Positions 1 through 31,885 of a DNA stretch of 31,885 bases are shown piece after piece (position 1 is the stretch's first letter; each line of letters begins with the position of its first letter). The notes below the pieces were generated by a model. That model did no database searches, was not told where the DNA came from, and saw only the letters and a program-made list of their open reading frames with translations. This DNA comes from a virus, in IMG/VR virus record IMGVR_UViG_3300048838_000670, positions 1-31,885 of that record; one strand, given 5' to 3'. The position numbers and the translations under genes are program-made.

Positions 1-48
1 GGCGGCTTCGATCTTCCGGCCGGCTTGGCGTAAGCGGCTCAGGCTCAT
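1..48 (-). CDS. Start of a further late tail-region gene (cut by window edge)
   Basis: Only the first 16 codons are present, beginning with ATG at 48-46 and reading MSLSRLRQAGRKIEAA. The start overlaps the stop codon of the upstream gene in the ATGA arrangement used by most late genes here, which is the main reason to call it. Its position after two tail-type genes suggests another tail component, but nothing in 16 residues identifies it. Confidence 0.6.
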   Translation of the reverse strand, partial: MSLSRLRQAGRKIEAA

Positions 49-947
49 GGCAGAACCTCCTCGAGTGTCAGCGTGACCGTGCCTCGTTGGCCGGCCAGCG
101 TGCGTGCGGGTGTGAGTTCACGGGCGTTGACGATCAAGTACCTCACGGCCTCGGCGTCGTCGGTTGGGTGCTGCCAGAGCAGCGGGAGCGTTCCGCCGGC
201 GGTCTCGACCAGCGCCTCGGCGAGCTGGGCCATCTCGGCCGAGCTCGCCAGGTCGATGGGCAGGCCATACACCCGCGGCGACAGCTCGCTGAGCGCCCGC
301 GTGTGCCTCTGGGGGCCCTCGGTCGCCAGCACCACGGCGCCCGGGCTCATGGTCACCGGCCAGCGGGGGTTGATGAGGTCCAGCTCGTAGCCAGGGGGCG
401 GCGGTGGTGGTGGCGGAGGCGGGGGCGGCGGAGGGGGTGGTGGCGGCGGTGGCGGGTTGGCCGGCCCCCACTGGTTGGCGTTGGGCACCTCGAAGGCCAG
501 ATAGCTGACCTCGAGCGACCAGAAGGGCTCGACGTTCTCGACCTTCAGCCGGGCCGAGACGAAGCCGTAGTCGGTGATCAGGGCGATCGCCGCCTCGGGG
601 ATGTCAAAGCTGTTCTGCTGCCAGACGTCCTCCATGGGCGTGATGGGCGGGCTCTCCCAGATCACCAGGCCACCCTGGTAGAGCTGCACCGTGAGCGTCG
701 GGTCCACGTCGTCTGGAACCACGACCTCGGTGATCTTGTGACGGACGTGGATCTCGTGCAGGTCGTCGCGGATGGGCGGCGTGAAGCTCTCGAATCGGAT
801 GTCGCTGCTGAGGTTGTTGATGGTGGTGGTGATGTACGAGGTGTCCTCGATCGAGGCCAGGGCGGTGTAGACGAAGTCGGCGCCAGCCACCGTCCAGGCA
901 GGCATGGTGTCGGGCGAGTCGGGCAGTGCGGTGATGGTGGCGCTCAT
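45..947 (-). CDS. Minor tail-type structural protein, two domains joined by a polyproline linker
   Basis: A 300-residue protein. Residues 1-160 look like a beta-rich domain (many alternating hydrophobics, YITTTINNLSSDIRFESF). Residues 165-185 are 21 consecutive prolines, and residues 186-300 form a second compact domain with LPLLWQHP and a C-terminal VTLTLEEVLP strand. No signal peptide or membrane segment is visible. The start overlaps the upstream stop in ATGA, and the gene ends in ATGA with the next gene, so it is translated as part of the late tail operon. The C-terminal domain is loosely reminiscent of minor tail proteins, but I do not recognise a specific family. The virion role is inferred from position only. 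Confidence 0.7.
   Translation of the reverse strand: MSATITALPDSPDTMPAWTVAGADFVYTALASIEDTSYITTTINNLSSDIRFESFTPPIRDDLHEIHVRHKITEVVVPDDVDPTLTVQLYQGGLVIWESPPITPMEDVWQQNSFDIPEAAIALITDYGFVSARLKVENVEPFWSLEVSYLAFEVPNANQWGPANPPPPPPPPPPPPPPPPPPPPPGYELDLINPRWPVTMSPGAVVLATEGPQRHTRALSELSPRVYGLPIDLASSAEMAQLAEALVETAGGTLPLLWQHPTDDAEAVRYLIVNARELTPARTLAGQRGTVTLTLEEVLP
393..455 (-). repeat. Tract of 21 proline codons
   Basis: Twenty-one consecutive CCN codons lie inside the minor tail gene. All four proline codons are used in irregular order, so the tract is not a simple triplet expansion. The protein run has been kept while the DNA has diverged. It separates two domains and would form a stiff polyproline II rod. 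Confidence 0.9.
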
Positions 948-1429
948 CGGAGGGCCTCGAGATCTCCGCGGGCGTGGCGGTAGACGACGTCCATCTCGAA
1001 GACGGTCACCGTGGTGCCCATGCCTCCCGGGTCCTGTCCGATCCCCCCGCCGCCCTGGTCGATCGTCTGCTCGGCCAGGCCGCCCCAGGTTCCCACGCTC
1101 GGGTCGGTCTCGTCCTCTATGAGGCCGACGACCTCGGCGTAGAGCTGGTCGGCGTAGGCGCGGTAGCTCACGCCGTCGGGCCGGTTGTCGGGCAGGTGGC
1201 ACAGCAGGAAGATGGGGAAGGTCTTGCGGATCAGCGTGCTGTGGTTCTGCTCGGGCTCGTCGCTGCCGATGCCGATCTCCACGTACGCCTTGCCCGTGGA
1301 CAGGATCTCGGTGATCCGCTGCTCGGCGATGGAGTTGCGCGTGTCCACATCCGAGACGTGGCCGACCATCTCCAGGGCCCGGAGGTCCTCGAGGATGGTG
1401 TCGACGATCTGGGTGCGCACGGGGGTCAT
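944..1429 (-). CDS. Probable tail completion/terminator-type protein
   Basis: A 161-residue protein. It begins with an amphipathic helix (QIVDTILEDLRALEMV), continues with a strand-rich core (GKAYVEIGIG, RKTFPIFLLCHLP) and ends with TVTVFEMDVVYRHARGDLEAL. This helix-then-beta order, the size and the place among head-tail and tail genes fit phage tail terminator or completion proteins. That assignment is an inference from architecture and not a motif match. The start ATG at 1429 overlaps the annotated stop of the fibre gene. If the fibre gene really ends at 1454 (see the G-tract entry), a GAGAGG ribosome site lies about 8 nt upstream of this ATG, so the start holds either way. Confidence 0.6.
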   Translation of the reverse strand: MTPVRTQIVDTILEDLRALEMVGHVSDVDTRNSIAEQRITEILSTGKAYVEIGIGSDEPEQNHSTLIRKTFPIFLLCHLPDNRPDGVSYRAYADQLYAEVVGLIEDETDPSVGTWGGLAEQTIDQGGGGIGQDPGGMGTTVTVFEMDVVYRHARGDLEALR

Positions 1430-4242
1430 GCTCGCAACCTCTCACCGACGCGGTCACGGCGAGCCCTCAGGCTCAAACGCGCTGATGGCGATCTCCGATC
1501 CCCACCCCCACCCCCGCCCGGCTCGTCGGCCTCGGCCTGCAACGCGCCGATGGCCGTGCCATACGCCACGCCGTTCATGTCTCGCTGGGCGAAGCTGTCC
1601 TCGACGAACAGTGTGGCCAGCAATGGCGATGCGGTCGCGGGCAATCCCGTGTCCAGGTCGGCGTAGAGAACCGACTCGTTTTGCCCGCTCCCGCTGGCCG
1701 ACCCACTCGTGAATGTGCTGGGCGGCTCCCCCTCGGTGTAGGAGTCGCGGACGTTGATGTTCGTGCCTTCGGCAAGCGTGATGGCCGCGATGAACGTGAT
1801 GCCGTTGGCCACGCACCGACGAACCAGGATATCGTCGGTGTCCTCGTCGCGGAAGTTGATGCTGTGGTTCGGCAGCGAGCACTGGTCCACGATGATGTGG
1901 CGAAAGATGCCGGTGCTGTTCTCGCCGAAGTTGATGCCGACCGACTGCGTGCCCTTGGAGTAGATGCGACCGTAGTAGGCGTTGGTCGTGCTGATTCCAA
2001 CGGAGCTGTTCGGATCGTCTAGACTGGTCTGCGTGTTCTCCTCAAGGTTGAACACGCCGTCGATGATCCGGTTGGTTCCTCCCTTTGACTGGATGACATC
2101 TCGGTGGCCTGCGTTCAGGATGCTGTTCACCGTCGTGTCGATCGCGTAGTCCTGGAGGATACCGTTCTCGCTACACCGCGTAAGCGTGTTTCGGATGGCT
2201 CGACTGGTTCGCATTATGCCTGCCTCGAATGGCAAGTCTTCAAGCACACAATCCTCCAGCCCGGACATTATCGGCGTGCTGCCGATGAAGTATTGGCTTG
2301 CGTACTGTGGGTCGCCGATCTGGGCTCCAGCGAGATGGGACGTTGCGGTGCTGGCGCTGCTGCCTCTCGTCACGCCGGTCAGGTTGTTGCCACTCTTGCC
2401 CGACCACGAAATCGTCTCGCCGCTCGGGTTGTCGCCCAGCTTGATCGAAACGTCGGTTCCAGCGGTCGGGAAGTCGCTGGCGTCAACGAGTGGGATTGTG
2501 GTCTGGCTGTCGTCGATGTCCTCGGCCAGCGTGGAATACCATTTGAGCAGCCCGTAGATCCGGCAGTTCACGAACAGGCCGTGCCCGAGCACGACGCGGT
2601 TGCCGATGGCTTCCTTGGTAGCCTGCGGCAACGTGTTGACCGTCATGTTCTCAAAACGAACACGCATCATGCCTGACGACGCGGAGATAGTTGAACCCGC
2701 CGTCTTTCCCAGCGTCAGTGTGGTGTTCGCCTTGGTGTACCCATCGGCGTTCTGCACGGTCAGCCATGCGGTCCCGGCCGTGTTTTGCAGCGGGCCGTTA
2801 TCGTAGTCTACGTCTCCGCCACTGTCGGGTGTGCAGATCAGTGTCACTGGCTTGCCTGATGCCATCATGACTCTCGCGGCGTCTAACGCGCTTCGCATCG
2901 AGTTGAACGGCGACCCACTGCTGCCGTCGCCGCCACCGCCCGCATCCCCATCGAAGTAGAGCGTCTCCCGGTTCGTGACGTTGCAGCGGAGCCACAGCGA
3001 GGCCGTGAACAGTGCCTCGGTTCCGTCGCTGTCCTGTAGGATCGCGCCCTGTCCTGCGGTCGGATAGATCCTCGCCCGAATCTCCACGAGCGTGTCGTTG
3101 CCGAAGTCGGACGGGTCGAGGGTGCAACAATACTCATAGTCTCCGGTCTGCGGGTTGAGCGTCTGCTTGACGACTTGAGCCCAGTTGTCCGAGTCGTTCA
3201 CGTTGAACTCAACTCGGTCGATGCCGTTCATGTGGTACGCCTTCACGCCAACATAGAGCAGGTCGTTGGCCTCCTCGTACCACCAACGTGTGAACTTTCC
3301 GAACGCAGTGTGGTTGACGCCAGGCTCATCGGTTGTTCCGATCTGCCCGATGGATGTGGTATCGGTCCAGTTGGCGGCAGGGTCACTGTCGGCCCCAGTG
3401 GCGTCCAGGGTGGGCGGATCGTTGCTGGCCACCACGGTCAGGAAGTAGGACCGCGTGGTGGCGTCGCTGTTATCGTCGGTGACAGTGAGCGTCACCTCGT
3501 AGGTGCCAGCCGAGGCGTAGGTGTGCGAGGCCGACACGCCGCTGCTGGTGCTGCTCATGTCGCCCCAGTCCCACTCGTAAGTGGCGGGCTCAGCGTTCAC
3601 GCCCGAAGCGTCGGCACTGGCGTAGAGCGTCAGGCCGTCGCGGCGGAAGGCCCCGACCGGCTTGGGGGGGATGACCACCACGACATCCTCGACCGAGAAG
3701 TTGTCGCACTGTGGGCCACCGCTGTCTTTGACACTGAGAATGACCGAGCTTGCAGCGGTGAACGTCGAGTCCAAAGCCGAAATGATGACCACATCGTCTT
3801 TGAGAACCTGGAGGGTGCTTTGCTGGGCACGGAACTTGAACGCGCCAGCCGAGGCGGTACCTCCGGACGTGCCGAGCGAGGTGGTTGATCCATCGGTATT
3901 GAGCCGCAAGAGAGCCGACACGCCATTGCTTCGCAACTCCATGCGATAGCCGCCCGGAGTGGCGGATGGCTTTCGGATGTCGATGCGGAACTCGCCGTTT
4001 CGCGTACCCTTTTGGACATAATCAAGGCCGACCTCGATGTCAGCCGTTGGCGTGAAAGACGTCTCACACGTCGCCCAGTTGTTGGTTCGGTTGCCCTGGC
4101 ACTTGTTGTCCTGGATCGTGAGCAGTGTGCCGCTGGCAACGTCTACCCACGTCCACCCCTGACCCGTCGCACCCTGGGTAGCCTCGCGTCCGGGAAGCTG
4201 GGTCGTGTCGGTCCCCGTGAAGTCGTCGTTGTAGGTCGCCAT
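1426..4242 (-). CDS. Large fibre/spike-like protein with PKD domain and predicted beta-helix
   Basis: A 938-residue virion-type protein. Residues 1-190 resemble a jelly-roll sugar-binding domain (YNDDFTG start, GYRMELRSNG, VKDSGGPQCDNFSVEDV). Residues 195-270 are a PKD domain with YEWDWGD and HTYASAGTYEVTLTVTD. Residues 275-430 look like another beta-sandwich. Residues 430-890 are rich in N, G, S and short strands, as in right-handed beta-helix spikes and pectate-lyase-like proteins. It probably binds or degrades a surface glycan. Codon use is more A+T-rich than in its neighbours, suggesting recent exchange. The last 24 residues after a glycine run are basic and atypical, and a one-base shift would replace them with a natural-looking end. 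The gene sits between connector-type and tail-terminator-type genes, so a head or neck fibre is possible. Confidence 0.8.
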   Translation of the reverse strand: MATYNDDFTGTDTTQLPGREATQGATGQGWTWVDVASGTLLTIQDNKCQGNRTNNWATCETSFTPTADIEVGLDYVQKGTRNGEFRIDIRKPSATPGGYRMELRSNGVSALLRLNTDGSTTSLGTSGGTASAGAFKFRAQQSTLQVLKDDVVIISALDSTFTAASSVILSVKDSGGPQCDNFSVEDVVVVIPPKPVGAFRRDGLTLYASADASGVNAEPATYEWDWGDMSSTSSGVSASHTYASAGTYEVTLTVTDDNSDATTRSYFLTVVASNDPPTLDATGADSDPAANWTDTTSIGQIGTTDEPGVNHTAFGKFTRWWYEEANDLLYVGVKAYHMNGIDRVEFNVNDSDNWAQVVKQTLNPQTGDYEYCCTLDPSDFGNDTLVEIRARIYPTAGQGAILQDSDGTEALFTASLWLRCNVTNRETLYFDGDAGGGGDGSSGSPFNSMRSALDAARVMMASGKPVTLICTPDSGGDVDYDNGPLQNTAGTAWLTVQNADGYTKANTTLTLGKTAGSTISASSGMMRVRFENMTVNTLPQATKEAIGNRVVLGHGLFVNCRIYGLLKWYSTLAEDIDDSQTTIPLVDASDFPTAGTDVSIKLGDNPSGETISWSGKSGNNLTGVTRGSSASTATSHLAGAQIGDPQYASQYFIGSTPIMSGLEDCVLEDLPFEAGIMRTSRAIRNTLTRCSENGILQDYAIDTTVNSILNAGHRDVIQSKGGTNRIIDGVFNLEENTQTSLDDPNSSVGISTTNAYYGRIYSKGTQSVGINFGENSTGIFRHIIVDQCSLPNHSINFRDEDTDDILVRRCVANGITFIAAITLAEGTNINVRDSYTEGEPPSTFTSGSASGSGQNESVLYADLDTGLPATASPLLATLFVEDSFAQRDMNGVAYGTAIGALQAEADEPGGGGGGDRRSPSARLSLRARRDRVGERLRA
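1498..1519 (-). other. G-tract at a probable frameshift point in the fibre gene
   Basis: Read on the coding strand, this is a run of G3-C-G5-T-G5-T-G4 followed by ATC. As sequenced, the reading frame continues to a TGA at 1428-1426. One additional G in the last run would switch to a frame that encodes GSEIAISAFEPEGSP and stops at 1456-1454. The two preceding runs have five Gs and the last has four, consistent with a one-base slippage. Confidence 0.5.
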
Positions 4243-4326
4243 TTACTCGTCCCCTCGCGTCAGGCCCTCAGCCATCGCGGTGAGGAGGCAGGGCGGGGTG
4301 TTGGTGTTCCTGAACGCTTCGATCAT
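4243..4326 (-). CDS. Small 27-residue late protein
   Basis: This short reading frame encodes MIEAFRNTNTPPCLLTAMAEGLTRGDE. Its ATG overlaps the preceding stop (ATGA at 4326-4323) and its TAA is immediately followed by the ATG of the fibre gene, so it fits exactly between two coupled genes. A G-run about 6 nt upstream could serve as ribosome site, and its own end carries the AGGGGA site of the fibre gene. It could be a genuine small protein or merely a translational bridge that feeds ribosomes to the fibre start. No family recognised. Confidence 0.5.
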   Translation of the reverse strand: MIEAFRNTNTPPCLLTAMAEGLTRGDE

Positions 4327-5177
4327 GTCAAACCCCCGGCCTCGCCCACCGCCCGCTCGAGCAGGTTCCGGCGCACGGCCTTGGCGGCCCTCCGCTTGGC
4401 GGCGCGGGCGCCCGGCACGTCGCCGGGGTTGGCCTTGATGTACGACTGGTACTCGCGCTCGCCGGCGGCCAGGGCGGCCGCCACCACCTGGGGCGTGACC
4501 GCCCGCGTGATGCGATCGGATGCCAGCTTCGACTTGAGCTGGCCGCGTCCCGCCTCGGTGGTCAGCAGGTCCAGGTCGCGCTCGTACTTGGCCAGCGCCT
4601 TGGGGCGGATCATGTCCCACCGCTTGAAGAACCCAAGCCGCGGCTTGCGCGTGATCCGCTTGGTGAGGATGCCGGCGATCTCGGTGCGCTCGCTCTGCTT
4701 GCGGTCGTCCGGGTCGATCAGCAGGCCCCGAGATCCGACGAGCACGAACTGGTTGCGTTCCAGCTTCTCGCGGAAGCGGGCGCCACCCCTGGCGCCGCGG
4801 TACTTCGCGGCGATCGGGACGGCCATGGACTCGTTGGTGTTCTGGGGCCCGCCCTCTTCCAGCCCCTCGAGCACGCCGTCACGCTCGGTGCCGAAGCTCT
4901 CGCCCCGGGCCTGGCTGAGGAACGTGGGGAGCTGGCCGCCCGTGGTCCGGCCGAACCGCTTGAGCCTGGGCGCCAAGAACCGCTGGGCGCCACGACCGCG
5001 CTCGAAGTTCTTGCTGGCGTCCTTCAGCACGCCCGACCGGTGGTGGCTCAGGACATCGATGTTCCGCTCGGCGATGACCACCGGAGCCAGATCGCGCGTC
5101 ATCGCCAGCGTGCGGACCGAGTCCAGCACGTCTGGAACGACTACGAACCCGCTCACCATGGCGCCCGCGCGGGTCAT
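4323..5177 (-). CDS. Unknown virion morphogenesis protein (connector region)
   Basis: A 284-residue protein that begins MTRAGAMVSGFVVVPDVLDSVRT and ends in a lysine- and arginine-rich helical segment (GARAAKRRAAKAVRRNLLERA). There is no signal peptide or membrane segment. The middle is basic (RFREKLERNQFVL, KRITRKPRLGFFKRWD). It overlaps both neighbours by 4 nt. Gene order after capsid, cement and a large unknown protein places it with head-completion or tail-assembly proteins. A gpZ-like or HK97-gp10-like role is conceivable, but I cannot match a motif to either. Confidence 0.65.
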   Translation of the reverse strand: MTRAGAMVSGFVVVPDVLDSVRTLAMTRDLAPVVIAERNIDVLSHHRSGVLKDASKNFERGRGAQRFLAPRLKRFGRTTGGQLPTFLSQARGESFGTERDGVLEGLEEGGPQNTNESMAVPIAAKYRGARGGARFREKLERNQFVLVGSRGLLIDPDDRKQSERTEIAGILTKRITRKPRLGFFKRWDMIRPKALAKYERDLDLLTTEAGRGQLKSKLASDRITRAVTPQVVAAALAAGEREYQSYIKANPGDVPGARAAKRRAAKAVRRNLLERAVGEAGGLT

Positions 5178-6718
5178 GCCGACACCTCGACCGACCAGTA
5201 GGACCGGTCCACCAGCTTGAAGGTCTCAGGCACGCGCAGCTTGACGACCTCGTTGCTCGGCAGGCCCAGGTGCTCGGCCGCGATCGCGAAGACGTCGCTG
5301 TTCTCCAGTCGCACCATCGACCGGGCGTCGAGCTGCACGGCCTCGAGATCGGGGTCGTTGGCAACGCCCAGGCCCGGGTCGGCCAGGTGGGTTCCAGCCA
5401 GGCAGATCAACCGCCACGACTGGCGCCTGCGGTTGTTCAGGCTGTGCCGGCTGCGTTCGGGCGTTCCACCCACGACCTCGGCGGCCGAGTCGCTGATGTA
5501 GACCACGACGTCGATGCCCGTGCCCAGCCCGCGCTGGTAGTACTTCGCCGGCACGCCCAGCCGCAGGATCGTCGCGGCGATCTGCTGGCGCTGCACCTTC
5601 TGATGGTCCTTCAGCGGCGTGGGCAGGCCGGGCTCGGCCGGCGTGGGCTGGCCCGTCACGGGCTGGGCCGTCTGAAACGTGCTGCTGGGCCCTGGCAGGC
5701 CGTCCACGAACACCGTCTCGTCGGCGATCGTGAGCACCGCCTCGGCGAGCTCGGCCACACTGCTCAGCCCCAGCAGGGCGGGCGGGGTGTTCTCGATGCC
5801 GCCCACGTCCACGTTGGGCCAGCCTGCCTCAGCCATGCCCTCGAAGCCCGCACGCAGGAAGTCCAGGCCCGTGGCCACCGAGTCATACCCGGCGGCGGGA
5901 TCTTCCACGAAGTGGGGCAGCCAAACGGACATGGACCATTGGGCCTCGGGCACGCCATCGGCCAGCAGCCTGGTCTTCTCGCTGCTCGCCCACAGCCGGT
6001 GCGCCTCGCGGAACTTGGCGGGCGTGGACAGCACCGGATCGGTCATCGGCTTGAAGTGCCCGTGCACGTAGTGACGCTGCTGGGGGTCCCAGAAGTGGGT
6101 CTTCACCCAGGCGATCTCTCCGGTCGTTGGCAGGCCGCGCCGCTGGGTGAGGCCGGTCGGATTCAGGAACGGCCGCGGCCAGCCAAGGGCATAATTGCCG
6201 TAGGCGCTGTTCGGGTAGTCGGTGTTGGCCACGTGCTGCTTGCCGCGCATCCAAGCGGCGAACATGGCGTCGTACGCCGCGGAGTCTTCCTCGGCGGGAA
6301 TGGCGCCAGCCCCGTCACCGATCCATTGGCCAGCCAGCCGGCTGAGCGGGCCGCGCCACTCGAAGTCGTCCTGGATGTCCCATTCCTCGGCGATGGCCTG
6401 GGCGCTCATGCGGTTGGCGAGCTGCACCGACCACGCGGCCGCGGCGTCCTGCGTCATGCGGTACGTGGTGCCCTCGAACTCGACCTCGGGCAGGTCGGGG
6501 TAGGACAGGGGGTTGTCGCCGGATCCCGGCGTTGGCTCGGCGCTCGTCTCGACCAACGCGGGGAGGTACTGGCCGCCGCTCAGCGGGTCGGTGCTCTTCT
6601 TGAGACCCGAGGCAGAGCTTTGCATGAAGATCGCAGGGCGCACGTACGACCGCCGACCCGCGAGAACGAGCGGGGTGCTGGTGGTGGCCGTGCTACCGAG
6701 TGCGATCAAGATTCCCAT
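5174..6718 (-). CDS. Unknown 514-residue late protein following the capsid genes
   Basis: The start is set at ATG 6718 (MGILIALGSTATTSTPLVLAGRRSYVRPAIF). An upstream in-frame start would run through a strong intercistronic hairpin and the end of the cement gene. The protein has a hydrophobic beta-like N-terminus, a central tryptophan-rich section (EEWDIQDDFEWRGPLSRLAGQWIGD, NYALGWPRPFLNPTG) and a C-terminal part (GIDVVVYISDSAAEVVGG, LVDRSYWSVEVSA) that looks like a separate small beta-domain. Position suggests a head-tail adaptor or minor capsid component. I do not recognise the family. It is coupled to the downstream gene by ATGA. Confidence 0.7.
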   Translation of the reverse strand: MGILIALGSTATTSTPLVLAGRRSYVRPAIFMQSSASGLKKSTDPLSGGQYLPALVETSAEPTPGSGDNPLSYPDLPEVEFEGTTYRMTQDAAAAWSVQLANRMSAQAIAEEWDIQDDFEWRGPLSRLAGQWIGDGAGAIPAEEDSAAYDAMFAAWMRGKQHVANTDYPNSAYGNYALGWPRPFLNPTGLTQRRGLPTTGEIAWVKTHFWDPQQRHYVHGHFKPMTDPVLSTPAKFREAHRLWASSEKTRLLADGVPEAQWSMSVWLPHFVEDPAAGYDSVATGLDFLRAGFEGMAEAGWPNVDVGGIENTPPALLGLSSVAELAEAVLTIADETVFVDGLPGPSSTFQTAQPVTGQPTPAEPGLPTPLKDHQKVQRQQIAATILRLGVPAKYYQRGLGTGIDVVVYISDSAAEVVGGTPERSRHSLNNRRRQSWRLICLAGTHLADPGLGVANDPDLEAVQLDARSMVRLENSDVFAIAAEHLGLPSNEVVKLRVPETFKLVDRSYWSVEVSA

Positions 6719-6723
6719 AAAGC

Positions 6724-6749
6724 CCGGCCCTGGCGTCAACCAGAGCCGG
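6724..6749 (-). terminator. Strong hairpin between cement gene and next late gene
   Basis: Ten paired bases (one G-U) close a 6-nt loop. On the transcript the stem is followed at once by GCUUU and the AUG at 6718. It resembles an intrinsic terminator with a short U-run, so it is better read as an attenuator that lowers expression of genes after the highly expressed capsid and cement genes. It also covers the only ribosome-site candidate of the next gene. Confidence 0.5.
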
Positions 6750-6770
6750 ACCGAAACCGAAACACGACGG

Positions 6771-7382
6771 CTACAGGTGGATGGTGTAATCCAGCACGTC
6801 GCCCTCATCGAGCTGCGTGCCCGAGCCCACTCCCGTCACGCTGACCTTGCCCAGGTCCGCGCCGCCCATCTTCAGGACGTCGTACGTGGACTTGAGCCGG
6901 CCCGTGGTGACCGCGCGCAGGCTGGTCTGCACCGAGCTGGGGGCCACACCCCAGCCGGTGTCGATGATGACCTGGCCGTTGGCGCTGCTGGCCGAGGCCT
7001 GCGTCGAGTCGATGGTGATGCTGCCCGTGCAGGGCGGGGGCATGACGTTGAGGTCGACCACCACGCTGGTGGCGCCCGAAACCACCGCCTCGCGAGCCGT
7101 GCCGAGGGGCGGCGTGCCGGTGGGCACGAAGCTCACGCGGCTGTTTTCGCCGTCCCACCAGAGCGGCTGGCCCTGGGCGACGGCGGTTCCGGCGGCCTTG
7201 GTGAAGCTGTACGCGCCGGCGCCGTAGAGGATGCCCGTGGCGGCGGCGAGGATGTCGACGTGGGCCACGCCCCAGCCCTGCTTGGTCTGGACGGGCGTGC
7301 CGCCCGCGATCGTCGTCTCGCCACCGTTGGTGTAAGCGAGCTCGATCACGTTGGCGGGAAAGTCCTTGATTCCGTTCTTCAT
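6771..7382 (-). CDS. DUF2190-like capsid cement (decoration) protein
   Basis: A 203-residue protein. Residues 1-115 match the pattern of the DUF2190 capsid-stabilising family: GGETTIAGGTPVQ, then GWGVAHVDILAAATGILYGAGAYSFTKAAGTAVAQGQPLWWDGENSRV. A short PPPC linker leads to a second beta-domain (residues 117-203) that ends VLDYTIHL. Such proteins bind the outside of the assembled capsid, and the place directly after the major capsid gene fits. The ATG at 7382 has a clear AGGAG site 9 nt upstream. The extra C-terminal domain is longer than in typical members and may be displayed on the head surface. Confidence 0.75.
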   Translation of the reverse strand: MKNGIKDFPANVIELAYTNGGETTIAGGTPVQTKQGWGVAHVDILAAATGILYGAGAYSFTKAAGTAVAQGQPLWWDGENSRVSFVPTGTPPLGTAREAVVSGATSVVVDLNVMPPPCTGSITIDSTQASASSANGQVIIDTGWGVAPSSVQTSLRAVTTGRLKSTYDVLKMGGADLGKVSVTGVGSGTQLDEGDVLDYTIHL

Positions 7383-7405
7383 TGCTTGCGTCTCCTGGTT
7401 GGCCT

Positions 7406-7429
7406 GATTCGCGGACGAGGTCCCGAATC
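7406..7429 (-). other. Intercistronic stem-loop between capsid and cement genes
   Basis: GATTCG and CGAATC arms enclose GGAC and GTCC, giving a 10-bp stem with one bulged C and a GAG loop. No U-run follows on the transcript, so termination is unlikely. A role in mRNA stability or processing between the two most abundant virion genes is plausible. Confidence 0.5.
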
Positions 7430-7485
7430 GATCGGCGTTGGGAAACGCGCCCGCCTACCAGCGTGCGCGTGTCAGGCGGTCGGGT

Positions 7486-10017
7486 TTAGCCGCCGGCGTT
7501 GCTGTAGCCGGCCTCGGGGTTGACGGGCGCCACGCCCACGCCGGGCAGCCAGCACCAGAACTCGCGAGCAAACGGCGTGGACTTGCTCTCGATGAGGTCG
7601 ACGGTGGGCTGCTCCTGGCCGTCGAGGAACTTGACCTCGAAGGCGGCCAGCTCGCCGGGATCGGCGAACAGGTACCACCGCGTACCGCTCAGGCGGGGGC
7701 TGTGCACCGAACGAAGTCGGCCGCGCATGGTGTTGCGCTGGTTGTTGGCACCCTCGCTGCCCGGCACGAACTCCTGCATGGTGATGTCGTCGGCCGTGTC
7801 CGCCAGGTCCGTAGGCACCAGCAGCACGCGGGGATCCACCTCGATGTAGGCTTGGTCGGGCCCGAAGCCGCGGAGCTTCATCATCGCACGCCGGGCCTTG
7901 CGGACCTCGGCGTAGGACAGCGCGGCCGGCGAGCTGGCCAGATTGCCGCGGCCAGTGGCGAAGAACGCGCCGTTGCCATCGCTCATGGTCGGGCCCGCGC
8001 CGGAGTTGAGTCCCAGCAGGGCCACGATGAGCTGGTCGGGCAGGCGGGCGCCGCCACGGCCCATGATCTCGGTGAGCTGGTTGAAAGCGCCCAGGTCGTC
8101 GTTGCGAATCATCTCGTACGTCACGCTGATTGCGCGACCGTACTTCTCGACCTTGATCTTTTCGGCCCGCTCGTTCAGGGTCGTGTGGTCGGGGGTCCCA
8201 CCGGGCATGATGAGCTTGAGGTCGCCCGACTCGCTCAGGCGGATCGTGGTCGATTCCTTGAAGTCGGTCGCGGCGGTCCGTCGGGCGATGTTCCGCCAGA
8301 ACGGCTTGATCTCGTTGAACTGAGCGAGCAGGCTCTTCTTGGCCAGGTTGCTCAGCAGGTGGGGGAAGTCGCTCGACCCGTGGAAGGCCGCGGCCATGAA
8401 CTGGCCTTCGTTGAACGCGAACTTGTCGCGCGCCTGCTCGAAGCTGATGGCCTGAGCGTTGGCGATCGAGCCGATGGCCAGGTCCATAAGGCGGACGCTG
8501 CCAACACCGGCCTGGGCCTCGCGGATGGCCTTGCGGGCCAGGTCCTGCGAATCGAAGCCGATGGCCCGCGCGACCCGAGCGCCGGACTCGCCCTCGAGCT
8601 TGCTCTCGATGTCGGTCATCCGGTTGGCGAGCACCAGGGCGGCGTCGGCGTTCTTCCGCTCGCGGCCGCTGGCGCCGACCTGCACGCCGGGGATGTGGGA
8701 CTTGGGCTTGTCGGCCTCGGTCAGGTGCGCCAGCAGCTTGTCGGCGAACGCCTGGGGCGTGGTATCGGCATCGCCGATAGCCGCGTCCACGATGGCCTTG
8801 ACACCGTCGCGGTCCAGGTAGGGCTGGGCCCGGAGCTGGATGTCGCGGATGCGATCGGCGGCGTCCTTATTGGCCTGGGCGCGGATGGCCTTCTCATCGA
8901 TGGTGGTGGCGGTCGTGCCCTCGGGCTGCGCCGCCACGGTGCTGTTACCGTTGCTTCCGGGCATGGTTGCCCCTCCTGCGGCGACTGCCGCGGCTGTGCC
9001 CTCGGCCACCGGCTCGGCCGGTTGCACGCTGGCGTTGATGTGGTCGGCGGCCGGCTCGATGGCCGACACAGCGCCCACGGTGGTCCTGCCACCGGCGGAC
9101 TTCACCGGATGGCGTTCGTTTAGTTGGTCGATGAGCTCGTTGATGCTGCCCAAGGTCCCGTCGATCAGGCCGCGGCTCTGGGCCTCGGCGGCCATCCAGA
9201 CCTCGCCGGTGGCGTGCTGCCTGATGGCTTCGGCCGAGACGCCGCGGCCGCGGGCCAGGTCGTTGATGAACGTGTTGGCTAGCGCGTCAACGATCGACTG
9301 GTGCTGCTTGAGTTGGTCCTGGGTGATCGGCGTGCCACGGGTACCCGCGCCCTTCATGGGGCCGCTGGAGACCACGTAGGTTTTGATCCCGGCGTTCTCG
9401 AAGCGCCGGCTCTCATCGTCCATGACCATGAGCGTGCCGATGCTACCGACAATCGCATCACGATCGGCCGTGACCTTCTCCGCTTGCCCGGCCAAATACA
9501 GCGCAGCCGACGCGCCCATGCCGCTGATGTGCGCGTAGGTTGGCTTCGTCTGCCGGCCCTGGTAGATGATCGCTGACAGTTCCTCGAGGCCTTGAGCGGC
9601 GCCGCCGGGGCTGTCGACGTGGAACACGATCGACCCGACTTCGGGATCGGCCATCGCCTCGGCGTAATGCCGCGCGATCGTGTCCTGACCCACACCACTG
9701 GTCTTGGACGAGTTGTTGACCATGCTGCTGTGGCGTGCGATCACGCCACCGATGGGGATGCGGGCCACGCTGCCGTGAAGCGACCATGGCGCGGCCCGCG
9801 ATTCCTGGTCCCGTTGCGAGTATCGGGTTGCGGCTTGAACCTGGCCGAGATGGTCCACGCGGGCGTCGACGATCTCGGCGATCGCGTCGGCATCGAGCAG
9901 CTCACCGCGGGCGTGGCGGTCCACCAGGCTGACAAGCTGGTTGAGTGCGGTGGCTTCCATGCACCACGGGCGACCACATAGGGCCTCGATGAGCTTGCTG
10001 TCACGCTGCTTGGGCAT
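7486..10017 (-). CDS. Fused S49-type prohead protease / major capsid protein
   Basis: An 843-residue protein with three parts. Residues 85-300 are an S49 (SppA/lambda-C-like) protease with PIGGVI, FHVDSPGG, the nucleophile Ser170 in GMGASAALYLAG, VGSIGT and Lys222 in SSGPMKG. The 52-residue spacing equals that of the Ser/Lys dyad of Bacillus SppA as I recall it. Residues 310-480 are Ala/Gln/Lys-rich with predicted helices, as expected of a scaffold. Residues 500-843 are an HK97-fold capsid domain of the Mu-gpT/phage_capsid_4 type (GRAISVTYEMIRNDD, YIEVDPRVLLVP, STPFAREFWCWLPGVG). The start MPKQRDSK overlaps the portal gene by 17 nt. The protease probably cleaves the scaffold and releases itself during maturation. 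Fusions of this kind are known in other phages. Confidence 0.93.
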   Translation of the reverse strand: MPKQRDSKLIEALCGRPWCMEATALNQLVSLVDRHARGELLDADAIAEIVDARVDHLGQVQAATRYSQRDQESRAAPWSLHGSVARIPIGGVIARHSSMVNNSSKTSGVGQDTIARHYAEAMADPEVGSIVFHVDSPGGAAQGLEELSAIIYQGRQTKPTYAHISGMGASAALYLAGQAEKVTADRDAIVGSIGTLMVMDDESRRFENAGIKTYVVSSGPMKGAGTRGTPITQDQLKQHQSIVDALANTFINDLARGRGVSAEAIRQHATGEVWMAAEAQSRGLIDGTLGSINELIDQLNERHPVKSAGGRTTVGAVSAIEPAADHINASVQPAEPVAEGTAAAVAAGGATMPGSNGNSTVAAQPEGTTATTIDEKAIRAQANKDAADRIRDIQLRAQPYLDRDGVKAIVDAAIGDADTTPQAFADKLLAHLTEADKPKSHIPGVQVGASGRERKNADAALVLANRMTDIESKLEGESGARVARAIGFDSQDLARKAIREAQAGVGSVRLMDLAIGSIANAQAISFEQARDKFAFNEGQFMAAAFHGSSDFPHLLSNLAKKSLLAQFNEIKPFWRNIARRTAATDFKESTTIRLSESGDLKLIMPGGTPDHTTLNERAEKIKVEKYGRAISVTYEMIRNDDLGAFNQLTEIMGRGGARLPDQLIVALLGLNSGAGPTMSDGNGAFFATGRGNLASSPAALSYAEVRKARRAMMKLRGFGPDQAYIEVDPRVLLVPTDLADTADDITMQEFVPGSEGANNQRNTMRGRLRSVHSPRLSGTRWYLFADPGELAAFEVKFLDGQEQPTVDLIESKSTPFAREFWCWLPGVGVAPVNPEAGYSNAGG

Positions 10018-11641
10018 CGCTTGCGCCTCCTGCGTCGTCTGCCTTCTGGGCGGCGGCCAGGGCGGCCATCCGTGCGGCCCTCGACTCGTCGGTCTTCCGG
10101 TCGTTGTCGTCCTGGTCGCGGTCGTCGCGGTCCGTCTGGTCCTTGCGCCGTTCGCGGTTGTCCGGGTTTGCGCCGGCCTTGGGCCCCAGGCCCTCCCGCT
10201 CGCGCTCCTGCTGCACCAGCTTCTCCCAGCGGGCCATGTCCCGGGCCACCTGACGGGGGCTTCCGCCACGCTCGCCGATGACCTCCTGGGGGCTCCGCAC
10301 GCCGTTGTCGATGTCCTCGCCGGCGGCCATGGCCTCCTGGGCGGGGTTGACGTACTCCCAGCCGGGGAAGCGCGGGGCGCACTTGTAGAGCCGCTCGCGG
10401 TCCTCGTTGATGGCCAGCCGCTGCTCTGGGGTCAGCGTGATGCGTCCCACGGCGATGGCCCAATCGATGACGCGCCGGCGCCACTGCTCGGTGTGGTCGG
10501 TCCAGACCCACCGCTGACGCGGGCGCCAGCCCTTGCGGGCGCTCAGACCCTCGGCCCGCTGGCTGGCGAAGTTCACGCGCGACCAGTCGCCGCTCAGCTC
10601 GGCGGTCGGCACGCCGGTGCCCCGGGCCATCCGACGCTGGAGGGCGTGGCCGAGCTGGTCGACCCCGGGCGCCTGCTGGCTGCCCTGGGCCACCTGCATC
10701 GTGGTGCCCTCAGGCATGATGCCAACGATGCCGGGCTCCATCCGCATGACCGGGTCGCCCCTGCCATCGACCACGGCGGCGTTCTTGCCGTTCTTGGATC
10801 GAAGGATCGTGTTGAACACGTTGGACGGCGAGGTGAAGAAAACGCCCAGGCTCAGCACCACCTTCAGCAGGGTGGCGAAGTCGTCGAGGATGGTCTTGTT
10901 GACACGGGCCGTGTCGATGACGCTGGTGGCCTCGGGCAGGCCGCGGATCTGGTTGGGCTCGCCGCCGAAGAACGTGAGCAGCGTGTCGCGAGCGTCGTAC
11001 CGCTCGGTCTCCATGATCCGCATGCCCGGGTACCACCCGTCGTCGGGGTGCTCGACGTAGACCAGGTATCCCGAGACCCGGCCCTCGGAGTCGAACTCGA
11101 CGCCATGTCGGACCTGGCGGCCGTTGTAGACGCCCGTGAGGGTGACGTCGACCCGCTCGGCCTCGATCAGTTCGATGGCCGGCATGGCGGGGTAGCCCTT
11201 CCAAGGCTTGGCCATGGTGTGGTGCACCGCCACGTCGCCGCCGTCGAAGCACTCCCCGTAGAACTGCCGCTGGCTCTCGGAGATCGTGGTGTCGCGGTCC
11301 TTGTTCACCGCGCGCCCGGCCCACTCCATGAGCTTGTCGATCGCTTCGTTGAGCTCGGGCCAGTCGGTGTCGGCCTCGCTGCCGATGCCCAGACCCACGA
11401 CGTTGTTCAGGTGGGCCTCGCGGGCCGCCTTGATGTTGGGGTCGCTCTTGGCCAGGAACCGGGCCTTGGCGCGGATGCGCGGCAGGTTGGACGCCTCGAT
11501 GAGGGCATTGGGCCCGCGCGGGCTGGGCGCGAAGTCCGGGTCGGTGCGGTCGACGCGGCCGGCCTCCAGCCCGCCCCACGCGTTGGGCATGGCCACCTGC
11601 ACCACACGCTGCACCGGTCGAAGGAAGCTCAGGAAGCTCAT
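10001..11641 (-). CDS. Portal protein, lambda gpB type
   Basis: A 546-residue protein of the lambda-type portal family. Recognisable parts are the N-terminal LPRIRAKARFLAKSDPNIKAAREAHLNNVVG segment, the GECFDGGDVAVHH strand, ELIEAERVD, YLVYVEHPDD, and the crown-region GDWSRVNFASQRAEGLSARKGWRPRQRW. It forms the dodecameric DNA channel at one capsid vertex, the docking site of the terminase. The last 70 residues are highly charged (DRDDRDQDDNDRK) and lie over the start of the protease-capsid gene. It begins at ATG 11641, overlapping the gpW-like gene by 4 nt. Order (terminase, gpW, portal, protease, capsid) matches lambda. Confidence 0.95.
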   Translation of the reverse strand: MSFLSFLRPVQRVVQVAMPNAWGGLEAGRVDRTDPDFAPSPRGPNALIEASNLPRIRAKARFLAKSDPNIKAAREAHLNNVVGLGIGSEADTDWPELNEAIDKLMEWAGRAVNKDRDTTISESQRQFYGECFDGGDVAVHHTMAKPWKGYPAMPAIELIEAERVDVTLTGVYNGRQVRHGVEFDSEGRVSGYLVYVEHPDDGWYPGMRIMETERYDARDTLLTFFGGEPNQIRGLPEATSVIDTARVNKTILDDFATLLKVVLSLGVFFTSPSNVFNTILRSKNGKNAAVVDGRGDPVMRMEPGIVGIMPEGTTMQVAQGSQQAPGVDQLGHALQRRMARGTGVPTAELSGDWSRVNFASQRAEGLSARKGWRPRQRWVWTDHTEQWRRRVIDWAIAVGRITLTPEQRLAINEDRERLYKCAPRFPGWEYVNPAQEAMAAGEDIDNGVRSPQEVIGERGGSPRQVARDMARWEKLVQQEREREGLGPKAGANPDNRERRKDQTDRDDRDQDDNDRKTDESRAARMAALAAAQKADDAGGASDAQAA

Positions 11642-11841
11642 GACGGCCTCCCGAACTCAAGCTTGTGGTAGACGCCGCCGTTGGCCTCGGACGCTTCCTC
11701 GGCCGCCAGCTCGGCGCGCAGGCGGCGCAGCTCGGCCAGATTGGCATGAGAGACGGCGCGGCCATCGGACAGCGTGTAGCTCTGCCCAGCCGTGAGGATG
11801 TGGCGAATCGCCGTATCAACTTCCGCCGAGGTCACCGCCAT
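11638..11841 (-). CDS. gpW-like head-tail joining protein
   Basis: A 67-residue protein. An N-terminal helix (TSAEVDTAIRHILTAG) is followed by the hairpin QSYTLSDGRAVSHANLAELRRLRAELAAEE. This is the helix, beta-hairpin, helix pattern of lambda gpW, which closes the packaged head and prepares tail attachment. Size (gpW has 68 residues) and position just before the portal gene both agree. The ATG at 11841-11839 lies inside the 3-prime arm of a 12-bp hairpin whose loop holds AGGA, so its translation may be structurally controlled. Confidence 0.85.
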   Translation of the reverse strand: MAVTSAEVDTAIRHILTAGQSYTLSDGRAVSHANLAELRRLRAELAAEEASEANGGVYHKLEFGRPS

Positions 11842-11869
11842 AGACGAATCAGTCCTGTCGTCTATGGCG
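11836..11869 (-). promoter_or_regulatory. 12-bp perfect hairpin enclosing the gpW start codon
   Basis: CGCCATAGACGA (11836-11847) and its exact complement TCGTCTATGGCG (11858-11869) flank a 10-nt loop. In the minus-strand transcript the loop displays AGGA, the likely ribosome site, and the AUG of the gpW-like gene is paired in the 3-prime arm. This is a plausible translational switch or dosage control for a low-copy virion protein. Confidence 0.65.
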
Positions 11870-11881
11870 AGTCAAAAAGCA

Positions 11882-11901
11882 TTTTTACAACGTTGTAAAA
11901 A
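11882..11901. promoter_or_regulatory. 20-bp perfect A+T-rich palindrome
   Basis: Five T, then ACAACGTTGT, then five A form an uninterrupted palindrome in a G+C-rich genome. It starts 4 bp after the stop codon of the zinc-ribbon gene and precedes the gpW hairpin. With no loop and no clear U-run it looks more like a binding site for a dimeric protein or a processing site than a classical terminator. Confidence 0.55.
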
Positions 11902-11904
11902 AAG

Positions 11905-12300
11905 TCAGCCGCGGAACTCTTCCTTGCCGTCGATGGTGACGGTCTTGAACGTGAACCCGCACGCGTTGCACTTGCGGTACTGCACGTTGCCCTGGGTGCT
12001 CTTCGATGGGCAGCCGAAGCGCCCGCACCGCGGGCACTTGGTCTGGTCCGCCCGGCTGGCGGCCTCTTCGCCCGAACTTTCCGGGGTTTCCGGATCGTTC
12101 GACTTTTCGGCTTCGGCCCGGGCCTTGGCGTCCGCTTCGGCCTTGGCCTCCTCATCGACTTCCTGCTTCGCCTTCTCGTCGGCCTCTCGCTTCGCCTGCT
12201 CTTGCGCTTCTTGCTTCGCCTTCTCGTCGGCGGCCCTCTTGTCGGCTTCCTGTTGCTTGTTGTCGGGTTGCTTGGGTTCGGTCTGCTGACGCTTGGCCAT
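11905..12300 (-). CDS. Charged coiled-coil protein with C-terminal zinc ribbon
   Basis: A 131-residue protein. Residues 10-75 are a near-uninterrupted Lys/Glu/Ala/Gln helix with imperfect repeats of ADEKAKQEA type. Residues 90-131 carry two CxxC pairs (CPRCGRFGC and KCNACGF) of a zinc-ribbon knuckle. The ATG at 12300 has an AGGAG site whose first bases are the terminase TAG, so translation is coupled to terminase. The fold suggests nucleic-acid or terminase contact during packaging. It may occupy the place of small lambda packaging accessory genes, but the function is not known. Confidence 0.75.
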   Translation of the reverse strand: MAKRQQTEPKQPDNKQQEADKRAADEKAKQEAQEQAKREADEKAKQEVDEEAKAEADAKARAEAEKSNDPETPESSGEEAASRADQTKCPRCGRFGCPSKSTQGNVQYRKCNACGFTFKTVTIDGKEEFRG

Positions 12301-12310
12301 CGTGTTTCTC

Positions 12311-14269
12311 CTAGAGCATGAACTGGGGCACGATGACGCCCTCGGAGGGGCCATCGTCGTACGCCAGCTCGTGGATCGAATCGAGTTCTAACGTGATGGC
12401 CGCCACCGCCTCGGCGTAGGCCAGGGCCATCATCCAGTCGTCCCGCCCGTCCTTGATCTTCTCCCATTCCAGGCGGGGCGCTTCCCAACTGTGCTTCTGC
12501 TCGAGGGGGCGCAGCACGTTGGCGGTCATCTGGGCTTGGAAGTCGCGCGGCGGCCGGCACAGTACCGTCATGCGCGATTCGCTCACGCGCCGGGCCACGC
12601 GGTCCACCCAGGGGTGGCGGTAGAGGTCGTACATGGGGATCTTGCCCAGCTCGGGCCGGGTCGGGTTGATGCGTTTCTTCTCGTCGCGCAGCTTGAAGGG
12701 CACGTCGCGGCCGACGCCGCCGGTCACAAACCGCATGGGCACCAGATCGATCCGGGCCGAGCTCACCTGGCTGTACAACACCGTCCGGCAGAGGTCCTTG
12801 ATCACGTCGGGCGGCCACGCGTCATCGATGCCAACGGCATCCACGCCCATCCGGCTCATGCCCGTGGCCTGGTGGGGCTCGCCCAGGGCCACCGACAGGC
12901 TCGAAAGCCAGTCCAGCCACGCCGCCGAGCCCTTGATGGCCACGAGCTCGACAATGTGGGCGTGGCCCAGGCCGGACCACGCGACGGCGGCCGAGACGAA
13001 GGTCGGGTTCTCGCGTGGGGCCTGGACGTCGGTGCCCACCGTGAGGAACCAGCACCCCTTGCGCCCGCCGGGCACCACGATCCGGTCGCTGACCTTGATG
13101 ACCGCCTCGACGGCGTTGGCGTCGATGACGGCCTCGCGCGGCTTGTAGGCCTCGCCACAGGCCACGTTCATGGCCGACTGCCGCTCGGCCTCATCCGGGG
13201 CGCCCTCGACCTTCCGGGCTAGGTTCACCACCGACACGTACGGGTCGACCAGGCCGTGCACGCCGAAGCCCAGGTAGTCCCGCTTGGCGGCTTCCTCGTC
13301 GCTCATGGGCGTCCAGCGCCGGCCCGTGCCACCCTCGCGCATGTCGGGGGGCCAGACCGCCCGCGCCCGCTCTTCGTCGGTGATGACGGCGTTGCACCGG
13401 GCGCACCGCAGCTCGGCCGTCTCGGGGATCGGCTTGCCCTGCTCGTCGCTCTCGCGGAAGTGCACCAGGTCGTAGCTGGGGTCCACGACCTCGCCGCAGT
13501 GCGGGCAGTCGAAGACCCAGCGGCCCAGGTCGCTGAACTTGGTGAAGATCAGGTCGATGCCCTGGCCGTGCAGCGTGGGGTGGCTGAACATCCAGATCTG
13601 CCGGTTGACCGACCGACTCGGCTGGCGCCCCAGCACGAAGTTGTGCAGGCCGCCGAACCGGCTGGGGAAGTTGGCCATGCACTGGTCGAGCTCGTCCACG
13701 AAGATCGGGCCGTAGGTCCGGCTGCTCACCGCCGCGGCCGAGCCAGCGGCCGAGAAGTCGATGCCCCCGCCGCGGTATGGACGCTCGAGCAGGATCTGCC
13801 GCTGGTCGTCGGCCTTGGCTTCCTCGAACCGCTCGGCCAGGACCGGGATGGTCTTCACCAGCGGGTCCCACCGCTTGCTGACCTGGCTCTGGGCCTCTTC
13901 CTTGCGGCTGATGAGGTAGAGGATCGAGACGTCCTCGGTCGCCGCCAGGCACGCCATGATGTTCATGGTGGCCAGCGTGAAGCCCTTCTGGCTGGGCTTG
14001 ATGACCACCACGCCCAGCTTGCCAGGGTTGTCGTAGATCAGGTCGTGGAACTCGCGGAGGAACGGCAGGTGGTCGCACCGGTAGGCGCCGGGGCGGTCGG
14101 CGCCCTGCTGGGATCCCAGCCGGACGTTCTCTTCGGCCCACTCGCTGGGGCGCCGGCGCACCCGGGGCGTGATCGACTTGCGGAACGCCTCGAGCAGCGG
14201 GATGTCCGCCCGGTCGAGGAAGCTCACGTCCAGCTCGGGGCGCTTGGGTCTCTTGGCCTTAGCGACCAC
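12311..14269 (-). CDS. Terminase large subunit, GpA family
   Basis: A 652-residue packaging motor and nuclease of the lambda gpA type. The GpA-family pattern starts with PSEWAEENVRLGSQQGADRPGAYRCDHLPFLRE. The deviant Walker A is KPSQKGFT (residues 91-98), Walker B is PIFVDELD (188-195), and a zinc knuckle is formed by CPHC (255-258) and CARC (289-292). A nuclease domain follows (GTDVQ, GVDAVGIDD). It starts at GTG 14269, with a GGAGGG site upstream, and overlaps the small subunit by 11 nt. GpA terminases usually cut at specific cos sites, so a cos site near the small-subunit gene or upstream of it would be expected; I did not identify one. Confidence 0.95.
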   Translation of the reverse strand: MVAKAKRPKRPELDVSFLDRADIPLLEAFRKSITPRVRRRPSEWAEENVRLGSQQGADRPGAYRCDHLPFLREFHDLIYDNPGKLGVVVIKPSQKGFTLATMNIMACLAATEDVSILYLISRKEEAQSQVSKRWDPLVKTIPVLAERFEEAKADDQRQILLERPYRGGGIDFSAAGSAAAVSSRTYGPIFVDELDQCMANFPSRFGGLHNFVLGRQPSRSVNRQIWMFSHPTLHGQGIDLIFTKFSDLGRWVFDCPHCGEVVDPSYDLVHFRESDEQGKPIPETAELRCARCNAVITDEERARAVWPPDMREGGTGRRWTPMSDEEAAKRDYLGFGVHGLVDPYVSVVNLARKVEGAPDEAERQSAMNVACGEAYKPREAVIDANAVEAVIKVSDRIVVPGGRKGCWFLTVGTDVQAPRENPTFVSAAVAWSGLGHAHIVELVAIKGSAAWLDWLSSLSVALGEPHQATGMSRMGVDAVGIDDAWPPDVIKDLCRTVLYSQVSSARIDLVPMRFVTGGVGRDVPFKLRDEKKRINPTRPELGKIPMYDLYRHPWVDRVARRVSESRMTVLCRPPRDFQAQMTANVLRPLEQKHSWEAPRLEWEKIKDGRDDWMMALAYAEAVAAITLELDSIHELAYDDGPSEGVIVPQFML

Positions 14270-15038
14270 CTAGATGGCCCTCCGCGCGCTGCACGGCCTG
14301 GCCGAGCTCGAGCATGCGCCGGTCTTCCACGTCTCGCACGGTCGATCGGGCGATCCGCACGAACTGCTCGCGCGGGCCGGGATCGACGCCGGCGGCGCGC
14401 AGGCTCTCGTACAGCCGGTCGGAGAGGTCCACGACCGAGGCCCGCGAGCCCGCCGAGACGATCGAGCCGATCTCCACGATGGCCCGGATGGCCTTGTTGC
14501 GGTCGATGAGCGTCTCGTCGCGCTCGGCCTCCTGGTCGAGGCGCCGGAAGATGGCGCTCGCAGTGGATTCCGCGCTCTTGATGGCCGTGGCGACCTGGCT
14601 GGCCGCCAGGGATCCGTCGCTCGTATTGAGGTCGGCCAGGAGCTTAGGAATCTTGGCGAGGATGCTCTCCCCGGTCTTGCGCCGGCCCTCGGGCGACATG
14701 TCGGGCTCTGTCTCTGACGGGGGCTCTGGCGGCTCTGGCTTGCCCTTCCCCCCCTTGGGCTTGGCCGGCTTGGACTTGCCGGGCTTGGACTGAGCCGGCG
14801 GCTTGGCTGGCTTGGGCTTGCCGGGCTTCGACGCGCCCCCCTTGGCCTTCTGATCGCTGGCGCTGAGCAGGCCCTTCTGCACCGCCCACGCCCGGACCTC
14901 GCCCACGTCGAAGAGCAGCCGCGTGCCCTTGGCGTTGAGCTCGTGGGGGGCCTTGCGGTCCTTGACCCACTGCTGCAACACCCTGGGCGTGACGCCCAGT
15001 TGCGTTGCTGCTTGCGTGGTTGAGGTCTCGCGGGGCAC
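14259..15038 (-). CDS. Terminase small subunit (Nu1-like)
   Basis: A 259-residue protein. Residues 5-50 form a winged helix-turn-helix (STTQAATQLGVTPRVLQQWVKDRKAP, RLLFDVGEVRAWAVQKG), as in Nu1-type DNA-recognition subunits. Residues 60-105 are a low-complexity Lys/Pro/Gly linker (repeated KPGK, KPAK units). Residues 115-259 are helical and probably contact the large subunit. The GTG start at 15038 is preceded by GGCGG in the previous gene. It is longer than Nu1 because of the linker. It should bind cos DNA and load the GpA motor. Confidence 0.85.
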   Translation of the reverse strand: MPRETSTTQAATQLGVTPRVLQQWVKDRKAPHELNAKGTRLLFDVGEVRAWAVQKGLLSASDQKAKGGASKPGKPKPAKPPAQSKPGKSKPAKPKGGKGKPEPPEPPSETEPDMSPEGRRKTGESILAKIPKLLADLNTSDGSLAASQVATAIKSAESTASAIFRRLDQEAERDETLIDRNKAIRAIVEIGSIVSAGSRASVVDLSDRLYESLRAAGVDPGPREQFVRIARSTVRDVEDRRMLELGQAVQRAEGHLGGR

Positions 15039-15044
15039 ACGGGG

Positions 15045-15587
15045 TTACCGCCAGGTAGCTCCCATGGGCGAGACGCCCGTGGCGGTGCCGACCCGGGGCA
15101 CGCGCAGCAGGTAGCGGCTCGGGCCCACGTCGTAGATGGTGGCGATGGCCGGGTTGGCGTTGGCCACGCCGACCTCGATGCCCGTGCGGGTGGCCAGCCG
15201 GCCTTCGCCGCTCAGCACCACGGCCTTGGGCAGCTTCTCGCCCAAGCGGCCGCCGTCGACCGCCGTGGCGCCCGCCGTCCAAGTGAGCGTGCCGATGGGC
15301 TCGACCAGCACGCGGTTCTTGCCATCGCTGGCGGTGTGGGCCGGCGTGACCAGGTAAAGGTCCTCGATGGCCGTCTCGTCCTCGCTGCCATCGATGGCAC
15401 AGGTCAGCATCGCGCGGATGCCGCGGCTGGCGTTGCCGGGGCTGTCGAAGTCCATGAGCACCGCCTGGGTGTTGAGGGCGTCTCCGATGGCCGCCACGTC
15501 CTCATACATGGCGGCGACAGATGGGGCCGAACCACCTACGGTGATGGCCGCGGTGGTCAGATACACGATCGCTTGAGCGCTACTCAC
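15045..15587 (-). CDS. Unknown beta-rich late protein upstream of terminase
   Basis: A 180-residue protein with many short hydrophobic strands (SSAQAIVYLTTAAITV, LVTPAHTASDGKNRVLVEPIGTL, GIEVGVANANPAIATIYDVG) and glycine turns. There is no signal peptide or membrane segment. The GTG start has an AGGAG site that overlaps the TAG of the holin-like gene, the same design as in the zinc-ribbon gene. It looks like a small structural protein, but it lies on the lysis side of the terminase. A virion accessory or decoration role is possible. Family not recognised. Confidence 0.65.
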   Translation of the reverse strand: MSSAQAIVYLTTAAITVGGSAPSVAAMYEDVAAIGDALNTQAVLMDFDSPGNASRGIRAMLTCAIDGSEDETAIEDLYLVTPAHTASDGKNRVLVEPIGTLTWTAGATAVDGGRLGEKLPKAVVLSGEGRLATRTGIEVGVANANPAIATIYDVGPSRYLLRVPRVGTATGVSPMGATWR

Positions 15588-15597
15588 GGTGATTCTC

Positions 15598-15990
15598 CTA
15601 TGGGCGGATGAATTGCTGGATCACGGCCACCAGCCAGCCGGTGGCGCCAACGACCATGGTGGTCAGGAATGTCATGAACAGCTTGCGGCGGTCGGCCCTG
15701 GTCTCGGCCCGCGCGGCCTCGAGAACGGCGACGCGTCCGTTGAGGTCCCTTGGTGGGTGGGGCTTGATCTCTTCGCTGATGTCGTTCAGGTCTCGGCGGA
15801 TGCCGTCGACCTCTCGCACCAGGCCGATGGAGTTGTCGCTTCCGAACATGGCCCGCTTCACGAGGCTGATGTCGTGCTGGCTGCGCTCGATGAACACGCC
15901 GAGCTGAGCGTTCATGGTGGAAACCTGCGCGTTGAGCGCTTTCACGTCGTCGCGCAGCTCCTGCTGCAACTTCTTCTCGGTGTCGTCCAT
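15598..15990 (-). CDS. Coiled-coil protein with C-terminal membrane helix (holin/XhlA-like candidate)
   Basis: A 130-residue protein. Residues 1-100 are predominantly helical with heptad-like spacing (KKLQQELRDDVKALNAQVSTMNAQLGVFIERS). A single transmembrane helix is at about residues 105-127 (LFMTFLTTMVVGATGWLVAVI), leaving a very short tail. This topology resembles haemolysin XhlA-type phage proteins and other class III holin-like lysis proteins. It sits between a lipoprotein gene and the packaging genes, a common place for lysis functions. No endolysin is visible in the window. Confidence 0.65.
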   Translation of the reverse strand: MDDTEKKLQQELRDDVKALNAQVSTMNAQLGVFIERSQHDISLVKRAMFGSDNSIGLVREVDGIRRDLNDISEEIKPHPPRDLNGRVAVLEAARAETRADRRKLFMTFLTTMVVGATGWLVAVIQQFIRP

Positions 15991-16024
15991 GGCCGGGCCC
16001 CTGACCTACCTGGTTGCGTGCGGG

Positions 16025-16618
16025 TCAGAGCAGGCGTGCGGGCTTCTTGCCCTGGGCCTCGTCCACGAGGCGCCGGGCGGTGGCGCCCTGGTTCAGGCGG
16101 ATCAGGCCGGCGTTTTCCTGGATGCGCTGCTTGAGCGCGGCGTCCGCCTCGGCGGCCACCTGCACGCCCCTGGCGACCTCGCGGCCGGCACGCTTGAGCT
16201 GCCACGCCCTGGCCAGCGAGGCCAGCAGCGGCACGCCCAGCGCCAGCGGCAATCGGTACGGCTCGGGCAGGAAGGGCAGCACGGTGTTCACCACCTGTCC
16301 GAGGATGGTGTCGCCCGATGGGTCGGCCTCGATGGCGATGGCCACTTCGAGGGCCTTGGTAGCGACGGCCAGTTGCTGCTCGACGGTGTCGAGGGCCTCC
16401 TGGGCCTCAGCCACCGCATCCGGCTCGGCCTCCGGGTCCGCGATGGTGGCGCCCAGGCCAGCCTTGATCCGTTCGAGGTCCTCCACGGCGGGTTCGAGCG
16501 TCTCGCGGGCTTGTCGCGCTTGGTCCTGCGCCTGCTGCTCGGTCAGGCAGCCGGACGCGAACAAGGCCAGCGCAATGACAGCGAGGCCGACAAGGGTGAT
16601 GACTCGGTTTTGACTCAT
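16025..16618 (-). CDS. Phage lipoprotein with helical domain, first gene of the late block
   Basis: A 197-residue protein with a type II signal peptide: hydrophobic core to residue 20 and lipobox ASGC with Cys24. A helical region (residues 26-100, EQQAQDQARQARETLEPAVEDLERI) follows, then a hydrophobic patch (FLPEPYRLPLALGVPLLASLARAW, about 113-137) and a basic helical end. It is probably anchored in the inner leaflet of the outer membrane and may act in lysis (spanin-like) or entry exclusion. The start ATG 16618 has a GAGAGG site 8 nt upstream and lies about 36 nt after a plausible promoter with paired operators. Confidence 0.7.
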   Translation of the reverse strand: MSQNRVITLVGLAVIALALFASGCLTEQQAQDQARQARETLEPAVEDLERIKAGLGATIADPEAEPDAVAEAQEALDTVEQQLAVATKALEVAIAIEADPSGDTILGQVVNTVLPFLPEPYRLPLALGVPLLASLARAWQLKRAGREVARGVQVAAEADAALKQRIQENAGLIRLNQGATARRLVDEAQGKKPARLL

Positions 16619-16653
16619 GGCGCTGCCTCTCGGCAGCTCTGGGGCGTCGGGCT

Positions 16654-16682
16654 ATCGTGGGCAACCCCGCGCGAACTGTCAA
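16654..16682 (-). promoter_or_regulatory. Candidate late promoter
   Basis: On the minus strand TTGACA (16682-16677, consensus -35) is separated by 17 nt from CACGAT (16659-16654, weak -10). Transcription would start about 30 nt before the lipoprotein ATG. The -35 box overlaps the first of two GTCAAG-N5-CTTGAC sites. The weak -10 suggests activation or promoter use by a phage factor. Confidence 0.4.
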
Positions 16683-16720
16683 GTGGGGCTTGACAGTTCA
16701 GCCGTCAAGGATTCCTTGAC
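16678..16720. promoter_or_regulatory. Paired 17-bp dyad operators GTCAAG-N5-CTTGAC
   Basis: Two copies lie at 16678-16694 and 16704-16720, with centres 26 bp apart and different 5-bp spacers. Flanking complementarity extends the first to 11-bp arms (16673-16683, 16689-16699) and the second to 8-bp arms. The second overlaps the stop codon of the membrane-protein gene. Identical half-sites and spacing in both copies point to a dimeric regulator controlling the late block. Confidence 0.6.
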
Positions 16721-17055
16721 GACTGCTCGTCGGCCCAATCCTGGAGCGACTTCGGCTCGGCTGGCTCGATCGCCTCGGCGTCTTCGATCGACTGCCTGTA
16801 CCGCTCGCCGGCCTGTTGCTCCTGGTATGCGGATCCAGCAGCGCCGGCACCCAGAAGCGCGATGCCGAGCAGGGGCAGACCGAATGCCAGCATCGCCAGG
16901 GTGAACAAGTGGGCCGCGACGACGGCCACGAAGACCTGCATCGTCATGTGGACCTTCCACGGGCGCCGGCGGAAGCCCGCGAGCCGTCGATTGACCTCCT
17001 GGAGCTCTTTGAGAACCAGTTCGTTGGTTGCATCGGAGTCGTGTTCGTTGCTCAT
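16705..17055 (-). CDS. Small two-helix membrane protein in the repressor operon
   Basis: A 116-residue protein. A charged N-terminal helix (NELVLKELQEVNRRLAGFRRRPW) precedes a long hydrophobic stretch at residues 40-80 (MQVFVAVVAAHLFTLAMLAFGLPLLGIALLGAGAAG) that can form a membrane hairpin. The C-terminus is acidic. The ATG at 17055 follows the lipoprotein stop by 3 nt, so it is the third gene of the immunity transcript. Genes in this position are often expressed from the prophage and alter the lysogen surface or exclude other phages; that role is inferred from context. Confidence 0.65.
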   Translation of the reverse strand: MSNEHDSDATNELVLKELQEVNRRLAGFRRRPWKVHMTMQVFVAVVAAHLFTLAMLAFGLPLLGIALLGAGAAGSAYQEQQAGERYRQSIEDAEAIEPAEPKSLQDWADEQSSRNP

Positions 17056-17058
17056 GGG

Positions 17059-17514
17059 CTAGTTGTCCTTATAACTCGACCAGTGGGTCAGGATCGCTTC
17101 CTCATCGAAATAGACCCAGGTGACATCCGACCCGAAACGCCAGTCCACGTGACCGTACTGCCACGTGTAGGACGTGCTGTAGCTGCTCTTGCGCTCTTCC
17201 ATCTCGGCTGGCGGGCCCCACGAGTAGTAGACAGCTTGGGACGGCATTCCGTTGCGGATCTCGCGGTTCCTGACAAGCTCATCGACATCGTCTGGCCAGT
17301 CGTACAACTCGATCGCTCGCTCCCGGATCGCGTCTTTGTGCTTCGAGTAGCTGGAGAACGAGTGATCCGCCAGATGGTGGACCTTGGCGTGGGCTTGCCA
17401 CAACTCTGGCTCGTGGAGGCTCGAGATTGTCTGGAGCGACGGCGCGCAACCGACGAAGGACGCAGCAAGCAAGCTACCCGCCAGCGCTCCGACGATCTTC
17501 CTCTTCTTCAGCAT
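17059..17514 (-). CDS. SmpA/BamE-like lipoprotein, probable lysogenic conversion gene
   Basis: A 151-residue protein. The start MLKKRKIVGALAGSLLAASFVGC carries a type II signal peptide with lipobox FVGC (Cys23) and an AAGGGGG site 8 nt upstream. The C-terminal half (REIRNGMPSQAVYYSWGPP, then alternating aromatic strands TSYTWQYG and VTWVYFD) has the G-M-x-x-x-V-x-x-x-W-G-x-P pattern of SmpA/BamE-type beta-lactamase-inhibitor-like folds. It overlaps the repressor gene by 41 nt and should be made in the lysogen. It may modify envelope assembly or block superinfection. Fold assignment is by motif only. Confidence 0.7.
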   Translation of the reverse strand: MLKKRKIVGALAGSLLAASFVGCAPSLQTISSLHEPELWQAHAKVHHLADHSFSSYSKHKDAIRERAIELYDWPDDVDELVRNREIRNGMPSQAVYYSWGPPAEMEERKSSYSTSYTWQYGHVDWRFGSDVTWVYFDEEAILTHWSSYKDN

Positions 17515-18037
17515 CACTGGAACCCCCTTCAGACTCAAAATAGGCGCGGTGCGCTCCGTGGAGATCCTTGGCCGGCGGACCCAACACGACGGCGCGGGAT
17601 CGATCCCCAGCGGAGGCCCTCGCTGCTGACGCCACACCCTCGGCGAAATTGACGATCTCCTGGAGCATCTGGTCGCGACGGTCGCCTTCGGCATGCTCGC
17701 AGATCTCGAGGACGATGGGCCCGATTTCGCCCAGGACCACCCGCACGACGGCCATCTCACGGCTCTGCGACGCGGACGACGCCCGCCGCTCCGCCGCTCT
17801 CGCTTCGAGATCTAGCCTGGCCTGTTGGGCTTCAACCTCCCGCTCGAAGGCCCCAGCGGGAAGCCTCAGCACCCGATCCCAGAGGCTGTACTCCTTTAGT
17901 CGGATTTTGGTAATACCAGATTCGCGCTTGCTGACCGCCGATGGCTTCATATTGGCGGCTCGCGCGATATCGGTCTGCGACATCCCCGATGCCTCACGCA
18001 GTCGCTCTAAAGCCTTGGCACCAGCGGTATTAGGCAC
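17474..18037 (-). CDS. XRE-family transcriptional repressor
   Basis: A 187-residue protein. Residues 6-60 form an XRE/Cro-type helix-turn-helix with ALERLREASGMSQTDIARAANMKPSAVSKRESG. A helical central region (AQQARLDLEARAAERRASS, VVLGEIGPIVLEICEHAEGD) probably mediates oligomerisation, and the end is acidic. No LexA-like protease motif is visible, so induction would differ from lambda CI. The start is GTG 18037; the overlapping ATG at 18039 is in another frame. The gene is divergent from the early HTH gene and is the obvious lysogeny repressor. Confidence 0.8.
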   Translation of the reverse strand: MPNTAGAKALERLREASGMSQTDIARAANMKPSAVSKRESGITKIRLKEYSLWDRVLRLPAGAFEREVEAQQARLDLEARAAERRASSASQSREMAVVRVVLGEIGPIVLEICEHAEGDRRDQMLQEIVNFAEGVASAARASAGDRSRAVVLGPPAKDLHGAHRAYFESEGGSSDAEEEEDRRSAGG

Positions 18038-18073
18038 ATAGGGAGATTACCACCTCTATCCTCTAGACCCCGC

Positions 18074-18180
18074 TTTGTGACGATTTTTTTAGCATTTGTT
18101 CACTTTTGTGCTTGACTATCGGGCACAAATTACCGATACTCGGACCATGTTGGTCACAACTGGTCACAACACGTCACAGG
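18074..18180. promoter_or_regulatory. Immunity control region with a cluster of TTTGTG-type half-sites
   Basis: Half-sites in one orientation lie at 18074 (TTTGTGAC), 18095 (TTTGTTCA) and 18105 (TTTGTGCT). In the other orientation they lie at 18122 (GGCACAAA), 18153 and 18163 (GTCACAAC) and 18173 (GTCACAGG). Copies on the same side are 10 bp apart, so they face the same side of the helix. TGGTCACAAC is an exact tandem duplicate at 18151-18170. The pair 18105/18123 forms a dyad centred on the early -35 box. Confidence 0.65.
18112..18140 (+). promoter_or_regulatory. Early promoter, producing a leaderless transcript
   Basis: TTGACT (18112-18117), a 17-nt spacer and GATACT (18135-18140) make a good sigma-70-type promoter. 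The ATG of the HTH gene begins at 18147, exactly where transcription should start, so the first mRNA is predicted to lack a leader. Half-sites flank and overlap the promoter. Confidence 0.6.
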
Positions 18181-18485
18181 TCATCGGGGTGCAGGAGGTT
18201 GCCAAGGCCCTCTCGCTGCACCCACAGACCATCCGCGAGATGGCCAGCGCCGGCGAGATCCCCGGGGCCAAGCGGCGCGGCACGCGCGGTAAGTGGCTCT
18301 TCCCCGCAACCGCGCCGGCCGACTACCTCGAGCAGAACTCCCCCCATCGCACCCAGACCAGCAGCTCTGGGGCGTCAACAGATGGGGCTCCCTCCGGGCC
18401 CGATCGCCAGGATGGCGACCAGCCGGCAGGAATGCCGGCGGGCTCTTTTGACTCCAACCCGGGCCAGCCGGCCCAGGAGGCCTGA
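18147..18485 (+). CDS. Excisionase/MerR-type HTH regulator (early control protein)
   Basis: A 112-residue protein. Residues 14-60 form an HTH_17-type domain (VIGVQEVAKALSLHPQTIREMASAGEIPGAKR, then GKWLFPATAPADYLE). The rest is a Ser/Gly/Pro/Gln-rich disordered tail. An upstream in-frame TTG lies in the promoter, so ATG 18147 is preferred. The first codons contain two exact copies of TGGTCACAAC, so an operator extends into the coding region and permits autoregulation. Being divergent from the XRE repressor, it plays the part of Cro, or of an early activator. A second HTH_17 protein near the integrase is the likelier excisionase. Confidence 0.75.
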   Translation: MLVTTGHNTSQVIGVQEVAKALSLHPQTIREMASAGEIPGAKRRGTRGKWLFPATAPADYLEQNSPHRTQTSSSGASTDGAPSGPDRQDGDQPAGMPAGSFDSNPGQPAQEA

Positions 18486-18486
18486 C

Positions 18487-18708
18487 ATGGGCATGATCGA
18501 CACAGCCGCTCTCCGCGAGCCCGATTCGCTCCAACTCGGCATCGACGCTCGAGATGCCGCGGACGTGGCCAAACGAATCACCCGCGCCGTCGCCGGCGCG
18601 ACTGCTGAACCGCATCGGGCCCACCAGGGGCACCGCGAGCAACCCGTGCATGGGAACAGGGGCGACCGCATGTCCGACCCCGGGGTCTTCACAGGGCCCG
18701 TTATCTAG
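18487..18708 (+). CDS. Small early protein of unknown function
   Basis: A 73-residue protein, MGMIDTAALREPDSLQLGIDARDAADVAKRITRAVAG at the N-terminus, with a polar His/Arg-rich remainder. The strong AGGAGG site 6 nt before ATG 18487 is the main support; the site lies in the end of the HTH gene, 1 nt separates stop and start. The N-terminal half could form two helices. No family is recognised. It is followed by a structured non-coding region with a tRNA. Confidence 0.55.
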   Translation: MGMIDTAALREPDSLQLGIDARDAADVAKRITRAVAGATAEPHRAHQGHREQPVHGNRGDRMSDPGVFTGPVI

Positions 18709-18772
18709 CCCGGTCCCGCGCGGCCGGGTGCCCGAACGGGTTGCTCGCGCGGTCCCGCCTGGGAGCCCAGGC
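18709..18772 (+). other. Hairpins upstream of the tRNA
   Basis: CCCGG/CCGGG arms (18709-18713, 18724-18728) and a tight GCCTGG/CCAGGC stem (18757-18772) precede the tRNA by 4 nt. They may guide tRNA processing from the early transcript. No reading frame with a ribosome site is visible here. Confidence 0.4.
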
Positions 18773-18776
18773 AGTT

Positions 18777-18849
18777 TGCGGGGTAGAGCAGTGGCCAGCT
18801 TGCCGGGCTCATATCCCGGAGGTCCCTGGTTCGAATCCAGGTCTCGCAA
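18777..18849 (+). tRNA. tRNA with CAU anticodon, initiator-like
   Basis: A complete 73-nt cloverleaf. The acceptor stem is 7 bp with U1-A72 and two G-U pairs; the D-arm is GAGC/GCTT; the anticodon stem is CCGGG/CCCGG with loop CTCATAT; the variable loop is 5 nt; the T-arm is CCTGG-TTCGAAT-CCAGG; the discriminator is A73. CCA is not encoded. Three consecutive G-C pairs at 29-31/39-41 and A11-U24 are hallmarks of initiator tRNA, and the weak U1-A72 pair is the kind of end that formylation tolerates. Elongator tRNA-Met or lysidine tRNA-Ile is less likely. Confidence 0.9.
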
Positions 18850-18850
18850 T

Positions 18851-18933
18851 TCCGGCCTCAACGCCGGAGAAACATCCCGGCTCAAACGGCCGGGTCACTA
18901 AGAAGCCGGCGTGTCCCCGGGTAAGCGCCCGGG
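18851..18933 (+). other. Three hairpins downstream of the tRNA
   Basis: Stems TCCGGC/GCCGGA (18851-18868), CCCGGC/GCCGGG (18876-18894) and CCCGGG/CCCGGG (18916-18933) have 6-7 nt loops. The first two share the loop core TCAA and look like copies of one element. They occupy most of the gap between tRNA and next gene. Confidence 0.45.
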
Positions 18934-18975
18934 CGCTGGTTTGCAGAATCACACACGCACCAGGAGCATCGAACC

Positions 18976-19332
18976 ATGCCAGAGCAAGCCCCCACCCTCG
19001 GCCGAATCGTCCTGTGCCACGCCGGCAACGCCCACCCCGCCGGCCGAGACGATCCCTTGCCGGCCATGGTCGTCACGACCCACAAGGACGGAACGCTCGA
19101 CCTGAACGTCTTCGGCGACGTCGCCACGTTCCGCGGCCGAGGCCAGACGAGCATGGTGATCGAGAAGGTGCCAGCCGGTGAGCCCAACGGGCAGGGAAAG
19201 CGGTGGTGGTGGCCCCCGCGCGTCGCCCTGGGGACCGACGCGCCCCAGGGCGGCGCGGCTGCGGTCGCCGGCGGGAGCGACCTGGGCGCCGATGGCCAGG
19301 CTTCCGGCGGCGGCGACGACGACGCGGCCTAG
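18976..19332 (+). CDS. Conserved-type small phage protein, unknown function
   Basis: A 118-residue protein. Residues 1-65 (LGRIVLCHAGNA, LPAMVVTTHKDGTLDLNVFGD, QTSMVIEKVP) have the strand pattern of a widespread small phage protein with the core PA-x-V-T-x-V-x-x-x-G-x-x-x-L-x-V-F. The remainder is glycine/alanine-rich and acidic. The ATG at 18976 has an AGGAG site 9 nt upstream. It may be a small SH3-like adaptor. It lies before the alternative hairpins that precede the RAMP-like gene. Confidence 0.7.
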   Translation: MPEQAPTLGRIVLCHAGNAHPAGRDDPLPAMVVTTHKDGTLDLNVFGDVATFRGRGQTSMVIEKVPAGEPNGQGKRWWWPPRVALGTDAPQGGAAAVAGGSDLGADGQASGGGDDDAA

Positions 19333-19339
19333 CGAAATA

Positions 19340-19366
19340 CCCCCCAGTGGGGGCTGTGGGAGCCCC
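19340..19366 (+). promoter_or_regulatory. Two mutually exclusive hairpins
   Basis: CCCCC-AGT-GGGGG (19341-19353) and GGGGCT-GTGGG-AGCCCC (19350-19366) share the same four Gs, so only one can form. The element lies 8 nt after a stop codon and about 140 nt before the RAMP-like gene. Such overlap suggests attenuation, though no U-run follows. The rest of the gap to 19504 shows nothing else I can name. Confidence 0.4.
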
Positions 19367-19504
19367 GAGACCCCAAGCCATGGCGGTACCGATTCGCGCC
19401 GCCAAGGCACCCACGGACAGCACGGAGAGACGTGCGGCGCTGGCGCTGGGGTAACACCCGCGCCATTGCTTGACGGATGAAACCGACGAAACCGGAGAAA
19501 CACG

Positions 19505-20176
19505 ATGGCAACGACGACGAAAAAGAAGACTGCTTCCCCAACATCAGAGGCGATCGCGATCAAGCGGCCCAACATGGCCCAGGCCACCTTCGGCATCGTG
19601 GGCATCGCGCCCTACGTGCAGAACAAGTTTTCGAACAAGGCCAGAGAGCAGATTCGATTGAAGCAAGCCGCTGGCAGCACGTCGAACAAGTCGAAGAACC
19701 GCGAGGCCAAGGACTTCGATGCCGCCTACGAGGCAGCCATCCATTACTCAAAGGAGGGGTGGATCGGCATTCCAGCCACTGCGTTCCGTGCCGCGTGCAT
19801 CTCCGCTTGTCGCCTGGTGGACTACAAGATGACCGTCGCCAGGCTTAGCGTCTTCTTTGAGGCCGATGGCTTCGATCGAGACGACGGCACTCCCCTGGTT
19901 CGCATCACGAAGGGCGAGCCTCGGTGCGTCGAGCACATGGTTCGGGTCGGGCCGAGCAAGGCGCCTGACATCCGTTCGAGGCCCATGTGGGACCCCGGCT
20001 GGGAAGCCAACATCACTGTTCGGTTCGACGCCGACCAGTTCACGATCCAGGACGTGGCCAACCTGCTGTCCCGTGTCGGACAGCAGGTCGGGATCGGTGA
20101 GGGGCGACCCGACAGCAAGGGCACCGGCGGCGGTATGGGCTGGGGCATGTTCCTTCTGGCGGAGGGCGGCAAATGA
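19505..20176 (+). CDS. RAMP-like (Cas7-like?) phage protein next to the pentamer array
   Basis: A 223-residue protein. After a basic N-terminus come the strand ATFGIVGIAPYVQNKF, a helix, the segment GWIGIPATAFRAACISACRLVDYKMTVARLSVFFEADGFD, then a strand ITVRFDADQFTIQDVANLLSRVGQQVG. It ends with the glycine-rich VGIGEGRPDSKGTGGGMGWGMFLL. The alternation of strands and helices and the terminal G-x-G-x-x-x-(n)-G-x-G-x-hydrophobic stretch resemble the RAMP fold of Cas7/Cas5/Cas6 RNA-binding proteins. This is an inference from pattern. No catalytic site is evident. The start ATG 19505 follows GGAGA by 6 nt. It is coupled by ATGA to the next gene, and the pair abuts the 54-nt array. Confidence 0.75.
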   Translation: MATTTKKKTASPTSEAIAIKRPNMAQATFGIVGIAPYVQNKFSNKAREQIRLKQAAGSTSNKSKNREAKDFDAAYEAAIHYSKEGWIGIPATAFRAACISACRLVDYKMTVARLSVFFEADGFDRDDGTPLVRITKGEPRCVEHMVRVGPSKAPDIRSRPMWDPGWEANITVRFDADQFTIQDVANLLSRVGQQVGIGEGRPDSKGTGGGMGWGMFLLAEGGK

Positions 20177-20598
20177 GCCGGTTGCTGACGGTTGAGCTTG
20201 AGAAGGTCCGGTTACAGTCCAAGGACGGCATGCTCCGGCCCGAGAAGGTGGTCGAGTACGCGCGCAAGAACCCCAAGAGCGAGCTGCACAAACAGTTCGA
20301 CTGGGACAAGAGCGTGGCCGCCAACAAGTGGCTGCTGCACCAGGCCCGCGAGATCATCCGTGTGGCGGTCATGTACGTGGGCGACGGTCCCAAGTCGGTT
20401 CGGGCGTACGTCTCGCTCGACCAGGACCGGGCCAACGGTGGCGGGTACCGATCGACCACCGACGTGGCATCGAGCGACGCCCTGCGATCGGCCATGCTGG
20501 CAGAGGCGAAACGCGACGCCGATGCATTCGTGAGGAAATACCAGAGCTTGGAGGAATACGCGGAAGCGATCGCGGCGATCCGAAAGGTCGCCGGATAA
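20173..20598 (+). CDS. Conserved-type phage protein, partner of the RAMP-like protein
   Basis: A 141-residue protein: MSRLLTVELEKVRLQSKDGMLRPEKVVEYARKNPKSELHKQFDWD, a helix AANKWLLHQAREIIRVAV, a strand SVRAYVSLDQDRANGGGYRS, then a long helix ending AEAIAAIRKVAG. The pattern L-x-P-E-x-V-V-x-x-A, then H-x-x-F-x-W-D, then QAR-x-I-I, then YVSL-x-x-DR is one I associate with a recurring phage family of unknown role. It has no catalytic motif. It overlaps the RAMP-like gene by 4 nt, and its stop lies only 3 nt before the first array unit, which suggests the three form one functional cassette. Confidence 0.75.
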   Translation: MSRLLTVELEKVRLQSKDGMLRPEKVVEYARKNPKSELHKQFDWDKSVAANKWLLHQAREIIRVAVMYVGDGPKSVRAYVSLDQDRANGGGYRSTTDVASSDALRSAMLAEAKRDADAFVRKYQSLEEYAEAIAAIRKVAG

Positions 20599-20601
20599 CA
20601 C

Positions 20602-20826
20602 GGCAGGCGCGGCTTGGTCTGGCCAGGCGTGACTTGGTGAGGCAAGGCGTGGCATGGCAGGCACGACACGGCCCGGTGCGGAATCGTGAGGCAGGGCCGG
20701 GCATGGCACGGCAGGCATGGATAGGCAAGGCACGAATTGGCGGTACAAGGCCAGGATTGGCATGGCAGGCACGGCGAGGTCCGGCATGGCCCAGTAAGGC
20801 ACGTCACGCCAGGGCGCGGCAGGCAT
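20602..20826 (+). repeat. 54-nt periodic array of GGCNN pentamers (candidate non-coding RNA or DNA element)
   Basis: Four complete units start at 20602, 20656, 20710 and 20764, and a terminal stub at 20818. Each unit is GGCA followed by exactly ten pentamers. Thirty-two of the 40 pentamers begin with GG, most with GGC, and the last two positions vary. Unit boundaries are well conserved (GGCRY-GGCA-GGCRY), while the middle deviates most: GACTT at 20631, CGTGA at 20685, TACAA at 20744 and AGTAA at 20793. The lengths 4 and 5 rule out a conserved protein reading. It is the only large interruption in a 12-kb chain of overlapping genes. It is not a CRISPR array: there are no clean repeats and spacers. 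Confidence 0.9.
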
Positions 20827-20829
20827 CTT

Positions 20830-20878
20830 GCCCAACGACCGGGACACCGGTCATCGGGCTTTGGCGGTGAGATCCGCC
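20830..20878 (+). other. Two stem-loops closing the array region
   Basis: GACCGG-GACA-CCGGTC (20837-20852), extended by GCCC/GGGC around a small internal loop (20830-20859), is followed by GGCGG-TGAGAT-CCGCC (20863-20878). They start 3 nt after the last array pentamer and end before the GGGAG ribosome site of the next gene. They may define the 3-prime end of an array RNA or protect it. Confidence 0.5.
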
Positions 20879-20891
20879 TGGGAGCAGAAAA

Positions 20892-21203
20892 ATGAACCAC
20901 GCGCATCGCACCGGCGAGCGGCAGGTATCCAATGCCGACTCGAAGCTGTCCCACACCATCGCCTACGCCGCCCTGGGCAGCATCCTGGGCGCCATCGCCC
21001 TGCTGCTGTGGCTCCAGTTCGGCTGGTACGCCCTGGCCTTCATCGGCTGCTTCCTCGGCGCCGCCCTGCTGGCCAGGCTCATGGCCAAGGTCGAGCTCAA
21101 GCGGATGATCCGCGAGCTCGAGTACCAGCGCCGCACGCCCTACGAGGCGGGCGTCGGCCAGGTGGGCCAGAAGGTCGGCCAGAACCTGGACGTGGAAGCG
21201 TGA
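20892..21203 (+). CDS. Small membrane protein
   Basis: A 103-residue protein with two adjacent transmembrane helices at about residues 21-65 (TIAYAALGSILGAIALLLWLQ and WYALAFIGCFLGAALLARLM) and a charged, helical C-terminus (KVELKRMIRELEYQRR). The ATG at 20892 follows GGGAG by 7 nt, the first independent ribosome site after the array. It is coupled by GTGA to the next gene. A holin-like or membrane-tethering role is possible, but its early position argues against a lysis gene. Confidence 0.7.
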   Translation: MNHAHRTGERQVSNADSKLSHTIAYAALGSILGAIALLLWLQFGWYALAFIGCFLGAALLARLMAKVELKRMIRELEYQRRTPYEAGVGQVGQKVGQNLDVEA

Positions 21204-21547
21204 GCGTGCCGCGCCTCGAGTTCGAGATCCCATTCCCGCCGTCGCCGTTCGACGAGTGCCGGCGCTTGCCCAAGTACAAGCTCGAGCAGCGCTTCAAGGC
21301 CGAGGTCCGCGAGCGGTTCCGCGCTGCCGGCCCGATCACGTTCAAGCCCACGAGCGTGAGCCTGGTGGTGAGCCATCCGAGCCAGAACCGGCCCCGGGTC
21401 AACTTGATCGCCGCCCAGGCCAGCGTCGTAGGTGCGCTCAGCTCTTGCAACGCCATCCACCTGGTCTACCAGCTCGACCACGTCGAGGTCGTCCGCGGCG
21501 ACGCCGAACGCCCGGGCGTGGTCGTGATCCTGGAGGGCGCCCAATGA
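21200..21547 (+). CDS. RusA-like paralogue lacking the catalytic residues
   Basis: A 115-residue protein. It starts VPRLEFEIPFPPSPFDECRR, like the L-x-x-P-x-P-P-S-x-N start of RusA resolvases, and has the same strand-helix order as the next gene. Aligning RVNLIAAQASVVGAL with the DMDNLWKGTWDAL segment of RusA places Pro65 and Val67 where the two metal-binding aspartates belong and Ala71 at the lysine. Only an LDH aspartate remains near the third site. It may pair with the active RusA or bind junctions without cutting. The start is GTG 21200 in a GTGA overlap; the assignment is by my own alignment. Confidence 0.65.
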   Translation: MSVPRLEFEIPFPPSPFDECRRLPKYKLEQRFKAEVRERFRAAGPITFKPTSVSLVVSHPSQNRPRVNLIAAQASVVGALSSCNAIHLVYQLDHVEVVRGDAERPGVVVILEGAQ

Positions 21548-21921
21548 CCGGACCCAAGCGCCGCGTCTGCCTACTGCTGCGTTGGCCGCCCTCGGTCAAC
21601 CACTACTACGTCAACACCGGGCGTGGCCGCAAGGCCCTCTCTGACCCGGTCGTGGCGTTCCGCGCCCACGTCCAGGCATCGGTGCTCGAGCAGGAGCCCG
21701 GCTTCGACCCCCTCGAGGGCCCGCTCAACTTCCGGGCCACGCTCTGGCCGCCCGACCGGCGCCGGCGCGACATGGACAACCTGTGGAAGGGCACCTGGGA
21801 CGCGCTCAAGCACGCCCGGGTGATCCTGGACGACCAGCAGTTCAAGCGCAAGGCCGTGCTCTGGCACGACGAGCCGCGCAAGGGGGGCCAGATGTTGCTC
21901 CAGATTTCGGAGAGGGCATGA
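21544..21921 (+). CDS. rusA: RusA-family Holliday junction resolvase
   Basis: A 125-residue enzyme of typical RusA length. It begins LLRWPPSVNHYY and carries RRRDMDNLWKGTWDALKHARVILDDQQF. Asp76, Asp78, Lys82 and Asp97 reproduce the spacing of the RusA active site (D70, D72, K76, D91 in the Escherichia coli enzyme). As a dimer it resolves four-way junctions and branched replication intermediates, preparing linear DNA for packaging. It is coupled by ATGA on both sides and directly follows its inactive-looking paralogue. Confidence 0.92.
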   Translation: MTGPKRRVCLLLRWPPSVNHYYVNTGRGRKALSDPVVAFRAHVQASVLEQEPGFDPLEGPLNFRATLWPPDRRRRDMDNLWKGTWDALKHARVILDDQQFKRKAVLWHDEPRKGGQMLLQISERA

Positions 21922-22169
21922 GCTGGTGGAAGGACTACAAGCAGATCCGCAATCGGGCTGACGAGCTGAACCAGTCGGCACTCGAATTGCTCTGCGAGTC
22001 GCTGCCGAAAGGCGCCCGGGTGGCGTGGGATCACGGCGGCCACATTCAGCACGGTGTGGTCGAGTCTGTGGTAGGCATGAATTGCGATCATCGCGTTCGG
22101 GTAACGAACGACCGCACCGGGGTGACCAGGGTGATTTCGATCTTCCACCTTCGACCGGAGCTGGCATGA
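21918..22169 (+). CDS. Small SH3-like phage protein, unknown function
   Basis: An 83-residue protein. A polar N-terminal helix (SWWKDYKQIRNRADELNQSALELLCESL) is followed by a compact beta-domain, GARVAWDHGGHIQHGVVESVVG, then HRVRVTNDRTGVTRVISIFHLRPEL. The second part resembles small SH3/KOW-like barrels that bind nucleic acid or protein. It overlaps rusA and the following gene by 4 nt each. Function not recognised. Confidence 0.7.
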   Translation: MSWWKDYKQIRNRADELNQSALELLCESLPKGARVAWDHGGHIQHGVVESVVGMNCDHRVRVTNDRTGVTRVISIFHLRPELA

Positions 22170-22678
22170 TCGACGCAATCTCTCAACTCTGGGTCTCGAT
22201 CTTCGGCCTGACCGCGCTCCTCTGCATGGTCTCCAAGCCGATCCGCGCCCGCCGCGCCGGGGTGATCCTGGGCCTGATCGGCCAGCCAGGCTGGTACGCA
22301 CAGCTCGTGATCCATGAGCAATGGGGCATGCTGCCCGTGTTCGCCGGCTACACCGCGGTCTGGCTCATCGGGCTGTTCACGCTTTGGATTCGGCCGACCA
22401 ACGCTCCGCACACGCCAGAGACGATTCGGCCAGTCAACAACATCGAACGCGAGGTCATCGCGATCATCGGCACGAACACAATGTCAGGCCGAGAGATCCG
22501 TCAAGCCATGAAAGCTCGGGGGCATCACAGGACCAAGGCCGCTGCCTACTTGCTCTTGGCCAACATGGTTGATTCAGGCCTGCTACAGCACGACTGGGAA
22601 AACTGGGTAGAAAACGGCGAGACATACCGGCAAAAGGTCTTCAAACTGGCCCCGATTCGCCAGGCGGTGCCACGATGA
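22166..22678 (+). CDS. Membrane protein with C-terminal winged-helix domain
   Basis: A 170-residue protein. Residues 1-75 contain about three transmembrane helices (ISQLWVSIFGLTALLCMVS, RAGVILGLIGQPGWYAQLVI, MLPVFAGYTAVWLIGLFTLWI). Residues 90-165 look like a winged helix: EREVIAIIGTNTMSGREIRQAMKARGHHRTKAAAYLLLANMVDSGLLQHD, then a beta wing (ETYRQKVFKL). A DNA-binding domain tethered to the membrane is unusual for a phage early gene and could anchor replicating DNA. It overlaps the cytosine methyltransferase gene by ATGA. Confidence 0.7.
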   Translation: MIDAISQLWVSIFGLTALLCMVSKPIRARRAGVILGLIGQPGWYAQLVIHEQWGMLPVFAGYTAVWLIGLFTLWIRPTNAPHTPETIRPVNNIEREVIAIIGTNTMSGREIRQAMKARGHHRTKAAAYLLLANMVDSGLLQHDWENWVENGETYRQKVFKLAPIRQAVPR

Positions 22679-24351
22679 CAGGCCTGATCATCGACAACTT
22701 CGCGGGCGCGGGCGGGGCCTCGGTGGGGATCGAGGCGGCCATGGGCCGATCCGTCGACTACGCCATCAACCACGACCCCGAGGCGATCGAGACGCACGCG
22801 GTGAATCACCCGGGCACGACGCACCTGGTCGAGGACGTCTTCGCCGTGAATCCCGCCGAGCTGTGCGCGGGGCGGGCGGTGGACCTGGCTTGGTTTAGCC
22901 CGGACTGCACGCACCACAGCCGGGCCAAGGGCGGGCGGCCGCGCGAGAACAAGCGGCGCGGGCTGGCGTGGGTGGTGATCCGGTGGGCGGCGACGGTCCG
23001 GCCGGCGGTGATCATGCTCGAGAACGTGAGCGAGTTCGCCGAGTGGGGGCCGCTGGACGCCGAGGGCCGGCCGTGCCCAAAACGCAAGGGCCAGACGTTC
23101 CGGTCGTGGACCGGGCGGCTCCGCGAGCTGGGCTACGACGTGCAGTGGCGCGAGCTGGTGGCGGCCGACTACGGCACGCCCACGATCCGCAAGCGGCTGT
23201 TCCTGGTGGCGCGGTGCGACGGCAAGCCCATCGTGTGGCCCGAGCCGACCCACGCGCCGCGTGAGAAGGCCGGGGCGCTGGGGCTCAAGCCGTGGCGGGC
23301 GGCGGCCGAGTGCATCGACTGGAGCCTGCCGTGCCCGTCGATCTTCCTGACGCCCGAGGAGGCCAAGGCGTGGGGCAAGGCCCACGGCGTGCCGACGCCC
23401 AAGCGGCCGCTGGCCGAGGCGACGATGGCACGCATCGCGAGGGGCGTGAAGCGGTATGTGCTCGACGGCGATCCTTTCGTGGTGCTGTGCAACCACGGCG
23501 GGTCCGAGTTCCGGGGCCAGGCGGTCGGCGATCCGATGCAGACGATCACGGCCGCGCACGATGCGCGGGGTGTCGTGCGCCCGTTCGTGACGAAGTTTCG
23601 TACGGGTTCGACGGGCCACTCGGCCGAGGATCCGCTGCACACAATCACGGCCAACAGCTTTGTGAAGCGGCCGGGCGGCGCGGTCCCGCTTGGAATCGTG
23701 GCGCCGAGCCTCGTGCAGACCGGCTACGGCGAGCGTGAGGGCCAGGCCCCGCGTTCCCTGGACATCGGCCGGCCGCTGGGTGTGGTGCCCGCGGGCGGGT
23801 GCAAGCACGCCCTGGTCGCGGCGTTCCTGGCCAAGCACTTCGGCGGGGTCGTGGGCCAGGGCGTCGACCGCCCCGCGTCTACGGTGACGGCGACCGACCA
23901 CCACGCGCTGGTGGCGGCAAGCCTGACGTACGCCCAGCAGGGCGGCCGCAACCGCGACGCGCGGGAGCCGATCCACACGATCACCGCCAGCGGCAAGGAC
24001 CAGAACTGCGCCGTCGCCGCCTTCCTGACCAAGTACCACGGCACCGGCGGGCAGCACGCGGCCTGCGGCGACCCGATGCACTGCGTGACGTGCGCCGACC
24101 GGATGGCCCTGGTGACGGTGGCCGGCCAGGTCTACGCCATCGCTGATCTGTGCATGCGCATGCTCCAGCCCCACGAGCTGCTGGCGGCCCAGTTCGGGCG
24201 CTTCGCCGCGGGCTACCGGCTGATCGGCACGAAGCGGCGGCAGGTGGCGGGGATCGGCAACTCGGTGTGTCCCGAGGTCGCCGAGGCGCTGGTGCGGGCG
24301 AACGTGCCGGCGCGGGCGCCGCGGCGGTCCAGAAAGGCGGTGGCGGCGTGA
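22675..24351 (+). CDS. C5-cytosine DNA methyltransferase
   Basis: A 558-residue enzyme. Motif I is DNFAGAGGAS (residues 7-16), motif IV is SPDCTHHS with catalytic Cys78 (DC in place of the usual PC, a variant seen in phage enzymes), motif VI is ENV (116-118), motif VIII is PTIRKRLFLVA, and motif X is GNSVCPEVAEALVRAN near the end. The region between VIII and IX is long and contains five repeats of the type DP-x-x-T-I-T-A, the likely target-recognition domain. It should methylate phage DNA to evade host restriction. There is no partner nuclease, so it is an orphan modifier. A GTGA overlap joins it to the next gene. Confidence 0.93.
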   Translation: MTGLIIDNFAGAGGASVGIEAAMGRSVDYAINHDPEAIETHAVNHPGTTHLVEDVFAVNPAELCAGRAVDLAWFSPDCTHHSRAKGGRPRENKRRGLAWVVIRWAATVRPAVIMLENVSEFAEWGPLDAEGRPCPKRKGQTFRSWTGRLRELGYDVQWRELVAADYGTPTIRKRLFLVARCDGKPIVWPEPTHAPREKAGALGLKPWRAAAECIDWSLPCPSIFLTPEEAKAWGKAHGVPTPKRPLAEATMARIARGVKRYVLDGDPFVVLCNHGGSEFRGQAVGDPMQTITAAHDARGVVRPFVTKFRTGSTGHSAEDPLHTITANSFVKRPGGAVPLGIVAPSLVQTGYGEREGQAPRSLDIGRPLGVVPAGGCKHALVAAFLAKHFGGVVGQGVDRPASTVTATDHHALVAASLTYAQQGGRNRDAREPIHTITASGKDQNCAVAAFLTKYHGTGGQHAACGDPMHCVTCADRMALVTVAGQVYAIADLCMRMLQPHELLAAQFGRFAAGYRLIGTKRRQVAGIGNSVCPEVAEALVRANVPARAPRRSRKAVAA

Positions 24352-24863
24352 CGTTCAAGGCCAAACCCATCCCCCGACCGCAACCTGTAAGCCAGCCTGA
24401 GCAGTTGCCACCCGAGACACCCGAGCCCGTGGCCTTCATCGAAGTCCAAGGCCCGGTGGCCAACCGCGGCGTGTTGACTCCTGAGGTCCTTCTCACGCTC
24501 GTGCTGGACTTCTACGGCGTCTCGGATGCAATATTCCGAGGTCGTGGCCGCCACAGGGACACGGTGAAGGCTCGCCAGGCGTTCGTCTGGCTCGCTCGGC
24601 AGCACCTGAAGCACTCGTACCCCGAGCTGGCCATCATTGCGAGCAGGCCCAACCACTCCAGCCTCGTCACGCAGATGCGTCGTGTCGAGCGTCGGATGAT
24701 CGAAGAGCCGGATTTCCGCGACGAGCTGCTTGAGCTCAACGCCTGGGTCATTGCCAATAAACCAGGGCGCAAGCCGCCAGCGCCGGAGGTCACGCAGCAC
24801 CAGCCCGCCGCGCCGTACCCGATCGAGGGCGATCCGATCCCGCTGGAAGGCGGTGAGTCATGA
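24348..24863 (+). CDS. DnaA domain-IV-like protein without the ATPase
   Basis: A 171-residue protein. Residues 45-118 match the DNA-binding domain IV of DnaA: LLTLVLDFYGVSDAIFRGRGRHRDTVKARQAFVWLARQHLK, then the recognition-helix signature ELAIIASRPNHSSLVTQMRRV. N- and C-terminal parts are proline-rich and presumably disordered. There is no Walker motif, so it can bind DnaA-box-like DNA but cannot form the ATP-driven filament. Located 1 kb before the initiator gene and its iterons, it could mark the phage origin, recruit host DnaB, or titrate host DnaA sites. It starts at GTG 24348. Confidence 0.8.
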   Translation: MTFKAKPIPRPQPVSQPEQLPPETPEPVAFIEVQGPVANRGVLTPEVLLTLVLDFYGVSDAIFRGRGRHRDTVKARQAFVWLARQHLKHSYPELAIIASRPNHSSLVTQMRRVERRMIEEPDFRDELLELNAWVIANKPGRKPPAPEVTQHQPAAPYPIEGDPIPLEGGES

Positions 24864-25804
24864 CGGCGGTGGACTGCGCGATTCGGGCGGTGGCGCCATG
24901 GTTCGGTGCGAAGCGCCGCATGGCAGAGATGATCGTCGCCGAGTTGGGCGAGCATGACAGCTACGTCGAGCCGTTTTGCGGCTCCTGCGCCGTGCTGCTC
25001 GGCAAACAACAGGTCAGCTTCGAGACCGTGAACGACCTCCACGGTGACCTGACCCACCTGCTCCGGTGCCTCCAGGATGAGGCCGTGGCGCTCTGGCTGT
25101 ACGGACAGACCGCACGGACGTGCATGGCCGAGGGCTTGCTGAAGGACGCCCACGAGCTGCTCGGCGGATCTCCGCCGCCAGACATGGGCGCTCCGGTCGA
25201 CCGCCACCGCGCGTACGCCTATCTGATCCAGAGCTGGATGATGCGGTCCGGCGTGTCCGGAACCAAACTCGGAGAGGTCTCAGGGGTCAGCTCGTGCATC
25301 GCAACGAGGTTCACCACCGGCGGAGGATCCCCAACCGTTCGTTGGACCTCGATGGTCGAGAGCATTCCCGCGTGGCACCTTCGGCTCCGGAGCGTCGTGG
25401 TGCTCCGCCGAGATGCTTTCGCGCTCATCGAGCAGATTGACGACAAGTCTGGCGTGGTGATCTACCTAGACCCGCCATATCTGGCGGGATCTCGCACCGG
25501 ACTGGACCGCGCCAGCGGAAAGGCGGCCTACCTCCACGAGTTCGAGGCCGGCGGCGTCGGGATCTTCGGCCACGTGGACGACCACACCCGCCTGGCCGAC
25601 GCCCTGGGCCGCTTCAAGCGGGCCCGGGTCGTCGTCAGCTACTACGCCCACCCCCGCCTGGCGGAGCTCTACCCGGGCTGGACCGTGCGCGACTGCACCC
25701 AGAACAAGAACATGAGCAACTTCACTGGCCGCGGCGAGCGCTACTCCAAGTCGCCCGAGGTTCTGTTGATCAACGGGCCCAGCTACACCGGCGGTGGCTC
25801 ATGA
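24860..25804 (+). CDS. Dam-type N6-adenine DNA methyltransferase
   Basis: A 314-residue class D12 enzyme. Motifs in order are APWFGAKRRMA (residues 12-22; the SAM-site helix), VEPFCGSCAVL (36-46) and LDPPYLAG (203-210; catalytic DPPY). Homologues methylate adenine, commonly in GATC; the target here is unknown. Together with the cytosine methyltransferase it gives the phage two modifications. Coupled by ATGA to both neighbours. The central region (residues 130-165, SGVSGTKLGEVSGVSSCIATRF) differs from the enteric Dam and probably sets specificity. Confidence 0.92.
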   Translation: MTAVDCAIRAVAPWFGAKRRMAEMIVAELGEHDSYVEPFCGSCAVLLGKQQVSFETVNDLHGDLTHLLRCLQDEAVALWLYGQTARTCMAEGLLKDAHELLGGSPPPDMGAPVDRHRAYAYLIQSWMMRSGVSGTKLGEVSGVSSCIATRFTTGGGSPTVRWTSMVESIPAWHLRLRSVVVLRRDAFALIEQIDDKSGVVIYLDPPYLAGSRTGLDRASGKAAYLHEFEAGGVGIFGHVDDHTRLADALGRFKRARVVVSYYAHPRLAELYPGWTVRDCTQNKNMSNFTGRGERYSKSPEVLLINGPSYTGGGS

Positions 25805-26904
25805 GTAAGGCCCCCGGCATCTTCATCCAGCTCAAGACCACGATCATCCACGATGACAAGCTCGCCGCGGCGGGCCCTGAGGCCACGTGCCTGTACGTCA
25901 AGGGCCTCTGCTGGGCGAAGGAACACCTGACCGATGGCGAGGTCCGGCGTGGCGCCCTGGCCATCCTGGGGGCCGGCATCAGCGACCCAGAGGCCGCCGC
26001 GCAGCGCCTCGTGGACAACCACCTGTGGACCGTGACCGAGAACGGCTGGACGGTCGGCTCCGAGCGGTGGGCCAGGCACCAGGAAACCAAGGCCCAGGTC
26101 GACGCCCGCCGAGAGGCCGACCGAGAGCGCAAGAAGGCCGGCAAGAAGGTCACAAAGAAGGTCGCGAAGACCACGAAACCGAAGGCGTCAGGAATCCGCG
26201 AGGATTCCGGGCGGAATCCGAGCGGAAGCAAACCGGAATCCGCGACGAGTCGGGACGGATTCCAGCATACAGACACATATCCAGAGACAGAGACAGAGAC
26301 AGAATCACCACCACCACGCGCGAGCAAACGCGAACCCGAACCGGCTGCGCCGGGTGGTGGTGGTGGTGAGTGCGCTGGATTCGAGGGGGATCTGGACACG
26401 GCTGTCGCCGCCCTGACGGCGCTCCGCGTGAACCGGGCCACGTCCCACGCCCGGCAGGCGGGCAGCGAGCGGGCGGTGCTCTACGCCATCGAGCGGGCCC
26501 GCGAGCCCGGCGTGAAGAACCGGGCCGCCATGGCGGTCCAGCTCATCCGCGACGGCGAGAAGCCGCCGGCGGGCTGGCGATCGCGGGGCGAGATCGATGC
26601 CGCCAGCGCCGAGCGCAACCGCCAGGCCGATCGCGATCAGGCCGTCGATCTGGCACAGCGGAAGCGCGAGTACGAACGCAACGTCGCCGAGATCGCGTTG
26701 ATCAAGGCCCACCAGGACATCGCCATGCAAGCCGCCGAGCAGGTCGCCAAGGGCGACAGCTTCTCGGCCAGGACGCTCAGATCCAGGCCCAAGCGTGATT
26801 GGGTGCTCAACCCGCTCTGCCGTGCCGAGGTCCTGGACGCGATCGAGAAAGAAACCGGAGACACCGTCGAGGCGCTGCTGGCCAGCGGGAGGGAATCAGC
26901 GTGA
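25801..26904 (+). CDS. Replication initiator-like protein (lambda O/DnaD type) containing the origin
   Basis: A 367-residue protein. Residues 1-100 look like a winged-helix DNA-binding domain (FIQLKTTIIHDDKLAAAGPEATCLYVKGLCWAKEHLTDGEV, LVDNHLWTVTENGWTV). Residues 105-195 are disordered and basic, then Thr/Glu- and Gly-rich; residues 195-367 are helical and may recruit the host helicase. In size and layout it resembles lambda O and DnaD-type phage initiators. The disordered middle is encoded by 11-bp-spaced iterons and a 13-bp inverted repeat, exactly as lambda carries ori inside O. Overlaps are ATGA upstream and GTGA downstream. Confidence 0.78.
   Translation: MSKAPGIFIQLKTTIIHDDKLAAAGPEATCLYVKGLCWAKEHLTDGEVRRGALAILGAGISDPEAAAQRLVDNHLWTVTENGWTVGSERWARHQETKAQVDARREADRERKKAGKKVTKKVAKTTKPKASGIREDSGRNPSGSKPESATSRDGFQHTDTYPETETETESPPPRASKREPEPAAPGGGGGECAGFEGDLDTAVAALTALRVNRATSHARQAGSERAVLYAIERAREPGVKNRAAMAVQLIRDGEKPPAGWRSRGEIDAASAERNRQADRDQAVDLAQRKREYERNVAEIALIKAHQDIAMQAAEQVAKGDSFSARTLRSRPKRDWVLNPLCRAEVLDAIEKETGDTVEALLASGRESA
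26190..26369 (+). other. Probable replication origin inside the initiator gene
   Basis: Seven consecutive 11-bp units run from 26190 to 26266. Five contain the self-complementary core GGAWTCC, at 26191, 26202, 26213, 26235 and 26257; those at 26224 and 26246 are degenerate. One unit per helical turn is ideal for cooperative initiator binding. A less G+C-rich stretch with three AGAGAC repeats (26283-26300) follows, then a perfect 13-bp inverted repeat, TCACCACCACCAC at 26305-26317 and its complement at 26357-26369. Because 11 is not a multiple of 3, the repeat is kept at DNA level. Confidence 0.75.
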
Positions 26905-27326
26905 AGATCGAAGAACTCATGGAGATCGTCAGGATTTACCGGCTCTCGAAGGCGGATGAAAAACAAACGGGCAGGACCAGTGCCATGATCGAAGAAATGG
27001 CCCGTCGAGTTGCCCACGGCAGCGACGTGCTCGGTGTGTTTGTGTCACGCCAGCAAGCCATGGCCGCGATGTCCGACGTCGAGAAGCGAGCCCGGGAGAT
27101 TCATCAGGAGCTCGGCAAGACCCAGCCTTCTGAATCTGTGCTGGCCCTCGGCAACGCCCTCAGGGAGCGTCACCCGGACGCCCGCGGCCATTGCTTCTGC
27201 ATCCAGGTGGGCACCGCCACGCCGCCCAGTTTCTACCCGGATGAACGGTTCGTAGACCACGCGGTGCATGAGGCTCGCGTTTCCACGTTCGCTTGTGACA
27301 TGGGTCTTCTGGGGGTGTCGTCATGA
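26901..27326 (+). CDS. Unknown early protein
   Basis: A 141-residue protein. The N-terminal half is helical (KIEELMEIVRIYRLSKADEKQ, MIEEMARRVAHGSDVLGVFVSRQQAMAAM). The second half has cysteine and aromatic residues (HCFCIQVGTATPPSFYPDERFVDHAVHEARVSTFACDMG). The start is GTG 26901, overlapping the initiator stop as GTGA. No family recognised. Location after the initiator, where lambda has its helicase loader, invites but does not prove a loader role. Confidence 0.65.
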   Translation: MKIEELMEIVRIYRLSKADEKQTGRTSAMIEEMARRVAHGSDVLGVFVSRQQAMAAMSDVEKRAREIHQELGKTQPSESVLALGNALRERHPDARGHCFCIQVGTATPPSFYPDERFVDHAVHEARVSTFACDMGLLGVSS

Positions 27327-27436
27327 AACCGATCCGCGCCATCGTCTCGTTCCTCGCCTGCGCGCTCTACGCCATCGGCTACGCCTTCATGTGGGCCTCC
27401 CAGGCCCTCGACGAGGCCGTGGAGGTGCGCCCGTGA
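27323..27436 (+). CDS. 37-residue membrane peptide
   Basis: Encodes MKPIRAIVSFLACALYAIGY, one transmembrane helix (about residues 5-27), then a short acidic tail ending VEVRP. It overlaps the upstream stop as ATGA and the downstream start as GTGA, so it occupies a coupled gene slot and is very unlikely to be chance. Tiny membrane peptides in phage early operons can inhibit host membrane proteins, but no specific role can be read here. Confidence 0.65.
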   Translation: MKPIRAIVSFLACALYAIGYAFMWASQALDEAVEVRP

Positions 27437-28812
27437 AGGTCGACCTCACGATCAACAAGGCCCGCGGCGTCCAGCGCACGGACATCGAGTGGGCCGACTA
27501 CTCGGCCAACCCCATCCGGGCCCGCGACCGCGTCACGGGCGAGGTCGGATGGGCCTGCCGCAAGGTCAGCGCCGGCTGCGCGAACTGCTACGCCGAGGCG
27601 CTCAACAAGCGCTTCGGCACCAAGCACCCCTACACCGCCGCCGGGCTCGGCCAGGTCGAGCAGGTGCTCGATGAGGGCGTGCTCCGCAAGCTGCTGACCA
27701 TGCGGCCGCGGGGCCCGTTCAATAACGGCCGGGAGCGTCCGGCGGTGTTCCTGGGCGACATGATGGACCTGTTCTACGGCGACGAGGCCGACGAGCGGGC
27801 CGCCAAGGCCGCCGGCGTGCCCTTCGCCCCGATCCCCTTCGACATGCTCGACCGCCTCTTCGCCGTCATGGCGCTGCGCACCGACATCGACTTCCTGCTG
27901 CTGACCAAGCGGCCTGGGCGGATGCGGGAGTATTTCGAGGCACACCCCGACTTTGACCGCGCCTTGGACAGACTCCCGGGCGCTGCGGACATCGACATCG
28001 ATGGCACCCATCTCAAGTGCGTCCAAGACTCGACGGGCGAATACGAGGTCGTGACGCGGGTTTGGCCCCTGCCCAACGTCTGGGGCGGCACGAGCGTCGA
28101 GAGCGACGCCGTGATCAATCGCGTCGATGAGCTGCGTAAGTGCCGCCTGGCCGTCCGCTTCCTGAGCTGCGAGCCGCTGATTGGCAAGCTGAACCTCAAC
28201 GGCATGCTTCGCAAGTCGCAGAGGCGTCATATCGGGGCGTGTATAAACGGCCTGCTGCGCAACCGCCAATTCGACTGCTTGCAGCACGACGACGGCACGC
28301 CGATGACGCCGGCAGAGGCCGAGGCTGACCTCAGGCAGCTTCAGATCGAAGGCGTTGAAGTCATCCCCTGCGTCGGCCGCGACAAGTGCCCCGACTTCCA
28401 CCCCAAGACCGGCTGCCCTGGCCACCCCCAGGCCGGCATCGACTGGGTCATCGTCGGCGGCGAGAGCGGCCGCGGCGCCCGGCCGTGCGATCTGGCGTGG
28501 ATCCGCGGCGTGGTCGAGCAGTGCCGCGAGGCGAAGGTGCCCTGCTTCGTGAAGCAGCTCGGATATTGGATCCAAGGCCCGCACGACTTCGATGGCTGGC
28601 ATGGTGCCATCGATCGATTCCTGCTGAAGTCCGAAGATGGATCCACGGCCACCTGGCACCGTCCAGTACTCCGATCCGAGCTCCACCCAGAACGCTTTGA
28701 CGAGCGCCCGCGCAACGCGATCGCGTGGGGCTTGGGCGACCCCAAGGGCGGCGACCCGGCCGAATGGCCCCAGGACCTCCGCGTCCGCCAGATCCCCGGG
28801 GGTGGCCAGTGA
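27433..28812 (+). CDS. DUF5131 (Gp37/Gp68-like) radical-SAM-type protein
   Basis: A 459-residue protein. TDIEWADYSANP (residues 16-27) and CRKVSAGCANCYAEALNKRFG (Cys42, Cys49, Cys52) are the family hallmark; the three cysteines resemble a radical-SAM iron-sulfur site with a C-x6-C-x2-C spacing. FLGDMMDLFY, LLLTKRPGRM, VWGGTSVES, FLSCEPLIG and WVIVGGESGRGARP follow in the expected TIM-barrel order. An insertion between FLSCEPLIG and the GGESG strand contains five further cysteines (including CPDFHPKTGC) and may hold another metal. The substrate is unknown. It starts at GTG 27433 and is coupled to the downstream ASCH-like gene. Confidence 0.85.
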   Translation: MKVDLTINKARGVQRTDIEWADYSANPIRARDRVTGEVGWACRKVSAGCANCYAEALNKRFGTKHPYTAAGLGQVEQVLDEGVLRKLLTMRPRGPFNNGRERPAVFLGDMMDLFYGDEADERAAKAAGVPFAPIPFDMLDRLFAVMALRTDIDFLLLTKRPGRMREYFEAHPDFDRALDRLPGAADIDIDGTHLKCVQDSTGEYEVVTRVWPLPNVWGGTSVESDAVINRVDELRKCRLAVRFLSCEPLIGKLNLNGMLRKSQRRHIGACINGLLRNRQFDCLQHDDGTPMTPAEAEADLRQLQIEGVEVIPCVGRDKCPDFHPKTGCPGHPQAGIDWVIVGGESGRGARPCDLAWIRGVVEQCREAKVPCFVKQLGYWIQGPHDFDGWHGAIDRFLLKSEDGSTATWHRPVLRSELHPERFDERPRNAIAWGLGDPKGGDPAEWPQDLRVRQIPGGGQ

Positions 28813-29549
28813 AAGAGCGACCGATCTTGTTCAGCGCCGAGATGGTGCGTGCGATCCTGGCGGGGCGCAAGACCCAGACGCGACGGGTGGTGAAGCCGCA
28901 GCCGTGGGAGTACCCCTTCGGCGGTCCAGAGATGTACCAGCCGACCGTCATCCGCAAGGGTTTCGAGGAAGCTGGCGACGAGATCTACGGGATCTACGGA
29001 CTGGACGGCGAATGGGGCGTGCGTTGCCCCTACGGCCAGCCCGGAGACCTGCTGTGGGTGCGTGAGGCGCATCGGATTCTGGACGATCCGGCGGCGCGTT
29101 TTGCGGACGAGCCCGAAACCCCTCCGCACCCCGACTTCGGTTCTTATGACGCTGGTGTGGCCATTCGGCGTGGCGAGAACGGCGAACGACTTGTCGTTGA
29201 CTACCGGGCCGATGGTGGGCACGGCCGAATCAGGGATCGCATGGGCAAGCCACAGTGGAAGCCGTCCATCCACATGCCGAGGTGGGCTTGCCGCCTGACC
29301 CTCCGCGTCACCGACGTGCGCGTGGAGCGGGTGCAGGAGATCAGTAGGGATGATTCCCGAGCAGAGGGACTCAAGCACGCCAACGCACACCAGATCGGCA
29401 AGACCTACTACGCGCCGGGATGGGTGGAAGACCCACGCGACGCCTTCGCTCGCCTCTGGGACTCCATCAACGCCAAACGTGCCCCGTGGGAGAGCAACCC
29501 GTGGGTGTGGGTGGTCGAGTTCGAGCGGGTGGAGGGCGCCCATGCCTGA
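28809..29549 (+). CDS. ASCH-like phage protein
   Basis: A 246-residue protein. KERPILFSAEMVRAILAGRKTQTRRVVKPQP is a hallmark N-terminus of phage ASCH-like proteins. YGQPGDLLWVREAHRI, KPSIHMPRWACRLTLRVTDVRVERVQEIS and the C-terminal FARLWDSINAKR and PWVWVVEFERVE complete the barrel. ASCH domains bind RNA or modified nucleotides, and this phage subgroup is of unknown function. Its repeated pairing with DUF5131 proteins, as here with a GTGA overlap, suggests a shared pathway, perhaps nucleotide or RNA modification. The start is GTG 28809. Confidence 0.82.
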   Translation: MKERPILFSAEMVRAILAGRKTQTRRVVKPQPWEYPFGGPEMYQPTVIRKGFEEAGDEIYGIYGLDGEWGVRCPYGQPGDLLWVREAHRILDDPAARFADEPETPPHPDFGSYDAGVAIRRGENGERLVVDYRADGGHGRIRDRMGKPQWKPSIHMPRWACRLTLRVTDVRVERVQEISRDDSRAEGLKHANAHQIGKTYYAPGWVEDPRDAFARLWDSINAKRAPWESNPWVWVVEFERVEGAHA

Positions 29550-30036
29550 ACACATCATCAACCAAACCGAACTCTGCGGCGCCATCTTCCAGCACCTTGC
29601 CGACCAGGGCATCGAGGAACTGGAACCGCGGTGCATCAACGCCGTCATCAAGGCCGCCGACGCCATCAAGGCCGAGTGCGAGCGCGAGAGCGTGAAGGCC
29701 ACGGCCGGCATGGGCCTGATGGAGTGGCTCGCCAGCGACGACACGGGGCTGTCGAGCAAGTTCATGGCCCACGTGCTGTGCGGCAGACCGAAGGTTTGCG
29801 ACGAGACACGCTTCCCATGGGATCCCAGCGACTTCGGCCGCTGCCACCGCTTCCTCGAGGCCGTACCCAATGCCCGCGAGAGCCTCGACGCCATGCGCCA
29901 GCACGGGCCGGTCTGGGCCGCCTACGTCGACCACTGGCAGGAGATGACCGACCTGTACCTGGCCGAGCTGCCCACCGGCTCATGCCCGAAGCTCTACGAG
30001 CTGATGAAGCGTCTCCAGCGGGAGGCCGCGTCATGA
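29542..30036 (+). CDS. Conserved-type phage protein, unknown function
   Basis: A 164-residue protein. LMEWLASDDTGLSSKFMAHVLCG followed by FPWDPSDFGRCHRFLEAVPNARESLDAM and GPVWAAYVDHWQEMTDLYLAEL is a pattern found in many phage genomes. It is largely helical with no catalytic signature. It overlaps the ASCH gene by 8 nt (ATG 29542) and the following gene by ATGA. An early regulatory or replication-associated role is possible. Confidence 0.75.
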   Translation: MPEHIINQTELCGAIFQHLADQGIEELEPRCINAVIKAADAIKAECERESVKATAGMGLMEWLASDDTGLSSKFMAHVLCGRPKVCDETRFPWDPSDFGRCHRFLEAVPNARESLDAMRQHGPVWAAYVDHWQEMTDLYLAELPTGSCPKLYELMKRLQREAAS

Positions 30037-30386
30037 ACCAGCCCGCATGGCTCGAAGCCGAGCAAGCCCAGGCCGCCGAGCGCCGGCACGACCGCCTCTG
30101 CCGCGCCGCCGCCGAGGCTGTGGGTTGGGGCGGTGTGACCAAGCAGCGTCTGTGCGGGCTTCTGTCGTGCGGCATGGTCGACGCCGGCAAGATGCTCGAC
30201 GAATTGATCCGGCTGAACATCTGCGACGTCCGCTATGACGCCGAGGACCTCGCGCGAGTCGACTGGTACCCGGTCAATCGCGAGTTCCTCGAGAAGTGCC
30301 GCGATGGCGCCCACCCGGGCCCGTTCGGCGGCGATCACCTGGTCGAGGTCGTCAAGGGCATTCTGAGCAAGGAGGGATCGTCGTGA
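30033..30386 (+). CDS. Small protein with possible helix-turn-helix
   Basis: A 117-residue protein. A charged N-terminal helix (AWLEAEQAQAAERRHDRLCRAAAEAVG) precedes GGVTKQRLCGLLSCGMVDAGKMLDELIRLNICDVRYD, which could be a winged-helix or HTH-like unit. The C-terminus is mixed (VDWYPVNREFLEKCRDG). It overlaps the neighbours by 4 nt on both sides and precedes the excisionase-like gene. No family is recognised; a role in controlling integration or excision is only suggested by position. Confidence 0.65.
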   Translation: MNQPAWLEAEQAQAAERRHDRLCRAAAEAVGWGGVTKQRLCGLLSCGMVDAGKMLDELIRLNICDVRYDAEDLARVDWYPVNREFLEKCRDGAHPGPFGGDHLVEVVKGILSKEGSS

Positions 30387-30625
30387 TCCAGCAGCAGGAG
30401 CAGGAACGCGAATACCATGGTGAAGAATTGCTGCTGGAGCCGTGGGAGGCCGCCGAGGCCCTCAAGATCAGCGCCAGCCAGCTTGAGAAGTGGACCAGCC
30501 AGAATCTGGTGCCATCGGTCAAGCTGGGAAGGCTGAGACGGTACTCTCCAGACGCACTCAAGGCATGGATCGCCAAAGGATGCCCGATGGAACCGCAAGG
30601 CAGCGGCGAAGTCGGGGAAAGGTGA
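30383..30625 (+). CDS. Excisionase-like HTH protein
   Basis: An 80-residue protein. Residues 20-68 form an HTH_17/MerR-type domain: LEPWEAAEALKISASQLEKWTSQNLVPSVKLGRLRRYSPDALKAWIAKG. Size, domain and the position 4 nt before the integrase gene are those of a recombination directionality factor (Xis). It starts at GTG 30383 in a GTGA overlap, placing excision under the early promoter. An integrase repressor is the alternative. Confidence 0.8.
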   Translation: MIQQQEQEREYHGEELLLEPWEAAEALKISASQLEKWTSQNLVPSVKLGRLRRYSPDALKAWIAKGCPMEPQGSGEVGER

Positions 30626-30629
30626 TCCC

Positions 30630-31885
30630 ATGGCCAGCCTGACCCAAGCCAAGAAGACCGGCGCGTGGCGCATCCTGTTCTTTGACGACCGAGGCCGGCA
30701 GACTGTGCACCTGGGCAAGATGGACGAGGCCACCGCGCGCACGATCTTCGGGCACGTCGACCACCTCTGCACCGCCGCCACGACCGGCACGCCACCGCAC
30801 CGAAGCACGACGGTCTGGCTGTCCCAATTGGGCGGCAAGATGCATGGTCGGATCGCCGCGGCCGGACTGGTGGAGCCCCGGGAGCCGGAGTCTCTGGCGA
30901 CGGTGGGGGAGCTGGTCGAGCGATTCGTGGACGCCGCGAACGTGAGCGAGGTCACCCTGGACGCCTACCGGCAGACCACCAGGAACCTGGTCGAGTTCTT
31001 TGGCGCCGACGCCGAGATCGCGGTCCTGACGCCAGAGGACGCGGCGCTATGGTGTCGGTCTCTGGCTGACGGTGGCTACGCCAGGGCGACGCAATCGAAG
31101 CGCACCAAGGTCGCCAAGCGGATTTTCCAGCAGGCTGTGGAGTGGGGGCTGCTCGACGCCAGCCCATTCGCCAGCATCCGGCCCGGGACGCAACGGAACC
31201 CAGAACGGACCGAGTACATCCCTGTCGAGCACATCGAGCGCGTCATCGACCAATGCCCCGATGCGTCGTGGCGGGCCAGGATCGGTCTGTGCCGCTACGC
31301 GGCCCTCCGATGCCCATCCGAGCTCCACGCGCTGACCTGGGCCGACGTCGACCTCGTGAACCGCCGCCTGACGGTCCGGCCCGCGAAGACGCGCAACCAC
31401 GAGACCGGCCAGATCCGACTCGTGCCGATCACGCCCAGGCTGGCCGAGCTGCTCGAGGATCTGTACGAGTTAGCCGAGCCGGGCGATGACCAGATCTTCC
31501 CCGACATGACTTCGCAGACCAATCTTGGCCCGCCGATGGCCAAGATGGTTGTTCGTGCCGGGCTCAAGCCCTGGCCCCGCCTGATGCAGAACCTCCGGGC
31601 GAGCTGCGCGATCGACTGGCATAGCGAGTACCCAGAGAAGGACGCATCGTCGTGGGTTGGCCACAGCCCGCTGGTGGCCTCGCTGCACTACCTCAAGCCC
31701 CGCGATGAGAACTTCCGCAAGGCCACCGGATTGCCGAGCGCGCAGATTCCTACGCAGCAGGCGACCACAGACAACCACAGGCGACCACACCAGAAACCGA
31801 CCGAACCGCCCTCTTGTGGCCACCGAGGGCCCCTTACGGCCGCCCGTGGTTGGGATGTGTCAGTAGAAGTAGGCCCGGAGGGACT
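30630..31885 (+). CDS. Tyrosine recombinase (phage integrase), 3-prime end beyond the window
   Basis: At least 418 codons from ATG 30630, open to the window end. Residues 92-180 are a SAM-like core-binding domain (SLATVGELVERFVDAANVSEVTLDAYRQTTRNLVEFFG). The catalytic domain has Arg227 in ALRCPSE, Lys253 in PAKTR, Arg323 in QNLRAS, His345 in WVGHS and the nucleophile Tyr354 in LHYL. The position normally held by His in HxxR is Gln320. The NLRAS and WVGHSP boxes resemble planctomycete integrases, the main clue to the host. A tail of more than 60 residues follows Tyr354, longer than usual. It would join attP to a host site, not visible here. Confidence 0.9.
   Translation, partial: MASLTQAKKTGAWRILFFDDRGRQTVHLGKMDEATARTIFGHVDHLCTAATTGTPPHRSTTVWLSQLGGKMHGRIAAAGLVEPREPESLATVGELVERFVDAANVSEVTLDAYRQTTRNLVEFFGADAEIAVLTPEDAALWCRSLADGGYARATQSKRTKVAKRIFQQAVEWGLLDASPFASIRPGTQRNPERTEYIPVEHIERVIDQCPDASWRARIGLCRYAALRCPSELHALTWADVDLVNRRLTVRPAKTRNHETGQIRLVPITPRLAELLEDLYELAEPGDDQIFPDMTSQTNLGPPMAKMVVRAGLKPWPRLMQNLRASCAIDWHSEYPEKDASSWVGHSPLVASLHYLKPRDENFRKATGLPSAQIPTQQATTDNHRRPHQKPTEPPSCGHRGPLTAARGWDVSVEVGPEG
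31758..31789 (+). repeat. Direct repeats near the end of the integrase gene
   Basis: CAGGCGACCACA occurs at 31758-31769 and again at 31778-31789, and CCACA recurs every 10 bp (31765, 31775, 31785). One-turn spacing close to the end of the integrase gene could represent arm-type integrase or excisionase sites, but it also encodes an ordinary-looking polar peptide. Confidence 0.35.

What the first reader, a model, noticed from the sequence alone, without database searches (positions are those of the whole stretch)
20602..20826. A hierarchical 54-nt array built of GGCNN pentamers: candidate undescribed element
Four units of exactly 54 nt and a stub each consist of GGCA plus ten pentamers. The GGC positions stay in register for 225 nt without one indel, while the two remaining bases of each pentamer vary and the middle pentamers drift most. 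Constant spacing with variable content is what a protein that contacts every fifth base would select, and unit boundaries (GGCRY-GGCA-GGCRY) are conserved like array repeats. It sits directly behind a RAMP-like gene and its partner, and is the only large break in about 12 kb of overlapping genes. Inference: a structured or guide-like RNA, or a DNA scaffold, bound by the upstream proteins. Alternatives are a recombination hotspot or a packaging signal.
Basis: partly seen in the sequence, partly recalled or inferred. Interest (0 to 1): 0.95.

Follow-up and report, generated by a model that had tools for sequence, protein, structure and literature searches.

The report
Phage RNA-guide array of VIPR type
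The 225-base pattern is a row of four guide-RNA units of a phage weapon called VIPR, first described in a 2026 preprint, in which a CRISPR-like protein reads two bases out of every five of its guide RNA; this copy uses a four-base 'GGCA' comma between guides, and the same locus occurs in well-known laboratory phages where it can be tested.

Summary
Window 20602-20826 is four 54-nt units, each GGCA plus ten GGYNN pentamers, with periodicity far above shuffled controls. It is not an undescribed element. It matches VIPR (Viral Interference Programmable Repeat; preprint PMC13142463, 2026): a phage RAMP protein (Vipr), an accessory gene (vap) and guide RNAs (vrRNAs) made of alternating GGY/NN.

The 223-aa gene folds like Csm3/Cas7-type RAMPs and its family profile hits the solved SUSP1 Vipr (PDB 36pp). 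The 141-aa gene resembles winged-helix DNA-binding proteins only weakly, and is unrelated to SUSP1's vap. In 83 of 96 homologous loci a GGYNN array abuts the gene pair, always on the same strand; 110 unrelated viral loci have none.

What I add is the grammar of this clade. Units are separated by a one-base slip, GGCA (or CGCA). They vary by whole pentamers (44, 49, 54, 59 nt; 54 most common), carry no SUSP1-like tail, and are gained or lost whole. The two N behave as adjacent target bases, while consecutive pentamers do not, and their composition is that of codon positions 1-2. Both fit the published one-base-skip code. No natural target of the window's four guides was found.

The parts
19505..20176 (+). 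vipr homologue, 223 aa: RAMP/Cas7-like protein, predicted to coat the guide RNA, one subunit per pentamer
   Evidence: PHROG phrog_4652 E 5.6e-17; AF2 model pLDDT 88 from 85 sequences; top 50 Foldseek PDB hits almost all Csm3/Cmr4/type VII Cas7-like RAMPs, best E 3.6e-5; family profile hits PDB 36pp 'SUSP1 Vipr protein' E 6.7e-5; hhalign to SUSP1 Vipr prob 88.6, E 2.7e-6; C-terminal Gly-rich loop GIGEGRPDSK-GMGWG
20173..20598 (+). vap (VIPR accessory) candidate, 141 aa, overlapping vipr by 4 nt; weak winged-helix/forkhead-like fold
   Evidence: PHROG phrog_15946 E 4.1e-18; homologue in 93 of 107 loci; AF2 pLDDT 95; Foldseek best hits are forkhead DNA-binding domains but only E 0.31; not related to SUSP1 vap1
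20602..20655 (+). guide unit 1: NN = GC TT CT CA GT TT GA AA GT AT; predicted target, one-base skip: GCNTTNCTNCANGTNTTNGANAANGTNAT
20656..20709 (+). guide unit 2: NN = AC AC CC GC AT GA AG CG AT AC; predicted target ACNACNCCNGCNATNGANAGNCGNATNAC
20710..20763 (+). guide unit 3: NN = AT TA AA AC TT GG AA CA TT AT; predicted target ATNTANAANACNTTNGGNAANCANTTNAT
20764..20817 (+). guide unit 4: NN = AC GA CC AT CC AA AC AC AG GC; predicted target ACNGANCCNATNCCNAANACNACNAGNGC
20818..20826 (+). terminal punctuation GGCAGGCAT closing the array, the same GGCA-GGCRN junction that separates the units
20818..20852 (+). two predicted hairpins at and behind the array end (20818-20832, 20837-20852): possible 3' end or terminator, no T-run
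   Evidence: RNA fold of 20818-20900: z -2.2 versus shuffles; terminator scan found none on this strand

Best explanation
This is a VIPR locus: vipr, vap and a vrRNA array. The array is transcribed in the sense of vipr and yields guide RNAs of about ten GGYNN steps. Each Vipr subunit, a Cas7-like RAMP, is expected to hold one pentamer, so that GGY is gripped by protein and NN is shown to the target. Ten NN pairs then specify 20 bases spread over a 29-nt DNA target with one skipped base after each pair, usually the codon wobble base. The RNP should bind rival phage or prophage genes and block their transcription; the vap product probably helps DNA binding. In this clade the guides are separated not by a structured tail but by a one-base frame slip, GGCA, which breaks the five-base step between one guide and the next. 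Shown here by computation: the array and its grammar, protein homology and fold, linkage and strand, unit-wise evolution, and an NN composition that fits the code. Shown by others for SUSP1 and P. fulva: RNA expression and RNP formation, with the one-base-skip rule and repression shown for SUSP1. Inferred for this locus: transcription, processing at GGCA, targets and effect.
For: Periodicity. Preprint describing the same RNA and protein pair. Cas7-like fold. SUSP1 Vipr homology. My detector, set up before SUSP1 was fetched, finds three vrRNA tracts flanking its vipr gene. Arrays in 83 of 96 homologous loci, all on the vipr strand, none on the other; the other 13 mostly carry drifted-consensus arrays. 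No array in 110 unrelated viral loci, 0.96 Mb. In 144 Bradyrhizobium genomes the only variable array sits beside vipr. GGCA 425 and CGCA 49 of 540 slips; interior NN entropy 1.9-2.0 bits. Successive GCAGGY are spaced 4 mod 5 in 432 of 567 cases, most often 54 nt. Related mycobacteriophages gain and lose whole units and differ at NN. NN letters are dependent within a pair (p 2e-25) but not across pentamers (p 0.99); composition fits codon positions 1-2.
Against: No convincing natural target for the window's guides, for Bradyrhizobium guides or a mycobacteriophage guide. No RNA data. Eleven of 44 GGY positions are imperfect, so some pentamers may be inert. With a free letter bias, the codon-phase support for the one-base skip shrinks to about 10 log units over shuffled guides. 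Sequence similarity to SUSP1 Vipr covers only the C-terminal third. No SUSP1-like tail; vap differs.
Confidence: 0.9

Rival explanations
1. A VIPR-like locus, but the array is read as one long continuous guide or as overlapping guides that run across the GGCA slips, rather than as four separate guides.
For: [quoted passage not shown] S18, which could not be read here). Relatives include uninterrupted 17- and 26-pentamer arrays (L007). Pentamers next to the slip still carry NN, with a purine bias.
Against: The slip is a fixed sequence (GGCA or CGCA in 474 of 540) and units are gained or lost whole, which marks units as the functional piece.
Confidence: 0.3
2. A DNA-level element: the upstream proteins bind the GGYNN repeat DNA itself (partition-like site, origin or packaging signal).
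For: The 141-aa protein may be a winged-helix DNA binder; a five-base period suits a periodic contact.
Against: The upstream protein is a Cas7-like RNA-binding RAMP related to a protein shown to bind such RNAs (PMC13142463). Arrays lie only on the vipr strand, whereas a DNA site should be indifferent to strand. NN is hypervariable at nearly 2 bits with the dinucleotide signature of genes.
Confidence: 0.04
3. An ordinary decaying tandem repeat or repeat-coding sequence without function.
For: The 54-nt unit is a multiple of three and G-rich repeats are common in GC-rich phages.
Against: Unit lengths in relatives are 44, 49, 54, 59 and 64, most not multiples of three. The register is kept while NN is randomised, opposite to slippage repeats. 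Arrays are tied to vipr across many bacterial phyla.
Confidence: 0.02

Closest known systems
VIPR system of Escherichia phage SUSP1 and a Pseudomonas fulva prophage (type II VIPR, PMC13142463)
   Same: Phage-encoded RAMP protein, a small adjacent accessory gene, and guide tracts of GGY/NN pentamers flanking the genes; homologous Vipr (PDB 36pp)
   Different: Here GGCA-punctuated head-to-tail units without the SUSP1 tail sequence; accessory protein unrelated to SUSP1 vap1; mostly GGC rather than GGT; clade around PHROG 4652
VIPR 'staggered arrays with overlapping vrRNAs' (PMC13142463, fig. S18)
   Same: Possibly the published counterpart of these slip-punctuated arrays
   Different: The text says that only the hammerhead and single-vrRNA architectures were confirmed by RNA sequencing
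Csm3/Cas7 subunits of class 1 CRISPR-Cas
   Same: Predicted fold and Gly-rich loop; oligomeric RNA-coating role inferred
   Different: No CRISPR repeats, no cas genes among the window genes scanned; pentamer rather than six-base period; about 10% sequence identity

Membership tests
VIPR | Vipr: RAMP-fold protein of the Vipr lineage | tested here: met
   Foldseek best hits RAMPs; profile hit to SUSP1 Vipr 36pp E 6.7e-5; hhalign E 2.7e-6
VIPR | Adjacent vap gene with a predicted role at DNA | tested here: inconclusive
   Adjacent gene conserved in 93 of 107 loci; fold only weakly winged-helix-like, E 0.31
VIPR | vrRNA of 9-16 repeats with GGY (or a related consensus) alternating with hypervariable NN | tested here: met
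   10 pentamers per unit in the window; family mode 8-11; NN entropy about 2 bits
VIPR | Array in intergenic space flanking vipr | tested here: met
   83 of 96 loci, upstream or directly after vipr or vap
VIPR | Expressed small RNA that co-purifies with Vipr | not testable with these tools
   needs RNA sequencing and pull-down
VIPR | DNA recognition by the one-base-skip rule | tested here: inconclusive
   Zero-skip reading disfavoured; NN composition favours period 3, wobble-aligned but weakly once letter bias is free; no verified target
VIPR | Carried mainly by phages and proviruses | tested here: met
   Window is a phage genome with terminase, portal and head protease genes; homologues in IMG/VR and named phages
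VIPR type II (SUSP1-like) | Each guide tract ends in an invariant 3' tail | tested here: not met
   Units abut directly at GGCA; the SUSP1 tail is absent
VIPR type II (SUSP1-like) | vap1 accessory protein | tested here: not met
   hhalign of the window vap family against SUSP1 vap1: prob 0.2
Class 1 CRISPR-Cas | CRISPR array with constant repeats plus several cas genes | tested here: not met
   No contiguous constant repeat in the array; the neighbouring genes scanned give phage families, no cas family

The most novel reading that the evidence does not exclude
The slip-punctuated, tail-less arrays of this clade are a distinct VIPR guide grammar: a single missing base (GGCA between five-base steps) replaces the tail or CRISPR repeat as the boundary that ends one RNP and starts the next. 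The Vipr lineage re-tunes its triplet (GGC, CGC, GAC, GGA) while mostly keeping the GCAGG punctuation.
Probability: 0.35. Interest if true: 0.7.

Novelty: new member of a known kind. Interest (0 to 1): 0.5.

Why it matters
It places a recently described RNA-guided system, proposed as ancestral to CRISPR, in a large clade spanning metagenomic phages and easily grown laboratory phages: Mycobacterium Cheoctovirus phages such as Saal, Quico and Donkeykong, and Gordonia ODay and UmaThurman. That makes the array grammar, the role of the one-base slip and the skip code directly testable in Mycobacterium smegmatis. It also gives target-free statistical support for the non-contiguous code in a clade that, as far as the readable text of the preprint shows, was not the one tested by experiment.

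Tried and rejected
Target searches. The central 16 bases of each window guide were scanned in IMG/VR. The best extensions were 19/20 for guide 1, three 20/20 for AT-rich guide 3 (two of them the same sequence, all in contigs of 29-34% GC; two out of codon phase), and 18/20 for guides 2 and 4; judged chance. A mycobacteriophage guide gave 7 hits, about the chance number. Bradyrhizobium guides in 147 genomes gave 3 hits against 1 in the control, and 1 against 0. All guides against all loci held showed no excess over shuffled guides for any skip. Peptide readings of one guide against phages found nothing.

Guides against rival vipr genes: L088 guide 1 reads as [DE][IM]V[NK]L[FL]SRVG, matches two vipr genes at 18/20 and about 50 at 15/20 or better at one conserved codon-aligned site, and its own gene worse. 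But z of 4 or more occurs at similar rates for wrong skips, and an exact IMG/VR scan found none. Kept as a hint only.

RNA structure of the array: none beyond shuffles. Rfam: only a tRNA. PADLOC, Pfam and PHROG functions: none for the gene pair. Promoter and terminator scan: nothing on the sense strand.

Full report
Observation. The four units start at 20602, 20656, 20710 and 20764; each is GGCA followed by ten pentamers, and the stub GGCAGGCAT closes the array at 20826. Autocorrelation at lags 5, 54 and 108 lies 7 to 8 standard deviations above dinucleotide-preserving shuffles. Thirty-three of 44 steps are exact GGY; the rest carry substitutions, never an indel.

Identification. A literature search led to PMC13142463 (2026 preprint), which describes VIPR: a phage RAMP protein (Vipr), a vap gene, and vrRNAs of 9-16 YNNGG repeats whose NN dinucleotides read DNA with one skipped base. 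I tested the match independently. The 223-aa gene (19505-20176) modelled from 85 homologues (pLDDT 88) resembles Csm3, Cmr4 and type VII Cas7-like RAMPs, with nearly all of the 50 best Foldseek hits in that group. Its family profile finds one significant PDB sequence, the SUSP1 Vipr protein 36pp (E 6.7e-5); a profile comparison with the SUSP1 gene gives E 2.7e-6. My array detector, set up before SUSP1 was fetched, finds three tracts around that gene in the SUSP1 genome.

Linkage. Homologues were fetched from viral contigs and genomes. Eighty-three of 96 loci carry a GGYNN array next to the gene, upstream, directly behind vipr, or behind vap. All are on the vipr strand and none on the other. 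Most of the 13 others carry arrays with a drifted triplet, for example CGCNN in L009, GACNN in L005 and GGANN in L069, most with the same GCAGG junction. Order-1 Markov shuffles of the loci never score above 12 against a threshold of 24; 110 unrelated viral loci (0.96 Mb) have no array. In the reverse direction, a search of 144 Bradyrhizobium genomes for the array pattern found one variable array, beside a vipr and vap, and two simple repeats. The vap gene is present in 93 of 107 loci.

Grammar. Across 117 non-redundant arrays there are 540 one-base slips; 425 are GGCA and 49 CGCA. The pentamer after the slip is GGY in 93% of cases against about 75% inside units. The two N are near 2 bits inside and purine-biased in the pentamers touching the slip. 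Successive GCAGGY junctions are 4 mod 5 apart in 432 of 567 cases, most often 54 nt, then 49, 44 and 59, so the window's unit is the commonest size. Most of these lengths are not multiples of three, which argues against coding repeats. There is no SUSP1-like tail. In eight Mycobacterium Cheoctovirus phages, whole units are present or absent and shared units differ at NN while GGC and GGCA are kept.

Code. Without knowing targets one can ask what the NN look like. Inside a pair the letters are dependent with a genomic signature (TA depleted; p 2e-25). The second N of one pentamer and the first N of the next are independent (p 0.99). So the two N are neighbours in the target and consecutive pairs are not, which disfavours zero skip. 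The pooled NN fit codon positions 1-2, about 70% sense and 30% antisense, and no other phase. A model in which all pairs of a guide share one codon phase, as a one-base skip implies, beats rotating-phase models by about 200 log units, and simulations recover the right period. Part of this comes from an intrinsic purine bias: with free letter bias the margin over the other skips is 30-40 units, of which about 10 exceed shuffled guides. I take this as support for the published rule, not proof.

Targets. None was convincingly found for the window's four guides or for other guides tested. The best hint is guide 1 of L088, which matches the conserved D-I/V-x-N-L-x-S-R-V-G site of other vipr genes, codon-aligned, better than its own gene. 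Comparable outliers occur under wrong skips, so it remains a hint; [quoted passage not shown]

Mechanism. Committed reading: the array is co-transcribed with vipr and vap; Vipr subunits coat the RNA one per pentamer; the GGCA slip separates guides; the RNP binds rival phage DNA through ten NN pairs and represses transcription, with Vap as a probable DNA-binding helper. RNA, RNP, targets and effect are inferred for this locus; the experiments in the preprint were done on SUSP1 and P. fulva VIPR.

Novelty. The kind is known since April 2026. This locus is a new member that fails the type II features (tail, vap1), and its slip-punctuated arrays may be the 'staggered' arrays mentioned but not experimentally confirmed in the preprint. 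I could not read its supplement, so type assignment stays open.

Noticed in passing
L009 5054-5400, L005 1380-1585, L069 4615-5500: Close Vipr relatives (50-56% identity) whose arrays use another triplet (CGCNN, GACNN, GGANN); in L009 and L069 the GCAGG punctuation is kept. Suggests that the triplet read by Vipr can be re-tuned.
   Followed up: partly
L007 692-776 and 1620-1749: Uninterrupted arrays of 17 and 26 pentamers flanking vipr without any GGCA slip.
   Followed up: no
L110 2833-4050 (Mycobacterium phage Gorge gene 54): vipr and vap annotated as one 1218-nt open frame, apparently a fusion or frameshift of the two genes.
   Followed up: no
L088 6685: Guide whose NN read as the conserved Vipr motif [DE][IM]V[NK]L[FL]SRVG: possible VIPR-against-VIPR targeting.
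   Followed up: partly
window 27268-28812: 514-aa gene matching PADLOC candidate defence families PDC-M41B and PDC-M30B and phrog_2045; function not known.
   Followed up: no
window 22675-24351 and 24860-25804: Two DNA methyltransferase genes (a C-5 cytosine type and a phrog_56 type) downstream of the VIPR locus, near RusA (21256-21921) and a replication initiator (25801-26904).
   Followed up: no
window 18776-18850: tRNA-Met (CAT) gene upstream of vipr.
   Followed up: no
window 7486-10269 (minus strand): 927-aa fused head maturation protease and major head protein.
   Followed up: no
L002: A 44,390-bp contig that is identical over 8.7 kb to the window, array included: probably the same virus, more complete.
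   Followed up: no
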